DNA from: Geodermatophilus sabuli
Lineage (GTDB): Bacteria > Actinomycetota > Actinomycetes > Mycobacteriales > Geodermatophilaceae
Assembly (NCBI RefSeq): GCF_900215145.1
Contig: NZ_OBDO01000002.1
Coordinates: 124,001-188,000, forward strand
Direction: 5' to 3'
Length of the DNA stretch: 64,000 nucleotides
Of the stretch, positions 1 to 64,000 are shown one piece after another; the stretch's first letter is position 1; each line of letters opens with the position of its first letter. The notes under the pieces were generated by a model, which did no database searches, was not told the DNA's origin, and was given only the letters and a program-made list of their open reading frames with translations. Both the position numbers and the translations under genes were made by a program.

Positions 1-444
1 CCGGACGCGGTCCGTTTCGGCATCGGCGCCTTCATCGCGAACCTCGTCCTCGGCCTGGTCGGGTCGATCATCACGTTCTCGAGCATGGACAGCCTGCTCG
101 ACGCCGAGCTGGCGCGGCAGGGGGTCACGGTCTCGGAGGACGCCCTCCAGGCCGTCATCACCGTGAGCGCCGTCCTCGGCCTGCTGATCGTGGCGCTCCA
201 GGCGTTGTTCATCTGGTTCGCCTGGAACGGGCGCAACTGGGCGCGGATCGTCCTGTTGGTCCTCGGTGCGTTCGGGATCATCGGCGGCCTGACCGCGCTG
301 ACCCAGCCGACCACCGGCTTCCTCTCCGCCCTCTCGGTCTGCCAGATGCTGCTGCTGATCGTCGGCGTCGTGCTGCTGGCCCGGCGGTCGTCGAGCGAGT
401 GGTACCGGACCATGGGCTGGCGCCGCGCCGCGGGCCTGCGCTGA
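1..444 (+). CDS. Integral membrane protein, 3' part (gene runs in from left edge)
   Basis: The reading frame is open from base 1, so the start lies outside the window and only the last 147 residues are visible. They contain about four hydrophobic segments: one at the very beginning (FGIGAFIANLVLGLVGSI), then after a short polar loop LQAVITVSAVLGLLIVALQA, WARIVLLVLGAFGIIGGLTA and a last helix ending VGVVLLARR. The tail is basic (SSEWYRTMGWRRAAGLR), consistent with a cytoplasmic C-terminus. No catalytic motif is visible and I do not recognise the family, so the function is unknown. A FAS1 lipoprotein follows on the same strand after 112 bases, so the two need not share a transcript. Confidence 0.7.
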   Translation, partial: PDAVRFGIGAFIANLVLGLVGSIITFSSMDSLLDAELARQGVTVSEDALQAVITVSAVLGLLIVALQALFIWFAWNGRNWARIVLLVLGAFGIIGGLTALTQPTTGFLSALSVCQMLLLIVGVVLLARRSSSEWYRTMGWRRAAGLR

Positions 445-556
445 CCGCCGGCCCGGCCGGCATCCCACCACCGATCGGGGTGCCGGCCGGGCCTCGCCCG
501 GGGCCGGAGACGGCCCGGGGAGAATGGCCGCGCCCGACCCGAAGGAGCTCCATCCC

Positions 557-1210
557 GTGACGCGCACCCCCGCCCGCAGCGCACTGCTCGCCGCTGCGAC
601 GGCGCTGGTCGTCCTGCTGGCCGGCTGCGGCTCCGGCGACTCCGCGGAGGGCTCGGCAGCACAGCCCGGGTCGGCGGCCGCCACCACCGCCGCGGAGGCC
701 CCCGTGGCCACGGGCCCGTTCGGTGCCGGCTGCGGGGCGCTGCCCCCCGAGGGCGAGGGCAGCCTCGCCGGCATGGCCGACGACCTGCTGGCCACCGCTG
801 TGTCCAACAACCCGGTGCTGTCCAACCTCATGGTCACCCTGCACATGGCGACCCTCGTCGACTCGCTCAACACGACCGAGGACCTCACCGTTCTCGCGCC
901 GGTGAACCAGGCCTACGAGGCGGTGCCGGCCGAGATGCTGGACCCGCTGCTGGCCGACACCCCGCGGCTGACCGAGCTGATCACCCACCACGTGGTCCCC
1001 GGCCGGCTGGGCCCGGACGAGCTCGCCGGCACGCACACCACGCTCAGCGGCGGCCAGGTCACGGTCGAGGGCTCGGGGGAGTCGTTCATGATCACCGCCG
1101 ACCAGACGCTCGTCGGCGCCACCGGCGCCACGGTGGTCTGCGGCAACGTGCAGACGGCGAACGCGACCGTCTACCTCATCGACCAGGTGCTCACCCCACC
1201 GGCCGACTGA
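557..1210 (+). CDS. Secreted lipoprotein with a fasciclin (FAS1) domain
   Basis: A 217-residue protein. The GTG at 557 is chosen because GAAGGAG lies about nine bases upstream and it places a short basic n-region before the hydrophobic stretch ending in the lipobox LLAGC near residue 27, so it should be exported and lipid-anchored. A Ser/Ala/Thr-rich linker follows, then one FAS1 domain over roughly residues 70-217, with the typical phrases TLVDSLNTTEDLTVLAPVNQAY, LITHHVVPGRL and VVCGNVQTANATVYLIDQVL. FAS1 domains mediate adhesion or carbohydrate/protein contacts at the cell surface; the ligand here is unknown. The downstream gene is convergent, starting its stop codon 2 bases away. Confidence 0.85.
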   Translation: MTRTPARSALLAAATALVVLLAGCGSGDSAEGSAAQPGSAAATTAAEAPVATGPFGAGCGALPPEGEGSLAGMADDLLATAVSNNPVLSNLMVTLHMATLVDSLNTTEDLTVLAPVNQAYEAVPAEMLDPLLADTPRLTELITHHVVPGRLGPDELAGTHTTLSGGQVTVEGSGESFMITADQTLVGATGATVVCGNVQTANATVYLIDQVLTPPAD

Positions 1211-1212
1211 GG

Positions 1213-1674
1213 TCAGTTGCGGCGGGCGATCGCGGTCGTCAGGGCGGTCGCGAACGCCGTCCACGCGGCGTAGGGCGCGAGCACCGCGGCGGCCGGGCCG
1301 CTCACCGTCGACGCGCGGCGGACCAGGTCCACCGTCGAGGCGGTGAGGACGGCGGCCTCGGCGGCGGCCAGCCACGGCCGGTGGGCCCGGAAGAACAGCG
1401 GGGTCCAAGCGGTGTTGAGGGCCAGGTTGAGCGCGTAGGCGCGGGCGAAGGGCCGGCCCCGGTCCCCCAGGCGGTCGAGCACCTCCCCGGCGGCCCACGC
1501 CGTCCCGGCGTACAGGCCGGTCCAGACGATGCCGAAGGTCTGCGGCGGCGGGTACCAGGCGGGCTTGTCGAGGCGGCGGAACCACCGGCTGTCGGGGTCG
1601 GTGGCCAGCCCACCGAGGACGGCGGCGGCCAGTGGTCCCGCGGCGGCGGCGAGACGGGTGCGGGAGACGGGCAT
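1213..1674 (-). CDS. TspO/MBR family membrane protein
   Basis: 153 residues with five predicted membrane helices, the normal size and topology for TspO/MBR (the bacterial relative of the mitochondrial benzodiazepine/tryptophan-rich sensory protein). The hallmark Trp/Pro-rich stretch LDKPAWYPPPQTFGIVWTGLY lies near residues 37-57 and is followed by ALNLALNTAWTPLFF. Family members bind porphyrins and are linked to stress and tetrapyrrole handling; no porphyrin gene is nearby, so the role here is open. The ATG at 1674 is 34 bases from the pyrE start on the other strand, so the divergent pair shares a promoter region. Confidence 0.9.
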   Translation of the reverse strand: MPVSRTRLAAAAGPLAAAVLGGLATDPDSRWFRRLDKPAWYPPPQTFGIVWTGLYAGTAWAAGEVLDRLGDRGRPFARAYALNLALNTAWTPLFFRAHRPWLAAAEAAVLTASTVDLVRRASTVSGPAAAVLAPYAAWTAFATALTTAIARRN

Positions 1675-1694
1675 GGCCGCATCGTGGCCCTCAG

Positions 1695-1700
1695 TAGGGT
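1695..1700 (+). promoter_or_regulatory. -10 box of pyrE (leaderless pattern)
   Basis: TAGGGT ends 7 bases before the pyrE ATG, the spacing expected if transcription begins at the start codon. No Shine-Dalgarno sequence is present. Confidence 0.6.
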
Positions 1701-1707
1701 CGGGCGC

Positions 1708-2310
1708 ATGAGAGAGGACCCTGTCCCCGCCCGCCCCTCGTCCCTCGGGGCGGGCCCCCGGGACGGGGCCGCCCACCCTGATCGGAACCGCCTGCTGGAG
1801 TTGATCGTCGAGCTCGCGGTGGTGCACGGCCGGGTGACGCTCTCGTCGGGGCGCGAGGCCGACTGGTACATCGACATGCGCCGGCTGACCCTGCACCACG
1901 AGGGCGCGCCCCTGGTCGGGCGGGTGATGCGGCAGCTGACCGGCGACCTGCGCTACGACGTCGTCGGCGGGCTCACCCTGGGCGCCGACCCGGTCGCCAC
2001 GGCGATGCTGCACGCGGCCGCCGCGGGGGAGGGTTTCCTCGACGCCTGCGTCGTCCGCAAGGCGGGCAAGGCACACGGGCTGCAGCGGCGGATCGAGGGA
2101 CCGGACGTCGCCGGGCGCAGCGTGCTGGTGGTCGAGGACGTGTCCACCACCGGCTCCAGCCCGCTGACCGCCGTCGAGGCCCTGCAGGAGGCCGGCGCGG
2201 AGCCGATCGCGGTCGCCGTCATCGTCGACCGGGGCGGGCGCGCCGCGGTCGAGGAGGCCGGCCTGGAGTACCGCGCCGCCTTCACCCTCGCCGACCTCGG
2301 CCTCGATTGA
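1708..2310 (+). CDS. pyrE: Orotate phosphoribosyltransferase
   Basis: 200 residues. PyrE transfers the phosphoribosyl group of PRPP to orotate, giving OMP in de novo pyrimidine synthesis (cytosol). The signature PRPP-binding loop VLVVEDVSTTGSS is at about residues 135-147, preceded by the Lys-containing segment VVRKAGKAHGLQRRIEG that contributes catalytic lysine, and the orotate-side strand SSGREADWYIDMR is near residue 48. The ATG at 1708 is favoured because a TAGGGT box sits 7 bases upstream; longer in-frame extensions would run through this promoter and the divergent tspO start. The N-terminal 25 residues are Pro/Gly-rich and not conserved. Followed by a pair of large palindromes. Confidence 0.93.
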   Translation: MREDPVPARPSSLGAGPRDGAAHPDRNRLLELIVELAVVHGRVTLSSGREADWYIDMRRLTLHHEGAPLVGRVMRQLTGDLRYDVVGGLTLGADPVATAMLHAAAAGEGFLDACVVRKAGKAHGLQRRIEGPDVAGRSVLVVEDVSTTGSSPLTAVEALQEAGAEPIAVAVIVDRGGRAAVEEAGLEYRAAFTLADLGLD

Positions 2311-2317
2311 GCGGCGC

Positions 2318-2346
2318 CGCTGGGATCAGGTGACCTGGTCCCAGCG
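2318..2346. repeat. Palindromic repeat, member 1 of a doublet
   Basis: Perfect 8-bp arms CGCTGGGA / TCCCAGCG around the core CAGGTGACCTG. The same core occurs in opposite orientation in the second palindrome at 2379-2411. It lies directly after the pyrE stop and could act as a terminator, but there is no T-run and the paired arrangement resembles a dispersed repeat. Confidence 0.75.
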
Positions 2347-2378
2347 CGTCCTGGATCACCGTCGGCCGTGAGCGAGGA

Positions 2379-2411
2379 CGCTCGATGACCAGGTGACCTG
2401 ATCATCGAGCG
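2379..2411. repeat. Palindromic repeat, member 2 of a doublet
   Basis: Perfect 10-bp arms CGCTCGATGA / TCATCGAGCG around a loop with the same CAGGTGACCTG core as the palindrome at 2318-2346; the two 13-base loops are nearly reverse complements of each other. Its right end is only 16 bases from the -10 box of the next gene. Confidence 0.75.
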
Positions 2412-2427
2412 CCGCCCGGCGAGGCCG

Positions 2428-2433
2428 TACGGT
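2428..2433 (+). promoter_or_regulatory. -10 box of the FAD oxidase gene (leaderless pattern)
   Basis: TACGGT ends 6 bases before the GTG at 2440, supporting that start over the GTG at 2434. Confidence 0.5.
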
Positions 2434-2439
2434 GTGACG

Positions 2440-3837
2440 GTGACCACCGTGACGACGGCGTGGGTGGCCGAGCTGGCCGATGCCCTCGGTGCCGACAACG
2501 TCCTGACCGACCCCGACGTCACCGCGGCCTACTCCCGTGACCAGGCGATGCTCGCCGAGGCGGGGACGCCGGCGGCCGTCGTCCTCCCCCGCAGCACGGC
2601 CGACGTCGTCGCGGTCATGCGGGTCGCCTCGCGGCACGGGATCCCGGTGGTGCCCCGCGGCGCCGGCTCCGGGCTGGCCGGGGCGAGCAACGCCGTCGAC
2701 GGCGCGATCACGCTGGTCATGACCCGGATGGACGCCGTCCTGGAGGTGTCCCCGGCCGACCGGCTGGCCGTCGTCCAGCCCGGCGTCGTGAACAAGGCGC
2801 TGCGCGACGCGGTCGCCGGGTCCGGCCTGTTCTACCCGCCGGACCCCTCCAGCTACGACTGGTGCACGATCGGCGGCAACCTGTCCACCAACTCCGGTGG
2901 GCTGTGCTGCGTCAAGTACGGCGTCACCACCGACTACGTGCTGGGCCTGGAGGTCGTGCTCGCCGACGGGCGGGTGCTGCGGACCGGCCGGCGCACGGTG
3001 AAGGGCGTCGCCGGCTACGACCTGGCCCGGCTGTTCGTCGGCTCCGAGGGCACCCTCGGCGTCATCACCGAGGCGACGCTCGCCCTGCGCCCGGCGCCGC
3101 AGCGGCCGGTCACCCTCGTGGCCACCTTCGCCACCACCGCCCAGACCGGGCAGGTCGTCGAGCGGGTGGTCACCAGTGGGCTGGTGCCCAGCCTGCTGGA
3201 GGTCATGGACAACACCTGCATCTGCGCCGTCGACGACCTGCTGCACGCCGACCTGGACCGTGGCGCGCACGCCCTGCTGGTCGCCCAGTCCGACGCCGGG
3301 GGAGAGGCCGCGGCCCGCGAGATCGAGGCGCTGGCGCAGCTGTGCCGCGAGGCCGGCGCCGACCTCGTGCACACGACCGAGGACCCCGCCGAGGGCGACC
3401 TGCTGCTCGCCGCCCGCCGGATGGCGTTGCCGGCGCTGGAGCGGCTGGGCAGCACGCTCATCGACGACGTCGCCGTCCCCCGCTCCCGGATCGCCCAGTT
3501 CCTCGACGGCTGCGACACCATCGCCGCCGAGCGCGGGCTGACCATCGGGGTCGTCGGGCACGCCGGCGACGGCAACATGCACCCCACGATCTGCTTCGAC
3601 CCCACGGACGCCGACCAGCGGGACCGGGCGTTCGCGGCGTTCGACGACATCCTCGAACTCGGCCTGTCCCTCGGCGGCACGATCACCGGCGAGCACGGCG
3701 TCGGCGCCATCAAGGTCGACTGGCTGGAGCGGGAGATCGGCCCGGTGTCGCTGGAGGTGCACCGATCGATCAAGGCCGCGCTGGACCCGCAGGGCCTGCT
3801 CAACCCCGGCAAGGTGCTGCGCCGCCTGACACGCTGA
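2440..3837 (+). CDS. FAD-binding oxidase, GlcD/lactate-dehydrogenase type
   Basis: About 465 residues, the usual length for GlcD/D-lactate dehydrogenase-type enzymes that oxidise 2-hydroxy acids with FAD. The FAD-binding half (roughly residues 35-215) carries VVPRGAGSGLAGASNAVDG, NLSTNSGGLCCVKYGVTTDY and the GSEGTLGVITEATL signature. The FAD-linked C-terminal domain ends with VGHAGDGNMHPTICFD and GTITGEHGVGAIK, which hold the substrate/metal-binding histidines of the family. Substrate could be glycolate, D-lactate or D-2-hydroxyglutarate; nothing in the sequence separates these. The C-terminal Fe-S domain of larger FAD oxidases is absent. A GTG at 2434 is also in frame, but the upstream TACGGT box fits 2440 better. 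The next gene starts 4 bases after the stop. Confidence 0.88.
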   Translation: MTTVTTAWVAELADALGADNVLTDPDVTAAYSRDQAMLAEAGTPAAVVLPRSTADVVAVMRVASRHGIPVVPRGAGSGLAGASNAVDGAITLVMTRMDAVLEVSPADRLAVVQPGVVNKALRDAVAGSGLFYPPDPSSYDWCTIGGNLSTNSGGLCCVKYGVTTDYVLGLEVVLADGRVLRTGRRTVKGVAGYDLARLFVGSEGTLGVITEATLALRPAPQRPVTLVATFATTAQTGQVVERVVTSGLVPSLLEVMDNTCICAVDDLLHADLDRGAHALLVAQSDAGGEAAAREIEALAQLCREAGADLVHTTEDPAEGDLLLAARRMALPALERLGSTLIDDVAVPRSRIAQFLDGCDTIAAERGLTIGVVGHAGDGNMHPTICFDPTDADQRDRAFAAFDDILELGLSLGGTITGEHGVGAIKVDWLEREIGPVSLEVHRSIKAALDPQGLLNPGKVLRRLTR

Positions 3838-3841
3838 CCCC

Positions 3842-5194
3842 ATGGGTGCAGACCGCTTCCTGGTCATCGGCGGGGACGCCGCGGGCATGTCCGCCGCGGC
3901 GCAGACCCGGCGGCTGCGCGGCGCCTCCGACCTGGCCATCACCGTGCTCGAGCAGGGGCCGGACGTCTCCTACTCCGCCTGCGGCATCCCCTACTGGGTC
4001 GGCGACGTGGTCTCCGACCGGGACCGGCTGATCGCCCGCACCCCGCACGAGTTCGCCGCCCAGGACATCGACGTCCGCACCGGCACGCGGGCCGAGGCGA
4101 TCGACCTCGACGCCGGCACGGTGCGCACCGTCGACGGGCAGACGCTGGGCTACGACCACCTGCTCGTGGCCACCGGCGGCCGCCCGTTGCGCCCGCCGGT
4201 GCCGGGGCTGGACGCCGACGGCGTGCACGGGGTGCACCGGCTGGCCGACGGCGCCGACATCCGGGCCGCCGTCGCCGCCGGCGCCCGCCGCGCCGTCGTC
4301 CTGGGGGGCGGGTACATCGGCCTGGAGATGGCCGACGTGCTGCACGCCCGCGGCCTGGCGGTGACCGTCGTCCTCGCCGACCCGCTGCCCATGGCGCTGC
4401 TCGACGCCGACATGGGGGAACGGGTCTGCAAGGCCATCGGCGACATGGGCATCGACGTGCAGCCCGACCAGCCGGTGCGGGAGATCGAGACCGACGCCGA
4501 CGGGGTGGTGCGGGCCGTGCGCACCGACGCCGGCAGCTACCCGTGCGACCTCGTCGTCCTCGGGCTGGGCATGGGCCCGGAGGTGTCGCTGGCCCGCGAC
4601 GCCGGCCTGCGGCTGGGGGAGACCGGGGCGATCGAGGTCGACCGCACCATGCGCTCCCGCTCGCACCCGGAGGTGTTCGCCGCCGGCGACTGCGTGCAGA
4701 CGTTCCACCGGCTGACCGGGGAGCCGGCGCACGTCGCGCTGGGTACCCACGCCAACAAGCAGGGCCGGGTCGTGGGCTCGGTCGTCGGGGGGCGGGCGGC
4801 CCGCTTCGCCGGGGTGCTGGGCACCGCCCTCACCGCGGTCGGGGAGCTGGAGATCGGCCGCACCGGCCTGTGCACCACGCAGGCGGAGGCGGCCGGCTAC
4901 GACGTCCGCGCCGAGACGATCGAGGGGACGACGAGGGCCGGCTACTTCCCCGGTGCGGCGGAGATCGCGGTGAAGCTGGTCAGCGACCGCGGCTCCGGGG
5001 AGCTGCTCGGCGCCCAGGTCGTCGGCGGGCCGGGCAGCGGCAAGCGCATCGACGTCCTGGCCACCGCCATCTGGGCGGGCCTGACCGCCGAGGAGTTCGC
5101 CGGCTCGGACCTCTCCTACGCCCCGCCGTTCGCGCCGGTCCACGACCCGGTGCTCGTCGCCGCCCGGGTGGCCAGCCGCGCGGAGCGGGGGTGA
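3842..5194 (+). CDS. CoA-disulfide-reductase-like NAD(P)H:FAD oxidoreductase
   Basis: 450 residues of the pyridine-nucleotide-disulfide oxidoreductase fold. FAD motif VIGGDAAGMSAA is at the N-terminus, the single redox cysteine is Cys47 in SYSACGIPYW (the CoADR/NADH oxidase arrangement, not a CxxC), the NAD(P) motif VVLGGGYIGLEMADVL is at about residue 152 and the second FAD segment VFAAGDCVQ near residue 280. The C-terminal dimerisation domain is complete. Family members reduce CoA or other low-molecular-weight disulfides, or persulfides. Actinomycetes rely on mycothiol as well as CoA, so the natural substrate is unclear. It sits 4 bases after the FAD oxidase and overlaps the next start by GTGA, so the three are probably one operon. 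Confidence 0.85.
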   Translation: MGADRFLVIGGDAAGMSAAAQTRRLRGASDLAITVLEQGPDVSYSACGIPYWVGDVVSDRDRLIARTPHEFAAQDIDVRTGTRAEAIDLDAGTVRTVDGQTLGYDHLLVATGGRPLRPPVPGLDADGVHGVHRLADGADIRAAVAAGARRAVVLGGGYIGLEMADVLHARGLAVTVVLADPLPMALLDADMGERVCKAIGDMGIDVQPDQPVREIETDADGVVRAVRTDAGSYPCDLVVLGLGMGPEVSLARDAGLRLGETGAIEVDRTMRSRSHPEVFAAGDCVQTFHRLTGEPAHVALGTHANKQGRVVGSVVGGRAARFAGVLGTALTAVGELEIGRTGLCTTQAEAAGYDVRAETIEGTTRAGYFPGAAEIAVKLVSDRGSGELLGAQVVGGPGSGKRIDVLATAIWAGLTAEEFAGSDLSYAPPFAPVHDPVLVAARVASRAERG

Positions 5195-5787
5195 CCGCCG
5201 GGGGCGAGGTCCGTGGCGCGGACTGGTACGGCCACGACCTGTCCGGCCAGGAGCACGCCGGGGTCACCTTCAGCGGGGTCGACCTGTCCGAGACGACGGA
5301 CGACGGCGCCGTCTTCACCGACTGCGTCTTCCGCGACTGCCGGTTCAACCAGTCGCGCCACACCGACGCGGCGTTCCTGAACTGCACGTTCACCGGCTGC
5401 TCGTTCTTCCAGGCGACGCTCGCCGGCTGCAAGCTGGTCGGCTCCCGCTTCGAGCGCTGCACCTTCGACCTGCTCACCGTCACCGGCGGCGACTGGTCCT
5501 TCGTCGGCCTGGCGGGGGCGGACCTGGCGAAGGCGACGCTCACCGGCGCCCGCATGCGGGAGGCCGACCTGACCGGCGCGCGGGCCCCGGGCGCGACGCT
5601 GCGGGACCTCGACCTCTCCGGCGCGGAGTGGCACGGGGCCGACCTCTCCGGTGCCGACCTGCGGGGCAGCGACCTGTCGGCGCTGGACCCGCGGGAGGTG
5701 GAGCTGGCCGGCGCCCGGGTCGACGTCGTCCAGGCGGTCGACCTGGTGACCGCGCTGGGGCTGCACGTGGAGCCCGACCGGGTGTAG
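5191..5787 (+). CDS. Pentapeptide-repeat protein
   Basis: 198 residues built of A(D/N)LxX pentapeptide units. Clear runs are FTDCVFRDCRFNQSRHTDA, FLNCTFTGCSFFQATLAGC and, later, LAGADLAKATLTGARMREAD and LSGADLRGSDLSALD, which should form a right-handed quadrilateral beta-helix. Members include Qnr/MfpA DNA-gyrase protectors, but most are of unknown function; the many cysteines in the repeat core are typical of the soluble single-helix type. The GTG start overlaps the TGA of the preceding oxidoreductase (GTGA), indicating translational coupling. Nothing in the sequence ties it to gyrase, so no specific role is assigned. Confidence 0.85.
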   Translation: MTAGGEVRGADWYGHDLSGQEHAGVTFSGVDLSETTDDGAVFTDCVFRDCRFNQSRHTDAAFLNCTFTGCSFFQATLAGCKLVGSRFERCTFDLLTVTGGDWSFVGLAGADLAKATLTGARMREADLTGARAPGATLRDLDLSGAEWHGADLSGADLRGSDLSALDPREVELAGARVDVVQAVDLVTALGLHVEPDRV

Positions 5788-5863
5788 CCGGTGTCGCGGG
5801 GAACCGGCCCGGCGGGATACTGGCCGGCAGCAAGCGCCGATCCCGACGCAAGGAGCGCCTCGC

Positions 5864-6898
5864 ATGCCCATCGCGACCCCTGAGGTCTACGCCGACATGA
5901 TCAACCGGGCCAAGGAGGGCGGCTTCGCCTACCCGGCGATCAACTGCACGTCGTCCGAGACGGTCAACGCGGCCCTGCGCGGCTTCGCCGACGCCGGCAG
6001 CGACGGCATCATCCAGTTCTCCACCGGTGGCGCGGAGTTCAGCTCGGGCACCCGCGTCAAGGACATGGTCACCGGCGCGGTGGCGCTGGCGGAGTTCGCG
6101 CACGTCGTCGCCGAGAAGTACCCGGTCAACGTCGCGCTGCACACCGACCACTGCCCGAAGGACAAGCTCGACGGCTACGTACGCCCGCTGATCGCCCTGT
6201 CCAAGGCCCGGGTGGACGCCGGCCAGGCGCCGCTGTTCCAGTCGCACATGTGGGACGGCTCGGCGATCGACCTCGACGAGAACCTGCACATCGCCGAGGA
6301 GCTGATCGAGAAGTCGGCCGCCGCGAAGCTGGTGCTCGAGGTCGAGATCGGCGTCGTCGGCGGCGAGGAGGACGGCGTCGCCCACGACATCAACGAGAAG
6401 CTGTACACCGCCGAGGGCGACTTCGTCGCCACCGCCAAGGCGCTCGGCCTCGGCGAGAAGGGCGTCTACCTGCTCGCCGCCACCTTCGGCAACGTGCACG
6501 GTGTCTACAAGCCGGGCAACGTCAAGCTCCGCCCCGAGATCCTCAAGCAGGGGCAGGACGTCGTCAGCAAGGAGTTCGGCCTGGCCGAGGGCAGCAAGCC
6601 GTTCAACCTCGTCTTCCACGGCGGTTCGGGCTCCGCGCAGGAGGAGATCCGCGAGGCGCTCTCCTACGGCGTGGTGAAGATGAACGTCGACACCGACACC
6701 CAGTACGCCTTCACCCGGCCCATCGCCGGGCACATGTTGAGCAACTACGACGGCGTCCTCAAGATCGACGGCGAGGTCGGCAACAAGAAGGCCTACGACC
6801 CGCGCAGCTACCTGAAGGCCGCCGAGACCGGGATGGCCGCGCGTGTCGTCCAGGCGTGCGAGGACCTGCTGTCGGCCGGCCAGTCGACGGGGGCATGA
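5864..6898 (+). CDS. fbaA: Fructose-bisphosphate aldolase, class II
   Basis: 344 residues, full length for the actinobacterial class IIA enzyme that cleaves fructose 1,6-bisphosphate to DHAP and glyceraldehyde 3-phosphate (glycolysis/gluconeogenesis, cytosol, Zn-dependent). Zinc and substrate residues lie in ALHTDHCPKDKLD (about residue 95), LEVEIGVVGGEEDGV, NVHGVYKPGNV and FHGGSGSAQEEI; the DHAP-phosphate loop MNVDTDTQYAFTRP follows. AAGGAG 8 bases upstream supports ATG 5864. The downstream gene is DUF3151, a neighbour seen beside fba in many actinobacteria. Confidence 0.96.
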   Translation: MPIATPEVYADMINRAKEGGFAYPAINCTSSETVNAALRGFADAGSDGIIQFSTGGAEFSSGTRVKDMVTGAVALAEFAHVVAEKYPVNVALHTDHCPKDKLDGYVRPLIALSKARVDAGQAPLFQSHMWDGSAIDLDENLHIAEELIEKSAAAKLVLEVEIGVVGGEEDGVAHDINEKLYTAEGDFVATAKALGLGEKGVYLLAATFGNVHGVYKPGNVKLRPEILKQGQDVVSKEFGLAEGSKPFNLVFHGGSGSAQEEIREALSYGVVKMNVDTDTQYAFTRPIAGHMLSNYDGVLKIDGEVGNKKAYDPRSYLKAAETGMAARVVQACEDLLSAGQSTGA

Positions 6899-6952
6899 CG
6901 TGACCGAGCTCGCGAGGTCACGCGTGGACGGAGCGATGCGCGGCGCGGGTCC

Positions 6953-6976
6953 GACGAGCGCCAGCGAGGAGGGCCT
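6953..6976 (+). repeat. Short intergenic element carrying a ribosome binding site (copy 1)
   Basis: The run GACGAGCGCCAGCGAGGAG just before the DUF3151 GTG matches part of the intergenic elements before purC (18801-18846) and before the MBL hydrolase gene (28289-28330). Each supplies the GAGGAG-type ribosome binding site of the second gene of a co-directional pair. Confidence 0.45.
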
Positions 6977-7399
6977 GTGACGCACTCGCACCAGAACCTG
7001 CTGGGGGAGCCGCCGGCCACCCTGCTCCCGGCCAACCCCGAGGCCGACGCGGAGTTCACGGCGGGCAGCACGCCGGCCGAGGTCGCCGCGCACCACCCGA
7101 CGGTGAGCGCGGCGTGGGCCGCGCTGGCCGAGGAGGCGCTGAACCGGCCCGAGCGGGCGCTGGGCGACACCATCGAGGCCTACGCCTACGCCCGCACCGG
7201 TTACCACCGGGGCCTGGACGCGCTGCGCCGGAATGGCTGGAAGGGCTACGGCCCGGTGCCGTGGTCGCACGAGCCCAACCAGGGCTTCCTGCGCTGCGTG
7301 ACCGTGCTGGCCCGCGCCGCCGAGGCGATCGGCGAGACGGCCGAGCAGGAGCGCCTCATCCAGCTGCTGCGCGACTGCGACCCGGACCTCGCGGCGTGA
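6977..7399 (+). CDS. DUF3151 family protein
   Basis: 140 residues matching the conserved actinobacterial DUF3151 family, including the diagnostic PEAVAHHPTxSAAWAxLAEEAL-like segment (here about residues 38-56), YAYARTGYHRGLDALRRNGWKGYGPVPW and the NQGFLRCVTVLARAAEAIGE helix. The repeated helical pattern suggests a small alpha-helical, TPR-like protein. Function is unknown. It lies 78 bases after fbaA on the same strand and is probably co-transcribed. The GTG at 6977 follows a GAGGAG site. A strong hairpin closes the unit downstream. Confidence 0.85.
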   Translation: MTHSHQNLLGEPPATLLPANPEADAEFTAGSTPAEVAAHHPTVSAAWAALAEEALNRPERALGDTIEAYAYARTGYHRGLDALRRNGWKGYGPVPWSHEPNQGFLRCVTVLARAAEAIGETAEQERLIQLLRDCDPDLAA

Positions 7400-7410
7400 G
7401 AGGGCTCCCC

Positions 7411-7442
7411 GGAGGGGCGGAGGCAGGCGTCTCCGCCCCTCC
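7411..7442 (+). terminator. Intrinsic-type terminator hairpin after fbaA-DUF3151
   Basis: Perfect 12-bp stem GGAGGGGCGGAG / CTCCGCCCCTCC with an 8-base loop, 11 bases after the DUF3151 stop. There is no T-tract, which is common for actinobacterial hairpin terminators. Confidence 0.7.
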
Positions 7443-7463
7443 GGCGGGGCCGGCGCTCGGCCG

Positions 7464-7480
7464 GGGACGGCACCTGGCCG
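7464..7480 (+). repeat. 17-bp direct repeat, copy 1
   Basis: GGGACGGCACCTGGCCG, repeated exactly at 7548-7564 with an 84-base offset. Both copies lie in the leader of the unknown gene at 7591 and may be a paired regulatory site or a small duplication. Confidence 0.6.
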
Positions 7481-7547
7481 GGGGTGGGTCGGTCGCGGGG
7501 CCCGGAGGGTCCCCGATCGGGGCACGGGCAGCGGCTCCACGGCGGTC

Positions 7548-7564
7548 GGGACGGCACCTGGCCG
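7548..7564 (+). repeat. 17-bp direct repeat, copy 2
   Basis: Exact second copy of the 7464-7480 sequence; its end lies 26 bases before the GTG at 7591 and overlaps the likely promoter. Confidence 0.6.
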
Positions 7565-7590
7565 CGACTGTCGTCCGGTAGGACGACGAT

Positions 7591-8190
7591 GTGGTCGTGG
7601 AGCACTCACCGGCGGCCGTGACGGCGCGCCTGCGCCCGCTGCTGCTCGAGGTCCACCGCGCGCTGTCGGCCGGGGTGACGGTGAGCGCCGCGATCCACGC
7701 CGCCCACGGCTGGAACCCGAGCGCGGACCGCCACCTCGACCACCAGCTGGTCCGCCGCGAGGCGATGGAGCGGCTCAAGCCCTGGGGCGCCACGCCGGAG
7801 GACGACGGCGACCCGTGGCTGACCTCCCGGCTGGAGTTCGCCGACACCAGCACCGACAACCTCGGGCTGCCGATGAGCGGTCTGCTGCTGCGCACCCCGA
7901 CCGACGTGCTGCGCGTGTGGCGTTCCGACGACGGCGAGCTCCCGGCGGCCGCCACCGAGGGGCTGCGCGCGTTCTACCGGCAGTCCCCCAGCCGGCAGCT
8001 GCAGCTGGACCTCGACGCGGATCCCGAACCGCCGCGCCCGGCCCCGGGCCACCTGGCGCTGCTGTGGGCCGACGCCGGCGCCGTCCTCACCCGGTTCGAC
8101 CTCGTCCGGCCCGGCGGGCACGTCGGCCGGCGGGTCCAGGTCGACTGGCACGTGGACCTGCTGGAGCGCCTGATCCGCCCAGCCGCCTGA
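7591..8190 (+). CDS. Conserved-looking protein of unknown function
   Basis: 199 residues, soluble, with no signal peptide or membrane helix. It starts with a helical segment (VTARLRPLLLEVHRALSAGVTVSAA), has a charged middle (DGDPWLTSRLEFADTSTDNLGLPMSGLLLRTPTDVLRVWRSDDGELP) and ends with a beta-rich part (LALLWADAGAVLTRFDLVRPGGHVGRRVQVDWHVDLLERL). I do not recognise the family. GTG 7591 is preceded 6 bases upstream by a weak -10-like TAGGAC and by a 17-bp direct repeat pair. Codon use is like its neighbours and supports a real gene. The next gene begins 125 bases downstream with its own promoter-like box. Confidence 0.65.
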   Translation: MVVEHSPAAVTARLRPLLLEVHRALSAGVTVSAAIHAAHGWNPSADRHLDHQLVRREAMERLKPWGATPEDDGDPWLTSRLEFADTSTDNLGLPMSGLLLRTPTDVLRVWRSDDGELPAAATEGLRAFYRQSPSRQLQLDLDADPEPPRPAPGHLALLWADAGAVLTRFDLVRPGGHVGRRVQVDWHVDLLERLIRPAA

Positions 8191-8264
8191 GCCACTCCCG
8201 GAGCCCGGTCGCGCCGTCCTCACGCTCGGTGGTCGTTCGACGTGCGCGTTTGTCGGGAGGTGGC

Positions 8265-8270
8265 TACGCT
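8265..8270 (+). promoter_or_regulatory. -10 box of the small membrane protein gene
   Basis: TACGCT 45 bases upstream of ATG 8316. In contrast to the leaderless genes nearby, this transcript would have a leader of roughly 40 bases with a small hairpin (CGTCC/GGACG) and a GGAGGT site. Confidence 0.4.
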
Positions 8271-8315
8271 CCGTCCCCGGCGTCCAACCCGGACGCCCGT
8301 TCCCGGAGGTGCTGC

Positions 8316-8459
8316 ATGGCCACACTTCTCTGGATCCTCGCCGTCGTCCTCGTGATCGCCGGCATCGTCGCCATCGTCCGCAGGCAACTGCTCTGGGGCA
8401 TCGTGCTCATCGTGGTGGGCCTGCTCGTCGGCCCGGGCGGGGTGAGCATCTTCACCTGA
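8316..8459 (+). CDS. Small hydrophobic membrane protein (47 aa)
   Basis: 47 residues with two membrane segments, LLWILAVVLVIAGIVAIV and LLWGIVLIVVGLLVGPGG, joined by the short basic turn RRQ, ending in GVSIFT. The ribosome binding site GGAGGT is 5 bases before the ATG. It is below the usual gene-calling cut-off, but the strong site, clean hydrophobic pattern and typical codon use support it. Hairpin-like small proteins of this kind are common in actinobacteria and are of unknown function. It is followed by a hairpin that separates it from the convergent ABC transporter genes. Confidence 0.75.
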   Translation: MATLLWILAVVLVIAGIVAIVRRQLLWGIVLIVVGLLVGPGGVSIFT

Positions 8460-8477
8460 CCGGCGCGGCTGCGCCGG
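8460..8477. terminator. Hairpin between convergent genes
   Basis: CCGGCGC / GCGCCGG, a 7-bp stem with loop GGCT, in the 27-base gap between the small membrane protein and the ABC ATPase stop. Because it is symmetric it could serve both directions. Confidence 0.5.
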
Positions 8478-8486
8478 CCCGGGTGC

Positions 8487-9302
8487 TCACCGGTCCTCGA
8501 GTTCCGGATGCAGCTGGCGCAGCCGCGCGGTGAGGGAGTTCAGCTCGTCCCCGCCGGCCATGAGTCGCGTGAGGACGTCGGCGTCGACGTCCTCACGCGT
8601 CAGGTCGCCGGCCACGTGACCGTGCGCCAGCAACAGGAACCGGTCGCCGACCAGGTGGGCGTACCGCGGGTTGTTGGTCACCGCCACGATCGCCAGCCCG
8701 CGGGCGCGGGCCGTCAGCACGGCCTGCCCCACCAGCGTGTGCTGCTGGACCGTCATCGGGGCCGTGGGCTCGTCGATCACCAGCGCCCGGACGCCGAAGT
8801 GCAGGGCGCGGGCGATGGCGAGGGTCTGCCGCTCACCGGCGCGCAGGGTGGACGCGGGCCGATCCGGGTCGATGCCCGGGACGCCGACCTGGGCCATGGC
8901 GCGCACGGTGGTCTCCCGTGCCGTCGCGAGGTCCAGCCGGCGCAGCGGCCAGGCCCCGCGGGTGGGCTCGGCGCCGAGGAAGAAGTTGCGCCACACCGAC
9001 AGCAGCGGTGCGACCGCGAGGTCCTGCCAGACGGTGGCGATGCCGGCGGCGCGGGCCGCCTTCGGGGAGCGGAAGCGCACCGGGTGCCCGTCGAGGAGCA
9101 CCTCGCCCTCGTCGTGCCGGCACAGCCCGGACAGCAGCGAGACCAGCGTGGACTTGCCGGAGCCGTTCTCGCCGAGCACGCAGGTGATCTCCCCGGGGCG
9201 GAACGCCGCGGTGACCCGGGCCAGCGCCGCGACGCTCCCGTGGTGGACGCTGACCCTGCGCAGCTCCAGCAGGGGGCCGGGGCGGTCGACGGTCTCGCTC
9301 AC
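8487..9302 (-). CDS. Sugar ABC transporter ATPase (CUT2 type)
   Basis: 271 residues, one ABC domain only, like FrcA and unlike the duplicated RbsA type. Walker A is GENGSGKST (about residue 42), Q-loop VWQDLAV, Walker B ALVIDEPT and the switch His region VAVTNNP, where the usual His is replaced by Asn. The signature is LRAGERQ instead of LSGGERQ. It shares the phrase [13 protein letters not shown] with the ATPase at 36170, so the two are paralogues. GTG 9302 overlaps the permease stop by 4 bases, so permease and ATPase are coupled. No binding protein gene is beside them. The atypical signature and H-loop may weaken ATP turnover. Confidence 0.85.
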   Translation of the reverse strand: MSETVDRPGPLLELRRVSVHHGSVAALARVTAAFRPGEITCVLGENGSGKSTLVSLLSGLCRHDEGEVLLDGHPVRFRSPKAARAAGIATVWQDLAVAPLLSVWRNFFLGAEPTRGAWPLRRLDLATARETTVRAMAQVGVPGIDPDRPASTLRAGERQTLAIARALHFGVRALVIDEPTAPMTVQQHTLVGQAVLTARARGLAIVAVTNNPRYAHLVGDRFLLLAHGHVAGDLTREDVDADVLTRLMAGGDELNSLTARLRQLHPELEDR

Positions 9303-10360
9303 GATCGCGGCACCGCCCTCAGCCGGCCGCGGACGACCCCGTTGGCCAGCAGTGCCACCAGCAGCAGCACGCCGAGGAAGGCCTCGAACCAGCGGGCGTC
9401 CCACCCGGCCAGCACCACCCCCTGCCGCGCCGTGGCGTAGAGCAGCGCGCCGACCGCCGCCCCCACCGCCGACCCGTAGCCGCCGGTGAGCAGGCAGCCG
9501 CCGATCACCGCGACCACGATGAACTCGATCGCCGTCCCCAGGCCGGTGCTGGCCTGCACCCCGCCGAGCCGCACCACCCCGAGCGTGCCGACCAGCCAGC
9601 CGGCGGCGGCGGTGCAGCAGTACAGGACGACGGTCGTGCGCCGGTCGGGCACGCCCAGCTCACGCGCCGCACGGCGGGCGCCCCCCACCGCGAACACCCC
9701 GTTGCCGAAGCGCGTCCGCCACAGCACCCAGGACGCCCAGACGGTCAACAGCAGCCACCACAGCAGCGAGACGCGGAACCGCCCGTCGCCCACCTGCACC
9801 GTGGACCCGAACACGGTCGCCGCCGACGACCAGCCGGGCGCCCCGTCCAGGCCGTCGACGCGGACGGAGCGGGTGAGAGAGCGGGTGCCGGCGAGGGCGA
9901 CCCCCTGCAGCACGAGGAACGTGGCGAGGGTGACCAGGAAGCTCGGCACCCCGGTCGTGACCACCAGCCAGCCGTTGACCAGGCCGACCAGCAGCGCGAC
10001 GGCCAGGGACCCGGCCAGCGCCGGCCAGGTGCCCCAGCCGGCCTCGGCGATGAGCACCCCGGTGAGCAGCGCGCTGCCCACGGAGACCATCCCGATCGAC
10101 AGGTCGAAGTGTCCCGACACCAGCAGCAGCGCGACCGCCACCCCGCCGATGCCGAGCAGGGCCGCCGCGTCCAGGGCGCTGGCCAGCCCACCGGTGCTGA
10201 GCAGGTGCGGTGCCTGCGGGACGAAGAAGGCCAGGACGACGGCCAGGCCCACGAACGCCGCCAGGCTGGGGCGGGCGAGGGCCCCGTCGAGCAGCCGCCG
10301 TCCCCGGGCAGGGGCCACGGCGGTGTGGTGCCCGAACGAGGGCAGGCCGTCGGCGGTCAC
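9299..10360 (-). CDS. Sugar ABC transporter permease (CUT2/RbsC-FrcC type)
   Basis: About 353 residues with eight to ten membrane helices. The family pattern GGHFDLS is present as SGHFDLSIGMVSV, with NGWLVVTTGVPSFLVTLATFLVLQG and [22 protein letters not shown] further on. It closely resembles the permease at 35121 (shared SLLWW/RTRFGN/VPDRRTT blocks). In monosaccharide uptake it would form the membrane channel with the ATPase at 8487. The start is uncertain: GTG 10360 keeps the protein near its paralogue in length, while an ATG at 10447 would add 29 residues. No substrate-binding protein gene adjoins it, so it may borrow one or import nothing by itself. Confidence 0.82.
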   Translation of the reverse strand: MTADGLPSFGHHTAVAPARGRRLLDGALARPSLAAFVGLAVVLAFFVPQAPHLLSTGGLASALDAAALLGIGGVAVALLLVSGHFDLSIGMVSVGSALLTGVLIAEAGWGTWPALAGSLAVALLVGLVNGWLVVTTGVPSFLVTLATFLVLQGVALAGTRSLTRSVRVDGLDGAPGWSSAATVFGSTVQVGDGRFRVSLLWWLLLTVWASWVLWRTRFGNGVFAVGGARRAARELGVPDRRTTVVLYCCTAAAGWLVGTLGVVRLGGVQASTGLGTAIEFIVVAVIGGCLLTGGYGSAVGAAVGALLYATARQGVVLAGWDARWFEAFLGVLLLVALLANGVVRGRLRAVPRS

Positions 10361-10484
10361 CGGCGGGGACAGGACGTCGGCAGGGGGGCCTCCTCGACGA
10401 GAGACGTGCCCCCAGTGTCCACGAGAGGAGGACCCTCTCATCCCCACCCCTCACCCCGCTCGGGGCCGGACCCGGGCGAGCCGC

Positions 10485-13492
<3,008 letters not shown>

Positions 13493-13596
13493 GTCTCTGA
13501 GGACACCTCAGCGACGTGAACAGAACGCGAACGCGCGGAGTCGCGTGCAGCACAATTCGGGAGACGCCGCACTGACCTGCGCGCGACCATTCCGCC

Positions 13597-14619
13597 GTGA
13601 CCGAGATCTCACTCCTGGGTTGGACGCCGGAACGTGCGGCGGAGCTGCCGCCCGGGTGTGCGCCGGGCCGGGTGGCGCGGGTCGACCGCGGCCGCCTGAC
13701 CGTGCTCACCGCCGACGGTGAGCTGCGCGCCCACCCCGGGGCCGCGCTGCTCGCCGACACCGGTCCCGCGGTCGGCGACTGGGTGGCCCTGCGCGGGGAG
13801 CTCGCCGTCGCGGTGCTGCCCCGCCGGACGGCGTTCACCCGCGTGATGGCCGGCCGGACGTCGGCTCCGCAGGTGGTGGCCGCCAACCTGGACACGGTCC
13901 TCGTCGTCGACGCCGCCACCGGCCCGCGGCGGACACGGCGGGTGGAGCGCTACCTGGCCGTCGCGTGGGGCAGCGGGGCGGTGCCGGTCGTCGTCCTCAC
14001 CAAGGCAGACCTCTGCGACGACGTGCCCGCCCTGGCGCAGGAGGTGGCCGAGGCCGCCCTCGGCGTCGACGTCCTGCCGGTCAGCTCGGTGACGGGTGCC
14101 GGCGTCGCGGACGTCGCGGCCCGGATCGGACCCGGCCGGACGGCGGCCATGGTGGGGCCCTCCGGGGTGGGCAAGTCCAGCCTGGCCAACGCGCTGCTCG
14201 GGGTGCCGGTGATAGCCACCCGGGAGGTGCGGGAGAGCGACGGTCGCGGCCGGCACACCACCACCGCCCGCGAGCTGCACCTGCTGCCCGGCGGCGGGCT
14301 GCTGGTCGACACCCCCGGCATGCGCGAGCTCGGCCTGGTCGACGACGAGGGCATCGACACCGCCTATGCCGACGTCACCGACCTGGCCGCGCGGTGCCGG
14401 TTCCGCGACTGCGGGCACCGCGCGGAGCCGGGGTGCGCCGTCGCCGCCGCGATCGCCGACGGCCGGCTGGACCCGGCCCGCTACACCGCCTGGCGCAAGC
14501 TGCAGGCCGAGGCCCGCCGGCAGGCGTTGCGCTCCGACGCCCGCGCGCGGGCCACCGAGCACGCCCGCGTCCGGGCGCTGCACAAGGCGATGCGGGCCCA
14601 GCCCAACCGGGTGCGCTGA
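13597..14619 (+). CDS. rsgA: Ribosome small-subunit GTPase RsgA
   Basis: 340 residues. RsgA is a circularly permuted GTPase that checks 30S subunit maturation. The permuted order is visible: G4 VLTKADL (about residue 131), G5 PVSSVTGAG, then G1 GPSGVGKSS near 188, G2 region with RGRHTTT, and G3 DTPGMREL. An OB-fold precedes (residues 20-75) and the zinc knuckle [14 protein letters not shown] (Cys-Cys-His-Cys) follows near 265. The OB-fold-containing N-terminus is somewhat shorter than in E. coli. GTG 13597 starts it; purD follows 26 bases after the stop with its own -10 box. Confidence 0.93.
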
Positions 14620-14631
14620 TCCCCCCGTCGG

Positions 14632-14637
14632 TAGGGT
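14632..14637 (+). promoter_or_regulatory. -10 box of purD (leaderless pattern)
   Basis: TAGGGT, 8 bases before GTG 14646. Confidence 0.5.
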
Positions 14638-14645
14638 CGCGGTCC

Positions 14646-15926
14646 GTGCGCGTGCTCGTGATCGGCTCCGGTGCCCGGGAGCACGCCCTGTGCGTCGCTC
14701 TGCACGACGACCCCGCCGTGACGGCGCTGGCCTGCGCGCCCGGCAACGCCGGTACCCGCGCGCTGGCCGAGGTGTGCGGCGGTGGACGGCCGCTGGACGT
14801 GGCCGACCCGGTCGCGGTCGCCGCGCTGGCCACCGGCTGGGGTGCCGACCTGGTGGTCGTCGGCCCGGAGGTGCCGCTGGTGGCCGGGGCCGCCGACGCC
14901 GTCCGGGACGCCGGGATCGCCTGCTTCGGACCGTCCGCCGAGGCGGCCCAGCTCGAGGGCAGCAAGTCCTTCGCCAAGCACGTGATGACCGCCGCGGGAG
15001 TGCCCACCGCCCGTGCGTGGCCGGTCGGCGGCCCGGCGGAGCTGGAGACCGCGCTGGACGAGGCGGCGGCCGTGGGCGGGGGCCCCTACGTGGTGAAGGA
15101 CGACGGGCTGGCCGCGGGCAAGGGCGTCGTCGTCACGACCGACCGGGACGCCGCCGTCGCCCACGGACACCGCGTCCTGGAGGCCGGTGGCGCGGTGCTC
15201 GTCGAGGAGTACCTCGACGGCCCCGAGGTCTCGCTGTTCGCCGTCACCGACGGGACGACGGTCCTCCCGCTGGTGCCCGCGCAGGACGCCAAGCGGCGCG
15301 ACGACGGAGACGCGGGGCCCAACACCGGCGGGATGGGCGCCTACGCGCCGTTGCCCTGGGCGCCGCCGGGTCTGGTCGACGAGGTGCTGGCCACCGTGCT
15401 GCAGCCGACCGTCGACGAGATGGCCCACCGCGGCGAGCCGTTCGCCGGCCTGCTGTACGCCGGGCTGGCCCTGACCTCGCGCGGCGTGCGGGTCGTGGAG
15501 TTCAACGCCCGCTTCGGCGACCCGGAGACCCAGGTGGTGCTGCCGCTGCTGGAGACCCCGCTGGCCGGGCTGCTGCACGCGGCGGCCACCGGCACGCTGG
15601 CCGACCACCCGCCGCTGCGCTGGCGGTCCGGCGCGGCGGTCACCGTGGTCGTCGCCGCGCCGGGCTACCCGGAGCGGCCGCGCACCGGCGACCCGATCAC
15701 CGGCGCGGACGCGGAGGGCGTGCTGCACGCGGGCACCACGGTGGACGCGGACGGGACGGTCCGGTCCGCCGGTGGCCGGGTGCTCGCGGTGACCGGGGTC
15801 GGTGCCGACCTGGCCGCCGCGCGGCAGCTGGCCTACGAGCGGGTGGCCGGGATCCGGCTGGCCGACGCGCACTGGCGCACCGACATCGCGCTGGCCGCCG
15901 TCGAAGGCCGCATCAGCGTCACCTGA
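14646..15926 (+). CDS. purD: Phosphoribosylamine-glycine ligase (GARS)
   Basis: 426 residues, complete. PurD condenses phosphoribosylamine with glycine using ATP, step 2 of IMP synthesis. N-terminal motif [13 protein letters not shown], then [12 protein letters not shown], the ATP-grasp core ([13 protein letters not shown] near residue 160, [11 protein letters not shown]) and [11 protein letters not shown], and the Mg/ATP residues in [13 protein letters not shown] near 288. It is a stand-alone PurD, not fused to PurM/PurN as in some eukaryotes. The GTG start lies 8 bases after TAGGGT. The next gene is convergent after 39 bases. Confidence 0.96.
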
Positions 15927-15965
15927 CCGGTCAGGACGTCGCGTCCGGCCCCGTCCCGGGTCCGC

Positions 15966-17381
15966 TCACTCCGCGGTCACCGCCGGCCGCGCCCGCTGCG
16001 GGCGCGGCTCGGGGGGCCGCGGCCCGTCGTGCCGCCGGCTCAGGTAGGTGCCGGCGACGTTGGCGCAGGCCACCAGCGGCACGGCGATGAGGGCGCCGAA
16101 GATGCCGGCGACCAGCAGGCCAGCGGCGATCGCCAGGACGACCGCCAGCGGGTGCACGCGCACCGCCCGCCCGAGCAGCAGCGGCTGCAGCACGTGCCCC
16201 TCCAGCTGCATGACCGCCACCACGACGGCCAACGCGATGAGGGCGGTGATCGGCCCCTTGGACACCAGCGCCACCAGCACCGCCACCGAGCCGGCGAGGA
16301 ACGACCCGATGATCGGGATGAACGCGCCGAGGAACACCAGCGCGGCCAGCGGGATGACCAGCGGCACGCCCAGGACGGCCAGGCCGATGCCGATGCCCAG
16401 CGCGTCGACCAGGGCGACGGCGACGGTCGCGCGCACGTAGGAGATGAGCGTGCGCCACGAGCGGCGGGCGGCCTCGTCGACGTAGGCCCGGGCGTCGGCC
16501 GGGCACAGGCCGAGCAGCCACAGCCAGATGGAGCGGCCGTCCTTGAGGAAGAAGAAGAGCGTGAACAGCGCCAGCACGATCCCGGTGAAGACCTCGCCCA
16601 CGGTCGCCGCCGTGGTGAGCGCCCCCGAGGTGAGCGTGTCCTGGTTGGCCACCAGCGCGTCCTGCGCAGCGGTCAGCGCCTCGTCGATCTGCCGCTGCGA
16701 CACCGGGAAGCTGTCGACGACGAAGTCGCGGACCTGGGTCAGGCCCTGGTTCACCTGGTCGGCCAGGTCGGAGAAGCCGGCGGTGAACCGCTCCACGACC
16801 AGCGTGATGATCCCGGCGACGACGGCGAGCCCGACGATGAGCATCGTCAGCGCGGCCAGGGACCGGCGCCAGCCGCGTCGCACCAGGGCGGCGGCACCGG
16901 GCTGGAGCAGGGCCGACAGCAGCAGCGCCACGAACACCGGCACGACGACGACGGCGACGTAGGCGGCGGCGTAGAGCAGCACGAAGATGCCGGCGATCAC
17001 CACGATCAGCCGCCAGGACCACGCGGCGGCGATCCGCAGACCGGCCGGGACGACGGCGTCGTCGGCGCTCCGGCGGTCGGCGCCGGTGAGCCGGCGGGCG
17101 TGCTGGCCGGACCGGTGCGGGCGGCCGCCGGCCGGGGGGCCGCTCACCCCGCCGGGGCCGATCGGGCCGTCGAGGTCCGGGGCGCCCGGTTCGGGGCTGC
17201 CCAGTGGCGGCGCGTCGCCGTCCCCGGTGGCCGCGTCGGTGGCCGGCGCGGCGGGGACGTCGTCGTGCACGAGGATCGCGCGGTCGTCGTCCCGCTCCGG
17301 CCAGCCGTGCGGGTCGTGCTCGGCGGCCGCGCGGATGCGCTCGCGCGCCCGGGCCACCAGGGAGGACGCCCGTCGCAGCAT
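15966..17381 (-). CDS. AI-2E family transporter (PerM-like permease)
   Basis: 471 residues. The N-terminal ~105 residues are hydrophilic and rich in Pro/Gly/Asp, longer than in most relatives. Then come about eight membrane segments of the AI-2E transporter (PF01594 type) fold, with LFTLFFFLKDGRSIW, the long amphipathic LSDLADQVNQGLTQVRDFV-like central loop and GAFIPIIGSFLAGSVAVLVAL plus QLEGHVLQPLLLG, all typical. Despite the family name many members are not AI-2 exporters; some act in ion/osmotic homeostasis. It lies between purD and purB, facing the former and divergent from the latter, with no visible tie to purines. Confidence 0.88.
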   Translation of the reverse strand: MLRRASSLVARARERIRAAAEHDPHGWPERDDDRAILVHDDVPAAPATDAATGDGDAPPLGSPEPGAPDLDGPIGPGGVSGPPAGGRPHRSGQHARRLTGADRRSADDAVVPAGLRIAAAWSWRLIVVIAGIFVLLYAAAYVAVVVVPVFVALLLSALLQPGAAALVRRGWRRSLAALTMLIVGLAVVAGIITLVVERFTAGFSDLADQVNQGLTQVRDFVVDSFPVSQRQIDEALTAAQDALVANQDTLTSGALTTAATVGEVFTGIVLALFTLFFFLKDGRSIWLWLLGLCPADARAYVDEAARRSWRTLISYVRATVAVALVDALGIGIGLAVLGVPLVIPLAALVFLGAFIPIIGSFLAGSVAVLVALVSKGPITALIALAVVVAVMQLEGHVLQPLLLGRAVRVHPLAVVLAIAAGLLVAGIFGALIAVPLVACANVAGTYLSRRHDGPRPPEPRPQRARPAVTAE

Positions 17382-17482
17382 CGGTACCTCCGGCGGGCAG
17401 TAGGGGCCGTCATGATCACGGTAGCCCTGCGGGAGGATGTCCCCGTGGAGCGACGAGCTGACCGGTGGCGGGCGGTACCCCG

Positions 17483-18790
17483 ATGATCGAGCGCTACACG
17501 CTCCCCGAGATGGGCCGGGTCTGGAGCGACCAGCACAAGTACGAGCTGTGGTGCCGGGTCGAGACCCTCGTGCTCGAGGCGCACGCCGCGGCCGGGCGCG
17601 TCCCCGCCGACGTCGTGGAGCCCGTGCGCAACGCGGCGCCGCCGACCCCCGAGCGGGTCGCGGAGGTCGAGGAGACGACGCAGCACGACGTCATCGCCTT
17701 CCTCACCGCGTGGGCGGACAACACCGAGCCGCGGTCGGCGGCGGCGTTCGTGCACCACGGCATGACGTCGTCGGACCTGCTCGACACCGCGCTGGCGGTG
17801 CAGCTGACGGAGGCCACCGACCTGCTGCTGGCGCGGATGGACCGGCTGGTCGCGGTGCTCCGCGACCACGCGCTGGCCCACCGGCACACGATCAAGGTGG
17901 GCCGGACCCACGGGGTGCACGCCGAGCCGGACGTGTGGGGCCACCGGGTCGCCGACATCGCCTTCGCCGCGGCCCGCTCGCGGGACCGGCTGCGAGCGGC
18001 CCGCGAACGGGTCGGCGTCGTCGCCATCTCCGGCGCCGTCGGCACGTACTCGCTCATCGACCCGTCGGTGGAGGTGGCGGTCGCGCGGGCGCTGGACCTG
18101 CGTCCCGCCGAGGCCTCCACCCAGGTGGTGCTGCGCGACTCGGTCAGCGAGTGGGTCGCGGCGCTGGCGATCATCGCGACCGTCTGCGAGACGGTGGCGC
18201 TGGAGGTCCGGCACGGGCAGCGGACCGAGGTGCGCGAGCTGTCGGAGGCGTTCGGCTCCGGCCAGAAGGGCTCCAGCGCGATGCCGCACAAGAAGAACCC
18301 GATCCGCTCCGAGCGCATCGCCGGCCTCGCCCGGGTGGTGCGCGCCGCCGTCGTCCCGGTGATGGAGGGCATCCCGCTGTGGCACGAGCGGGACATCTCG
18401 CACTCCTCCACCGAGCGGGTGTTCCTGCCCGACGCCGCGATCACCACCGACTACCTGCTGCACCTGACCACCGGCCTGGTGGAGGACCTGGTGGTGGACG
18501 CGGACCGGATGCGGGCCAACCTGGAGTCGACCGGCGGGCTGATCTACACCTCCTCGGTGCTGCTCGAGGTGGTGGAGGGCGGCCTGTCCCGCGAGGACGC
18601 CTACGCGCTGGTGCAGTCGGCGGCGATGGCGACGTGGAACACCGGGACGCCGTTCCGGACGACGCTGCGCGAGCGGGCCGCCGCCTCGGGTGTGACGCTC
18701 GACGAGAACCGGCTGGACGAGATCTGCCGCCCGGAGCGGTACGTGGCCAACCTGGACCCGCTGTTCGAGCGGCTGGCCGCGCTCTCGTGA
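17483..18790 (+). CDS. purB: Adenylosuccinate lyase
   Basis: 435 residues. PurB acts twice: SAICAR to AICAR, and adenylosuccinate to AMP. It belongs to the fumarase/aspartase superfamily; the signature loop SSAMPHKKNP with the catalytic Ser is near residue 268, HHGMTSSDLLDTA near 90 and KVGRTHGVHAEPD with a catalytic His near 140. ATG 17483 (MIERYTLPEMGRVW) matches the family N-terminus; a GTG at 17465 would add only six residues. It is followed by an intergenic element that delivers the purC ribosome binding site, so purB and purC are probably one transcript, fitting since PurC makes the first PurB substrate. Confidence 0.96.
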   Translation: MIERYTLPEMGRVWSDQHKYELWCRVETLVLEAHAAAGRVPADVVEPVRNAAPPTPERVAEVEETTQHDVIAFLTAWADNTEPRSAAAFVHHGMTSSDLLDTALAVQLTEATDLLLARMDRLVAVLRDHALAHRHTIKVGRTHGVHAEPDVWGHRVADIAFAAARSRDRLRAARERVGVVAISGAVGTYSLIDPSVEVAVARALDLRPAEASTQVVLRDSVSEWVAALAIIATVCETVALEVRHGQRTEVRELSEAFGSGQKGSSAMPHKKNPIRSERIAGLARVVRAAVVPVMEGIPLWHERDISHSSTERVFLPDAAITTDYLLHLTTGLVEDLVVDADRMRANLESTGGLIYTSSVLLEVVEGGLSREDAYALVQSAAMATWNTGTPFRTTLRERAAASGVTLDENRLDEICRPERYVANLDPLFERLAALS

Positions 18791-18800
18791 ACGGACAGGA

Positions 18801-18846
18801 GCGTGAGCATCGCAGCGAGCGCCAGCGAGCGAGGAGCGGAGCGCGC
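18801..18846 (+). repeat. Intergenic GAGCGAGGAGCGG element (copy 2)
   Basis: Between purB and purC. Contains GAGCATCGCAGCGAG and CGAGCGAGGAGCGGA, both also present between the formaldehyde dehydrogenase and MBL genes (28289-28330). Related words occur before DUF3151 (6953-6976). Confidence 0.6.
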
Positions 18847-18869
18847 CGCGGTGGTGAACCGGTGACGTC

Positions 18870-19727
18870 GTGAACCTCCCTCTCGTCGCCCGCGGCAAGG
18901 TCCGCGAGGTCTACGACGCCGGCTCCGGCCGGCTGCTGCTGGTGGCGTCGGACCGCATCTCGGCCTACGACCACGTGCTGCCCACCCCGATCCCCGACAA
19001 GGGGCGGGTCCTCACCGCGCTGTCGGTGTGGTGGTTCGGGCAGCTGACGCCGGTGCTGGACTCCTTCGGGGCGGCGCACCACCTCGTGTCGGCGTCGGAC
19101 GTGCCGGCCGAGGTGGCCGGGCGGGCGATGCTCGTGCGGCGGCTGTCGATGCTGCCGGTCGAGTGCGTGGCGCGCGGCTACCTGTCGGGGTCGGGGACGG
19201 TGGAGTACGCGCGCACCGGGGCCATCCGGGACGTCGCGCTGCCCGCCGGGCTGGTCGAGGGCTCCCAGCTGCCCGAGCCGGTGTTCACGCCGTCCACCAA
19301 GGCGGAGCTGGGCGAGCACGACGAGGCCATCGACTTCGCCGCGGTGGAGGCCGCCGTGGGGGCCGACCGGGCCGCCGAGCTGCGGGAGCTGACCCTGGCG
19401 CTCTACCGCCGCGGCGCGGAGATCGCGCGGGAGGCGGGGATCATCCTGGCCGACACGAAGTTCGAGTTCGGCCTGGACGGCGACGGCCGGCTGACCCTCG
19501 GCGACGAGGTGCTCACCCCCGACTCCTCCCGCTTCTGGCCGGCGCTCACCTGGTCGCCGGGCGACGCGCAGCCCTCGTACGACAAGCAGTACGTGCGCGA
19601 CTGGCTGACGGCGTCCGGCTGGGACCGGGTCTCCCCGCCGCCGGAGCTCCCGGCCGACGTGGTCGAGGCGACCCGCGAGCGCTACGTGACCGCCTACGAG
19701 CAGCTGACCGGCACCACGTTCCGCTGA
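18870..19727 (+). CDS. purC: SAICAR synthetase
   Basis: 285 residues. PurC uses ATP to attach aspartate to CAIR, giving SAICAR. Motifs in order: ARGKVREVYDAG (residues 7-18, glycine-rich ATP loop), VASDRISAYDHVLPTPIPDKG (signature 1), ECVARGYLSGSG near 98, and LADTKFEFGLD near 194, followed by DEVLTPDSSRFWP which carries the second signature and Mg-binding Asp. The length fits the single-domain bacterial enzyme. GTG 18870 is the first start that keeps the N-terminal motif at normal distance. Confidence 0.96.
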   Translation: MNLPLVARGKVREVYDAGSGRLLLVASDRISAYDHVLPTPIPDKGRVLTALSVWWFGQLTPVLDSFGAAHHLVSASDVPAEVAGRAMLVRRLSMLPVECVARGYLSGSGTVEYARTGAIRDVALPAGLVEGSQLPEPVFTPSTKAELGEHDEAIDFAAVEAAVGADRAAELRELTLALYRRGAEIAREAGIILADTKFEFGLDGDGRLTLGDEVLTPDSSRFWPALTWSPGDAQPSYDKQYVRDWLTASGWDRVSPPPELPADVVEATRERYVTAYEQLTGTTFR

Positions 19728-19734
19728 AGGCCAC

Positions 19735-19740
19735 TACGGT
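19735..19740 (+). promoter_or_regulatory. -10 box of the alpha/beta hydrolase gene (leaderless pattern)
   Basis: TACGGT, 8 bases before GTG 19749 and only 8 bases after the purC stop. Confidence 0.4.
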
Positions 19741-19748
19741 CCGCTGAC

Positions 19749-20510
19749 GTGCAACTGACGCGCGCGGGCATCTCCTCCCGGTGCGGCGGGTCCGGGAACG
19801 ACCTGCTGCTCCTCCTGCACGGGCTGGGCGCCACGGGCGCGGTGTGGAACCGGTTGCTGCCGCTGGTGGAGGCCTCGTGGCCGGGGTCGTGGGCGGTGCC
19901 CGACCTGCGCGGCCACGGCCGGTCGGTGGCCGAGCCGCCCTACGGGTACGCGATGCACGCCGCCGACGTGGCCGGGCTGGCGGTCGAGGCCGGGGCCGCG
20001 CGGGTGACCGTGCTGGGGCACTCCTTCGGCGGCGTCGTCGGGGCGGTGCTGGCCGGTGGGTGGTACGGCGTCGAGGTGACCCGCGTGGTCGCCGTCGGCG
20101 TCAAGATCGACTGGACGGACGACGAGGTGACCCGCGCCCGGTCGCTCGCCGCGCGCCCCCGGCAGGTCTTCCCCACCGCCGCCGAGGCCGCCGACCGGCA
20201 CCTGCGGCTGGCCGGTCTGAGCGGCCTGGTGGCGCCGGACGACCCGGTCGCGCTGGCCGGCGTCCAGGAGGTCGACGGCGGGTTCGCGCCCGCGCTCGAC
20301 CCGCGCGCGTTCGCCGCGGTCGGGCCGCCGGTGGAGACGGTGCTCTCCCGGGCGGTCGCGCCGCTGCGGCTGGCCGCCGGGGCCGCCGACCCGATGGTCG
20401 GGCTCGAGGCGATGCGCCGGGTGGACCCGGACGCGGTGCTCGTCGAGGGCGCCGGCCACAACGCCCACTGGGAGGCCCCCGACGCCGTCTGGTCCCTCCT
20501 CGTCGGTTGA
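19749..20510 (+). CDS. Alpha/beta-hydrolase fold protein
   Basis: 253 residues. The order of the fold is clear: oxyanion-hole strand LLLLLHGLGATGAVW (about residue 20), nucleophile elbow GHSFGG with Ser near residue 92, acid Asp in AAGAADPMVG near 218 and catalytic His in VEGAGHNAHWE near 240. The substrate cannot be read from the sequence; short esters or a lactone are typical. It starts 21 bases after purC but has its own TACGGT box, so it may be transcribed separately. The first pair of GATC-type palindromes lies just beyond its stop. Confidence 0.85.
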   Translation: MQLTRAGISSRCGGSGNDLLLLLHGLGATGAVWNRLLPLVEASWPGSWAVPDLRGHGRSVAEPPYGYAMHAADVAGLAVEAGAARVTVLGHSFGGVVGAVLAGGWYGVEVTRVVAVGVKIDWTDDEVTRARSLAARPRQVFPTAAEAADRHLRLAGLSGLVAPDDPVALAGVQEVDGGFAPALDPRAFAAVGPPVETVLSRAVAPLRLAAGAADPMVGLEAMRRVDPDAVLVEGAGHNAHWEAPDAVWSLLVG

Positions 20511-20529
20511 CGCGGCTGCCCCTCGTCCC

Positions 20530-20550
20530 GCCGAGATCGCCGGTCTCGGC
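20530..20550. repeat. Palindrome P1 (pair left of the DUF559 gene)
   Basis: GCCGAGATCGCCGGTCTCGGC, arms CCGAGA / TCTCGG. Member of a four-copy family in this window (also 20570-20590, 21525-21542, 21560-21586). Confidence 0.85.
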
Positions 20551-20569
20551 ACCTCTCGCCGTCGATGCC

Positions 20570-20590
20570 GCCGAGATCGCCGATCTCGGC
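20570..20590. repeat. Palindrome P2 (pair left of the DUF559 gene)
   Basis: Arms GCCGAGATCG / CGATCTCGGC around a single central C, 40 bases centre to centre from P1. Confidence 0.85.
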
Positions 20591-20645
20591 AAGAGCCTGT
20601 GGACGACGGCAGCGAGGGGATGCCGATTGCGGCAGCCTCCCCGCG

Positions 20646-21524
20646 GTGCCCAGCCGTCGCCCGCGATCCCGGCTCACCGGTCCCGCCACCCGTGCCCTCG
20701 CCCGCTCCGCGGGGATCTCCGACCGGGGGCTCCGGCACCCCGCCGTCGCACGGCTGTCGCGCGACACCTACCTGCCCCGGGCTCTGACAGGTGACCGGGA
20801 GGCCCGGCTCGCCGCGGTGCTGCTGACCGCGCCGCCCGGTGCCGTCCTCAGCCACCTGACCGCGGCGGACCTGTGGGGCGTCCAGGTCCCGCTGAGGGAC
20901 CGGGCCGACGTGCGCACGCACCTCATCGTGCCCGGGGGGTCATCGGCCGGCAGCCGGCGCGACCGCCAGGTGCACCGCACACCGCTCACCGAGGACGAGA
21001 CGACCCGCGTGTCCCGGCTGCCCGTGACCACCCCGGCGCGCACGTGGCGCGACCTGGCCGGCGTGCTGCCGCCCGAGGCGCTGCTCGCCGTCACCGACCA
21101 GTTGCTGGACGGGCGGTGTTCCCGCGCCGACCTCGCGCACCAGCTGGCTCGGCGTCCCACCGGCCGGGGCTGCGGGCGGGCGCGCGACGTGCTGCCGGTG
21201 GGCGATCCACGGGCCGAGTCGCCGATGGAGTCGGTGCTCCGGTGGCTGGTCCACGCGGCCGGCCTGCCGGCGCCCGTGCTGCAGTACGTCGTCCGCGACG
21301 CCTCCGGCACGGCATTGGGGCGCGCCGACCTGGCGTGGCCGGAGCGCAGGGTCCTCGTGGAGTTCGACGGCGACGTCCACCGCGAACGCGACGTGTTCGT
21401 CAACGACCTGCGCCGCCAGAACAGGCTCGTCGCGGCGGGATGGACGGTCCTGCGGTTCACGTCGGCCGACGTCCTGGGCCGGGCGGACGAGGTGGTCGCC
21501 GAGATCAGGCGGGCCCTGCGCTGA
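20646..21524 (+). CDS. AbiEi-like N-terminus fused to DUF559 (Vsr-like) nuclease-type domain
   Basis: About 292 residues. The N-terminal ~150 residues resemble the winged-helix/AbiEi antitoxin-type region that often precedes DUF559 (VARLSRDTYLPRAL, AVLSHLTAADLWGV, VHRTPLTEDETTRVSRLPVTTPARTWRDLA). The C-terminal ~95 residues are DUF559, a relative of the very-short-patch-repair/PD-(D/E)xK endonuclease fold: SPMESVLRWLVHAAGLPAP, GRADLAWPERRVLVEFDGDVH (candidate metal residues Asp228, Glu239, Asp241) and LVAAGWTVLRFTSADV. Nuclease activity is inferred, not shown. GTG 20646 is chosen; an ATG at 20565 would place palindrome P2 inside the coding region. Paired palindromes bracket the gene on both sides, and it interrupts the purine cluster. 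Confidence 0.75.
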   Translation: MPSRRPRSRLTGPATRALARSAGISDRGLRHPAVARLSRDTYLPRALTGDREARLAAVLLTAPPGAVLSHLTAADLWGVQVPLRDRADVRTHLIVPGGSSAGSRRDRQVHRTPLTEDETTRVSRLPVTTPARTWRDLAGVLPPEALLAVTDQLLDGRCSRADLAHQLARRPTGRGCGRARDVLPVGDPRAESPMESVLRWLVHAAGLPAPVLQYVVRDASGTALGRADLAWPERRVLVEFDGDVHRERDVFVNDLRRQNRLVAAGWTVLRFTSADVLGRADEVVAEIRRALR

Positions 21525-21542
21525 CGAGATCGGCGGTCTCGG
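21525..21542. repeat. Palindrome P3 (pair right of the DUF559 gene)
   Basis: CGAGATCGGCGGTCTCGG immediately after the DUF559 stop codon; imperfect member of the family with arms CGAGA / TCTCG. Confidence 0.8.
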
Positions 21543-21559
21543 CGCCATGGTGTGCTGAT

Positions 21560-21586
21560 CCCGCCGAGATCGCCGATCTCGGCGGG
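21560..21586. repeat. Palindrome P4 (pair right of the DUF559 gene)
   Basis: Perfect 13-bp arms (CCCGCCGAGATCG / CGATCTCGGCGGG) around one C, 39 bases centre to centre from P3, nearly the same spacing as P1-P2. Confidence 0.85.
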
Positions 21587-21666
21587 AGTCCGGGGAGCCG
21601 GCGAGGGACAGCGCGCGGGGAGAGCAGCATCACCCGCACCCCGGCCGGTGGGCCGCGTCACCCCGG

Positions 21667-21672
21667 TACGCT
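21667..21672 (+). promoter_or_regulatory. -10 box of the purSQL operon (leaderless pattern)
   Basis: TACGCT, 7 bases before GTG 21680; would drive purS-purQ-purL and the sterol-carrier-like gene. Confidence 0.6.
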
Positions 21673-21679
21673 CGACCGC

Positions 21680-21919
21680 GTGCCCCAGGTGGTCGTCGAC
21701 GTCGTGTTGAAGCCGGAGATCTCCGACCCCCAGGGTCAGGCGGTGCTGGGAGCGCTGGGCCGGCTCGGCCACGACAGCATCCGCAGCGTCCGCCAGGGCA
21801 AGCACTTCGTGCTCGAGGTCGACGGGACGCCGGACGAGGCGGAGCTGAAGCAGATCGCCGAGACACTGCTGGCCAACCCCGTCATCGAGGACGTCGAGCT
21901 GCACCTCCCGACCGACTGA
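21680..21919 (+). CDS. purS: FGAM synthase small subunit PurS
   Basis: 79 residues, the standard length. Starts [19 protein letters not shown] and contains [24 protein letters not shown], both diagnostic. PurS bridges PurQ (glutaminase) and PurL (synthetase) in the three-subunit formylglycinamidine ribonucleotide synthase of Gram-positives, which converts FGAR to FGAM, step 4 of IMP synthesis. GTG 21680 sits 7 bases after TACGCT. purQ starts 12 bases after the stop. Confidence 0.96.
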
Positions 21920-21930
21920 ACGGAACCGCT

Positions 21931-22602
21931 GTGCGCATCGGTGTCATCACCTTCCCGGGCTCCCTGGACGACGTCGACGCCGTGCGCGCGGTGCGGCTGG
22001 CCGGCGCGGAGTCGGTGCCGCTCTGGCACGCCGAGCACGACCTCGAGGGCGTCGACGCCGTCGTCCTCCCCGGGGGCTTCTCCTACGGCGACTACCTGCG
22101 CGCGGGCGCGATCGCGGCGCGGGCGCCGATCATGCAGGACGTCGTCGACCGGGCCCGCCAGGGCATGCCGGTGCTCGGCATCTGCAACGGCTTCCAGGTG
22201 CTCTGCGAGGCCGGCCTGCTGCCCGGCGCGCTCACCCGCAACGGACACCTGCACTTCCGCAACCGCGACCAGGCGCTGCGCATCGAGCGCGCCGACACCG
22301 CGTGGACGCACGACTACGCGACCGGCCAGCGGATCGTCGTCCCGGTGAAGAACGGTGAGGGCCGCTACGTCGCCGCGCCCGCCGACCTCGACCGCATCGA
22401 GGGCGAGGGCCGGGTCGTCGTCCGGTACGTCGACGGCAACCCGAACGGCTCGATGCGCGACATCGCCGGGGTGACCAGCGAGGACGGCCGCGTCGTCGGC
22501 CTCATGCCCCACCCGGAGCACGCGGTCGAGGACCTCACCGGCCCGAGCACCGACGGGCTCGGCTTCTTCACCAGCGTCGTGACGGCGATGGTGGCGGCGT
22601 GA
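21931..22602 (+). CDS. purQ: FGAM synthase glutaminase subunit PurQ
   Basis: 223 residues, class I glutamine amidotransferase. Begins [39 protein letters not shown] is the oxyanion region; the nucleophile Cys is in [17 protein letters not shown] near residue 88, and the His/Glu partners are in [11 protein letters not shown] near 194. It supplies ammonia to PurL. The last four bases (GTGA) overlap the purL start, so purQ and purL are translationally coupled. Confidence 0.96.
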
Positions 22603-24947
22603 GCACCGACAGCGCGACGCAGGGCCTCTCCGACCTCGACACCGGGCCCGGCCGGCTCAGCCACCGGCTCGACACCGTCGAGCTCGCCGCGAGCACCCCG
22701 GACGACGAGCAGCCGTTCGCCGAGCTCGGGCTCGAGGCCGACGAGTACGCCCGCATCAGGGACATCCTCGGCCGCCGCCCCACCACCGCCGAGCTGGCGA
22801 TGTACAGCGTCATGTGGAGCGAGCACTGCTCCTACAAGTCCAGCAAGGTGCACCTGCGCCGCTTCGGCGACCTGCCGCCGAGTGACGCGCTGCTGGTCGG
22901 CATCGGCGAGAACGCCGGCGTCGTCGACGTGGGCGACGGCTACGCGGTCACCTTCAAGGTCGAGTCGCACAACCACCCGAGCTACGTGGAGCCCTACCAG
23001 GGCGCGGCCACCGGGGTCGGTGGCATCGTCCGCGACATCCTGACCATGGGCGCCCGCCCGGTCGCGGTCATGGACTCGCTCCGCTTCGGCCGCGCCGACG
23101 CCCCCGACACCGCCCGCGTGCTGCCCGGCGTCGTCGCCGGCGTGGGCGGCTACGGCAACTGCCTGGGCCTGCCCAACATCGGCGGCGAGCTGCTGTTCGA
23201 CGACTGCTACGTGGGCAACCCGCTGGTCAACGCGCTGTGCGTCGGCGTCATGAGGCACGAGGACGTCCGGCTGGCCAAGGCCGAGGGCGTCGGCAACAAG
23301 GTCATCCTGTTCGGGGCACGCACGGGCGGGGACGGCATCGGCGGCGTGAGCGTCCTGGCGTCGGAGACCTTCGACGCCGAGGGCCCGGCCAAGCGGCCCA
23401 GCGTGCAGGTCGGTGACCCGTTCACCGAGAAGCTGCTCATCGAGGCGTGCCTGGAGATCTTCGCCGCGGACCTCGTCACCGGCATCCAGGACCTCGGCGG
23501 CGCCGGCCTGTCCTGCGCCACGAGCGAGCTGGCCAGCGCCGGCACCGGCGGCATGCACGTCGACCTGGACACCGTGCCGCTGCGCGACTCCACGCTCACC
23601 CCGGCCGAGATCCTGATGAGCGAGTCGCAGGAGCGCATGTGCGCGATCGTCGAGCCGGACAAGGTCGACGCCTTCCTCGCCGTCTGCCGCAAGTGGGACG
23701 TGCTGGCCACCGTCATCGGTGAGGTCACCGACGGCGACCGGCTCACCGTCGACTGGCACGGCGAGCGCATCGTCGACGTCCCGCCGCGGACCGTCGCCCA
23801 CGAGGGCCCGGTCTACGAGCGGCCGATGGCCCGCCCGGCCGACCTCGACGCCCTGCAGGCCGACGACCCGGCCGCGCTGCCGCGCCCGCAGACGCCCGAG
23901 GAGCTCACCGCCCACTGGCTGGCCGTCGTCGCCAGCCCGGACGGCGCGGACAAGTCCTGGGTCACCGAGCAGTACGACCGCTACGTGCGTGGCAACACCG
24001 TGCTGGCCCAGCCCGACGACGCCGGCGTGGTCCGCATCGACGAGCAGACCCACCGCGGCATCGCGCTCGCCCTGGACGGCAACGGCCGCTACGCCCGGCT
24101 GGACCCGTACACCGGGGCGCAGCTCAACCTCGCCGAGGCCTACCGCAACGTCGCCGTCTCCGGCGCGCGCCCGCTGGCGGTCACCAACTGCCTGAACTTC
24201 GGCTCCCCGGAGGAGCCGGAGGTCATGTGGCAGTTCGCCGAGACCGTCCGCGGCCTGGCCGACGCCTGCCGCACCCTCGGCCTGCCGGTCACCGGCGGCA
24301 ACGTGAGCCTCTACAACCAGACCGGCGACGTCCCGATCAACCCGACCCCGGTCATCGGCGTCCTCGGGGTGCACGAGGACGTCCGGCGCCGGGTGCCCAC
24401 CGGCTGGCGGACGGCGGGGGAGACGGTGCTCCTGCTCGGCGAGACGAAGCCGGAGTTCGGCGGGTCCGCGTGGGCGTCGGTCGTGCACGGCCACCTCGGC
24501 GGCCGCCCGCCGGCGGTCGACCTCGAGGCCGAGCGCGCCCTCGGTGAGCTGCTCGCCGCCCTGTCCCGCCAGGGCCTGGTCGGCTCCGCGCACGACCTCG
24601 CCGACGGCGGCCTCGCGCAGGCGCTGGCCGAGTCGGCGCTGCGGTACGGCGTCGGCGCCCGGCTGGGCCTGTCCGGGGACCCTTTCCCCGCGCTGTTCAG
24701 CGAGTCCGCCGCGCGCGCCGTCGTCACCACGTCGGACCCCGAGGCGGTGCGGACCGCCGCCGAGGCGGCCGGTGTCACCGTCACCGAGCTCGGGACGACG
24801 GGCGGCGACGTGCTCGCGGTCGAGGGCGTGGGCGAGCTGCCGCTGGCCGGGCTGCGCGCCGCGTGGAGCGCCACCCTGCCCGCGCTGTTCGGGTCGCCCG
24901 AGGCCACGGTGGGCAGGGTGCCGGCGGGGACCGTCCCCACGAGCTGA
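22599..24947 (+). CDS. purL: FGAM synthase large subunit PurL
   Basis: 782 residues, the small form of PurL that lacks the fused glutaminase and PurS-like domain, consistent with separate purS and purQ upstream. AIR-synthase-type ATP motifs are visible: [18 protein letters not shown] near residue 68, [21 protein letters not shown] near 127 (catalytic His), [14 protein letters not shown] and the second-half counterpart [22 protein letters not shown] serine-acidic N-terminal 45-residue extension precedes the core. GTG 22599 overlaps purQ; the next gene begins within the TGA (TGATG). Confidence 0.96.
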
Positions 24948-25324
24948 TGCCCGGCCCCATCCCCGCCGAGGAGCTGCGGGCGGCGCTGGCGCCCACGCTG
25001 GCCTGGCTGGCGGGGGAGGCCGAGCAGCCGCCCCGGTCGGTGGTGGGCGTCGCGGTGAAGACCAGCGCCCGCTGGCTGGCCCAGCAGGTGCCCGGGCGTT
25101 CGGTGGAGCTCCGGGTGCCCCCGCACGTCGCCGTCCAGTGCGTGCCCGGGCCGCGGCACACCCGTGGCACCCCGCCCAACGTGGTCGAGACCGACGCGGC
25201 CACCTGGCTGCGGCTGGCCAGTGGCCGGCTCGACTGGGCGACCGCCGTCGCCGACGGGCTGCTCACCGCCAGCGGCAACCGCGCCGACCTCTCCGACCAC
25301 CTGCCCCTGCCACCCCTCCAGTGA
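24947..25324 (+). CDS. Sterol-carrier-family (SCP2-like) protein
   Basis: 125 residues. Matches the small actinobacterial sterol carrier family proteins often found next to purL/pur[22 protein letters not shown] at the start, [32 protein letters not shown] in the middle and the conserved [24 protein letters not shown] at the end. SCP2 folds have a hydrophobic pocket; the ligand and the reason for linkage with purine genes are unknown. The ATG overlaps the purL stop by one base (TGATG), so it is the last gene of purSQL. Two strong hairpins follow. Confidence 0.8.
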
Positions 25325-25330
25325 CCGTGT

Positions 25331-25360
25331 CAGGGGCAGAAGTGGCCATTTCTGCCCCTG
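25331..25360. terminator. 30-bp near-perfect palindrome ending the purSQL operon
   Basis: Arms CAGGGGCAGAA / TTCTGCCCCTG with the inner bases GTGGCCAT, so only one pair (G-T) interrupts a full 30-bp palindrome. Seven bases after the stop of the sterol-carrier-like gene; likely terminator, though the symmetry also resembles the repeat families at 2318 and 20530. Confidence 0.7.
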
Positions 25361-25365
25361 GACGG

Positions 25366-25405
25366 CGAACGGCGGGCGCCCCCGCGTGGAGGCACCCGCC
25401 GTTCG
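25366..25405 (-). terminator. Terminator hairpin of the MFS permease operon
   Basis: CGAACGGCGGGCGCC / GGCACCCGCCGTTCG, a 15-bp stem with one wobble or mismatch and a 10-base loop, 15 bases beyond the stop of the minus-strand small subunit gene. Confidence 0.7.
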
Positions 25406-25420
25406 GTGTGGTCGTCCGGT

Positions 25421-25561
25421 TCAACCGGTGAAGAGGCTGGCCGCCGTCTTGACCGTCTGGAACAGCCCGTAGGCCAGCGGGACGCCGACGAGGGCCCAGG
25501 CGAAGGCGATGAGCCCCGCCGGGGTGTGGGTGGGCTGCTGGTCGCGTGCGGGGGAACTCAT
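25421..25561 (-). CDS. MFS transporter small subunit (46 aa)
   Basis: 46 residues: a polar start MSSPARDQQPTHTPAG, then one membrane helix LIAFAWALVGVPLAYGLFQTV and the tail KTAASLFTG. Such single-helix proteins are encoded directly after OFA-type MFS permeases and are annotated as their small subunit. The ATG overlaps the permease stop (ATGA at 25558-25561), so it is translationally coupled. A 15-bp hairpin follows. The role (stability or assembly of the permease) is inferred from position. Confidence 0.8.
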   Translation of the reverse strand: MSSPARDQQPTHTPAGLIAFAWALVGVPLAYGLFQTVKTAASLFTG

Positions 25562-26976
25562 CGGGTGGCACTCCGTTCGTGGTCGGCGCGGGCGGTGGCG
25601 GGGGTGGTGGCCTTCGGCTCGTGCCACTTGCTGGCGACCGGCCGGACCAGCAGGTTCGCGATGAACCCGACCGCGAGCAGGCCGACCATGATGAACAGCG
25701 CGGGCCGGTAGTTGGCCGCGACCAGCTCGCCGGGGGTGCCCTGGGTGTCCAGCACGCTGTTGATGATCAGCGGCCCCGCGATACCGGCGGCCGACCACGC
25801 GGTCAGCAGCCGGCCGTGGATGGCGCCGACCTGGAAGGTGCCGAACAGGTCACGCAGGTAGGCCGGGATGGTGGCGAACCCGCCTCCGTAGAACGAGATG
25901 ATGATCGCGGCCAGGATGACGAACACCCAGGTGGCGCTGCTGCCGACGGTCGCCAGCAGGACGTAGAGCACCAGCCCGCCACCCAGGTAGACCATGTAGA
26001 TCGGCTTGCGGCCGATGAAGTCCGACGTCGTCGACCAGGCGAACCGGCCGCCCATGTTGAACAACGACAGCAGGCCCACGAAGCCGGTGGCGGCCGCACC
26101 CGCGACGAGGGAGCTGCCGTCCTGCCGGAAGAAGTCCTGGATCATCGGGCTGGCCTGCTCCAGGATCCCGATGCCCGCGGTGACGTTGCAGAACAGGACG
26201 ATCCACAGCAGCCAGAACTGCGGCGTCCTGATCGCGTTGCCGGCCGACACGCTCTCGGTGGTGACCAGCGCCTTCTGCTTCACCGACGCCGGGTCGAAGC
26301 CCGCAGGGCGCCAGTCGTCGGCCGGCACCCGGACGATGAACGCGCCGAACATCATGTAGACCAGGTAGACGGCGGCCAGGGTGAAGAAGAGGGCCGAGAC
26401 CGCACCGCCGGTGGGCACGGACGTCGGGTCGGCACTGTCGTAGCTCGGGTCGTAGAACCCCATGAGCTGGCGGGAGAGCGGTGAGGCGATCAGCGCACCG
26501 CCGCCGAAGCCCATGATCGCCATGCCGGTGGCCAGGCCGGGCCGGTCGGGGAACCACTTGATCAGCGTGGAGACCGGGGAGATGTAACCGATGCCCAGGC
26601 CGATGCCGCCGAGGACGCCGTAGCCGAAGTACAGCAGCCACAACTGCTGGGTCTCGATGCCCAGCCCGCCGACGAGGAAGCCGGTCACCCAGAAGCAGGC
26701 GGAGGTGAACATCGCCGCGCGCGGGCCGTTGCGGTCCACCCACGTGCCGAAGAGCGCGGCGGAGACGCCGAGCATGACGATGGCGATCGAGAAGATGATG
26801 CCGATCGCGGTCAGGCTCGCGTCGAAGTGCTCCACCAGCGCCGTCTTGTAGACGCTGGTCGCGTAGGCCTGGCCGATGCACAGGTGCACGGCCAGTGCGG
26901 CCGGCGGGATCAGCCACCGGTTGAACCCGGGTCGGGCCACGATGCGCTCGCGCGCCAGGAAACTCGGTACTGCCAC
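25558..26976 (-). CDS. OFA-family (oxalate/formate antiporter-like) MFS permease
   Basis: 472 residues with 12 predicted membrane helices. OFA-family features: the N-terminal FNRWLIPPAALAVHLCIGQAYATSVYK, the loop 2-3 motif GTWVDRNGPR, GIGYISPVSTLIKWFPDRPGLATGMAIMGFGGGA, and NMGGRFAWSTTSDFIGRKPIY between helices 8 and 9. OFA carriers exchange or move small carboxylates such as oxalate, formate or pyruvate. It is divergent from the mycothiol formaldehyde dehydrogenase (208-base gap) whose pathway ends in formate, so formate movement is a sensible but unproven guess. Confidence 0.85.
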   Translation of the reverse strand: MAVPSFLARERIVARPGFNRWLIPPAALAVHLCIGQAYATSVYKTALVEHFDASLTAIGIIFSIAIVMLGVSAALFGTWVDRNGPRAAMFTSACFWVTGFLVGGLGIETQQLWLLYFGYGVLGGIGLGIGYISPVSTLIKWFPDRPGLATGMAIMGFGGGALIASPLSRQLMGFYDPSYDSADPTSVPTGGAVSALFFTLAAVYLVYMMFGAFIVRVPADDWRPAGFDPASVKQKALVTTESVSAGNAIRTPQFWLLWIVLFCNVTAGIGILEQASPMIQDFFRQDGSSLVAGAAATGFVGLLSLFNMGGRFAWSTTSDFIGRKPIYMVYLGGGLVLYVLLATVGSSATWVFVILAAIIISFYGGGFATIPAYLRDLFGTFQVGAIHGRLLTAWSAAGIAGPLIINSVLDTQGTPGELVAANYRPALFIMVGLLAVGFIANLLVRPVASKWHEPKATTPATARADHERSATR

Positions 26977-27098
26977 GGACGGACCTCCGGTCGAGGGGTG
27001 GCCCCGGCTGCACCGGGGTGCGTCACGGGCTCACGCCCACGAAGCCCCGGGGACGTTACGACGGGCCCGGACCTGCCGCGCGGCGACCGTGACCGTTC

Positions 27099-27114
27099 CG
27101 TTGCGAACTCAACG
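27099..27114. promoter_or_regulatory. Inverted repeat in the divergent OFA/formaldehyde dehydrogenase control region
   Basis: CGTTGCGAACTCAACG: arms CGTTG / CAACG around CGAACT, flanked by two CGACCGT words (27085-27091 and 27113-27119). A possible operator; no known regulator site is recognised. Confidence 0.35.
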
Positions 27115-27171
27115 ACCGTGGCGGTGCTTCCGCATGCCGGGAGCGGCCGTGGCGGCGTCCGGGGCCCGATC

Positions 27172-27177
27172 TAGGCT
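27172..27177 (+). promoter_or_regulatory. -10 box of the formaldehyde dehydrogenase gene (leaderless pattern)
   Basis: TAGGCT, 6 bases before ATG 27184. Confidence 0.55.
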
Positions 27178-27183
27178 GCCCGC

Positions 27184-28272
27184 ATGGCCTATGAGGTGAA
27201 GGGCGTCGTCGCCCGCAGCAAGGGTGCTCCGGTCACCGTCGAGACGATCATCGTCCCCGACCCCGGCCCGGGTGAGGCCGTCGTGGACATCCAGGCGTGC
27301 GGGGTCTGCCACACCGACCTGCACTACCGCGAGGGCGGGATCAACGACGAGTTCCCGTTCCTGCTGGGCCACGAGGCCGCCGGCGTCGTCTCCGCCGTCG
27401 GTGCGGGCGTCACCAACGTCGCCGTCGGCGACTACGTGGTCCTCAACTGGCGCGCGGTGTGCGGGGAGTGCCGTGCCTGCCGCAAGGGCGCGCTGCAGTA
27501 CTGCTTCAACACCCACAACGCCAGCCAGAAGATGACCCTGGCCGACGGCACCGAGCTGTCCCCGGCGCTGGGCATCGGCGCGTTCGTGGAGAAGACGCTG
27601 GTCCACTCCGGCCAGTGCACCAAGGTCGACCCGGCCGCCCCGCCGACCGCCGCCGGGCTGCTGGGATGCGGCGTGATGGCCGGCGTGGGTGCGGCCATCA
27701 ACACCGGGGCGGTCCAGCGCGGCGAGTCCGTGGCCGTCTTCGGCTGCGGCGGCGTCGGGGACGCCGCGATCGCCGGGGCGAAGCTGGCCGGCGCGACGAC
27801 GATCATCGCCGTCGACATCGACGACCGGAAGCTGGAGTGGGCCAAGAAGTTCGGTGCCACCCACACGGTCAACAGCAAGAACACCGACGCGGTGGAGGCC
27901 ATCAAGGGCCACACCGGCGGCTTCGGCGTGGACGTCGCGATCGACGCCGTCGGCCACCCGGCCGTGTTCGAGCAGGCGTTCTACGCCCGCGACCTGGCCG
28001 GCCGTGTGGTGCTGGTCGGGGTCCCGACGCCGGACATGACGATCGAACTGCCGCTGATCGAGGTCTTCGGCCGCGGTGGCGCGACGAAGTCCTCCTGGTA
28101 CGGCGACTGCCTGCCCAGCCGCGACTTCCCGATGCTCATCGACCTGTACCTGCAGGGCCGCTTCCCGCTCGACGACTTCGTCTCCGAGACGATCGGCATC
28201 GACGACGTCGACGCCGCCTTCGAGAAGATGCACCACGGCGAGGTGCTGCGTTCGGTGGTCGTCTTCAAGTGA
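27184..28272 (+). CDS. S-(hydroxymethyl)mycothiol dehydrogenase (mycothiol-dependent formaldehyde dehydrogenase)
   Basis: 362 residues, zinc-dependent class III-like alcohol dehydrogenase. Catalytic zinc ligands lie in [15 protein letters not shown] (Cys near 38) and LGHEAAGVV; the structural zinc lobe is [15 protein letters not shown]; the NAD motif is [19 protein letters not shown] near 180. [14 protein letters not shown] and [14 protein letters not shown] match the mycothiol-specific subfamily rather than glutathione-dependent FrmA. It oxidises the formaldehyde-mycothiol adduct to S-formylmycothiol. The next gene, an MBL hydrolase, lies 73 bases on and is joined by the intergenic element copy 3. 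Confidence 0.9.
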
Positions 28273-28288
28273 CCGCGAAGACGACGGG

Positions 28289-28330
28289 CGAGCGAGCATC
28301 GCAGCGAGGAACGAGCGAGGAGCGGAACGA
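28289..28330 (+). repeat. Intergenic GAGCGAGGAGCGG element (copy 3)
   Basis: Shares GAGCATCGCAGCGAG and CGAGCGAGGAGCGGA with 18801-18846, again between two co-directional genes of one pathway. Confidence 0.6.
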
Positions 28331-28345
28331 GTCCGGAGTCGAGTC

Positions 28346-28957
28346 ATGAGCACCGCGAGGATCGACAAGACCGTCGTCAGCGGGGTCTTCAGCCTCGACG
28401 GGCAGGACTTCGACGTCGACAACAACGTCTGGCTGGTCGGCGACGACAGCGAGGTGCTCGTCATCGACGCCCCGCACGACGCCGCGCCGATCCTCGAGGC
28501 GGTCGGCGGGCGCACGGTGAAGGCGATCGTGCTCACCCACGGGCACAACGACCACATCACCGCCGCGGTGGCGCTGCGCGAGGCCACCGGGGCGCCGATC
28601 TGGTTCAACCCGGCCGACCGGATGCTGTGGGACGTCGTCCACCCGGATGCCGCCCCCGACCACGAGCTGGCCGAGGGCACCCGGTTCGAGATCGCCGGGA
28701 CGACGCTGACGGCGCTGCACACCCCCGGCCACTCGCCGGGCAGCACCTGCCTGCACGCGCCGGACCTCAACACGGTGTTCACCGGGGACACGCTGTTCTG
28801 CGGCGGCCCCGGCGCCACCGGGCGGTCCTACAGCGACAAGCCGACGATCCTGGAGTCGATCCGGGCCCGGTTGCTGACGCTGCACGGCGACACCGTCGTC
28901 AAGACCGGCCACGGCGACGACACCACCGTCGCCGCCGAGACCGACAACATCCACTGA
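28346..28957 (+). CDS. MBL-fold hydrolase, probable S-formylmycothiol hydrolase partner
   Basis: 203 residues. Glyoxalase II-like metallo-beta-lactamase fold with metal motif THGHNDH near residue 69, LHTPGHSPGSTCLH near 129, FTGDTLF near 148 (bridging Asp) and KTGHGDDT near the end. Genes of this type follow the mycothiol-dependent formaldehyde dehydrogenase in many actinobacteria; the likely reaction is hydrolysis of S-formylmycothiol to formate and mycothiol, by analogy with the glutathione pathway. That assignment rests on context. ATG 28346 is the first start after the intergenic element. Confidence 0.82.
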   Translation: MSTARIDKTVVSGVFSLDGQDFDVDNNVWLVGDDSEVLVIDAPHDAAPILEAVGGRTVKAIVLTHGHNDHITAAVALREATGAPIWFNPADRMLWDVVHPDAAPDHELAEGTRFEIAGTTLTALHTPGHSPGSTCLHAPDLNTVFTGDTLFCGGPGATGRSYSDKPTILESIRARLLTLHGDTVVKTGHGDDTTVAAETDNIH

Positions 28958-28980
28958 GCGGTCCGGCGGCCGGGTCCTCT

Positions 28981-28997
28981 GGTCACCTCAGGTGACC
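28981..28997. terminator. Hairpin between convergent genes
   Basis: GGTCACC TCA GGTGACC, a perfect 7-bp stem overlapping the stop codon of the minus-strand DUF5701 gene and 23 bases after the MBL gene. Confidence 0.45.
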
Positions 28998-29623
28998 GGC
29001 ACACGTCGCTGGGCGGAGGCGAAGCCCAGCCACGTGTGCCGGTTGCCGGCCCAGCACCAGCCGACCTTCGGGGCGTCGCGCCGCTCGCGGCCGTCGCGGC
29101 CGGTGCCGTTGCTGATCCACAGCGCCGGGGTCCGGGCGTCCAGCGCCCCGTTCGGCCGGCGCCGCCGCGAGGCGATCGTCATGAAGCAGTGGTTGCGGTC
29201 GAGGACCTCGGGCGCCTGCAGCACCCAGTGGATGCCCTCCGTCAGCGTCAGCGGCGTCCGGCCGGCGCCGGTGAGCGCCGGCAGCGCCTCGTCAGGGCTC
29301 CAGTTCGCCATCGCGTCCCCACGGTCCAGGCCCTCCAGCACGTAGACCGGCCCGGAGGGCAGCTCGACACCCTCGATCGGGACGAAGGCGTCGACGTCCG
29401 TCATGTCGGTCACGACGAAACCGCGGCGGCCCCGCAGCTCCAGCAGCGGCGCGAGCGCCGAGGCCGGCGCCCGGTCGGGGGACAGCACGAGCAGCGCGCC
29501 GGTGGTCTGCACGTGTGCGGCACAACTGCGCAGGTCCGCGGCCGACAGCCCGGCCACCTCGTGCGCGCCGAGGGTGATCAGCCGCTCGGCCTGGTCGGTG
29601 GTGGTGGGCAGGGCGGTCGGCAC
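28988..29623 (-). CDS. DUF5701 family protein
   Basis: About 211 residues matching the actinobacterial DUF5701 family: YVLEGLDRGDAMANWSPDEALPAL, LTLTEGIHWVLQAPEVLDRNHCFMTIASRRR, ALWISNGTGRDGRERRDAPKVGWCWAGNRHTWLGFASA. The function is unknown; there is no signal peptide or membrane helix. Start choice: GGAGG lies 5-6 bases before GTG 29623, whereas the GTG at 29629 overlaps that ribosome binding site. The start of purF is divergent 155 bases away. Confidence 0.8.
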   Translation of the reverse strand: MPTALPTTTDQAERLITLGAHEVAGLSAADLRSCAAHVQTTGALLVLSPDRAPASALAPLLELRGRRGFVVTDMTDVDAFVPIEGVELPSGPVYVLEGLDRGDAMANWSPDEALPALTGAGRTPLTLTEGIHWVLQAPEVLDRNHCFMTIASRRRRPNGALDARTPALWISNGTGRDGRERRDAPKVGWCWAGNRHTWLGFASAQRRVPVT

Positions 29624-29765
29624 GGGCACCTCCGGTGCAGCGTGGGACGGGGCTGGGGGTCAACGCGCCGGCCGCCGTCCCGGGTTCCCGGGGTGGCGAC
29701 GCGGAGGACCGCGGGGACGTGGGCACGGTCACCCTGTGGATGCCGGGTGATGGGGCCCACCCCGG

Positions 29766-29771
29766 TACCGT
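29766..29771 (+). promoter_or_regulatory. -10 box of purF (leaderless pattern)
   Basis: TACCGT, 7 bases before GTG 29779; would transcribe purF-purM. Confidence 0.55.
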
Positions 29772-29778
29772 GGGGTGC

Positions 29779-31338
29779 GTGCCTCGCGGTGATGGACGGC
29801 TGACGCACGACCTCGACCCCCAGTCTCCCGGACCCCAGGACGCCTGTGGCGTCTTCGGCGTCTGGGCGCCGGGGGAGGAGGTCGCGAAGCTCACCTACTT
29901 CGGTTTGTACGCCCTGCAGCACCGAGGTCAGGAGGCGGCCGGGATCGCGGTGTCCGACGGCGCCTCGGTCGTCGTCTACAAGGACCTCGGGCTGGTCAGC
30001 CAGGTCTTCGACGAGGCGACCCTCAACAGCCTGCACGGGCACCTCGCCGTGGGGCACACCCGCTACTCGACGACCGGCGCGTCGACGTGGGAGAACGCCC
30101 AGCCCACGTTCCGCACCACCGACGCCGGCACCGGCCTGGCGCTGTGCCACAACGGCAACCTGGTGAACACCGCCGAGCTGGCCGTCACGGCCGCCGACGC
30201 CGGGGTGCGGGGGGTCTTCACCTCCACCACCGACTCCGACCTGGTGACGGCGCTCATCGCCGCCCGGCCCGACCTGTCGGTCGAGGCCGCCGCGATGGAG
30301 GTGCTGCCGCAGCTGCGCGGCGCCTTCAGCTTCACCTTCATGGACGAGACCACCCTGTACGCCGCCCGCGACCCGCAGGGCGTGCGCCCGCTGGTGCTGG
30401 GCCGGCTCGAGCGTGGCTGGGTGGTGGCCAGTGAGACCGCGGCCCTGGACATCGTGGGCGCCTCGATCGTGCGCGAGGTGGAGCCCGGGGAGCTGATCGC
30501 CATCGACGAGGACGGACTGCGCAGCCAGCACTTCGCGGCGGCCGAGCCGAAGGGCTGCGTCTTCGAGTACGTCTACCTGGCCCGCCCCGACACCACGATC
30601 AGCGGCCGCGGCGTGCACGCCGCGCGCGTGGAGATCGGTCGTCGGCTGGCCAAGGAGCACCCGGCGGACGCCGACCTGGTCATCCCGGTCCCGGAGTCGG
30701 GCACCCCGGCCGCGGTCGGGTACGCCGAGGCCAGCGGCATCCCCTACGGCCTCGGCCTGGTCAAGAACTCCTACGTGGGCCGGACCTTCATCCAGCCCTC
30801 GCAGACGATCCGCCAGCTGGGCATCCGGCTGAAGCTCAACCCGCTGCGCGACGTCATCCGTGGCAAGCGGCTGGTCGTCGTCGACGACTCGATCGTGCGG
30901 GGCAACACGCAGCGGGCGCTGATCCGCATGCTGCGGGAGGCCGGCGCGGTCGAGGTGCACGTGCGGATCTCCTCGCCGCCGGTGAAGTGGCCGTGCTTCT
31001 ACGGCATCGACTTCGCCAGCCGGGCCGAGCTGATCGCCAACGGTCTGGACGTCGACGGCGTCCGGGCCTCGATCAACGCCGACTCGCTGGCCTACGTCTC
31101 CGAGCAGGGCCTGATCGCCGCCACCGAGCAGCCGGTGAACCGCCTGTGCACCGCGTGCTTCACCGGCCAGTACCCGATCCCGCTCGGCGAGACCGAGGTG
31201 CTGGGCAAGCACCTGCTGGAGGGCATCGGCCGGCGGGTGGACGCCACCACCACCCGGTCGGTCAGCGGCTGGACCGGCCAGCAGGCCGGCAGCGCCACCG
31301 TCCCCGGTGGTGCCGACGACGCCCTGAGCCGCCCGTGA
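29779..31338 (+). CDS. purF: Amidophosphoribosyltransferase
   Basis: 519 residues. PurF makes phosphoribosylamine from PRPP and glutamine, the first committed step to IMP. An N-terminal propeptide of about 22 residues precedes the nucleophile Cys23 in DACGVFGVW, followed by ALQHRGQEAAGI and GHTRYSTTG of the glutaminase domain. The PRPP loop VVVDDSIVRGNT is near residue 372. Cysteines in WPCFYGIDF and RLCTACFTGQY match the 4Fe-4S-containing Bacillus-type enzyme. GTG 29779 fits the upstream TACCGT box. The stop overlaps the purM start (GTGA). Confidence 0.96.
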   Translation: MPRGDGRLTHDLDPQSPGPQDACGVFGVWAPGEEVAKLTYFGLYALQHRGQEAAGIAVSDGASVVVYKDLGLVSQVFDEATLNSLHGHLAVGHTRYSTTGASTWENAQPTFRTTDAGTGLALCHNGNLVNTAELAVTAADAGVRGVFTSTTDSDLVTALIAARPDLSVEAAAMEVLPQLRGAFSFTFMDETTLYAARDPQGVRPLVLGRLERGWVVASETAALDIVGASIVREVEPGELIAIDEDGLRSQHFAAAEPKGCVFEYVYLARPDTTISGRGVHAARVEIGRRLAKEHPADADLVIPVPESGTPAAVGYAEASGIPYGLGLVKNSYVGRTFIQPSQTIRQLGIRLKLNPLRDVIRGKRLVVVDDSIVRGNTQRALIRMLREAGAVEVHVRISSPPVKWPCFYGIDFASRAELIANGLDVDGVRASINADSLAYVSEQGLIAATEQPVNRLCTACFTGQYPIPLGETEVLGKHLLEGIGRRVDATTTRSVSGWTGQQAGSATVPGGADDALSRP

Positions 31339-32411
31339 GCGAGCGCGGGGGCGCCGGGGAGAGCGCGTTCACCTACGCCGCCTCCGGCGTCGACATCGAC
31401 GCCGGGGAGCGGGCGGTCACCCTCATGCGGACGGCGGTGGAGGGCACCAACCGCCCGGAGGTCGTCGGCGGACTCGGCGGGTTCGCCGGACTGTTCGCCC
31501 TCGACACCGCGAAGTACCGCCGGCCGCTGCTGGCCTCCTCCACCGACGGCGTCGGCACCAAGATCGCCCTGGCCCGGGCCCTGGACCGGCACGACACGGT
31601 CGGCATCGACCTGGTCGCGATGGTCGTCGACGACCTGGTGGCCTGCGGCGCCGAGCCGCTGTTCCTGCAGGACTACGTCGCCTGTGGCCGGGTCGTGCCC
31701 GAGCGCATCGCCGCGATCGTCACCGGCATCGCCACCGGCTGCACGCAGGCCGGCGCGGCGCTGGTCGGCGGGGAGACCGCCGAGCACGGCGACCTCATGG
31801 GGGCCGACGACTACGACCTGGCCGCCACGGCCGTCGGTGTCGTCGAGGCCGACGCGGTCCTGGGCCCCGAGCGGGTCCGGTACGGCGACGCGGTGGTCGC
31901 GATGGCGTCCTCCGGCTTCCACTCCAACGGCTACTCCCTGGTCCGCCGGGTGGTCGCCGCCGCGGGCCTGGACCTGCACGCCACCCCGGCGGGCCTGTCC
32001 CGCCCGCTGGGCGAGGAGCTGCTCGAGCCCACCCGCATCTACGCGCTGGACTGCCTGGACCTGGTGGCGCAGTTCGGCGTCGACGGGGTGCACGCGTACG
32101 CCCACATCACCGGGGGCGGGCTGGCGGGCAACACCGCCCGCGTCGTCCCCGACGGCCTGGAGGCGGTGCTCGACCGGGGCACCTGGGCGCTGCCGGCGGC
32201 CGTGCGCCTGCTCGAGGAGCACGGGGTGCCGCGCACGGAGTCCGAGCGGGCCTTCAACTGCGGCGTCGGCATGGTCGCCGCCGTCGCACCCGAGGTCGCC
32301 GACGCCGTCGTGACCACGCTCACGGACCGCGGCGTGCCCGCCTGGGTCGCCGGCAGGGTGCAGCAGCGCACGACCGACACCGCCACGCGGCTGGTCGGCA
32401 GCCACCGCTGA
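31335..32411 (+). CDS. purM: Phosphoribosylformylglycinamidine cyclo-ligase (AIR synthetase)
   Basis: 358 residues. PurM closes the imidazole ring of FGAM to give AIR (step 5). It starts with TYAASGVDIDAGERAV, the family N-terminus, followed by LASSTDGVGTKIALA, the ATP/Mg-binding DLVAMVVDDLVACGAEPLFLQDYVA, VGGETAEH near residue 141, and ITGGGLAGNTARVVP near 256. Translationally coupled to purF by a GTGA overlap; a very strong hairpin ends the operon. Confidence 0.96.
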   Translation: MSERGGAGESAFTYAASGVDIDAGERAVTLMRTAVEGTNRPEVVGGLGGFAGLFALDTAKYRRPLLASSTDGVGTKIALARALDRHDTVGIDLVAMVVDDLVACGAEPLFLQDYVACGRVVPERIAAIVTGIATGCTQAGAALVGGETAEHGDLMGADDYDLAATAVGVVEADAVLGPERVRYGDAVVAMASSGFHSNGYSLVRRVVAAAGLDLHATPAGLSRPLGEELLEPTRIYALDCLDLVAQFGVDGVHAYAHITGGGLAGNTARVVPDGLEAVLDRGTWALPAAVRLLEEHGVPRTESERAFNCGVGMVAAVAPEVADAVVTTLTDRGVPAWVAGRVQQRTTDTATRLVGSHR

Positions 32412-32454
32412 CGTCCGGCGCCTGCCCGTCGGGCCGGCGCCGCGAGGTGGGCGC

Positions 32455-32498
32455 GCAACGACACCGCCGCCCCCGGAGGAGCGGCGGTGTCGTTGCGG
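32455..32498. terminator. Strong bidirectional terminator hairpin
   Basis: Perfect 17-bp stem CGCAACGACACCGCCGC / GCGGCGGTGTCGTTGCG with a 10-base loop, between convergent purM and DUF3073. Confidence 0.85.
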
Positions 32499-32527
32499 TC
32501 AGACCGGGAGGTGCGGACGCACCCGGG

Positions 32528-32746
32528 TCAACGGCTGGTGGCCCAGTCGTCGTCCGAGTCGTCGTCCGCCCAGCGGTCGGTGTACTCGTCGTCCTCGTCG
32601 TCGTCGGTCGCCCGGTGAGGAGCGGCGTACGACGACGGTGATCCGGCCAACTCGCGCTGGAGAGCGGAGAGGTCGGTGTTCGGTGAGCTGTACTTGAGCT
32701 CACGGGCCACGCGTGTCTGCTTGGCCTTCGCTCGGCCGCGCCCCAT
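32528..32746 (-). CDS. DUF3073 family protein
   Basis: 72 residues. The start MGRGRAKAKQTRVARELKYSS is the conserved block of DUF3073, a small actinobacterial protein next to purM; the second half is very acidic and Ser-rich (DDDEDDEYTDRWADDD), so it is probably disordered. A basic N-terminus with an acidic tail could suit binding to RNA or protein, but no function is known. A GAGGGGG ribosome binding site precedes the ATG. Transcribed towards purM, with a shared terminator. Confidence 0.9.
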   Translation of the reverse strand: MGRGRAKAKQTRVARELKYSSPNTDLSALQRELAGSPSSYAAPHRATDDDEDDEYTDRWADDDSDDDWATSR

Positions 32747-32930
32747 CGGCTCGACCCCCTCGTTACGGAGTACGGGAGCCCAGCTCCGGGCTGGACGGCC
32801 CGCGTGGCGACCCCGACTGAGTGACTGTGTCTCGACCGAGCTTACGACACGGATCGGCGACGGGCACGGGTCTCCCCCCGCTGTCCCCCGCTCGGGGGCG
32901 GAACGAGCGCCGGACCAGGCCGTTCCCGGC

Positions 32931-33995
32931 TCAGCGCGGCAGCCGGATGGTGGCCAGCCGGCCGACGGCGGCCATCCGCTCCTCGGCCAGCCGGTCGGCG
33001 GCGACGGCAGGGGAGACGCCCTGCTCCTCGGCGGCCCGGAAGACGCGCAGCGCGACGTCGAAGATGCCGGCGGTCCTGGCCTCGGCGCGGACGAAGGAGA
33101 ACCCGTGCCGCTCGTCCTCGACCTGGATCACGCCGCCGGCGTTGACCAGGTAGTCGGGCGCGTAGAGGATGCCGCGGCGCAGCAACTGCTCGGCGGTGCC
33201 GTCGTGGGCCAGCTGGTTGTTGGCGCCGCCGCAGACGACCTCGGCCTCCAGCGCCGCGACGGTCTCGTCGTCCAGGGCGCCCCCGAGGGCGCAGGGCGCG
33301 TAGACGTCCGAGGGGGTGCGGACGAGCGTCGCGGTGTCGGCCACGGCGTCCACGGCGGGGTGGCGGGCCAGCACCCGCTCCACGGCGCCGGCGTCCACGT
33401 CGGTGACCACGACGTCCGCGCCGTCCTCGACCAGCCGGTCGACCAGCCAGCCGCCCACCTTGCCGACGCCGGCCACGGCGACCGTGCGCCCGGCGAGGGA
33501 CGGCTTGCCCCAGCGGTGCTGCGCGGCGGCGCGCATGCCCTGGAAGACGCCGTAGGCGGTGAGCACCGAGGAGTCGCCGCAACCGCCGTACGCCTCGGAC
33601 CGGCCGTGCGCGAAGCGGGTCTCCCGCGCGACGACGTCGAGGTCGGCGTTGTAGGTGCCCACGTCGCAGGCGGTCAGGTAGCGGCCGCCCAGGGACTCGA
33701 CGAACCGGCCGTAGGCGCGCAGCAGCGCCTCCGTCTTGTCGGTGTGCGGGTCGCCGATGATGACCGCCTTGCCGCCGCCGAGGTCCAGCCCGGCGAGGCT
33801 GTTCTTGTAGGCCATGGCCTTCGACAGGGCCAGGGCGTCGGCGACCGCGGCGTCCTCGCTGGGGTACGGGTAGAACCGGGTGCCACCGAGGGCGGGGCCC
33901 AGTGCCGTGGAGTAGATGGCGATGACCGCGCGGAGTCCGGACCCGGGGTCGGAGCAGAAGACGACCTGTTCGTGACCGGAGCCGAGAACGTCCAC
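32931..33995 (-). CDS. Valine/leucine dehydrogenase (Glu/Leu/Phe/Val dehydrogenase family)
   Basis: 354 residues. NAD-dependent oxidative deamination of branched-chain amino acids to 2-oxo acids. [41 protein letters not shown] at the start matches Streptomyces valine dehydrogenase. The catalytic Lys loop [17 protein letters not shown] is near residue 84 and the dinucleotide motif [15 protein letters not shown] near 178; [13 protein letters not shown] and [18 protein letters not shown] follow. GTG 33995 is supported by TACGCT 6 bases upstream. The neighbourhood (purF-purM-DUF3073-vdh) is the order known in Streptomyces. Such enzymes feed branched 2-oxo acids into fatty acid and polyketide starter units. 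Confidence 0.88.
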
Positions 33996-34001
33996 GCGGG
34001 G

Positions 34002-34007
34002 AGCGTA
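34002..34007 (-). promoter_or_regulatory. -10 box of the valine dehydrogenase gene (leaderless pattern)
   Basis: TACGCT on the minus strand, 6 bases before GTG 33995. Confidence 0.55.
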
Positions 34008-34123
34008 GAACGCGCAGGATCCCCGACCGGGTGCCCGGGAGGGTGGGTCTGCGCCGCGCCTGCACGCGGGGGCGGGCATGATCCTGGGTCGGAACCCCCA
34101 CCGACCCGGAGGACGACGGACCC

Positions 34124-35110
34124 ATGGCTGCACCCAAGCGACTGCTCGCACTGGCCGTCGCGGCGCCGTTGTTGCTCGCCGCCTGCACCACCGAGGGCGG
34201 CAGCGGGGACAGCGGGGGTGGAGGTGGCGGCGGCGGCGCCGACAGCGGCGGGGACCTCTCCTTCGCCGTGGTCACCCACGGCTCGGCCGGGGACGCCTTC
34301 TGGGACGTCGTGCAGAACGGCGCGGAGGCCGCCGGCGAGGACCTCGGGGTCTCCGTGGACTACCAGAGCGACGGCGACCCGCAGCGCCAGTCCCAGCTCA
34401 TCGACGCCGCGGTCAACCAGGACGTCGACGGCCTCGTCGTCTCGATGGCCAACCCCGACGCGCTGCAGGACTCCATCGAGGTCGCCGTCGCCGCCGGCAT
34501 CCCGGTCGTGACGATCAACTCCGGCGGGGACCGGTCGGCGGAGTTCGGCGCCATCGGACACGTCGGCCAGGACGAGGTGATCGCCGGGCGGGGCGCCGGG
34601 GAGCGGCTGGCCGCCGACGGCGTGCAGAACGTGCTGTGCGTCGTCCACGAGGCCGGCAACATCGGCCACGAGCAGCGCTGCGCCGGCGCGGCCGAGGGCC
34701 TGGGGCGGCAGCTGACGCCGCTGCAGGTGGACATCAACGACCTGCAGGGCGCGCAGTCGACCATCACCTCGCAACTGCAGAGCGACCCGAGCATCGACGG
34801 CGTCCTGACACTGAACTCCGCGGTGGCCGCGGTCGCCGTCGCCGCGGCGTCCGACGCCGGGTCCGACGCCGCGATCGCCACGTTCGACCTCAACCAGGAC
34901 GTGATCAGCGGCATCCAGGCCGGCGACATCTCCTTCGCCGTCGACCAGCAGCAGTTCGAGCAGGGGTACCTGCCGGTCGTGATGCTCAAGCTGTACGCGC
35001 AGAACCTGAACACCGTCGGTGGCGGCCAGCCGGTGCTCACCGGGCCCGGCATCGTCGACGCGGACAACGTCGACGAGATCGCCGACCTGGCCTCGGCCGG
35101 CACCCGATGA
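34124..35110 (+). CDS. Sugar ABC transporter substrate-binding lipoprotein
   Basis: 328 residues. Signal peptide with lipobox LLAAC (Cys near 21), a Gly/Ser/Asp spacer with eight consecutive Gly, then a periplasmic-binding-protein type 1 fold of the ribose/FrcB class: [31 protein letters not shown]-like [39 protein letters not shown], and later [38 protein letters not shown]. It would capture a monosaccharide, polyol or similar ligand outside the membrane for the permease and ATPase that follow. Ligand identity cannot be read. It also might serve the orphan transporter at 8487-10360. Confidence 0.92.
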
Positions 35111-35120
35111 GCAGGCCCCG

Positions 35121-36173
35121 CTGAGTACCGCCACCGACGCAGCGCCCGCCCGGGCCGACGAGCGGGTCGCCGCCGTCGGCCCGCTGCGGCGGCTGCTGGT
35201 CAAGCCCGAGCTCGGCGCCCTCATCGGCGCCGTGGTGATCTTCACGTTCTTCGCTCTGCAGTCGTCGGTGTTCCGCTCGCTCAGCGGCGTGGCCAACTGG
35301 CTGGACCCGGCGTCCACGCTCGGGATCATGGCGGTCGCCGTCGCGCTGCTCATGATCGGCGGGCACTTCGACCTCTCCGCCGGGGTGATGACCGGGACGA
35401 CGGCGCTGACGGTCGGGATCGTCGCGACGGAGTTCGGCCAGCACATCTGGGTGGCGATCGCGGCGGCGCTGGTCGTCGCGCTGGCCATCGGCTTCCTGAA
35501 CGGCTGGCTGGTGACCCGCACCGGACTGCCCAGCTTCATCATCACGCTGGGCACGTTCCTGATGCTGCAGGGCCTCAACCTGGGCCTGACCAAGCTGTTC
35601 ACCGGCACGGTCAGCGCCGGCGGGATCGCCTCGGCCGGCGGCTACGGCAGCGCGGAGTGGGTGTTCGCCTCGCGCCTGGAGGTCGCCGGGGTGGAGTTCC
35701 GCGTGGCGATCCTGTGGTGGGTGCTGTTCACCGCGCTGGCCACCTGGGTGCTGCTGCGCACCCGCTTCGGCAACTGGGTGTTCGCCACCGGCGGGGACGA
35801 GGTCGCCGCGCGCAACGTCGGCGTCCCCGCGCGGCGCACCACCATCACGCTGTTCATGACGACGGCCGCCGCGGCCTGGTTCGTCGGCACCACCCTGGCC
35901 GTCCGGCTGACCTCGGTGCAGGCCAACACCGGCATCGGCCAGGAGCTGATCTACATCGTCGCCGCGGTCATCGGCGGGTGCCTGCTCACCGGCGGCTTCG
36001 GCTCGGCGGTGGGCGCCTCGCTGGGGGCGCTCATCTTCGGCATGACCCAGCTGGGCATCGTCTACCTGCGCTGGGACGCCGACTGGTTCTACTTCTTCCT
36101 CGGGGTGATGCTGCTGCTCGCCGTCCTGGCCAACCGGCTGGTCCGCCGCTACGCCGAGGCGGCCCGGCGATGA
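35121..36173 (+). CDS. Sugar ABC transporter permease (FrcC/RbsC type), probable CTG start
   Basis: About 350 residues, eight to ten membrane helices, with [44 protein letters not shown] and [32 protein letters not shown]. No ATG or GTG exists in frame between an ATG at 35019, 92 bases inside the preceding gene and reading nonsense-like residues, and the first helix. CTG 35121 (encoding a start [17 protein letters not shown]) is 10 bases after the binding-protein stop and looks like a point-changed ATG. The stop overlaps the ATPase start by ATGA. Confidence 0.85.
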
Positions 36174-36991
36174 CCGACCCCGGGGCCGGGCTGGGCGGAC
36201 CGGCACTGCTGGAGCTGCGCGACGTCGGCAAGGACTTCGGCTCCGTCATCGCCCTCGACGGCATCAGCACCACGGTGCGGGCCGGCGAGGTCACCTGCGT
36301 GCTGGGGGACAACGGCGCGGGGAAGTCCACGCTGATCAAGATCCTCGCCGGGGTGCACCGGCCGGACCGCGGGCAGGTGCTGCTCGACGGGCAGCCGGTG
36401 TCCTTCTCGGCGCCGCGCGACGCCCTGGACGCCGGGATCGCCACGGTCTACCAGGACCTCGCGATGATCCCGCTGATGGCGATCTGGCGGAACTTCTTCC
36501 TCGGGGCCGAGCCGACCCGCGGGCGGGGGCCGTTCCGCCGGTTCGACTCCGCCCGGGCCAAGGAGGTCACCCGGCGCGAGCTGCTGGCGATGGGCATCGA
36601 CATCCGCGACCCGGACCAGCCGGTGGGCACGCTGTCCGGTGGCGAGCGGCAGTCGGTGGCGATCGCCCGCGCCGTCCACTTCGGCGCGCGGGTGCTCATC
36701 CTCGACGAGCCGACCTCGGCGCTCGGCGTGAAGCAGGCCGGGATCGTGCTGCGCTACATCGCCCAGGCGCGCGACCGCGGCGTCGGGGTGGTCTTCATCA
36801 CCCACAACCCGCACCACGCCCACCCCGTGGGCGACCGGTTCCTCCTGCTCGGCCGCGGGCGCAGCCTCGGCGACTTCGCGAAGGGGGAGGTCAGCGTCGA
36901 GGAGATCACCCGCCTCATGGCCGGTGGCGCGGAGCTCGCGGAGCTCACGACGGAGCTGGAACGGCCCCTGCCGCAGAAAGACGGCAGCTAG
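36170..36991 (+). CDS. Sugar ABC transporter ATPase (FrcA-like)
   Basis: 273 residues, a single complete ABC domain: Walker [10 protein letters not shown] (near 44), Q-loop VYQDLAM, signature LSGGERQ, Walker [13 protein letters not shown]-loop FITHNP. Single-domain ATPases of this type occur in FrcBCA fructose/mannose/ribose uptake systems, whereas RbsA/XylG ATPases are doubled. It closes the operon binding protein-permease-ATPase (34124-36991) and is paralogous to the ATPase at 8487, sharing [13 protein letters not shown]. Unlike that paralogue all catalytic motifs are canonical. Confidence 0.92.
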
Positions 36992-36999
36992 GCCTCAAG

Positions 37000-37017
37000 G
37001 TCACCCCTCTGGGTGAC
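37000..37017 (+). terminator. Hairpin after the sugar ABC operon
   Basis: GTCACCC CTCT GGGTGAC, a perfect 7-bp stem 9 bases after the ATPase stop. Could be a terminator or, given its GTCAC/GTGAC halves, part of the regulatory region of the next gene. Confidence 0.45.
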
Positions 37018-37090
37018 GAGAACAAGAGGGACAGGAGGGGAGCAGGCGCTCCGTGGGCACGGCGTGACGACTGTGCCGCGTGTTGGCTTT

Positions 37091-37105
37091 GTCACCCGGT
37101 GTGAC
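37091..37105 (+). promoter_or_regulatory. Candidate MtrA-type site upstream of the M23 endopeptidase
   Basis: GTCACCCGGTGTGAC fits the pattern GTnACnnnnnGTnAC reported for MtrA in actinobacteria; another GTCAC follows at 37109-37113. MtrA is known to control cell-wall hydrolase genes. The call is pattern-based. Confidence 0.4.
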
Positions 37106-37151
37106 GCTGTCACGCTGCGTCAGCCCCCGCCCCTCTTCACCAGGGAGCGTC

Positions 37152-38516
37152 ATGCTGCACAGCCGTCCCCGTCGGCGCGCGTCCGGACCCACCGGGGCCG
37201 CGACGCACCGCTCGCGGACGCGTGCTCGTGCCGTGCGGGCCGTGCTCGCCGGGGCGGTGGCCGGCGCGGTGCTGCTGGGCACGGCGGCCCCGGCCGGCGC
37301 CGCTCCCGCGCCGCCGCCCAACCCCAGCGACGCCGAGATCGGCCAGGCGCGGTCGGCCCAGGACGCCGCCGCCGCCGAGGTGGGCCGGATCGCCGCCCTG
37401 GTCGCCGCCGCCGAGGGTGAGCTGGAGCGCTACGCCGTCCAGGCCGAGGCCGCCGGTGCCGCCTACCTCGCCGCCGAGGAGGCCCTCACGCAGGCCCAGG
37501 CCGCCGCCGAGCGGACCGCGGCGGAGCTGCAGGTCGCCGCGGAGGCAGTCGCCGCCGCCACCGCCCGCATCGCCGGCTTCTCCCGGGACAGCTACATGAA
37601 CGGCAGCACGCTGTCGACCGCGGCGGTGCTGCTCGAGGCCGAGGGTCCGGCCGAGCTGGTCCAGCGAGCGGCGATGCTCGACTACGTCTCGGAGAACCAG
37701 CTCGACGTCCTCGGCCAGCTCGAGGTCGCCCGGGTCCAGCAGGCCAACGCCGACTCCGCCGCCCGCGCCGCCCGCGACGAGATGGCCGCCGCCGAGGCCG
37801 CGGCGGAGGAGGCCAAGGCCGCCGCCGACAGCCAGCTGTCGGCCCAGCAGGCCGCCTACGACCAGGTCGCCGCGCAGAAGGCGAGCTACGACCAGCAGTT
37901 GCAGGCCGCGCAGATCCAGTTGCTGCAGCTACAGGGCGCCCGGGACGCCTACCAGGCGTGGCAGCAGCAGAAGGCCGCCGAGGAGGCGGCCGCCGCCGCC
38001 GCGGCCCGGCGCGCCGCCGAGGAGGCCGCCGCCGCGGCCGCGGCCGCCCGGTCGGCGGCCTCCAGCGGGAGCGGCGGGGCGAGCGCGAGCCCCGGGCGTT
38101 CGGGCGGGTCCGGCCCGTACGTGAAGCCGACCTCCGGCCGCACGTCCAGCTGCTTCGGCTGGCGGTGGGGTGCCCTGCACGGCGGCGTGGACATCGCCGC
38201 GCCGATCGGCACCCCGGTGTACGCCGCCCACTCCGGCGTCGTGCAGCGGGTCGGCACCGCGACCGGCTTCGGCTACGCCGTCTACATCCGCGGCGACGAC
38301 GGCGCGGTGAGCGTCTACGGCCACGTCAACCGCTACTTCGTGCGGGACGGCGAGCGGGTGGTGGCCGGCGAGCAGATCGCCGAGGTCGGCAACCGCGGGC
38401 AGTCCACCGGCCCGCACCTGCACTTCGAGATCCACCCGAGCGGGGCCATGTACGGCGGCCAGGTCGACCCGGTGCCGTGGATGCGCTCCCGCGGCGTGAG
38501 CATCAGCGGCTGCTGA
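37152..38516 (+). CDS. Secreted coiled-coil M23 (LytM) peptidoglycan endopeptidase
   Basis: 454 residues. A basic N-terminus and hydrophobic segment (VRAVLAGAVAGAVLLGTAAPAGA) form a signal peptide cleaved near residue 50. Residues ~58-310 are Ala/Gln/Glu-rich heptads predicted as long coiled coil, as in RipA/EnvC-type hydrolases. A Gly/Ser linker leads to the M23 domain (about 325-445) with zinc ligands in LHGGVDIAAP and HLHFEIHPSG, and VYGHVNRYFV between. It would cut peptide cross-links during division or growth, with the coiled coil as regulatory arm. ATG 37152 follows AGGGAG. Its leader contains several GTCAC/GTGAC words. Confidence 0.9.
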   Translation: MLHSRPRRRASGPTGAATHRSRTRARAVRAVLAGAVAGAVLLGTAAPAGAAPAPPPNPSDAEIGQARSAQDAAAAEVGRIAALVAAAEGELERYAVQAEAAGAAYLAAEEALTQAQAAAERTAAELQVAAEAVAAATARIAGFSRDSYMNGSTLSTAAVLLEAEGPAELVQRAAMLDYVSENQLDVLGQLEVARVQQANADSAARAARDEMAAAEAAAEEAKAAADSQLSAQQAAYDQVAAQKASYDQQLQAAQIQLLQLQGARDAYQAWQQQKAAEEAAAAAAARRAAEEAAAAAAAARSAASSGSGGASASPGRSGGSGPYVKPTSGRTSSCFGWRWGALHGGVDIAAPIGTPVYAAHSGVVQRVGTATGFGYAVYIRGDDGAVSVYGHVNRYFVRDGERVVAGEQIAEVGNRGQSTGPHLHFEIHPSGAMYGGQVDPVPWMRSRGVSISGC

Positions 38517-38565
38517 GGGAGGGCCCCTCGCCCGTCGCGAGCGCGCGGCGGCCACTCCGGGGCGT

Positions 38566-39084
38566 TCAGCCGGTGGGGGCGGCGCCGCCGAGCCCGCAGT
38601 TGGCGGAGATGTAGGTGAGCAGGTTCGTCTGCGCGGCGCCGAGCCCCTGGGTCAGCTGCTGCTCGGCGTCGGCCAGCTGCTGCTGTCCCTCGGGGGTGCT
38701 GAGGTCCAGCGTCGCCGCGGTGGCCCCCAGCTGCCGGAGGCTGCCGACGAACGTCTCCCAGTCGCCGGCGATCTCGGCGGGCGGCTCGACCTGCTCCAGC
38801 GTGCCCACGATCTGGGGGAGGTTGGCGGCGAGCTCGGCCGGGGTGGCCGTCTGCAGGCTGCTGAAGGTCGAGAACGCCGTCGTCACCTGCCCGCAGAACT
38901 CGGCGGCGGCCGGGTCCGGCGCGGTCGTCCCGGCCGGCTCGCTGGTGGCCGACGCCGAGCTCGACGAGGGGGCGCTGGACGAGGCGGCCGGCTCGTCCTC
39001 CCCGGACCCGCCGCAGGCGGTGAGCAGCAGGACGGCCGCGGCTCCGGCGACGGCGGAGCGGACGAGGGTGGCGGGCGCGCGCAT
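38566..39084 (-). CDS. Putative lipoprotein of unknown function
   Basis: 172 residues. Lipobox LLTAC near residue 24 follows a clear signal peptide; a Ser/Ala/Pro-rich spacer runs to about 58. The rest is helical (FCGQVTTAFSTFSSLQTATPAELAANLPQIVGTLEQVEPP, GDWETFVGSLRQLGATAATLDL, EQQLTQGLGAAQTNLLTYISANCGL), a pattern shared by many small actinobacterial lipoproteins; two Cys (about 64 and 165) could form a disulfide. No enzyme motif. The ATG has TAGCGT 6 bases upstream. Confidence 0.75.
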   Translation of the reverse strand: MRAPATLVRSAVAGAAAVLLLTACGGSGEDEPAASSSAPSSSSASATSEPAGTTAPDPAAAEFCGQVTTAFSTFSSLQTATPAELAANLPQIVGTLEQVEPPAEIAGDWETFVGSLRQLGATAATLDLSTPEGQQQLADAEQQLTQGLGAAQTNLLTYISANCGLGGAAPTG

Positions 39085-39090
39085 GGGCGA

Positions 39091-39096
39091 ACGCTA
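39091..39096 (-). promoter_or_regulatory. -10 box of the lipoprotein gene (leaderless pattern)
   Basis: TAGCGT on the minus strand, 6 bases before ATG 39084. Confidence 0.5.
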
Positions 39097-39130
39097 ACCG
39101 CTGCGCACGACCCCCGGGCGGCGGGCGGGC

Positions 39131-39136
39131 TACGGT
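39131..39136 (+). promoter_or_regulatory. -10 box of the MBL/ligase/GMC operon (leaderless pattern)
   Basis: TACGGT, 7 bases before GTG 39144; a GTG at 39135 would overlap this box and is therefore disfavoured. Confidence 0.5.
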
Positions 39137-39143
39137 GCCGGTC

Positions 39144-40013
39144 GTGCAGACCCCGGCCGACCCGCGCACGAGCTGGGACCTCCCGGCGCCCGGCGAGCTG
39201 CCGCGGACGGCGGCGCTGGAGCCGCTGGTCACCCGCGTACTCGCCCCCAACCCCTCGCCGATGACCCTCGACGGCACCAACACCTACCTGGTGGGCGCCC
39301 CGGGCGCGGGCCAGGCGGTCCTCGTCGACCCCGGCCCCGACGACCATGCCCACCTCGCGGCGGTGGAGGCGGCGCTGGCCGACCGCGGTGCCCGCTGCGT
39401 CGCCGTCCTCGTCACCCACCACCACGGCGACCACGCGGAGGCCGCGCTGCCCTGGGGTGCCCACTTCGGCGCACCGGTGGCGGCCGCCGACCAGCGCGTC
39501 GCCGGGCCGGGCGGGCGGGTGCTGGCGCCGGGGGAGCGGCTCGGGCTGGCCGGGACGACGCTGGACGTCGTGCCGACGCCGGGGCACACCGCCGACCACC
39601 TGGCGTTCCGGCTGGAGTCGGGTGCGGTGCTCGTCGGCGACCACGTGCTCGGCCGCGGGACGTCGGTGGTGACCCATCCCGAGGGGGACGTCCTGGCCTA
39701 CCTGGAGTCGCTGCGCCGGGTGCACGACCTCGGTCCCAGCGCGCTGTACTGCGGGCACGGGCCGGAGCTCACCGAGGATCCGGGCGCGGTCCTGGACTTC
39801 TACCTGGCCCACCGCGCGATGCGGGAGGAGCAGCTGCTCGCGGCGCTGGCCGAGGGACCCCGGACGGTCGACGAGCTGGTCGCCACCGTGTACGCGGCGG
39901 TGCCGCGGGAGGTGTGGCCGGCCGCCGCCCAGTCCACCCGCGCGACGCTGGTGAAGCTGCTCGCGGAGGGCCGCGTGGAGGGCCGGCTCGACGGGCCGGT
40001 GCGCCGGGCGTGA
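39144..40013 (+). CDS. MBL-fold hydrolase (LACTB2-like)
   Basis: 289 residues. Metallo-beta-lactamase core: PNPSPMTLDGTNTYLVGAP, metal motif THHHGDHAEAALPWG near residue 93, VPTPGHTADHLAF near 147 and VLVGDHVLG near 165. The C-terminal ~80 residues contain a winged-helix-like tail (RTVDELVATVYAAVPREVWPAAAQSTRATLVKLLAEGRV), as in LACTB2-type enzymes that cleave RNA or thioesters. GTG 39144 is favoured by the upstream -10 box. Its stop overlaps the start of an acyl-CoA-synthetase-like gene (GTGA), so a CoA-ester or related substrate is possible. Confidence 0.82.
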   Translation: MQTPADPRTSWDLPAPGELPRTAALEPLVTRVLAPNPSPMTLDGTNTYLVGAPGAGQAVLVDPGPDDHAHLAAVEAALADRGARCVAVLVTHHHGDHAEAALPWGAHFGAPVAAADQRVAGPGGRVLAPGERLGLAGTTLDVVPTPGHTADHLAFRLESGAVLVGDHVLGRGTSVVTHPEGDVLAYLESLRRVHDLGPSALYCGHGPELTEDPGAVLDFYLAHRAMREEQLLAALAEGPRTVDELVATVYAAVPREVWPAAAQSTRATLVKLLAEGRVEGRLDGPVRRA

Positions 40014-41317
40014 GCCAGGTGGCGGTGGTCCGCGCCGCCGACAGCGAGCGCGACCAGCGGCGGGCGGCCGCCGCGCTGCGGGCCGCGGGCCTGACCCCGG
40101 GCGACCGGCTGCTGGTGTCGGCGGCGTCCTCGCCGGCGCTGCTGGCCGTCGTCCTCGGGGCGCTGCGCACCGGGGTGGTCCCGGTCGTGCTCGACCCCGC
40201 ACTGCCGGCCGCCGAGCGGGCCGGTCTGGCCACCGACGCCGACCCCGGGCTGGACGTCGGCGCCGAGCCGGCCCGGCTCCTGACCGGGACCGACGAGGCC
40301 GAGCTGGCCGACGTCCCGCTGGCCCGGCCCATGCACTACACCTCCGGGACCACCGGCCGGCGCAAGGGCGTGTGGTCCGGCGTGCTCGCCGAGGACGACG
40401 CCCGCGCGCTCGCGGCCGAGGAGATCGACCTGTGGGGCTTCGTCCCCGGCGACCGGCACCTGGTGCTCTCCCCGCTGCACCACTCGGCGCCGCTGCGCTT
40501 CGCCGTGCACACGCTGCTGGCCGGCGGCGAGGTGCTGCTCCCCGGCCCGTTCGACGCCGGCCGGGCGGCGGAGGCGATCACCACGCTGCGCCCGACCACC
40601 GCGTTCTGCGTGCCGACCCACCTGCAGCGGCTGATCGCACACCGCGACGTCGACTGGTCCTCCTTCCGGCGGCTGGTGCACGCGGGCGCGCCCTGCCCCG
40701 AGCCGCTCAAGCGGGCGGTGCTGGCCGCGTTGCCCGGGGGCAGCGTCTGGGAGTTCTACGGCTCCACGGAGGCGCAGTTCACCGTCTGCTCGCCCGAGGA
40801 CTGGCTGGCCTCCCCCGGGTCCGTCGGCCGGGCCCGGCCGGGACGGCGGCTGGAGACCGACGAGCGCGGCCAGCTGTGGTGCGCGGTGCCGCGGTGGGCG
40901 CGGTTCGAGTACTGGCGGGCACCGGAGAAGACGGCGGCGGCCTGGCGTGGTGACCGGGTCACCGTCGGCGACCTCGGTCGGGTGGACGACGACGGTGTGG
41001 TGTGGCTCGACGGGCGGCGGGAGGACCTCGTCATCTCCGGCGGGGTCAACGTCTACCCGGCCGAGGTGGAGGCGGTGCTCGACGCCCACCCCGGGGTCGT
41101 GGAGAGCGCGGTCGTCGGGGTGCCCGACGAGCAGTGGGGCCAGCGGGTGGTCGCCGCGTACGTGGGCCCGGTCGACCCCGCGGAGCTCGCCGCCTGGGCG
41201 CGGGAACGGCTGAGCCCGGCCAAGCGACCGAAGAGCCTGCACCCGGTCACCGAGCTGCCGCGCACCTCCACGGGCAAGGTGCGCCGGCTGGACCTGCCGG
41301 GGGTCCTCGGGCTGTGA
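40010..41317 (+). CDS. AMP-dependent synthetase/ligase (acyl-CoA synthetase-like)
   Basis: 435 residues, about 70-100 shorter than typical acyl-CoA synthetases because the N-terminal domain is trimmed. Core motifs are intact: P-loop YTSGTTGRRKGVW near residue 108, FYGSTEAQFTV near 249, the hinge GDLGRVDDDGVVWLDGRREDLVISGGVNVYP near 322 and the catalytic Lys in LPRTSTGKVRR near the end. It should adenylate a carboxylic acid and probably load it on CoA; the acid is unknown. It overlaps genes on both sides by GTGA, forming a tight three-gene operon. Confidence 0.85.
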   Translation: MSQVAVVRAADSERDQRRAAAALRAAGLTPGDRLLVSAASSPALLAVVLGALRTGVVPVVLDPALPAAERAGLATDADPGLDVGAEPARLLTGTDEAELADVPLARPMHYTSGTTGRRKGVWSGVLAEDDARALAAEEIDLWGFVPGDRHLVLSPLHHSAPLRFAVHTLLAGGEVLLPGPFDAGRAAEAITTLRPTTAFCVPTHLQRLIAHRDVDWSSFRRLVHAGAPCPEPLKRAVLAALPGGSVWEFYGSTEAQFTVCSPEDWLASPGSVGRARPGRRLETDERGQLWCAVPRWARFEYWRAPEKTAAAWRGDRVTVGDLGRVDDDGVVWLDGRREDLVISGGVNVYPAEVEAVLDAHPGVVESAVVGVPDEQWGQRVVAAYVGPVDPAELAAWARERLSPAKRPKSLHPVTELPRTSTGKVRRLDLPGVLGL

Positions 41318-42954
41318 CGATGCCCCCTCCCCCCGAGTGGGACGTCGTCGTCGTGGGCGCCGGGACGTCGGGCGCGCCGCTGGCGGCCCGACTGGCCGAC
41401 GCCGGACGCCGGGTGCTGGTGCTGGAGGCCGGCGCCGACCACGCCCGCCCCGAGGACTTCCCGCCGGTGTTGCGGGACGCGGCCGCCATGGGCGCCGCCG
41501 TGCCCGGTCACCCGGCCAACTGGGACCTGTCGGGGATCCTCACCGAGGAGGTCACCTTCCCGGTGCCGCGCGGCCGGGTCGTGGGCGGGTCGAGCGCGCT
41601 CAACGGCGGCTACTTCATCCGGGGCACCCGCGCGGACTTCGACGGCTGGGCGGCCGCCGGGAACGACCTGTGGTCGGCCGACCGGGTGCTGCCCTCCTTC
41701 GTCCGCCTGGAGTCCGACCGGGAGTACGGCGACCGGCCCGGCCACGGCAGCGCGGGGCCGGTCCCGGTGCGGCGTCCGCAGGAGGGGCACCCCCTGGCCG
41801 ACGCCTTCGCCGCCGCGACCGGCGATCTCGGCTTCCCCGCCGAGCCGGACAAGAACGCCGACGGCGCCCCGGGGTACGGGCCGGTGCCGCTCAACGTCGC
41901 CGACGGCGTGCGCGCCAACACCGCGATGGCCTACCTGTCCCCGCGGCGGGGGCACCGGGGGTTGACGGTGCGCGGGGGCGTGCACGCGCGGCGCGTCGTC
42001 GTCGAGGCCGGCCGCGCCGTGGGCGTGCAGACCGACGACGGCGTCGTCCGCGCCGCGGAGGTGGTGCTCAGCGCCGGCGCGGTCGGCTCGCCGCAGCTGC
42101 TGCTGCTCTCCGGCATCGGCCCGGCCGACGACCTGCGCGCCCTCGGCATCGACGTGGTGGCCGACGTGCCCGGGGTCGGGTCGGAGTTCACCGACCACCC
42201 CGACCTCTACGTCACCTACCGGCCGGCCCGCCGGCTGCCGATGCCGCGGGACCTCCACCCGCTGCACGGCGTCCTCCACACCACCTCCGACGGCGGCGGC
42301 ACCCCCGGCGACCTGGAGGTGATGCCCTGGCTCAAGCCGTTCAGCCGGGTCATGCTCGACCGCTCGGCCGGCTCCCGGCTGGCCGGCGTGACCGACGTGC
42401 TGCGGCGCCCGGCGGACACCGTGCGCGCCCTGCGCGGGGCCTCGCTGCACCGCCTGGTCGACACGGCGCGGCGCCGCGACGACCTGTTCCTCGGCGTCGC
42501 GCTGCAGGCCGAGGACAGCCGCGGACGGTTGAGCCTCACCTCGGCCGACCCGCGCGTGCAGCCGCGGATCGAGTACCGCTACCTCACCGAGGCGTCCGAC
42601 CGGCGGCGGATGCGGGAGGTGGTCCGGCTGGCGGCCGAGCTGCTGCGGGCGCCGTCCCTGGCCCCGCTGGTGGCCGAGCGGACCGGCCTGCCCGACGACG
42701 TCCTGACCGACGACCGGCAGCTGGACCGCTGGGTCCGCCGGCACCTGGCCACCGCCGTCCACCTGGCCGGGACGGCGCGGATGGGACCGGCCGGCGACCC
42801 GGGCGCGGTGGTCGACCAGCACCTGCGCGTCCGCGGCGTGGAGGGGCTGCGGGTGGTCGACACCTCGGTCATGCCGTGGGTGACCACCCGCGGGCCGGCC
42901 GCGACCGCGGTGATGATCGGCGAGCGGGCCGCGGAGCTGATGACCGGGGCGTGA
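41314..42954 (+). CDS. GMC-family FAD oxidoreductase (choline dehydrogenase-like)
   Basis: 546 residues. N-terminal FAD motif DVVVVGAGTSGAPLAARLADAGRRVLVLEAG, GMC signature 1 GGSSALNGGYFIRGTRADFDGW, signature 2 SAGAVGSPQLLLLSGIGP and the catalytic His in ATAVHLAGTARMG near residue 487, with VVDTSVMPWVTTRGPAATAVMIGERAAEL at the end. GMC enzymes oxidise alcohols to aldehydes; the substrate is unknown but the gene is coupled to an acyl-CoA-synthetase-like gene, suggesting alcohol-to-acid-to-CoA processing. GTG 41314 overlaps the previous stop; an ATG at 41320 is equally in frame. Confidence 0.88.
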   Translation: MTMPPPPEWDVVVVGAGTSGAPLAARLADAGRRVLVLEAGADHARPEDFPPVLRDAAAMGAAVPGHPANWDLSGILTEEVTFPVPRGRVVGGSSALNGGYFIRGTRADFDGWAAAGNDLWSADRVLPSFVRLESDREYGDRPGHGSAGPVPVRRPQEGHPLADAFAAATGDLGFPAEPDKNADGAPGYGPVPLNVADGVRANTAMAYLSPRRGHRGLTVRGGVHARRVVVEAGRAVGVQTDDGVVRAAEVVLSAGAVGSPQLLLLSGIGPADDLRALGIDVVADVPGVGSEFTDHPDLYVTYRPARRLPMPRDLHPLHGVLHTTSDGGGTPGDLEVMPWLKPFSRVMLDRSAGSRLAGVTDVLRRPADTVRALRGASLHRLVDTARRRDDLFLGVALQAEDSRGRLSLTSADPRVQPRIEYRYLTEASDRRRMREVVRLAAELLRAPSLAPLVAERTGLPDDVLTDDRQLDRWVRRHLATAVHLAGTARMGPAGDPGAVVDQHLRVRGVEGLRVVDTSVMPWVTTRGPAATAVMIGERAAELMTGA

Positions 42955-42958
42955 GCGG

Positions 42959-45001
42959 TCAGCCGGGCGGCGGGACCAGCGGGAGGCCCGCGGGCGGGAA
43001 GGGTTCCGGTGGCCCGGCGGTGAGCACCGGCAGCATCGCGTCGTGCCAGACCTGGGCGCCCCGCCCGCCCCCGAAGCCGCCGACGTCCTGGTTCTGCTTC
43101 GGGTTGAGCACCATCACGCTCGCCGCGTACCGCGGGGTGTAGCCGACGAAGGCCACGGAGAAGCGGTCCTGGCTGGTGCCGGTCTTGCCCGCGACCTGGT
43201 GGCCGGGGACGGCGGCGCGGGTGCCGGTGCCGATGGGCAGGGCGGTGTCCCCGACCAGGATCTGGTTGAGGGTGGTGGCGACCTCCGGCCGGATCGCCCC
43301 CGGCTCACAGGACGGACCGGTCGGCACCGGTGTGCCGTCCGGGCCGGCCAGCGGCCGCCCGTTGCGGTCGAGGACCTCGGTGACCGGGGTGGGCGTGCAG
43401 CGGGTGCCGCCGGCCCCCAGGGTCGAGTAGGCGCTGGCGAGGGCGAGCGGGCTGGTCGCCTCCGGGCCGAGGGTGAACGAGCCGCGGCGTTCGGCCACGA
43501 CCCGGTCGGCGACCGGGTCCAGGGAGGACAGCCCCATCCGCTGGGCGGCCCGGACCGGGCCCTCGACACTGCCGAGCTGGTCCTCCAGGGCGACGAAGTA
43601 GGTGTTGGAGGAGCGGATCAGCGCCTCGGTCATCGTCAGCGTGGGTGGGAAGTCGCCGACGTTCTCGACGACGTAGGGCCCCGCGCCGTCGCGGTACACC
43701 TGGGAGACGTAGGGGTCGCTGGTGGTGATCGTGTGCCAGGGCGGGAAGCCGCGCTCCAGCGCCGCTGCCGCGACGAACACCTTGTAGGTGGAGCCCGCCC
43801 CCTGGCTGGCCGCGACGTTGAGGTTCACCGACTCCTGGGCCGGGTCGTCGGCGTCGTAGCCGAACCGCCGGTTCACGCTCATCGCCAGCACGTGACCCGT
43901 GCCCGGTTCGACGGCGGTGAAGATCGCGGCCAGCGGGTCGCCCATCGGCAGGCTGGCCAGCACCGCGGCGTCGCCCGAGGTCTGCACGTCCGGCCGCAGC
44001 GTCGTCCGGATGGTCAGCCCGCCGTCCTCCAGCCGCTCCTGGGAGATGCCCAGGACGTCGGTGAGGTGGCGCTGCAGGAAGTCGCAGAAGAAGCCGCCGA
44101 TCACGGCGTCGACGCAGCCGTTGCGCGGGGCCCGCGCGGGAGCGGTCTCCACCGGCGCGGCCGAGGCCTCGGCGAGCTCCTGGTCGGTGATGTGCCCGAG
44201 GTCGTGCATGCGGGTGAGCACCTGGTCGCGGCGCTCGCGGGCGCGCTCCGGGTCGACGAGCGGGTTGTCGGCCGCGGGTGTCTGGACCAGCCCGGCCAGC
44301 AGCGCGGCCTGGGGGAGGGTGAGGTCGGCGGCGTCCACGCTGAAGTAGGTCTGCGCCGCGGCCTGGATCCCGTAGGCACCCTCGCCGAAGTACACGAGGT
44401 TGAGGTAGCGGGTGAGGATCTCCTGCTTGGAGTACGTCTCCTCCAGGGCCAGTGCCAGCCGGGCCTCACGCAGCTTGCGGGCCAGGCTCTGCTCGATGGC
44501 CGCCTGTTGCTCCTCCGGCGTCGAGGCGGTCTCCAGCAGCGTCTGCTTGACCAGCTGCTGGGTGATGGTCGAACCCCCCTCCTCCACGGACCCCGCGGTC
44601 AGGTTCCGCACGAGCGCGCGCAGGGTCCCCTCGACGTCGAGCCCGTTGTGCTGGTGGAAGCGCGCGTCCTCGATGTCGACCAGCGCCTGCTCCATGACGT
44701 CGGCGATCCGGTCGGCGGCCACCGGGGTCCGGTTGTGCCGGTAGAAGTGCGTGATCAGCGAGCCGTCGGCGGCGAGGACGACGGTGTTGCCCGCGGGGGT
44801 GGCGTCGGTCAGCTCCACCGGGAGCGGCGCCAGGAGGGACGCGGAGCTGCTGGCGGCCACGCCGGGGCCCACGACCCACGGGGACAGGAGGGCGGCGACC
44901 AGCGCGCCGGCCAGTGGCAGGGCGAGGAGCAGCAGCCCGGCCGCCCGCAGCCGGCGGAGCGGGGGCTCCCCGTCCGCCCGGGTGGTGTGCGACCGAGCCA
45001 T
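42959..45001 (-). CDS. Class A penicillin-binding protein (bifunctional transglycosylase/transpeptidase)
   Basis: 680 residues. One N-terminal membrane anchor (LLLLALPLAGALVAALL, ~22-40). The glycosyltransferase family 51 domain has EDARFHQHNGLD (catalytic Glu111), GGSTITQQLVKQTLL and RKLREARLALALEETYSKQEIL. The transpeptidase domain has STYK (Ser404), SSN (464-466) and KTGT (606-609). It polymerises and cross-links peptidoglycan on the outer membrane face of the cytoplasmic membrane. The C-terminus ends with a short Pro-rich tail and lacks PASTA repeats. Converges on the GMC gene with a 4-base gap. Confidence 0.94.
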   Translation of the reverse strand: MARSHTTRADGEPPLRRLRAAGLLLLALPLAGALVAALLSPWVVGPGVAASSSASLLAPLPVELTDATPAGNTVVLAADGSLITHFYRHNRTPVAADRIADVMEQALVDIEDARFHQHNGLDVEGTLRALVRNLTAGSVEEGGSTITQQLVKQTLLETASTPEEQQAAIEQSLARKLREARLALALEETYSKQEILTRYLNLVYFGEGAYGIQAAAQTYFSVDAADLTLPQAALLAGLVQTPAADNPLVDPERARERRDQVLTRMHDLGHITDQELAEASAAPVETAPARAPRNGCVDAVIGGFFCDFLQRHLTDVLGISQERLEDGGLTIRTTLRPDVQTSGDAAVLASLPMGDPLAAIFTAVEPGTGHVLAMSVNRRFGYDADDPAQESVNLNVAASQGAGSTYKVFVAAAALERGFPPWHTITTSDPYVSQVYRDGAGPYVVENVGDFPPTLTMTEALIRSSNTYFVALEDQLGSVEGPVRAAQRMGLSSLDPVADRVVAERRGSFTLGPEATSPLALASAYSTLGAGGTRCTPTPVTEVLDRNGRPLAGPDGTPVPTGPSCEPGAIRPEVATTLNQILVGDTALPIGTGTRAAVPGHQVAGKTGTSQDRFSVAFVGYTPRYAASVMVLNPKQNQDVGGFGGGRGAQVWHDAMLPVLTAGPPEPFPPAGLPLVPPPG

Positions 45002-45170
45002 GTCCGACCTCGCCGGCGTCGAGCCACCCGGTGTGAGCGGTTGGACGCGGTCCGATCATGGCGCACGCCGACGTTCCGGAACAGTCGGCAGCGCGCGGCC
45101 GGCGGCCGGGAGCCGGAGCGTCCCGGCGGCGCGCTGCCCGCAGCCGCCGGGACGCCGGGTCAGGGGGCGG

Positions 45171-45377
45171 TCAGCGGGCCGCCGGGATCTCCGAGGTCGG
45201 CACCGGCTCGGACCACGCGTCGGGGTGGGCGCGGCCGGTGGCGGCGACCCACCCGGGGCTCCCGGCCGTCGGCGCGGACCCGCGGGTGGCCGGACGGGCG
45301 CTCAGGCTGACGATGAGCGCGAGCAGGGCGACCAGTCCGACGAGGACCCCGCCGATCACCAGGAGCGTCGTGAACAT
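45171..45377 (-). CDS. Small single-helix membrane protein (68 aa)
   Basis: 68 residues beginning with one membrane helix (MFTTLLVIGGVLVGLVALLALIV) followed by a polar tail (SARPATRGSAPTAGSPGWVAATGRAHPDAWSEPVPTSEIPAAR). ATG 45377 is used because it starts the hydrophobic segment directly; a longer form from 45449 would begin with 24 residues of no clear character. The ribosome binding site is weak. The family is unknown; it lies upstream of, and parallel to, the PBP gene (169 bases apart). Confidence 0.55.
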   Translation of the reverse strand: MFTTLLVIGGVLVGLVALLALIVSLSARPATRGSAPTAGSPGWVAATGRAHPDAWSEPVPTSEIPAAR

Positions 45378-45563
45378 GTCCTGACGGTAGGTGCCGGACC
45401 GCTCCGTGCCACAGGGCGAATGCCCACCGACATCGGGCGGCCGGTGCACAGGATCTGACGGACCGCGACCCGCTCGTCACACCCGTCACTGGAGGATCGG
45501 CACAGGTGCACGGCGGACGTCGGATCGGGGTATGGGAGCGGGACGTCGTCGACAGGAGGAACC

Positions 45564-46265
45564 GTGCCCGACCTGCCCCGCACGGCCGGACGGGTCGTCG
45601 GCATCCCGCTCGGCGCGCTGGCCCGCCGCCGCTCCGGGAAGCCGATGCACCCGCGCGGCGTCGTCGTGGACGGCGTCCTCGACCGCACCGGTGGCCCGGA
45701 GGCCGAGGGCGTGCCGTGGCTGGCGGAGGAGGGCAGCCGGGAGGTCCTCGTGCGGCTGTCCCGCGGCGCCGGGCTGCCCGCCCGGCTACCGGACCTGCTC
45801 GGCCTGGCGGTCCGCCTCCCGGGCGAGCCGCCGGTCGACCTGCTGCTGTCCGGCACCGGCCGGGGCCGGCTGACGCGCTTCCTGCCGGCGTTCCGGCGGG
45901 ACGCCGCGAGCACCTACTCCTCGCTCATGGGGTACCGGTCCGACGCCGGGACGCTGCACCTCGCGGCCTGGCCGGAGTCGTCAGTGCCGCTGCCGAGCGA
46001 GCCGGGGCCGCTGGCCGCCGCGATCACCGCCGGCCGTCCGGTGTTCACCCTCGCGGTCGCGCGGGGCGGCGGCGCCTGGCACCCGTTCGGCCGGCTGCGG
46101 TTGCTCGCGCCGGTCGCGGAGCTCGACCCCGACCTGCGGTTCGACGCCGTCCGGAACCCGCCGCCGGGGCTCGTGCCCGACGGTCCGATGGCGCGCTTCC
46201 GCGCACCGGCCTACGCCGCCGCCCGCGATGGCCGGGAGGGGGAGCCCACCCAGCGCCTCAGCTGA
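45564..46265 (+). CDS. Unknown protein with faint catalase-fold resemblance
   Basis: 233 residues, soluble. The order of elements, KPMHPRGVVVDGVLDRTG near the start and VLVRLSRGAGLPARLPDLLGLAVRLPG in the first third, is reminiscent of the catalase core (HxKG...G and the R-x-S-x-G...D..G.A.kf strand pair), and later YSSLMGYRSDAGTLHLAAWP and FTLAVARGGGAWHPFGRLRLL could be further barrel strands. The catalytic His is replaced or shifted and the proximal heme Tyr is not identifiable, so peroxidase activity is doubtful. ATG 45564 follows AGGAGGAACC. It converges on the STAND ATPase gene with an 8-base overlap. Confidence 0.65.
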   Translation: MPDLPRTAGRVVGIPLGALARRRSGKPMHPRGVVVDGVLDRTGGPEAEGVPWLAEEGSREVLVRLSRGAGLPARLPDLLGLAVRLPGEPPVDLLLSGTGRGRLTRFLPAFRRDAASTYSSLMGYRSDAGTLHLAAWPESSVPLPSEPGPLAAAITAGRPVFTLAVARGGGAWHPFGRLRLLAPVAELDPDLRFDAVRNPPPGLVPDGPMARFRAPAYAAARDGREGEPTQRLS

Positions 46266-48840
46266 CCGCGGCCAGCCCCTCGTCCAGCGCCGTCCACGGC
46301 TCCAGCTGCGCCCCTGCGGCCCGGTGCCGGCGGGCCTCGTCGGGACCGAGCGCGGCGGTGAGGGCGTCCTCGAGCCGGCGGGCGAGGGGCTGCAGCGGAG
46401 GCCAGACGGCGACGCCGGTCCGCGACCGGGTGGCCGCGGCGGCGCCGGCGAGCCGGGCGGCCTGGGGCGCGTCCCCCTCGGCGAGGGCGAGGGCGGCCAG
46501 CCCGTCGAGGCAGTAGGCGAGGCCCTCCAGGTCGGAGAGCCGCCGGTGCAGCCCGGCGGCGTCGGTCAGCGCGGCGCGGGCCGCCGCCCGGTCGCCGGTT
46601 CCGAGGGCGTCCAGGGCGAGCTGGTCGCAGAGGGTGGCCGTGAGGCGGTCGTCGCCGAGGGCGCGGGCCGCCTCGAGCGCCTCCCCGTGCAGCCGGGCGG
46701 CCTCGGCGGGGACCCCTGCCAGGACGGCGACGGCTCCGCGGAACAGCTGGGCGAACGCCACCGACCAGGTGTCGCCGCTGGCCTGCAGGGCGGCCACCGC
46801 GGCGTCGAGGGTGGGCGCGAGGTCGGGGTCGCCCGGCGGCAGGGTCATCGCCAGGCCGTTGAGCGCGTGGCCCAGCAGCCAGGCGTCACCGTGCCCCCGG
46901 GCGTCGGCGACGAGCCGCTCCAGCAGCGGCCGGGCCTCCGCGACGCGGCCGAGGGCGACCCGGGTCGCGGCGCGGGCCCAGAGCAGCCGCCCGGCCGCCT
47001 CCGGCGGCAGCCGCGCGGCCGACGGCAGCGCGGCGGTGCGCTCGGCCAGCACCGCCATGTCGGGGAGCAGCCCCCGCGCCCACCACCAGCGGGCCAGCGG
47101 TGCGGTCAGCCGGACGGCGAGCTCGGCGTGGTCACCGTCCACGGCCCAGCGCAGGGCCGCCTGCAGGTCGGCGGCCTCGGCCTCGAGCCGGGCGAGCCAG
47201 AGCCGGTGCCCCGGGCCGGACAGCGCCGCGCCCGCCTCACGGGCGAACCCGGCGAGGTGCTCGGCGAGCCGGCTGCGGGCGGCCTCCTCCTCGCCGCGCT
47301 CCCGCAGCCGCTCGACGGCGAAGGCGCGGACCAGGCCGAGCATCCGGAAGCGCGGCTCGCCGGCGCCGGCGTCGGCGGGCGTGACCAGGCTGTGGGAGAC
47401 CAGCGAGGACAGGGTCTCCAGGACGTCGAGGTCGTCGTCGACGGCACCGACCGCCTCGGCGGTGTCCAGCGTGAACCCGCCCGCGCAGACCGAGAGCCGG
47501 GCGAGCAGGGCCCGCTCCGGCTCGGCGAGGAGGTCGTGGCTCCACGCGATGGTCTCCCGCAGGGTGCGCTGCCGGCCGGGGGCGTCGACGTCGCCTCCGC
47601 GCAGGTCCAGTGCGCGGTCCAGTCGGCGCAGCAGCACGGCGGGCGGCAGGGTGCGCACCCGGGCCGCGGCCAGCTCCACCGCCAGCGGCAGCCCGTCCAG
47701 CCGGCGGACCACCTCGGCGACGGTCGCCGCGGTCGCGTCGGTCACCGCGAACGACGGGTCGGCGCGGTGTGCACGGGCGGTGAACAGCGCCACGGCGGGA
47801 GCGGCCCGCACCTGGTCGGGCCGCTCCTCACCGGGCCCGGGGACGGCGAGCGGCCCGAGGGGCACGTCGTGCTCACCGCGCAGGCCGAGCACCGCGCGGC
47901 TGGTCACCAGCAGCTGGGTGCGCGGGCAGCGGGCCAGCAGCGGCGCGGCCGCGGGTGCGGCGTCCAGCACCTGCTCGACGTTGTCCACCACCAGCAGGGC
48001 GCGCAGCCCCGCCAGTCGCTCGGCGACCAGGTCCAGCAGCGGACGGCGTCCCTCGGCGGTCACGCCCAGCGCGGCGGCGACCGTGACCGGCACCTCCGCG
48101 GGGTCCCGCAGCGGCGCGAGGTCGATCCACCAGACGCCGTCCCGGTCCGGCACGAGGCGCTCGGCGGCGGCCAGCGCGAGCCGGGTCTTCCCGGTGCCGC
48201 CCGGTCCGGTGAGGGTGACCAGCCGGACCGCCGGGTCGGTGAGCAGGCCGGTGAGCAGCTCCAGCTCGGCGGTGCGGTCGACCAGCGGGGTCGGAGGGGC
48301 GGGCAGCCACCCGGCGGCCAGGCCCGGCGGCTGCGGGCGGGGCGCGGCGAACCGCTCGGTGAGCAGGACCGCCAGGTCGTCGGCGACGAGCTCGGCGAGC
48401 TGGTCCGGGTCGTCGTACGGCGTCGTCGAGGCGCCGCCCTCCGCCTGCATGCGGGTGATGAGCCCGGCCAGCCGGGGGTCGCGGGCCGGTGCGGTCCGCC
48501 GGACGTAGAGCAGCCGCGGCTTGCCTGCGGACAGGTCGTACTCGTCCTCCAGCCCCGAGACGGTCATCCCGGGCGCGACCCAGCCGTAGCGCTCCCCGTA
48601 GACGCCGACGAACACGGCGCTCTGCGCCAGGTAGGCGCGGTAGAGGTCCCGCGGTGGGTGTGGCCGCGCGCCCAGCTCGAACAGCACGGGGGTCAGCCGC
48701 ATCCGGGTCACCGCCGCGCGCACGGCCCGCCGCTCGGCGGCCAGCTCCTCCAGCGTCGAGGAGACGAAGACCCGCAGCCGCTGGTCGGGGGTGGCGATCG
48801 GCGCCGGGGCGTCGTCGGTCACCGGTACCGGTCCGGCCAC
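46258..48840 (-). CDS. DUF4062-STAND ATPase-TPR signalling protein
   Basis: 860 residues. Residues ~20-125 match DUF4062 (LRVFVSSTLEELAAERRAVRAAV start, VFVGVYGERYGWVAPGMTVSGLEDEY), a Rossmann-like domain. Then a STAND/NB-ARC-type NTPase: P-loop GPGGTGKT at 212-219, Walker B LLVVDN near 282-287, LLVTSRAVLGLRGE and the GLPLAVELAA motif of the AfsR/MalT-type group, followed by a winged-helix region. The C-terminal ~350 residues are TPR-like helices. There is no LuxR or OmpR DNA-binding domain. STAND proteins act as ligand-triggered switches, including in phage defence, but the role here is unknown. GTG 48840 follows GGGAGG. It is divergent from the 49007 gene. Confidence 0.85.
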   Translation of the reverse strand: MAGPVPVTDDAPAPIATPDQRLRVFVSSTLEELAAERRAVRAAVTRMRLTPVLFELGARPHPPRDLYRAYLAQSAVFVGVYGERYGWVAPGMTVSGLEDEYDLSAGKPRLLYVRRTAPARDPRLAGLITRMQAEGGASTTPYDDPDQLAELVADDLAVLLTERFAAPRPQPPGLAAGWLPAPPTPLVDRTAELELLTGLLTDPAVRLVTLTGPGGTGKTRLALAAAERLVPDRDGVWWIDLAPLRDPAEVPVTVAAALGVTAEGRRPLLDLVAERLAGLRALLVVDNVEQVLDAAPAAAPLLARCPRTQLLVTSRAVLGLRGEHDVPLGPLAVPGPGEERPDQVRAAPAVALFTARAHRADPSFAVTDATAATVAEVVRRLDGLPLAVELAAARVRTLPPAVLLRRLDRALDLRGGDVDAPGRQRTLRETIAWSHDLLAEPERALLARLSVCAGGFTLDTAEAVGAVDDDLDVLETLSSLVSHSLVTPADAGAGEPRFRMLGLVRAFAVERLRERGEEEAARSRLAEHLAGFAREAGAALSGPGHRLWLARLEAEAADLQAALRWAVDGDHAELAVRLTAPLARWWWARGLLPDMAVLAERTAALPSAARLPPEAAGRLLWARAATRVALGRVAEARPLLERLVADARGHGDAWLLGHALNGLAMTLPPGDPDLAPTLDAAVAALQASGDTWSVAFAQLFRGAVAVLAGVPAEAARLHGEALEAARALGDDRLTATLCDQLALDALGTGDRAAARAALTDAAGLHRRLSDLEGLAYCLDGLAALALAEGDAPQAARLAGAAAATRSRTGVAVWPPLQPLARRLEDALTAALGPDEARRHRAAGAQLEPWTALDEGLAAVS

Positions 48841-49006
48841 GGACACCTCCCGACGGGCGCCGACGGCGGCGCCGGGAGCCGGCGCTGTCCGGGGCGAGTC
48901 TAGGGACGCCGGAGCGCGGCGGAAAAGCCGTGACAGCACCCGTGGCCGGTGGTTCGATGCCCCAGTCCGAGACCGTGGCACGGGGATCCAGGCACCGGAG
49001 GTCCGA

Positions 49007-49891
49007 GTGGACACCTCGGCGACGTACACCGAGGCGCCGGCCCCGCCGGTCCGCCGGCTGGTCCCCGCGATGCGCGCCCTGCTCGTCGTCTTCGCGGTGC
49101 TCACCGCGATGGCCGTCGGGTCGCTGTTCGTCCTCGCCGAGCAGACCGACGAGACGTTCGCCTGGACGATCCGGCCGCCGCTCACCGCGGCGTTCCTCGG
49201 CGCGGGCTACGCCGCCGGGTGCGTGCTCGTCGTCCTCTCGCTGCGCGACGGCGTGTGGGCCCGCACGCGGGTGCCGATGCTGACGATCCTGGTCTTCGTC
49301 GTCCTGACCCTGGTGGCCACCCTGGTGCACGTGAACCGGATGCACTTCGACGACGACTTCGGCGGGCTGCCCCTGCTGCCGAAGGTGGCGGCCTGGTTCT
49401 GGCTGGCCGTCTACGTCGTCGTCCCGGTGGGCATGGTCGTGCTGATCTGGTGGCAGGAGCGGGCACCCGGGGACGACCCGCCTCCCCTGGACCCGGTGCC
49501 GCGCCCGCTGCGCATCGCCCTGGCGGCCGAGTCGGCGGTCCTGCTCGGCGTCGGCCTCGCGCTGTTCGTGGTACCGACGTCGGCCACGACGCTGTGGCCA
49601 TGGCCCCTGACCCCGTTCACCGGGCGCGTCATCGCCGCCTGGCTGGTCGCCTTCGGGGTGGCGACGGCGCTGGCGGCCGTGGCCGGGGACCTCGGGCGGC
49701 TCCGGACGGCGGCGATCGCCTACACCGTCTTCGGCGTCCTGGTGGCGGTCGCGGTGGTCCGGTACAGCGGTGCCGTCGCGTGGTCCGGCTTGGCGGCGTG
49801 GGGATTCGCCGTCCTGGTGGTGGTGGTCATCGCCACCGGAGCCGCGGGCTGGCGGCTGGCCCGCTCTCCGAGTGGCCGGCACCATGGCTGA
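49007..49891 (+). CDS. Multi-pass membrane protein of unknown function
   Basis: About 294 residues with eight predicted membrane helices in two groups of four; between them is a charged loop (WWQERAPGDDPPPLDPVPRPLRI). Visible pieces are VHVNRMHFDDDFGGLPLLPKVAAWFWLAVYVVVPVGMVVL and LFVVPTSATTLWPWPLTPFTGRVIAAW; the latter wording is common in uncharacterised actinobacterial integral membrane proteins. No transport or enzyme signature. GTG 49007 is chosen for GGAGGT upstream. It overlaps the next gene by 8 bases, so the flavoprotein may act with it at the membrane. Confidence 0.75.
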   Translation: MDTSATYTEAPAPPVRRLVPAMRALLVVFAVLTAMAVGSLFVLAEQTDETFAWTIRPPLTAAFLGAGYAAGCVLVVLSLRDGVWARTRVPMLTILVFVVLTLVATLVHVNRMHFDDDFGGLPLLPKVAAWFWLAVYVVVPVGMVVLIWWQERAPGDDPPPLDPVPRPLRIALAAESAVLLGVGLALFVVPTSATTLWPWPLTPFTGRVIAAWLVAFGVATALAAVAGDLGRLRTAAIAYTVFGVLVAVAVVRYSGAVAWSGLAAWGFAVLVVVVIATGAAGWRLARSPSGRHHG

Positions 49892-51578
49892 GGCGCACCA
49901 CGGCGCGCTGGTCGTCGTCTGCCGGGACGAGATCCCCCGGCTGGCCACGGTCCGGGAGCTCAAGCGGCGCTACGGCGGCGACTACGTGATCATCGCCTGC
50001 ACCCGGGCCGAGGAGGTGCCGGGGGCGCTGGCCGCCTGGGGGCACCCGCCCGTGGCCGCTCTGCTCGGCGGGCTGGGCGAGGAGGACCCGGACGGGCTCG
50101 CGGTGCTCCGGGCGCTGCACGCCCGGCACCCGAGTGCCCTCGCCGTCGCGCTCGTCCGGTGGGGCGCCTGGGAGACCACCCGCCCGATCTTCGAGGCGCT
50201 GACCCTCGGACAGCTCGACCGGTGGGTCTACGCACCCGAGGAGTACGTCGACGAGGAGTTCCACCGGGCGGTCACCGAGGTCCTCGACGAGTGGACGTCG
50301 CGTCAGGGCAGCGGACGCGAGGCGGTGGTGATGATCGGTGACCGCTGGTCGTCCCGAGCCCAGCACCTGCGCGACCAGATGACCCGCAACCGCATCCCCC
50401 TGGGCTTCTACGAGGCGTCGTCCCCGCGCGGCCAGGCGCTGCTCGACGGGCTGGAGCTGCAGTCGCCCCGGCTGCCGGTGGTCGTGATGCGCTTCCACCC
50501 CGAGCGCCCGGTCCTGCAGGACCCCACCGACCTGGAGGTGGCCGAGGCGTTCGGCCTGTTCGAGCCCCTCGACCCCGACGCCGTGTACGACGTGGTCGTC
50601 GTCGGCGCCGGCCCGGCGGGACTCGGGGCCAGCGTGTACGCCGCCTCCGAGGGGCTGTCCACCCTCGTCCTGGAGGCCGAGGCGGTCGGTGGGCAGGCGG
50701 GTACCAGCTCGATGATCCGCAACTACCCCGGCTTCCCGACCGGGATCACCGGCAACCGGCTGGCCTTCAGCTCCTACCAGCAGGCCTGGGCGTTCGGCAG
50801 CACGTTCCACTTCATGCGGTACGCGCAGGGCCTGCACACCGAGGGCGGGCTGCACCACGTCGCGCTCAGCGACGGCACCTCGGTGCGCGGGCGGACCGTC
50901 GTCCTGGCGCTGGGCGCGAGCTGGCGACGGATCGGCGTCCCGGACCTGGAGGCGCTGACCGGCCGCGGCGTGTTCTACGGGGCGGCGGTCAGCGAGGCCC
51001 CGGCGATGCGCGGGCGGCACGTCTTCGTCGTGGGTGGCGGGAACTCCGCCGGCCAGGCGGCGGTGCACCTCTCCCGGTTCGCCGACCGGGTCACGGTCCT
51101 GGTCCGGCGGGCCGGGCTGTCCGAGACGATGTCGGACTACCTCATCCGGGAGCTCGAGGCCCTCCCCCACGTCGACGTGCGCCCGCGGGCCGAGGTGGTC
51201 GGCGGCCGCGGCACCGAGTTCCTCGAGTCCTTCACCGTGCGCGACCTGGACACCGGTGCGGAGACCGAGGAGAACGGCGTCCTGTTCCTGCTCATCGGCA
51301 GCGAACCGCGCACCGACTGGCTGGCCGGCACGCTCGCCCGCGACCGGTGGGGGTTCCTGCTCACCGGCAGTGCGCTGACCGCGCCCGACGCCGACCCGGC
51401 CTGGTCGCTGGAGCGGCCCCCCGCGCTGCTGGAGACCAGCGCGCCCGGCGTCTTCGCCGCCGGCGACACGCGGCAGGGTTCGGTCAAGCGGGTCGCCTCG
51501 GCGGTCGGGGAGGGGGCACTGGCCATCACGCTGGTGCACGCCCACCTGGCCGCGGCGCGGGTGGCCGCGGCCCGCTGA
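49884..51578 (+). CDS. Fused receiver-like/glutaredoxin-like/thioredoxin-reductase-like flavoprotein lacking redox cysteines
   Basis: 564 residues in three parts. Residues 1-120 resemble a response-regulator receiver but the phospho-Asp position reads VAALLGGLG. Residues 145-225 resemble a glutaredoxin-like domain in which the CxxC place is WSSRAQ. Residues 233-564 are a thioredoxin-reductase-type FAD/NADPH domain: VVVVGAGPAGLGASVYAASEG, VGGQAGTSSMIRNYPGFPTG, FVVGGGNSAGQAAVHLSRFA, FAAGDTRQGSVKRVASAVGEGA. The TrxR disulfide is replaced by GAAV (366-369) in FYGAAVSEAPAM. The only two cysteines (13 and 39) are in the first part. It should still bind FAD and NADPH, but not transfer electrons through a dithiol. 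Known annotation class: fused response regulator/thioredoxin-disulfide reductase. Confidence 0.85.
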   Translation: MAEAHHGALVVVCRDEIPRLATVRELKRRYGGDYVIIACTRAEEVPGALAAWGHPPVAALLGGLGEEDPDGLAVLRALHARHPSALAVALVRWGAWETTRPIFEALTLGQLDRWVYAPEEYVDEEFHRAVTEVLDEWTSRQGSGREAVVMIGDRWSSRAQHLRDQMTRNRIPLGFYEASSPRGQALLDGLELQSPRLPVVVMRFHPERPVLQDPTDLEVAEAFGLFEPLDPDAVYDVVVVGAGPAGLGASVYAASEGLSTLVLEAEAVGGQAGTSSMIRNYPGFPTGITGNRLAFSSYQQAWAFGSTFHFMRYAQGLHTEGGLHHVALSDGTSVRGRTVVLALGASWRRIGVPDLEALTGRGVFYGAAVSEAPAMRGRHVFVVGGGNSAGQAAVHLSRFADRVTVLVRRAGLSETMSDYLIRELEALPHVDVRPRAEVVGGRGTEFLESFTVRDLDTGAETEENGVLFLLIGSEPRTDWLAGTLARDRWGFLLTGSALTAPDADPAWSLERPPALLETSAPGVFAAGDTRQGSVKRVASAVGEGALAITLVHAHLAAARVAAAR

Positions 51579-51738
51579 CGCGCTCCCGGGGGTGGTTGTC
51601 GACTCTTCGGGTGGACGCGCGCACCCAGGGTCACGTCACAGGTTCGCCGCCGGGATCATGGGTACGCCCGTTCGACCAGTTGCCTCGAGGAGTCCCGCCA
51701 CCTGTCGCAGTGCGCGGCCGTAGGAGGAGCACGTCCGC

Positions 51739-52740
51739 GTGAGCGCCACAGAGGGGTCCGCCGACCCGGGGATCCGGGTGGTGAGCGTGCCGCACAGCGA
51801 CCCCTACGTCGACGCCGTCCTGCCGGCGGACGTCGTCCGGGTCGGGCCGGCCACCCCGCAGAGCCCGTGGCTGGACCCGGCGTACCTCGCGGCGCACTCG
51901 GACGAGGTCGACGTCGTGCACGTGCACTCCGGCTACGGTCACCTGCCCGAGGACGAGATGGTCAGCTGGACGGAGACCGTGCGTCGTACCGGCGTCCCGC
52001 TGGTGACGACGGTGCACCAGCTGCGCGACCCGGCGCAGTCCTCGCCGCGGCGGCACGAGGCGCACCTGAGCGCGCTGCTGGCGACCGCCGAGGTGGTGCT
52101 CACACTGACGCCCGGCGGGGCCGACGACATCGCCGAGCGCTACGGGCGGACGGCGATCGTCGTCGCGCACCCCTCGGTCGCCGCCCCGGTGCCCGATCTC
52201 GGTGCCGAGCGCGGCCTCGTCGGCCTGGCCCTGCGGGCGCCCGGGATCGCGGTGCCCGACCCGGTCGGGCTGGTCCGGGCGGCGCTGTCCGGTGCGGTCA
52301 ACGGCGGCGGTCGGCTGCGGGTGCTCCTCGACGACGGCGTCGAGCCGCCACCGGTGCCCGCGGCCGGCGACACCCTGGAGTACCTGCCGCGCAAGGCCGA
52401 CGGGTGGGTCCAGCAGCTGCAGGAGCTGCACGTCGCCGTCCTGCCGGAGAACTGTGGCACGCACTCGCTGGACCTGGAGATCTGCCGGGACGTCGGCACC
52501 CGCGTCGTCGCGCCCAGCTGCGGCTGGTTCGCCGACCAGTGGTCCGACGTCGTCACGTACGGCAACGACGAGGAGCGCGGCTTCGACCCGGTGTCGCTGG
52601 ACGGCGCCGTCGCCGCCGCCCTGACCCGGCCGGCGCCCCGACCGGCGGACCGGGCGTGGCGGGCCGAGCAGGCCGCGGCCGTCCGGGCCGTGCACGAGCA
52701 GGTCTACGCGCAGGTGGTCGCCGACCGCGCGGGGGCCTGA
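51739..52740 (+). CDS. Glycosyltransferase-like protein (GT4/GT-B type)
   Basis: 333 residues. The N-terminal half has the GT-B pattern DVVHVHSGYGHLPEDEMVSWTETVRRTGVPLVTTVHQLRDPAQ and VVLTLTPGGADDIAERYG. The second half is shorter than in typical GT4 enzymes and ends LHVAVLPENCGTHSLDLEICRDVGTRVVAPSCGWFADQWSDVVTYGND, reminiscent of the donor-site region, with a Glu in DLEICRDVG at the usual place. The donor and acceptor are unknown. No signal peptide. GTG 51739 follows AGGAGG. It lies after the flavoprotein gene with a 160-base gap, so it may be separate. A GNAT remnant and a tRNA cluster follow. Confidence 0.7.
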   Translation: MSATEGSADPGIRVVSVPHSDPYVDAVLPADVVRVGPATPQSPWLDPAYLAAHSDEVDVVHVHSGYGHLPEDEMVSWTETVRRTGVPLVTTVHQLRDPAQSSPRRHEAHLSALLATAEVVLTLTPGGADDIAERYGRTAIVVAHPSVAAPVPDLGAERGLVGLALRAPGIAVPDPVGLVRAALSGAVNGGGRLRVLLDDGVEPPPVPAAGDTLEYLPRKADGWVQQLQELHVAVLPENCGTHSLDLEICRDVGTRVVAPSCGWFADQWSDVVTYGNDEERGFDPVSLDGAVAAALTRPAPRPADRAWRAEQAAAVRAVHEQVYAQVVADRAGA

Positions 52741-52870
52741 TCCCGCACAGGGGCAGCTGCAGGCCCACGTGCGAGGCGACGAAGCCGAGCCGCTCGTAGA
52801 AACGCAGGGCATCCGGGCGGCTGGTGTCGGTGGTCAGCCGAGAGGCGTCGCGCGCGCGGGGCGTGGTGAG
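52741..52870 (-). pseudogene. Remnant of a GNAT N-acetyltransferase C-terminus
   Basis: On the minus strand the frame reads RLTTDTSRPDALRFYERLGF then VASHVGLQLPL, the classic last strands of a GNAT acetyltransferase. The upstream acetyl-CoA-binding motif (QxxGxG/A) is missing and the frame runs on without the expected stop into antisense of the glycosyltransferase gene. Therefore only about 40 residues of a former gene survive, between the glycosyltransferase and the tRNA cluster. Confidence 0.55.
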
Positions 52871-52935
52871 GAGGGAGCTCACCGCGACGGTGTCTGCCGC
52901 CCCGGGGGGGCGGGACGGTGGCGGGTGGAGAAGTG

Positions 52936-53009
52936 TGGGCAGGGGCGGGGTCGAACCGCCGACCTCTCGCTTTTCAGGCGAGCGCTCGTACCGACTGAGC
53001 TACCTGCCC
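52936..53009 (-). tRNA. tRNA-Phe (GAA)
   Basis: Acceptor GGGCAGG pairs with CCTGCCC; anticodon stem CTCGC/GCGAG with loop CTGAAAA (anticodon GAA); T-arm GGCGG TTCGACC CCGCC. CCA is not encoded. Third of a three-tRNA minus-strand cluster. Confidence 0.95.
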
Positions 53010-53033
53010 CTCCCGGTGCTGAACACCGGAGAG

Positions 53034-53107
53034 CGACCCTGACGGGACTCGAACCCGCGACCTCCGCCGTGACAGGGCGGCGCGCTAACCAACTGCGCTA
53101 CAGGGCC
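53034..53107 (-). tRNA. tRNA-Asp (GTC)
   Basis: Acceptor GGCCCTG / CAGGGTC (one G-U), anticodon stem CCGCC/GGCGG with loop CTGTCAC (anticodon GTC), T-loop TTCGAGT. 24 bases from tRNA-Phe. Confidence 0.95.
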
Positions 53108-53122
53108 TTGCTGGTGGTGCCG

Positions 53123-53195
53123 TGCCCCCAACGGGGTTCGAACCCGTGCTACCGCCTTGAAAGGGCGGCGTCCTGGACCGCTAGACGATGGGGGC
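53123..53195 (-). tRNA. tRNA-Glu (TTC)
   Basis: Acceptor GCCCCCA / TGGGGGC, anticodon stem CCGCC/GGCGG with loop CTTTCAA (anticodon TTC), T-loop TTCGAAC. First gene of the Glu-Asp-Phe cluster, an order widespread in actinobacteria. Confidence 0.95.
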
Positions 53196-53406
53196 TCGTG
53201 TTCGCCGGGGGCAGCGAGAACGATACATGGTTCCCGGGACGGGTCCGACAGGGGGTCCCCCGGCGGGTCGACGCGCGGACACCGGCAGCACGTTCGTGCT
53301 GGTGTGGCTGGGGATGGGTGGCCGTCGTCCGTCGCCACGGCCGGCCGGCGGCGACACGTTGCCCCTGCTGCGGGCTGGGCGCCGGCGCCGCTGAGACCAT
53401 GGGGCG

Positions 53407-54084
53407 GTGACCCACCGTCGCGCAGCCGCTCTGGTCTGCCCCTCCGTCCTGCTCGCCACCGTCCTGCTCGCCGGGTGCGGTGGCGGCGACTCCGCCCCGG
53501 CTGCGTCCTCGGCGTCCACCGCCGCGTCGTCGTCGCAGACGACCGGCTCTGCCTCGCCGGCGAGCGACACCCCCGGCGGAGAGAGCGGCGGTGGCGGCGG
53601 CGCAGACGCTGGTGCTGGTGCTGGTGCTGGTGGCGTGCCCTTCCCGGCCGACACCCGGCCCGACACGGCAGAGGCGTCGGCCGACGCCCGGGTCACTGTC
53701 AGCGAGATCCGCACCGGTCGGCAGGACGGCTTCGACCGGGTGGTCCTCGAGGTGGGCGGTACCGGCACCCCTGGCTGGGACGTCCGCTACGTGGACCAGG
53801 CGGCCTCTCAGGGGAGTGGTGAAGCGCTGGAGGTGGCCGGCGACGCGGTGCTCCAGGTGACGCTCACCGGGGTCGGATACCCGTACGACACCGGGGTCGA
53901 GGAGTGGGCCGGCCCGGACCCGTTGCCCGGCACCGGGACGCAGACGGTGACGGAGGTCGTCTGGGACGCCACGTTCGAGGGGACCTCGGTCGCCTTCATC
54001 GGGACGCGGGCGCAGGTGCCGTTCCGGGTCTACTCGCTCGACAGGCCCACCCGCGTGGTGGTGGAGGTCGCCGACCAGGGCTGA
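53407..54084 (+). CDS. Lipoprotein with AMIN-like beta-sandwich domain
   Basis: 225 residues. Signal peptide with lipobox LLAGC (Cys near 24), a long Ser/Ala/Thr/Gly spacer with an Ala-Gly repeat, then a C-terminal ~140-residue AMIN-like domain: VSEIRTGRQDGFDRVVLEVGG, GWDVRYVDQA, LQVTLTGVGYPYD, FEGTSVAFIGTRAQVPFRVYSLDRPTRVVVEVAD. AMIN domains bind peptidoglycan and localise amidases or secretins; this one stands alone, so a cell-wall-binding lipoprotein is likely. The GTG start has no strong ribosome binding site. It follows the tRNA cluster on the other strand. Confidence 0.82.
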   Translation: MTHRRAAALVCPSVLLATVLLAGCGGGDSAPAASSASTAASSSQTTGSASPASDTPGGESGGGGGADAGAGAGAGGVPFPADTRPDTAEASADARVTVSEIRTGRQDGFDRVVLEVGGTGTPGWDVRYVDQAASQGSGEALEVAGDAVLQVTLTGVGYPYDTGVEEWAGPDPLPGTGTQTVTEVVWDATFEGTSVAFIGTRAQVPFRVYSLDRPTRVVVEVADQG

Positions 54085-54210
54085 CCCGGTCCCGCCCCGG
54101 ATGCACCCGCCGGCTGACCTCGTTGACCATGGGCTCGTTGGGACCTGTCGCGGCGTGTCGGCCCGTGTCGCCGGCCACACCCCCATGATCAACAGGGAGT
54201 CGGGTCGCGG

Positions 54211-54549
54211 TCAGCCCAGCGAGGCGGTGACCTCCACGGAGTCGTTCCCCACGGACGTGCACTCCAGCGACAGCGGACCGGCGGTCACCGTCTCCCCCTG
54301 GGCGCAGGAGACGCTGGCGTTCCCCACGCGGAGCTCGGCGCGGCCGTCCTGCACTCCGCCGAAGGCCAGCGAGGTGCCCAGGATCTCCACCTCGGAGCCG
54401 TCGCCGGAGAGCGTCACCGAGCAGGAGCTGGCGCTGCAGGAGAGGTTGTTCGAGGTGAACGAGCAGGCGGTCAGCGGCAGCAGGACCAGCCCGCCGGCGA
54501 GGGCGGCGGCGGCCAGGCGGGGGGCGCGGGTCGACGTCGTCGAGGACAT
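54211..54549 (-). CDS. Small lipoprotein of unknown function
   Basis: 112 residues. Signal peptide and lipobox LPLTAC (Cys near 29), then a compact beta-rich domain with repeated Ser/Thr and four further Cys (SNNLSCSASSCSVTLSGDGSEV, VSCAQGETVTAGPLSLECTSVG) that probably form two disulfides. The pattern is common in small actinobacterial surface lipoproteins of unknown function. TACGCT lies 6 bases before the ATG. Confidence 0.75.
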   Translation of the reverse strand: MSSTTSTRAPRLAAAALAGGLVLLPLTACSFTSNNLSCSASSCSVTLSGDGSEVEILGTSLAFGGVQDGRAELRVGNASVSCAQGETVTAGPLSLECTSVGNDSVEVTASLG

Positions 54550-54555
54550 GCCGCG

Positions 54556-54561
54556 AGCGTA
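54556..54561 (-). promoter_or_regulatory. -10 box of the small lipoprotein gene (leaderless pattern)
   Basis: TACGCT on the minus strand, 6 bases before ATG 54549; located in the 23-base gap after the metallophosphoesterase gene. Confidence 0.5.
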
Positions 54562-54572
54562 GGCGCGGCCCG

Positions 54573-56120
54573 TCAGCCGGTCGGGGAGGCGGGCGGGGTG
54601 GAGCCGTCCGGGTCGCCGTCCGTGCCGGACCCGCCGTTCGTGCCGAAACCGCCGTCCCCGTCGGGGCTGCCGTCCCCACCGGACCCGTCGGAACCGTCCC
54701 CCGGCGGCGGGACGACGACGCGCTCGATGGTCACCTCGGTCTCCCCGAGCCCGCCGAGCGTGATCTCGTCGTAGGCGGTCAGCACGCCGGTGGCCGGGTC
54801 GAGGTACAGGACCGTGCAGGTCAGCGGCTCGGGGTACTCGCCCTGGAGGCCGCGCAGGCCGGCGCCGCCGGTCGAGCCCTGGACCATGAGCCGCGTCCCG
54901 CCGTCGAGCTCGGAGACGTCCCGCTCGTGGGTGTGCCCGGCCAGCACCAGCGGGACGACGTCGTCCAGCGGGGTCGCCTGCTTCGGGTCGTGGACCATCG
55001 CGATGGCCGGCGGGGACGGGAAGGTCTCGGCGAACTCCGCGAGGCCCTCCCCGGTCTCCTCCAGCGACTCGGTGGCGCCGGTGGCGTCCTGGTCGGGGGT
55101 GAACCGGGGGTCCGGCGTCCCGACGACCTCGATCCCGGCCACGGTGACCGCCGAGTCGTCGAGGACCGTCGCGTTCGGCTGCGCGGCGACCAGCCCGGCG
55201 GTCACGGCGGAGTCGTGGTTGCCGCGGATGAAGACGTAGGGGACCCCCAGGCCGCCGATGCCGCCGATCAGCTGGTTCTCCGGCTCGCTGCCCCAGTCGG
55301 TGATGTCGCCGGTGTCCAGGACGCCGTCCACGTCGAACTGCGTCACCACCTGACGCACCAGGTCGAACCCGGCCGGGTTGAGGTGCAGGTCGGAGACGTG
55401 CAGCAGGGCGACGCTGTCGGTGGCGCCCCCGGGAGCGGGCAACGCCGACAGCGTCGAGTACAGGGTGCTGACGTTGGTGACGAGGTCCTCCAGCGACGCC
55501 CGGTAGGCGTCGAAGCGGGCCACGATGTCCTGCGCGCTGCCGATCAGGCTGTTGGCGTTCACCAGCAGCCCGGTGTACGTCGGCTGCAGCAGCGCCTCCG
55601 GGCGCCAGGTGGCCGCAGCCAGGCCGCCGGTGCCCGCCACCAGGGCGGTGGACAACCCCAGGGCGAGGAACACCTCGCGCCGCCGGCGGAGCATCAACAG
55701 CGCGGCCGCCATCGCCCCCGCGATTGCGGCGACGGCGGTCAGGACGGTCACCCGCACGACGGCGTCCTGCAGGTCGGTGCTGACCCGGTCCACCACCCCG
55801 TCCAGCAGGGTCGGGTCGGTGGCCAGCGCCTGGGCGCGGATCTCGTCCACCCGACTGAGCTGGATCTCCAACCGCAGCGGGCCGTCGAAGGCATCGACCT
55901 GCAGGGCGCCCAGCGGGGGGACGTCGAGGTCCGCGCCGCCGCCGAGGGGGCGGTAGGCCACCGTCGCGTCGAACGGCCCGATCTGGGCGTCGACCCGCCC
56001 GAGCAGCAGGATGCCGAGGAACGCGCCGGCCAGGACGACGGCCAGCCGCAGCGCCCAGCGACCGGCGCGGCGCAGGACGACGGAGCCGCGCGCGGGGCCG
56101 GGGCTGCTCGGCTCGCTCAC
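54573..56120 (-). CDS. Membrane-anchored metallophosphoesterase
   Basis: 515 residues. Two membrane segments (RLAVVLAGAFLGILLLG near 25 and around 135-190 AVAAIAGAMAAALLMLRRRREVFLALGLSTALVAGTG as a hairpin) flank an ~85-residue outer loop. The calcineurin-like phosphoesterase domain has all metal motifs in order: VSDLHLNPAG, LDTGDITDWG, IRGNHDS, MVHDP and LAGHTHERD. The last ~45 residues are Gly/Asp/Ser repeats, probably disordered. Its place outside the membrane suggests a surface phosphodiesterase; substrate unknown. GTG 56120 is preferred to ATG 56126 because TAGCCT is 7 bases upstream of it. Confidence 0.85.
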   Translation of the reverse strand: MSEPSSPGPARGSVVLRRAGRWALRLAVVLAGAFLGILLLGRVDAQIGPFDATVAYRPLGGGADLDVPPLGALQVDAFDGPLRLEIQLSRVDEIRAQALATDPTLLDGVVDRVSTDLQDAVVRVTVLTAVAAIAGAMAAALLMLRRRREVFLALGLSTALVAGTGGLAAATWRPEALLQPTYTGLLVNANSLIGSAQDIVARFDAYRASLEDLVTNVSTLYSTLSALPAPGGATDSVALLHVSDLHLNPAGFDLVRQVVTQFDVDGVLDTGDITDWGSEPENQLIGGIGGLGVPYVFIRGNHDSAVTAGLVAAQPNATVLDDSAVTVAGIEVVGTPDPRFTPDQDATGATESLEETGEGLAEFAETFPSPPAIAMVHDPKQATPLDDVVPLVLAGHTHERDVSELDGGTRLMVQGSTGGAGLRGLQGEYPEPLTCTVLYLDPATGVLTAYDEITLGGLGETEVTIERVVVPPPGDGSDGSGGDGSPDGDGGFGTNGGSGTDGDPDGSTPPASPTG

Positions 56121-56127
56121 CTGCATC

Positions 56128-56133
56128 AGGCTA
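56128..56133 (-). promoter_or_regulatory. -10 box of the metallophosphoesterase gene (leaderless pattern)
   Basis: TAGCCT on the minus strand, 7 bases before GTG 56120. Confidence 0.5.
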
Positions 56134-56195
56134 GTGAGCACGACACCCCGGTGCCGTGCTGGTGACGGGCGCGCCGGACCGCGGCGCCGGCCGAC

Positions 56196-56681
56196 TCAGG
56201 CGGCGTCGGCGACGGGCGTGCGGAAGATCCAGCGCAGCGCGATGAACCGCATGAGGCCGATCAGCGCCGTCAGGGTGACCACGCAGGCGACCTGCACGTA
56301 CACGCTGACCGAGGCGACCGTGGAGTCGAGGACGCCGAGCGCCGCGCTGGTGGCCAGGAGGCCGATGACGGTGATCCCGCCGGCCTCCCACTGGGCGGTG
56401 AACCAGTGCACCCGCTCCCCGGCGCGGAAGGTGCGCCTGCGGTGCATCTCGTTGGCCAGCACCGTCGAGGCCGCCGTCGCCACCAGGTGGGCCGGCAGGT
56501 AGCCCAGGCCCTCGAGGGCGACGAACAGGGCGGCGTAGACCAGCGTCGTCGCGCCGCCGACCAGCACGAACCGGACGAACTGCCCGACCGCGTCCTCGGC
56601 GCGGACCCGGTGCGTGATGCTGCTGACGACGTTGCCGACCGCGGGGCGCCGGGCGAGCAACGACGGGCAGGTCACGAGCAT
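56196..56681 (-). CDS. GtrA-like membrane protein
   Basis: 161 residues with four membrane helices of the GtrA family (PF04138): FVRFVLVGGATTLVYAALFVAL, HLVATAASTVLANEMHRRRTF, and two C-terminal helices ending in MRFIALRWIFR. GtrA-type proteins help flip or present polyprenyl-linked sugars for surface polysaccharides; the conserved basic loop NEMHRRRTFRAG fits. No sugar-transferase gene is adjacent. The gene is transcribed in the same direction as the metallophosphoesterase, 76 bases upstream of it. Confidence 0.85.
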   Translation of the reverse strand: MLVTCPSLLARRPAVGNVVSSITHRVRAEDAVGQFVRFVLVGGATTLVYAALFVALEGLGYLPAHLVATAASTVLANEMHRRRTFRAGERVHWFTAQWEAGGITVIGLLATSAALGVLDSTVASVSVYVQVACVVTLTALIGLMRFIALRWIFRTPVADAA

Positions 56682-56905
56682 CCTCTCGACGGCACAGGTC
56701 GTTTGTGCAGGTTCCTCCTGTGAATCGGCTGCATGCCAGCCGTTATTCCCCTGACCTGTGACGATTCCGTTGTGTGACCCGTCACGCCGGACCGACCCCC
56801 CGAGCGGCAGGTGCGCCCCGTGCTGACCTGCTCACTCCCCGTCCCGGGACGGTGGCGGCGGGCGCACCGGCATCGCGGCGGCTCCGCGCGGGTAGGGGGG
56901 TCGGC

Positions 56906-57781
56906 ATGAGCCTCATGGGGATCCTCGACCGGGTCGCAGACGTCGCGACCTTCGACAAGGCGATCGAGCCGGCCCGCAGGGCGGTGCAGAGCCTGCCCGA
57001 CGCGGTCAAGGACGCGTTGCACGGCACCTGGCTGGGGCACCCGCTGCACCCGGTGCTCGTCCAGGTCCCCGTGGGCAGCTGGGTGTCGGCCGGTCTGCTG
57101 GACGCCGTCCCGCCGCTGCGGCCGGCGGCAACGGTCCTCATCGGCACGGGTGTCGCCGCCGCCGTCCCCGCGGCGCTGAGCGGTGCCGCCGACTGGTCGG
57201 AGCAGGGCTCCGGTGTCCGCCGGCTCGGCGCGCTGCACGCGCTGGCCAACACCGCGGCGCTGGGGCTCTACGTCGGGTCCCTGGTGGCCCGCGGCCGGGG
57301 GCGGGGCACGCTCGGCCGCGTCCTGTCCTATGCCGGACTCGGCATCGCGACCGGCTCGGCGGCCATCGGCGGCCACATGTCCTACGCGCAGTCCTCCGGG
57401 GCCTCGCACGCCGCCACGGCAGCCCGCGCGCTGTCCACCGACTGGATCGACCTCGGCCCGCTCGACGACCTGCCCGAGGGGCGCCCGGCGCTGCGCACCG
57501 GCCCGGGGGCGGGCGTGGACGTCCCGCTGGTCGCCGTCCGCCGGGGGACCCGGGTCGACGCGTTCATCGGCGCGTGCTCGCACCTGTCCGGCCCGCTGCA
57601 CGAGGGCGCGGTCGAGGAGGTGCGCGGCCATCAGTGCCTGGTGTGCCCCTGGCACGGGTCGGCGTTCGACCTGGACAACGGCGAGCCGCGGCGCGGCCCG
57701 GCCGCCAACCCGCAGGAGAAGCTGGAGACCCGGATGGAGGCCGGCCGGGTCATGGCCCGCCTGCCCGGCCACCAGCGGTAG
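56906..57781 (+). CDS. DUF2231 membrane domain fused to a Rieske [2Fe-2S] domain
   Basis: 291 residues. Residues ~40-165 form a four-helix membrane domain of the DUF2231 type (GHPLHPVLVQVPVGSWVSAGLLD start). The C-terminal ~100 residues are a Rieske ferredoxin-like domain with the ligand pairs CSH and CPWH in ACSHLSGPLHEGAV and HQCLVCPWHGSAFDLDNGEP. Such fusions are seen in actinobacteria as probable membrane electron-transfer proteins; the partner is unknown. ATG 56906 follows GGGGGG and starts the conserved MGILDRVADV segment; longer in-frame starts read Pro/Arg-rich non-conserved residues. Confidence 0.88.
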   Translation: MSLMGILDRVADVATFDKAIEPARRAVQSLPDAVKDALHGTWLGHPLHPVLVQVPVGSWVSAGLLDAVPPLRPAATVLIGTGVAAAVPAALSGAADWSEQGSGVRRLGALHALANTAALGLYVGSLVARGRGRGTLGRVLSYAGLGIATGSAAIGGHMSYAQSSGASHAATAARALSTDWIDLGPLDDLPEGRPALRTGPGAGVDVPLVAVRRGTRVDAFIGACSHLSGPLHEGAVEEVRGHQCLVCPWHGSAFDLDNGEPRRGPAANPQEKLETRMEAGRVMARLPGHQR

Positions 57782-57811
57782 CAGCGCCCCCTGCGAACGG
57801 CGGCGCGGTCC

Positions 57812-57817
57812 TACGCT
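57812..57817 (+). promoter_or_regulatory. -10 box of the 57826 lipoprotein gene (leaderless pattern)
   Basis: TACGCT, 8 bases before ATG 57826. Confidence 0.5.
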
Positions 57818-57825
57818 GCGGCGCC

Positions 57826-58704
57826 ATGAGACGCGCGGGTGCCGGACTGGCGGCTCTGCTGTGCGCGGCGTGCGGCGCTGGGGGAGCCGGGTCCCCGTCC
57901 ACGCCGTCCGCTGCGCCGACGCCGTCCGCATCTCCGACGACGTCCGTGGCCCCGGCCGTCCCGGCCGTGCCGGGGATCGAGGCGGAGGTCGTGCGCCTGC
58001 GCACGGACGTCGTGGTGGGCGGGCGGGTCCAGGTGCGGGTGACCGACGTCGGCACCGAACCGTTCACGGTCACCGCCGTCGCGCTCGACTCGCCGGGGTT
58101 CGCGCCGCTGCCGCCCACGCCGCTGACGGCCGAGTTCACGCCCGGCCGCGTGATCGACCTGCCCACGCCCTACGGCGAACCGAACTGCGCGGCCGCCCCC
58201 GATCCGGTCTCGGCCCGGCTCGCGCTGAGCCGGCCGGGCGGGGCGGTGGAGGAGGTACGGGTGCCGCTGGCGGGCGACGACCTGGCGGTCGTCCACCGCG
58301 AGGAGTGCGCCGTGGCCGGGGTGCTCGACGTCGCCGGCATCGCGCTGACCGGCCTCGTCGTCGACGGCGAGGAGGCCACCGGCAGCGTCGTCCTGACCCG
58401 GCGGGGGGACGACGACCGCGCGGTCACCGTCGTCGGGGTGCGTCCCAGCGTCCTCGTGGACGTGGCCCTCGACGAGGCGCCGGTCGTGCTCGAGGGCGGC
58501 GAGGCCGAGGTGTCGACGCCGATGACCTTCACGGTGGCGACCTGCGAGCCGCACGTGCTCGCCGAGACCAAGCAGCCGTTCCTCTTCCCGCTGCAGGTGG
58601 AGGTGGGCGACGCCGACGCCGTCCCGGTGCCGCTGCCGGTCGACGAGGCCCAGGAGGCGCTGCTGTGGGCGATGGTGGACGGCGTGTGCGCGCAACGGCG
58701 GTGA
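57826..58704 (+). CDS. Putative lipoprotein of unknown function
   Basis: 292 residues. Short signal peptide with lipobox LLCAAC (Cys near 16) and a Ser/Thr/Pro spacer to about 45, then two beta-rich segments of ~110 residues each (VVRLRTDVVVGGRVQVRVTDVGTEPFTVTAVALDSPGF and LTGLVVDGEEATGSVVLTRRGDDDRAVTVVGVRPSVLVDV), suggesting two Ig-like sandwiches. Three Cys (in EPNCAAAPD, REECAV and TCEPHV) may pair. No enzyme motif; a surface protein of unknown role. Starts 44 bases after the Rieske gene but has its own -10 box. Confidence 0.75.
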   Translation: MRRAGAGLAALLCAACGAGGAGSPSTPSAAPTPSASPTTSVAPAVPAVPGIEAEVVRLRTDVVVGGRVQVRVTDVGTEPFTVTAVALDSPGFAPLPPTPLTAEFTPGRVIDLPTPYGEPNCAAAPDPVSARLALSRPGGAVEEVRVPLAGDDLAVVHREECAVAGVLDVAGIALTGLVVDGEEATGSVVLTRRGDDDRAVTVVGVRPSVLVDVALDEAPVVLEGGEAEVSTPMTFTVATCEPHVLAETKQPFLFPLQVEVGDADAVPVPLPVDEAQEALLWAMVDGVCAQRR

Positions 58705-58811
58705 GTGGGATCCGGCCCGGCCGCCCCGGGGGGAACGGGACGACCGGGCCGGGGCCTGGGGGTCGCCCGGGGCGTCGACCGTGTCCGTACCGGTCGACCG
58801 CTCGGGCAGAA

Positions 58812-58826
58812 GTGACGCTACGTAAC
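58812..58826 (+). promoter_or_regulatory. Candidate MtrA-type site
   Basis: GTGACGCTACGTAAC fits GTnACnnnnnGTnAC, the same pattern as at 37091. It lies about 104 bases upstream of the small membrane protein at 58930 within a 225-base gap whose other content (several GTGAC/GTAAC words) I cannot assign. Confidence 0.35.
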
Positions 58827-58929
58827 GAACACCGCCGACGGAGATCCCCTGAACGGGTGAAATGCCGTGACGAAGAGCACGGACGGTGATGTTCCGAGTC
58901 GCTGTGGGCTCGTTGGGTAACAGGGGCCG

Positions 58930-59028
58930 GTGTTCCTCTTCTTCTCCAGCCGGCTGGGGTGCCTCGGGTCGCTGGTCCTCTCGGCCGCGCTGACCCTCCT
59001 CGTGCTGTTCCTGCTCGACGTGCTCTGA
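58930..59028 (+). CDS. Tiny membrane protein (32 aa)
   Basis: 32 residues: VFLFFSSRLGCLGSLVLSAA followed by LTLLVLFLLDVL, one hydrophobic helix after a Phe-rich start and a GCLGS turn. It is far below usual gene-calling limits, but the wording FFSSRLGCLGS recalls tiny membrane proteins that I have seen repeatedly in actinobacterial genomes, and the GTG follows a purine-rich AACAGGGGCC. The function is unknown. A long, carefully spaced upstream region with a possible MtrA site suggests independent regulation. Confidence 0.55.
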   Translation: MFLFFSSRLGCLGSLVLSAALTLLVLFLLDVL

Positions 59029-59312
59029 CCGCAGGTGGGCGGTTCGGGAGACTCAGCCCGCCGGGTGTCTGGGGCTCCGTAGATCGGATGCGACCTGCAT
59101 CTTCTCGGCGCAGCCGACCGGCCCATCCGTCGGTTCTCAGGACGCCGGGCTCGTTCCGATGGGGGTGTGTCCGCTTCTCCTGGAAGGCCGAGGAGGCGCG
59201 AGATCCGCTACGCGGCCCGTTGGATCGGCTCGATGAACGGCGGCGCCGAGGCGCAGCAGCGCTGAGGCCGACCTGACCCGGCTGCTCGCCGGGCCCACTC
59301 CCAGGAGCGGCC

Positions 59313-59357
59313 GTGTTCGAGCTGCTCGGTGAGGGGCTGACCGACCGGGAGATCGGA
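59313..59357 (+). pseudogene. LuxR-type HTH fragment, first half
   Basis: Reads VFELLGEGLTDREIG, the first helices of a LuxR C-terminal HTH (vlxLlaeGlsnrEIa), then loses similarity. Only 15 residues remain. Confidence 0.5.
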
Positions 59358-59370
59358 CCGGCGTGCCCGG

Positions 59371-59529
59371 CTACAGCAGGCCGAGCCCGCGGGCGCGGCC
59401 GACGAGGCCGTCCCGGTCCGGGGCCGCGAGCGTGCGCTGCAGCGTGCGGACGTGCCCCCGCACCGTGTTCGCCGACAGGGCCAGGGCGGTGGTCATCTGT
59501 GCGGTGGAGCGCAGCAGGAAGCGCCGCAG
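59371..59529 (-). pseudogene. LuxR-type HTH fragment, second half
   Basis: Reads TALALSANTVRGHVRTLQRT then LAAPDRDGLVGRARGLGLL followed by a stop, which is the recognition helix and C-terminal helix of a LuxR-type regulator. Upstream the frame becomes Pro/Gly/Arg-rich without a receiver, sensor or first HTH helices. The missing first half is matched by the opposite-strand scrap 13 bases away. Confidence 0.55.
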
Positions 59530-59650
59530 CTCCGGCGGCTGCGCGGCCGGCCCGCCGCCGCGAGGTGGTGGACCGCCCGGCCGGGCGCTGCGGCGGGGAG
59601 TTGCGGGCGGGACGGTCTCGTTGGAGCCGCGCTCAACGGCAAAGCGCAGT

Positions 59651-59745
59651 GCCGGCGGTAGCCTCACACCGGGCTGCGGGGTGGCCAGAAGTCTCACGCG
59701 TTGTCTCGTGGGTTTCGGAGGGTGTTCTGCACCCACCGGGCCTCT
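59651..59745 (+). repeat. Direct repeat of the tRNA-Lys 5' region, copy 1
   Basis: About 95 bases matching 61876-61972. Shared blocks include GCCGGCGGTAGCCTC, 25 identical bases at 59690-59714 and 20 identical bases at 59726-59745 (TCTGCACCCACCGGGCCTCT). The last 8 bases, GGGCCTCT, equal the first 8 of tRNA-Lys; similarity stops there. Here the end forms a hairpin, CTGCACCCACC against GGTGGATGCAG. Confidence 0.85.
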
Positions 59746-59922
59746 GGTGGATGCAGAAGACGCCTGGACCTGCTCCTTCGCCTCGCCGACGCATCGTGGT
59801 GGTCGGGCTCTCGGGACGGGCGCCGTCCTCGGTGGAGCGCAGCAGCACCACATGTGGAACGGCGCCTCTCCGAGCGGTCGTCGGTGTCTTTCGTCCTTCT
59901 CCTGAGCGGCGTGCTCGGCGCG

Positions 59923-59928
59923 TAGCGT
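59923..59928 (+). promoter_or_regulatory. -10 box of the MEDS-STAS operon (leaderless pattern)
   Basis: TAGCGT, 6 bases before GTG 59935. Confidence 0.5.
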
Positions 59929-59934
59929 TGGCCT

Positions 59935-60756
59935 GTGGGCGATGTCCGGGAGGCTCCGGACGCGGAGTGGGATGGGCACGTCCTGCTGCTGCACCGGACC
60001 GAGGGTGAGCGGCTGGCGGGTCTGACCGCCTGGGTTCGTCGTGGGCTGGAGCTGGGCGAGAAGATCATCTATACCGAGCTTCCGCTCATGCCGGAGGACG
60101 CGCTGGTCCCGGTGCTGGAGACGCGGGGTGTGGACGTTGCCGCCGCCGTCCGCGATGGGCAGCTCGTGGTGCTGCCGCCGGAGGAGTTCTATCCGCCGGA
60201 GGGCCAGCGCGTGGTCGTGGAGCACGCGCTGGCCGAGGGGTTCGCGTCGGTGCGCATCTCGGCGGAGGTGCGGGCGGCGCTGAGCGTCCTGTCACCCAGT
60301 GCGGTCCACGGTGTCGAGCAACGGCTCGACGCGCTCGTCGGCGACCTGCCGATGAGCGCGATGTGTCAGTACTCCGAGGCGGCCACCACCGGCACGTGGC
60401 TGGACGACGCAGTCACCACGCACCTGGCCGGCGTGCACCAGTCGACCTTCTCCACCAGTCGGGACCTGGACGGGCTGGCCCTGCACGGAGAGGTCGACGC
60501 CACCAACACCGACGTCTTCACTGCGGTGCTGAGCGCCGCGAGCCGTCACCGGGCGCGGGTGCTGTGGGTGGACCTGGGCGAGGTCAGCTACGTCGACGCC
60601 GGTTCGTGCTGGCGGCTCGACGACGCCACCCGTAGCTACCGGTCGTCAGGCGGCCACGTCCTGCTCGTCGCGCTGCAACCGCCGGTCGAGCTCACGATGC
60701 GCATGCTGGAGGTCGACGAGCTGCCCGGCATGCACCTGGTGGGGGGCGAGCACTGA
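59935..60756 (+). CDS. MEDS sensory domain-STAS anti-anti-sigma-type protein
   Basis: 273 residues. Residues ~12-165 match the MEDS (DcmR-like sensory) domain: DGHVLLLHRTEGERLAGLTAWVRRGLELGEKIIYTE, LPPEEFYPPEG, MSAMCQYSEAATTG. Residues ~180-268 are a STAS domain (LALHGEVDATNTDVFTAVLS, VDLGEVSYVDAGSCWRLDDA). In typical anti-anti-sigma factors the switch reads DSSG with a phosphorylated Ser; here it is DAGS, so the canonical site is Gly and a Ser lies one place later. It would pair with the HATPase protein encoded next, to which it is translationally coupled. No sigma factor is nearby. Confidence 0.82.
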   Translation: MGDVREAPDAEWDGHVLLLHRTEGERLAGLTAWVRRGLELGEKIIYTELPLMPEDALVPVLETRGVDVAAAVRDGQLVVLPPEEFYPPEGQRVVVEHALAEGFASVRISAEVRAALSVLSPSAVHGVEQRLDALVGDLPMSAMCQYSEAATTGTWLDDAVTTHLAGVHQSTFSTSRDLDGLALHGEVDATNTDVFTAVLSAASRHRARVLWVDLGEVSYVDAGSCWRLDDATRSYRSSGGHVLLVALQPPVELTMRMLEVDELPGMHLVGGEH

Positions 60757-61829
60757 TCTCCACCACCGGACCATCCCACCTGCACGCCGCGCTCCTCTAC
60801 CGCTCCGCCGAGCACCTGGCGTCGGCGGTCGTGCCGTTCCTGGCCGACGGGCTGGCCGCCGGCGAGGCTGTCGTGCTCGCCTGCCGGGAGGAGAACAGCG
60901 CCCTGCTGGCCGAGGCCCTCGGTCACGACGACCGCATCGTCGTCCTGCCGCGGGAGGGGATCTACACCCGGACCGCGCACGTGATCGCCACGCTCCGCCG
61001 GGTGGTCCGCCGCCAGCTGGTGGCCGGGGCCTCCGGAGTACGGCTGCTCGGCGAGATCCCGGTCGATCAATCCGGCGACGAATGGCACGAGTGGCATCGC
61101 TGCGAGGCGATCTCCAACGTCGCACTGGGACCGCTACCGCTGTCAAGCGTGTGCGCCTTCGACCGGCGCGCGCTGTCCGACGCGATCTGCGAAGGCGTCG
61201 AGGAGACCCATCCCGCGCTGATGACCCCCGCGGGCCCCGTGCCCAATCACCGTTACGTGGACCCCGCGACCGTCCTGCGCCGGACCCCGACCACCCGGGC
61301 GGGTCGAGCGGAAGACACCCCGCCTACGCTCCAGCTGGCAGACCTGGCCGATGCCAGCCGGCTGCCGGAGCTGCGGGCGCGAGTGCGCGCCGCCCTGGAC
61401 GGCTCAGGCGAGCCGGGGCAGCTGCGCGGCCGTTTCGCCGCGGCGGTCGCCGAGGTGCTCCTCAACGCCTTGCGGCACGGTCGCCCGCCGGTGGTCGTCC
61501 GGCTGTGGGCGACGCCGACCCGGCTCGAGTGCACGGTCACGGACCGCGGGGACGGGTTCGACGACCCGCTCGCCGGCTACACCCCGCCGGGCAACGGCTT
61601 CCCACCTGCTGGGGCGGGGCTGTGGCTGGTCCGGCAGGCCTGCGACACGCTGGAGGTGTTCCGGACCGGAACCGGGTTCGCCGTCCGCCTGGCCACCGGC
61701 CTGCCCGGATCGGACGCGCCTCCCACGCCGTCATCGGCCGCGGCACCCGCCGACACCCCGGCCGCCCGGGCAGACCGGGCCCGCGCCGACGCGCGGGAGT
61801 TGGCCCGTCGGCTCGGGGAGCAGCTCTAG
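60753..61829 (+). CDS. MEDS sensory domain-HATPase (anti-sigma/RsbW-like kinase), probable CTG start
   Basis: About 358 residues from CTG 60753. Homology begins at HLHAALLYRSAEHLASAVVPFLADGLAAGEAVVLACR, the start of a MEDS domain, and no ATG/GTG precedes it in frame; the first GTG (60831) would remove 26 conserved residues. CTG 60753 overlaps the previous TGA as CTGA, mirroring the usual GTGA/ATGA couplings, and GGGGGG is 7 bases upstream. The C-terminal HATPase_c_2 has an N-box AAVAEVLLNALRHG, G1 VTDRGDGFDDP and G2 GAGLWLVRQACD, all intact. The tail (300-358) is Ala/Asp/Arg-rich. Confidence 0.8.
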   Translation: MISTTGPSHLHAALLYRSAEHLASAVVPFLADGLAAGEAVVLACREENSALLAEALGHDDRIVVLPREGIYTRTAHVIATLRRVVRRQLVAGASGVRLLGEIPVDQSGDEWHEWHRCEAISNVALGPLPLSSVCAFDRRALSDAICEGVEETHPALMTPAGPVPNHRYVDPATVLRRTPTTRAGRAEDTPPTLQLADLADASRLPELRARVRAALDGSGEPGQLRGRFAAAVAEVLLNALRHGRPPVVVRLWATPTRLECTVTDRGDGFDDPLAGYTPPGNGFPPAGAGLWLVRQACDTLEVFRTGTGFAVRLATGLPGSDAPPTPSSAAAPADTPAARADRARADARELARRLGEQL

Positions 61830-61875
61830 GCGGCTCTGCACACCGGGCCGTGCGCTGCTCGTGGTGGCACCCGGC

Positions 61876-61972
61876 GCCGGCGGTAGCCTCGAAGCGGGCC
61901 GCAGGCCGCTCAGCAGTCTCACGCGTTGTCTCGTGGGTTGTCTGGAGGGTTCTCTGCACCCACCGGGCCTCT
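61876..61972 (+). repeat. Direct repeat of the tRNA-Lys 5' region, copy 2
   Basis: The copy that carries on into the intact tRNA-Lys; matches 59651-59745. The two copies flank the MEDS gene pair, so the unit is 2.2 kb from repeat to repeat. Confidence 0.85.
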
Positions 61973-62040
61973 AGCTCAACTGGCAGAGCAGCGGACTTTT
62001 AATCCGCGGGTTGTGGGTTCGATCCCCACGGGGCCCACCA
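61965..62040 (+). tRNA. tRNA-Lys (TTT)
   Basis: Acceptor GGGCCTC / GGGGCCC with one T-G pair, anticodon stem CGGA(C)/(A)TCCG with loop CTTTTAA (anticodon TTT), T-arm TGTGG GTTCGAT CCCCA, 3' ACCA encoded. Unlike the three minus-strand tRNAs here, its CCA is present in DNA. Confidence 0.95.
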
Positions 62041-62247
62041 CGTCGATGTGGTGCTTCGACTGATGCTTGACGCCGGAGCTTCGGGTGGTGCTCGACCCCA
62101 GTGCCGGCTGCCCTCGATGAGGCAGTTGAGCGTGGCCGAGCAGTGCTGTCTGGCGGTGATCGCCGAGGGGCATTGGTCACCGGCCTACCCGGCGCGGCAC
62201 TGTTCGCGACACAGCCCACGGTGTTCGACGTCCTCCCTGTGCAGACG

Positions 62248-62288
62248 CCGAAGGCCCCCACCTTTGTAACGGAGGTGGGGGCCTTCGG
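62248..62288 (-). terminator. Strong terminator hairpin of the secreted protein gene
   Basis: Perfect 16-bp stem CCGAAGGCCCCCACCT / AGGTGGGGGCCTTCGG with a 9-base loop, 19 bases beyond the stop of the minus-strand gene. It may also stop read-through from tRNA-Lys. Confidence 0.85.
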
Positions 62289-62306
62289 TCCGAGAGGATG
62301 TAGTGC

Positions 62307-63020
62307 CTACTTCATCTTCTCCATCTTGGCGAAGTAGCTCACACACTGCCCCTGGTTGGGGAACTCCGGCTTGGTGCTCGTGGCCCAGCCGCCCTTCTTG
62401 CAGTCGTCCTTGCCCTCGAGCACGGTGTGCGCGGCGAAGGTGTAGCGGGACCCGGCGAAGTCGATGGCGTTGAGCACGCCTTCCCCGGTCGGGCCGGTAC
62501 CGAGGGAGAAGCCGAACGCGGTCACGTTGGCGTCGGTGAACGCATCGCGCCACTGGTCGAGCGTGCCGTGGTTGGTGCTTCCGAACCCAGACGTGTGGGA
62601 AGGCGCCTTCTCCTTCACGAAGCCGGCTGCGGCGTTGTTCAGCCACCAGTCATTGCCGTACGCGCCAGGCTCACCGATGAGGATGCCGTCGGGGCTGCCG
62701 TTGGCGTCGAAGTCGATGATCAGCTGGAAGCCGGGAGCTGCGCCGGTCGCGCTGGTGTAGTCCAGGGCCGGCTCGCCGATGGCGGCAAGCGACTGGTCGG
62801 TGGCGACGTACTCGGCCACCTTGTCGGTCCCCGTAACGGTCTTGAGGTGGAGGGAGCTGCCCTCGAGCTCCCAGGAGCCGGTTCCCTTGGTGCTGGACAG
62901 GGCCTGGACGAAGTCGTCCGGGACGTAGATCGTCTCCGTGTCCGCGGCCTGCGCGGGAGTTGCCAGAACGGCGGAGAGCCCCAGCGCCAGAGCGCCGCCA
63001 ATGCCGATACGTCGCTTCAC
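62307..63020 (-). CDS. Secreted protein of unknown function
   Basis: 237 residues. Signal peptide VKRRIGIGGALALGLSAVLATPAQA, cleaved after AQA. The mature part (~210 residues) has a beta-rich look with few Pro: IYVPDDFVQALSSTKGTGSWELEG, FQLIIDFDANGSPDGILIGEPGAYGNDWWLNNAAAGFVKEK, FGFSLGTGPTGEGVLNAIDFAGSRYTF, and a C-terminal Cys pair (DDCKKGGW, GQCVSYFAKM). The wording QWRDAFTDANVTAFGFSLG recalls repeated uncharacterised actinobacterial exported proteins. GTG 63020 is supported by AAGGGAA upstream. It has lower GC at third positions than neighbours, which may indicate strong expression or transfer. Confidence 0.78.
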   Translation of the reverse strand: MKRRIGIGGALALGLSAVLATPAQAADTETIYVPDDFVQALSSTKGTGSWELEGSSLHLKTVTGTDKVAEYVATDQSLAAIGEPALDYTSATGAAPGFQLIIDFDANGSPDGILIGEPGAYGNDWWLNNAAAGFVKEKAPSHTSGFGSTNHGTLDQWRDAFTDANVTAFGFSLGTGPTGEGVLNAIDFAGSRYTFAAHTVLEGKDDCKKGGWATSTKPEFPNQGQCVSYFAKMEKMK

Positions 63021-63644
63021 GTGCGTTCCCTTCCTCACCGGCCGCAGGACCTGGTCATGGGCCTGCTGCAGCCACGATGCTGATCGTCGGGTCCTGTCAT
63101 CGGCAGACGGAGCGCGTCGTGGTACCCCGGTCGCGGGATCAGTGGGCGCGCCAGGATCTCGTCATCCCATGGATGGGCATGAACGCCAGTCAGCCCGGAC
63201 CAGTTGCTCGCTCGGTTCCCAGAGCCGCCGCGCCGAACCCCGGGTCGACCGCGTGCGGGACGACATCGGTCCCCTCGGGCCTGAGGACCTGTCCCCCGCC
63301 GCGATCGGGAACCGCCGCGCTCCCGCAGCGACGGCGCGCAGGGGCGGCCGTGGCCGGTGTCGGCCCGCCCGCGTCGGCCGGCGCGACATGCCGGGCGGAC
63401 AGGTGCTCCAGGACTGACCACGGATCGGTCACCGCCCGCGCACGCTGGAGAACGGGAGGGAAGTCGACAAGGCACCGGGCGCAGCGGGGGGTCACCGACC
63501 GCGCAGCCGGGCCCGGGCAACGATCTCGTCACGGGCTCCTCCACGGCCCGGCGAGAACCGCAGGTCAGGGCGGCGGCCACCCTAGTTTTCCCCTTGTCCA
63601 CGGCACTTCCCCAGCCGCGGACAGGACGTCCGAGGAGACCCTGC
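63021..63644. other. 624-base stretch without a confident gene
   Basis: Frames of up to 280 residues can be drawn here on either strand but have Arg/Pro-rich compositions and no family likeness. A minus-strand frame at 63190-63495 (CARCLVDFPPVLQRARAVTD..., ending ALGTERATGPG) has slightly better character and could be a decayed gene. The last 60 bases before 63645 contain a rare A/T-richer word CTAGTTTTCCCCTTG (63583-63597), a possible promoter. Nothing else is assigned. Confidence 0.45.
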
Positions 63645-63884
63645 GTGAGCGCCCCCGCTGTACTGGTTCCCCACCCGCCGACCGAGGTCGAGCGGCCCCC
63701 GGCCGATGACGGCCTGACCCTGCTGTTGGACATGTTCGTGCCCGAGCCCCCCGAGGGAGCCCGGCCGGTCGTGCCGCACGTGCGCGGCGCGCGCCGGGCC
63801 GCCCTCCGAGCGCAGTCCCAGGAGTGGGTGCGGCGCGCGGCCAACTGGGGCGCCGGACCGCAGGGCACCTGGTGCGCCTGGTGA
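63645..63884 (+). CDS. Small protein of unknown function (79 aa)
   Basis: 79 residues. Starts at GTG 63645 with GAGGAG 7 bases upstream. The N-terminus is Pro/Glu-rich (VSAPAVLVPHPPTEVERPPADD), followed by a short hydrophobic stretch LTLLLDMFVPEPPEG, a basic helix HVRGARRAALRAQSQEWVRRAANW and the end GAGPQGTWCAW. Not membrane-spanning. No family recognised. It lies 58 bases before a membrane protein gene on the same strand and may be co-transcribed with it. Confidence 0.55.
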   Translation: MSAPAVLVPHPPTEVERPPADDGLTLLLDMFVPEPPEGARPVVPHVRGARRAALRAQSQEWVRRAANWGAGPQGTWCAW

Positions 63885-63942
63885 ACGCCGCCGTGTCCAC
63901 CCCTCGTCAGACGGTCGTCCCGCGGTGCACGGAGGAGGAGCG

Positions 63943-64000
63943 ATGATCCTGTGGCCGGCAGTGACCCTGCTGGGCTTCGTCGTGCTGGCGTGCGTGGTCA
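63943..64000 (+). CDS. Start of a membrane protein cut by the window edge
   Basis: ATG 63943 is preceded by a strong GGAGGAGGAG. The 19 visible residues (MILWPAVTLLGFVVLACVV) are a hydrophobic N-terminal helix. The rest lies outside the window; function unknown. Confidence 0.6.
   Translation, partial: MILWPAVTLLGFVVLACVV

Follow-up and report, generated by a model that had tools for sequence, protein, structure and literature searches.

Why is a single protein-coding gene enclosed on both sides by paired palindromes, and is the protein it encodes connected with them? The question is raised by one locus in the window, by which we mean the whole stretch of 64,000 nucleotides of Geodermatophilus sabuli DNA analysed here. 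A gene for a protein with AbiEi-like and DUF559 parts, having a hydrolase gene and purS as neighbours, is surrounded there by four palindromes of 21 nt, grouped in two doublets of 61 nt (no strand assigned to either). The left doublet (20530-20590) consists of P1 (20530-20550) and P2 (20570-20590), the right one (21523-21583) of P3 (21523-21543) and P4 (21563-21583), and the left doublet as a whole is an imperfect inverted repeat too. The original prediction that four palindromes stand in two pairs around one gene is confirmed: with up to three mismatches allowed, the palindrome matches the window 10 times over both strands, corresponding to five places, whereas shuffled sequences gave 0.03 matches on average. 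The predicted spacings of about 40 and 39 nt hold for the left pair; the right pair has the same start-to-start distance, exactly 40 nt. All copies in the window had been placed around this gene, which is true of four, the fifth (41812-41832) being an isolated, weak match. P3 not only touches the stop codon, as had been noticed, it overlaps it (TGA 21522-21524). We argue in the following that the AbiEi-DUF559 protein and its palindromic repeat, about 57-62 nt long, probably constitute a two-part element, in which the protein would bind, cut and spread or convert its own repeat.

A pattern search of the complete genome of this strain (up to three mismatches) revealed 12 doublets composed of two half-palindromes 40 nt apart, which, being palindromic, match on both strands, and a 13th with a spacing of 41 nt. 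A reversed-pattern control for 40-nt doublets gave no match in this genome. In the clearest copies, the inner bases GGCATC...GATGCC turn the 61-nt doublet into an imperfect hairpin as a whole. A covariance model, described below, finds 30 matches here, that is about 15 elements, as both strands match. Another genome contains three palindromes in tandem, with a 40-nt period, made up of two doublets that overlap (G017:C1:273687-273783).

The search for 40-nt doublets near DUF559 genes, suggested originally as a check, thus bears out the doublets, and the window repeat is found at one of the seven paralogues in this genome. We had considered this palindrome as a mark of all own-genome paralogues and rejected the idea, its sites not adjoining the six others; some of these six are flanked by palindromes of their own. 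Two short DUF559/Vsr genes of the same genome (L188 and L189), tried as members of the system, were likewise set aside, as their flanks showed no inverted repeat above the threshold used. The clearest second case is a paralogue on contig 14 (C14:943392), 39% identical to the window gene and flanked by a different palindrome, unrelated to that of the window. This palindrome occupies 20 sites in the genome, two of which are the paralogue's own flanks and one of which, AGGGGCAGAAGTGGCCATTTCTGCCCCT, lies in the window (25332-25359, no strand assigned). It is also present in 4 of 25 other genomes of the genus. Two copies bracket an orthologue of 64% identity in genome G060, and one copy adjoins an orthologue of 78% identity in genome G053.

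To how many genes does such an arrangement apply? A family survey gave matches at E 1e-40 or better in 62 of 112 genomes. An orthologue of the window gene (47-75% identity) is present in 59 of the 112 and is single-copy in 53 of these 59; matches below 47% identity were excluded, as were three genomes whose sole match is a paralogue of about 40%. Judging by 60 named loci, the relatives belong nearly all to Geodermatophilaceae (Geodermatophilus, Blastococcus, Modestobacter, Trujillonella). What we call the clade comprises 63 orthologues with flanks and the window gene, 64 genes in all (a 65th match, in G036, was cut by a contig end and excluded); 14 distant family paralogues were treated besides. 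In an uneven sample of genomes from across the phylum, 53 of 148 carry AbiEi-DUF559 genes, annotated at present as DUF559 or AbiEi antitoxin, among other names.

The left and right flanks of each gene were compared by strict local alignment, a score of at least 20 counting as a match. An earlier, less stringent score had been abandoned, since 45 of 739 control positions reached 30 or more with it. Flanks match in 56 of the 64 clade genes, compared with 2 of 1047 pseudo-gene positions, these taken from family loci only. Matching pairs were also found in 6 of the 14 distant family paralogues, in 13 of 27 phylum genes (from a first set of 29 loci, two having been excluded for short flanks) and in 17 of 40 further genes from 12 phylum genomes, so that 30 of 67 phylum genes possess one (27 genomes, 18 of them with at least one such gene). 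When left and right flanks of different phylum genes were combined, none passed, either between genomes (0 of 4110) or within the same genome (0 of 312). Where present, the flank pair is therefore private to its gene. One genome, G145, illustrates this well, 6 of 10 genes examined showing a flank pair of their own. The 8 clade and 37 phylum genes lacking a matching pair at the threshold count against the explanation we favour.

These numbers bear on an alternative in which common bidirectional terminators, or hairpins that stabilise mRNA, resemble each other by chance. The repeats do form strong hairpins, are mostly intergenic and often lie near stop codons and between convergent genes. Chance resemblance, however, does not agree with repeat sequences that follow the gene lineage, nor with 30 of 67 matching pairs against 0 of 4422 mismatched ones. 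A simple terminator was dropped because the T-run signature is absent at the window locus, and a known RNA family because Rfam matches in the searched stretches (window locus and four further loci) lie far below the gathering score, none reaching it. We regard this alternative as hardly credible.

The flanks also help to locate the beginning of the gene. Its longest open reading frame (20565-21524) starts at P2, and this is probably not the true start, as residues 1-20 are poorly predicted (pLDDT below 50 in the predicted structure) and a motif, CTGTGGAC at 20597, also present before related genes, does not keep the gene frame in 16 of 61 of them. In four related genes, an in-frame stop separates a CTGTGGAC-type motif from the gene body. 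The in-frame GTG at 20646 is the likely start, giving a gene that spans 20646-21524 on the plus strand and encodes an AbiEi-like winged-helix and NTase-like region followed by a Vsr/I-Bth0305I-like nuclease. Directly inside the left repeat lies the conserved motif CTGTGGACGACGG (20597-20609, plus strand), probably non-coding according to its recurrence and the frame test. Of the 64 clade genes, 62 have its core TGTGGA[CT] upstream, as have 9 of the 14 distant family paralogues and 3 of 29 phylum genes, compared with 17 of 2494 background windows; we take the motif to be DnaA-box-like.

Repeat number was also related to gene presence across genomes. The covariance model, built from 80 flanking repeats picked for hairpin score, was run over the 112 family genomes, counting both strands, including gene flanks and scoring up to 48 candidates. 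The median number of matches is 30 in the 59 genomes with the gene and 1 in the 53 without it (Mann-Whitney p 4.8e-17, relatedness being handled by within-genus comparison only). Within genus g9, none of the six genomes with the gene falls below 9 matches and none of the 17 without it, some of them incomplete, exceeds 2, a perfect separation (p 1e-5). Many repeats also occur in several genomes in which no clade gene was detected (47 matches in G056, 28 in G057, 25 in G009, 20 in G007), which counts against our explanation; further exceptions are G109 (17) and G002 and G018 (16 each). In G009 the gene was then found at the purS site, and G056 and G057 have kept a solo repeat there.

As to dispersed elements, G006 possesses two clade genes that differ in the type of their flanks, and all 20 elements examined out of about 31 could be assigned by eye to these types, 16 to one and 4 to the other. 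In a nearest-flank test, 5 of 12 elements of this strain had their nearest gene within the same genome, as had 1 of 20 elements of G006 and 1 of 20 of G017, the median ranks among clade genes being 2, 3.5 and 20, respectively. This is no clean one-to-one match, and we count such a weak result against the favoured explanation; it arises because relatives share types and because G017 holds types whose gene is absent from it. About 10 of the 20 dispersed elements in G017 (L303-L320) are of such an orphan type, the gene of which was not found in that genome; the type flanks a gene in G012, and neither of G017's own two.

Comparison of orthologous positions shows these sites in several states. Forty of the 64 clade genes have purC or a hydrolase gene on one side and purS on the other, two have only one of those neighbours within the examined stretch, and 22 are located elsewhere, in 10 groups. 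One gene (L129), compared with L145, shares its site with the largest of these groups, has the opposite orientation and carries another repeat type, so that the sites number about ten in all; this shared site adjoins a gene that reads, as we assume, like smpB. Of the 53 genomes in which the clade gene went undetected, 28 were examined around purQ. Seven junctions could be resolved, the upstream anchor being missing or other DNA intervening in the other 21. Three (G053, G021, G002) hold neither gene nor repeat, three (G056, G057, G058) hold a single repeat and no gene, and one (G009) holds the missed gene. Clean absence of gene and repeats from gene-less purC-purS junctions, as originally anticipated, is thus found in three genomes, with a single repeat in three other, gene-less species. 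On its face the latter speaks against the prediction, yet we prefer to see in it a solo-repeat state of the same system, since two of these three species have a copy that can be aligned with either flank of a gene-bearing allele: compared with gene-bearing relatives, G056 and G057 have both flanks intact, and the flanks share a single repeat where they overlap (59 and 50 nt, respectively). G021, aligned in the same manner, is devoid of the gene and of both repeats. Among genus g9 genomes without the clade gene, other palindromes occur on the purC side, after purC (L333, L341), that of L341 being in the style TGAGCC...AATGGCCATT...GGCTCA.

Such a set of repeat-gene-repeat, solo and empty states, together with about ten genomic sites, could also be expected of a conventional mobile element, consisting of the gene and long terminal inverted repeats, with dispersed copies as MITE-like, internally deleted remnants and the transposase encoded elsewhere. 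Target-site duplication is not evident at the junctions compared by eye (two empty and three solo sites), which we also count against our own explanation; the gene, unlike most transposons, occurs only once in 53 of 59 genomes, and the trait that tracks the repeat lies within the AbiEi-DUF559 protein itself (see below). We therefore hold a conventional element with a distant transposase to be very unlikely.

Of 51 dispersed copies, a coding heuristic places 44 outside genes. Convergent gene pairs surround 16 of the 51 and divergent pairs 2, and many copies are situated within 20 nt of a stop codon. Their positions are mostly not shared between species, four locus pairs being common to 20 elements of G006 and 20 of G017. 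At some orthologous intergenic sites (L294/L302, L295/L314 and L028/L312, compared by eye) the repeat type varies from species to species, suggesting that repeats have been replaced or converted.

What kind of protein is involved? Pfam detects DUF559 in the window gene (E 1.2e-9) and AbiEi_1 only below its cut-off, and the PADLOC AbiEi model matches at 1.5e-14, which upholds the AbiEi-like region and DUF559 domain that had been recognised from the letters. The AlphaFold2 model of the protein has a pLDDT of 89. No Foldseek match reached E 0.001 by itself, and statements on the fold rest on re-examination of its matches with VIA-align. The nuclease part resembles I-Bth0305I (3r3p; Z 12.1, rmsd 2.2 over 90 residues) and Vsr (1cw0, Z 9.8; 1vsr, Z 9.3); AbiEi (6y8q) aligns over residues 32-213 (Z 10.7) and Rv2827c with Z 9.1. 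Further matches of the protein are NGO0050 (Z 11.7) and TnsA (Z 6.2). As modelled, the fold is that of an AbiEi antitoxin joined to a Vsr/homing-endonuclease-like nuclease. Residues E222, D255, D268, H272 and D281 are invariant in 51 proteins, so the nuclease domain is likely to be active. In 17 diverse members, a Pfam scan found DUF559, MTES_1575, AbiEi_1, AbiEi_4 and DUF2726 only, and PADLOC AbiEi models matched all 17; no HUH or Y1 transposase domain appeared in the Pfam scan of these members or of the window gene.

Protein and repeat also vary together, most clearly at residue 54. Protein identity correlates with repeat similarity (Spearman 0.41 over 61 genes, with 0 of 999 permutations as high), and the correlation comes to 0.44 for the AbiEi-like part versus 0.18 for the nuclease. 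The best single column is residue 54, which in the model lies in a short helix (53-56) before the wing strands, the predicted recognition helix. By eye, W54 pairs with CTCGTGGC, S54 with GTGG types and R54 with several others, K54 often occurs with CTCGCCCC and E54 often with CTCGGGGC; the half-site classes contrasted for R54 and W54 are CTCGGGC/CTCGCACG-type and CTCGTGGC-type, respectively. At least two TCGTGG[CT] half-sites are present at 27 of 28 W54 genes versus 1 of 33 others, the row of this single exception being gapped at position 54. Altogether, residue 54 tracks four repeat bases. On a tree calculated without residues 1-99, the residue and the repeat trait change five times each, largely on the same branches by eye. 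Independent pairs number two with good support and five at most, neither of the two running in the opposite direction; with so few, a tree-aware sign test cannot reach 0.05, which we count against our explanation. In our judgement, the AbiEi-like part very probably binds the repeat.

Binding alone would also fit the co-variation at residue 54 if the repeats were operators of a regulon and the AbiEi-like protein an autoregulated transcription factor, with nothing moving at all. According to PMC7319586, the promoters of AbiEi and Rv2827c contain inverted repeats of 23 bp, arranged in pairs, to which these proteins bind, with the third helix of the winged domain serving recognition. The left repeat of our gene is on the promoter side. 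The second copy past the stop codon, the prevalence of convergent over divergent positions (16 versus 2 of 51), the mostly different locations in G006 and G017 (four locus pairs for 20 elements each) and the conservation of nuclease residues speak against this possibility. We consider a regulon unlikely.

The two-part element that we prefer could work as follows. Winged helices of the AbiEi type from two monomers would bind the two inverted half-sites of a repeat, in the way in which AbiEi and Rv2827c bind inverted repeats that occur in pairs, and the fused Vsr/homing-endonuclease-like domain would cut at the bound repeat. Repair might then copy the repeat into or over other sites, a homing-like chemistry with a RAYT/REPIN-like result, and copying by repair would keep each repeat family matched to its protein. 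Repeat-gene-repeat would represent the autonomous form, recombination or excision of which would leave one solo repeat; solo repeats would be relics or targets of the gene-bearing form. The palindromic symmetry of the target would account for both gene orientations at one site. That the nuclease part cuts at the repeat is plausible and, in our judgement, probable; that the repeats spread or are converted as a result of cutting is somewhat less certain, although we lean towards it. On a broader generalisation our opinion is evenly divided: AbiEi-DUF559 proteins may be phylum-wide selfish or domesticated nucleases that recognise their own palindromes through one helix and, by break repair, copy or convert them throughout the genome, older repeat types at shared intergenic sites being overwritten in the process; this would be an HUH-independent drive of the homing type with repeats as its object.

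Comparison with known systems puts these observations in context. The AbiE type IV toxin-antitoxin system shares with our protein the N-terminal winged helix and NTase-like region of the AbiEi antitoxin; the AbiEi-DUF559 protein differs by its fused nuclease and genome-dispersed repeats, and no AbiEii toxin gene stands alongside at the purC-purS site (in the window and at the 40 of 64 clade loci with annotated neighbours). The nuclease shares its fold and the order of invariant acidic and histidine residues, presumably of the EDxHD type, with Vsr and the homing endonuclease I-Bth0305I. Unlike Vsr and homing endonucleases, it is attached to an AbiEi DNA-binding part and tied to palindromic repeats, and no intron or intein context was seen around the AbiEi-DUF559 genes. 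VsrA of Caulobacter, likewise a DUF559 protein, has a different role, tied to cytosine methylation according to PMC12907096. TIRtrons, as outlined in part of PMC3733652, are RAYT-like genes between long terminal inverted repeats which form moderately abundant families; they resemble our loci in having a gene between inverted repeats and differ in their enzymes, which are tyrosine transposases, and the words actinobacteria, mycobacterium and streptomyces are absent from the main text of that paper. A literature search of titles and abstracts, with most subscription papers and preprints outside its range, gave none linking DUF559 or AbiEi proteins with REP-like repeats.

The closest parallel is the RAYT/REPIN system, which the original prediction had invoked. 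RAYT genes usually occur in one copy per genome, and the AbiEi-DUF559 clade gene is similarly single in 53 of 59. According to an excerpt of PMC3116915, RAYT genes are flanked by palindromic doublets dispersed in extragenic space, and their lineages have repeat classes of their own; likewise, AbiEi-DUF559 genes lie between copies of a dispersed palindromic doublet with lineage-specific repeats. Like a REPIN, the latter forms one hairpin; its stem comprises 26 pairs, 23 of which have changed on both sides (in a set selected by hairpin score). Differences are equally clear. Our repeats occur in tens of copies, compared with 430 REP doublets reported for P. fluorescens SBW25 in that excerpt, and their hosts are Actinobacteria. 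By eye, none of the 80 aligned repeats has the GTAG foot of REP palindromes, feet being mostly of the CGAG/TGAG type. Above all, the enzyme is AbiEi joined to a Vsr-like nuclease, not Y1/HUH. The parallel thus stands as regards doublets, dispersal, gene association, copy-number coupling and co-variation, and fails in the enzyme feature which defines RAYTs. We regard AbiEi-DUF559 proteins and their repeats as an enzyme-repeat partnership not recognised before. If they maintain private repeat families, the RAYT/REPIN arrangement would have arisen a second time from an unrelated enzyme, and the persistence of bacterial repeat populations would become testable in another enzyme class; they also offer a testable residue-to-base code and a candidate source of intergenic palindromes in high-GC genomes. 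The AbiEi-DUF559 protein is not a RAYT, though its way of life is RAYT-like.
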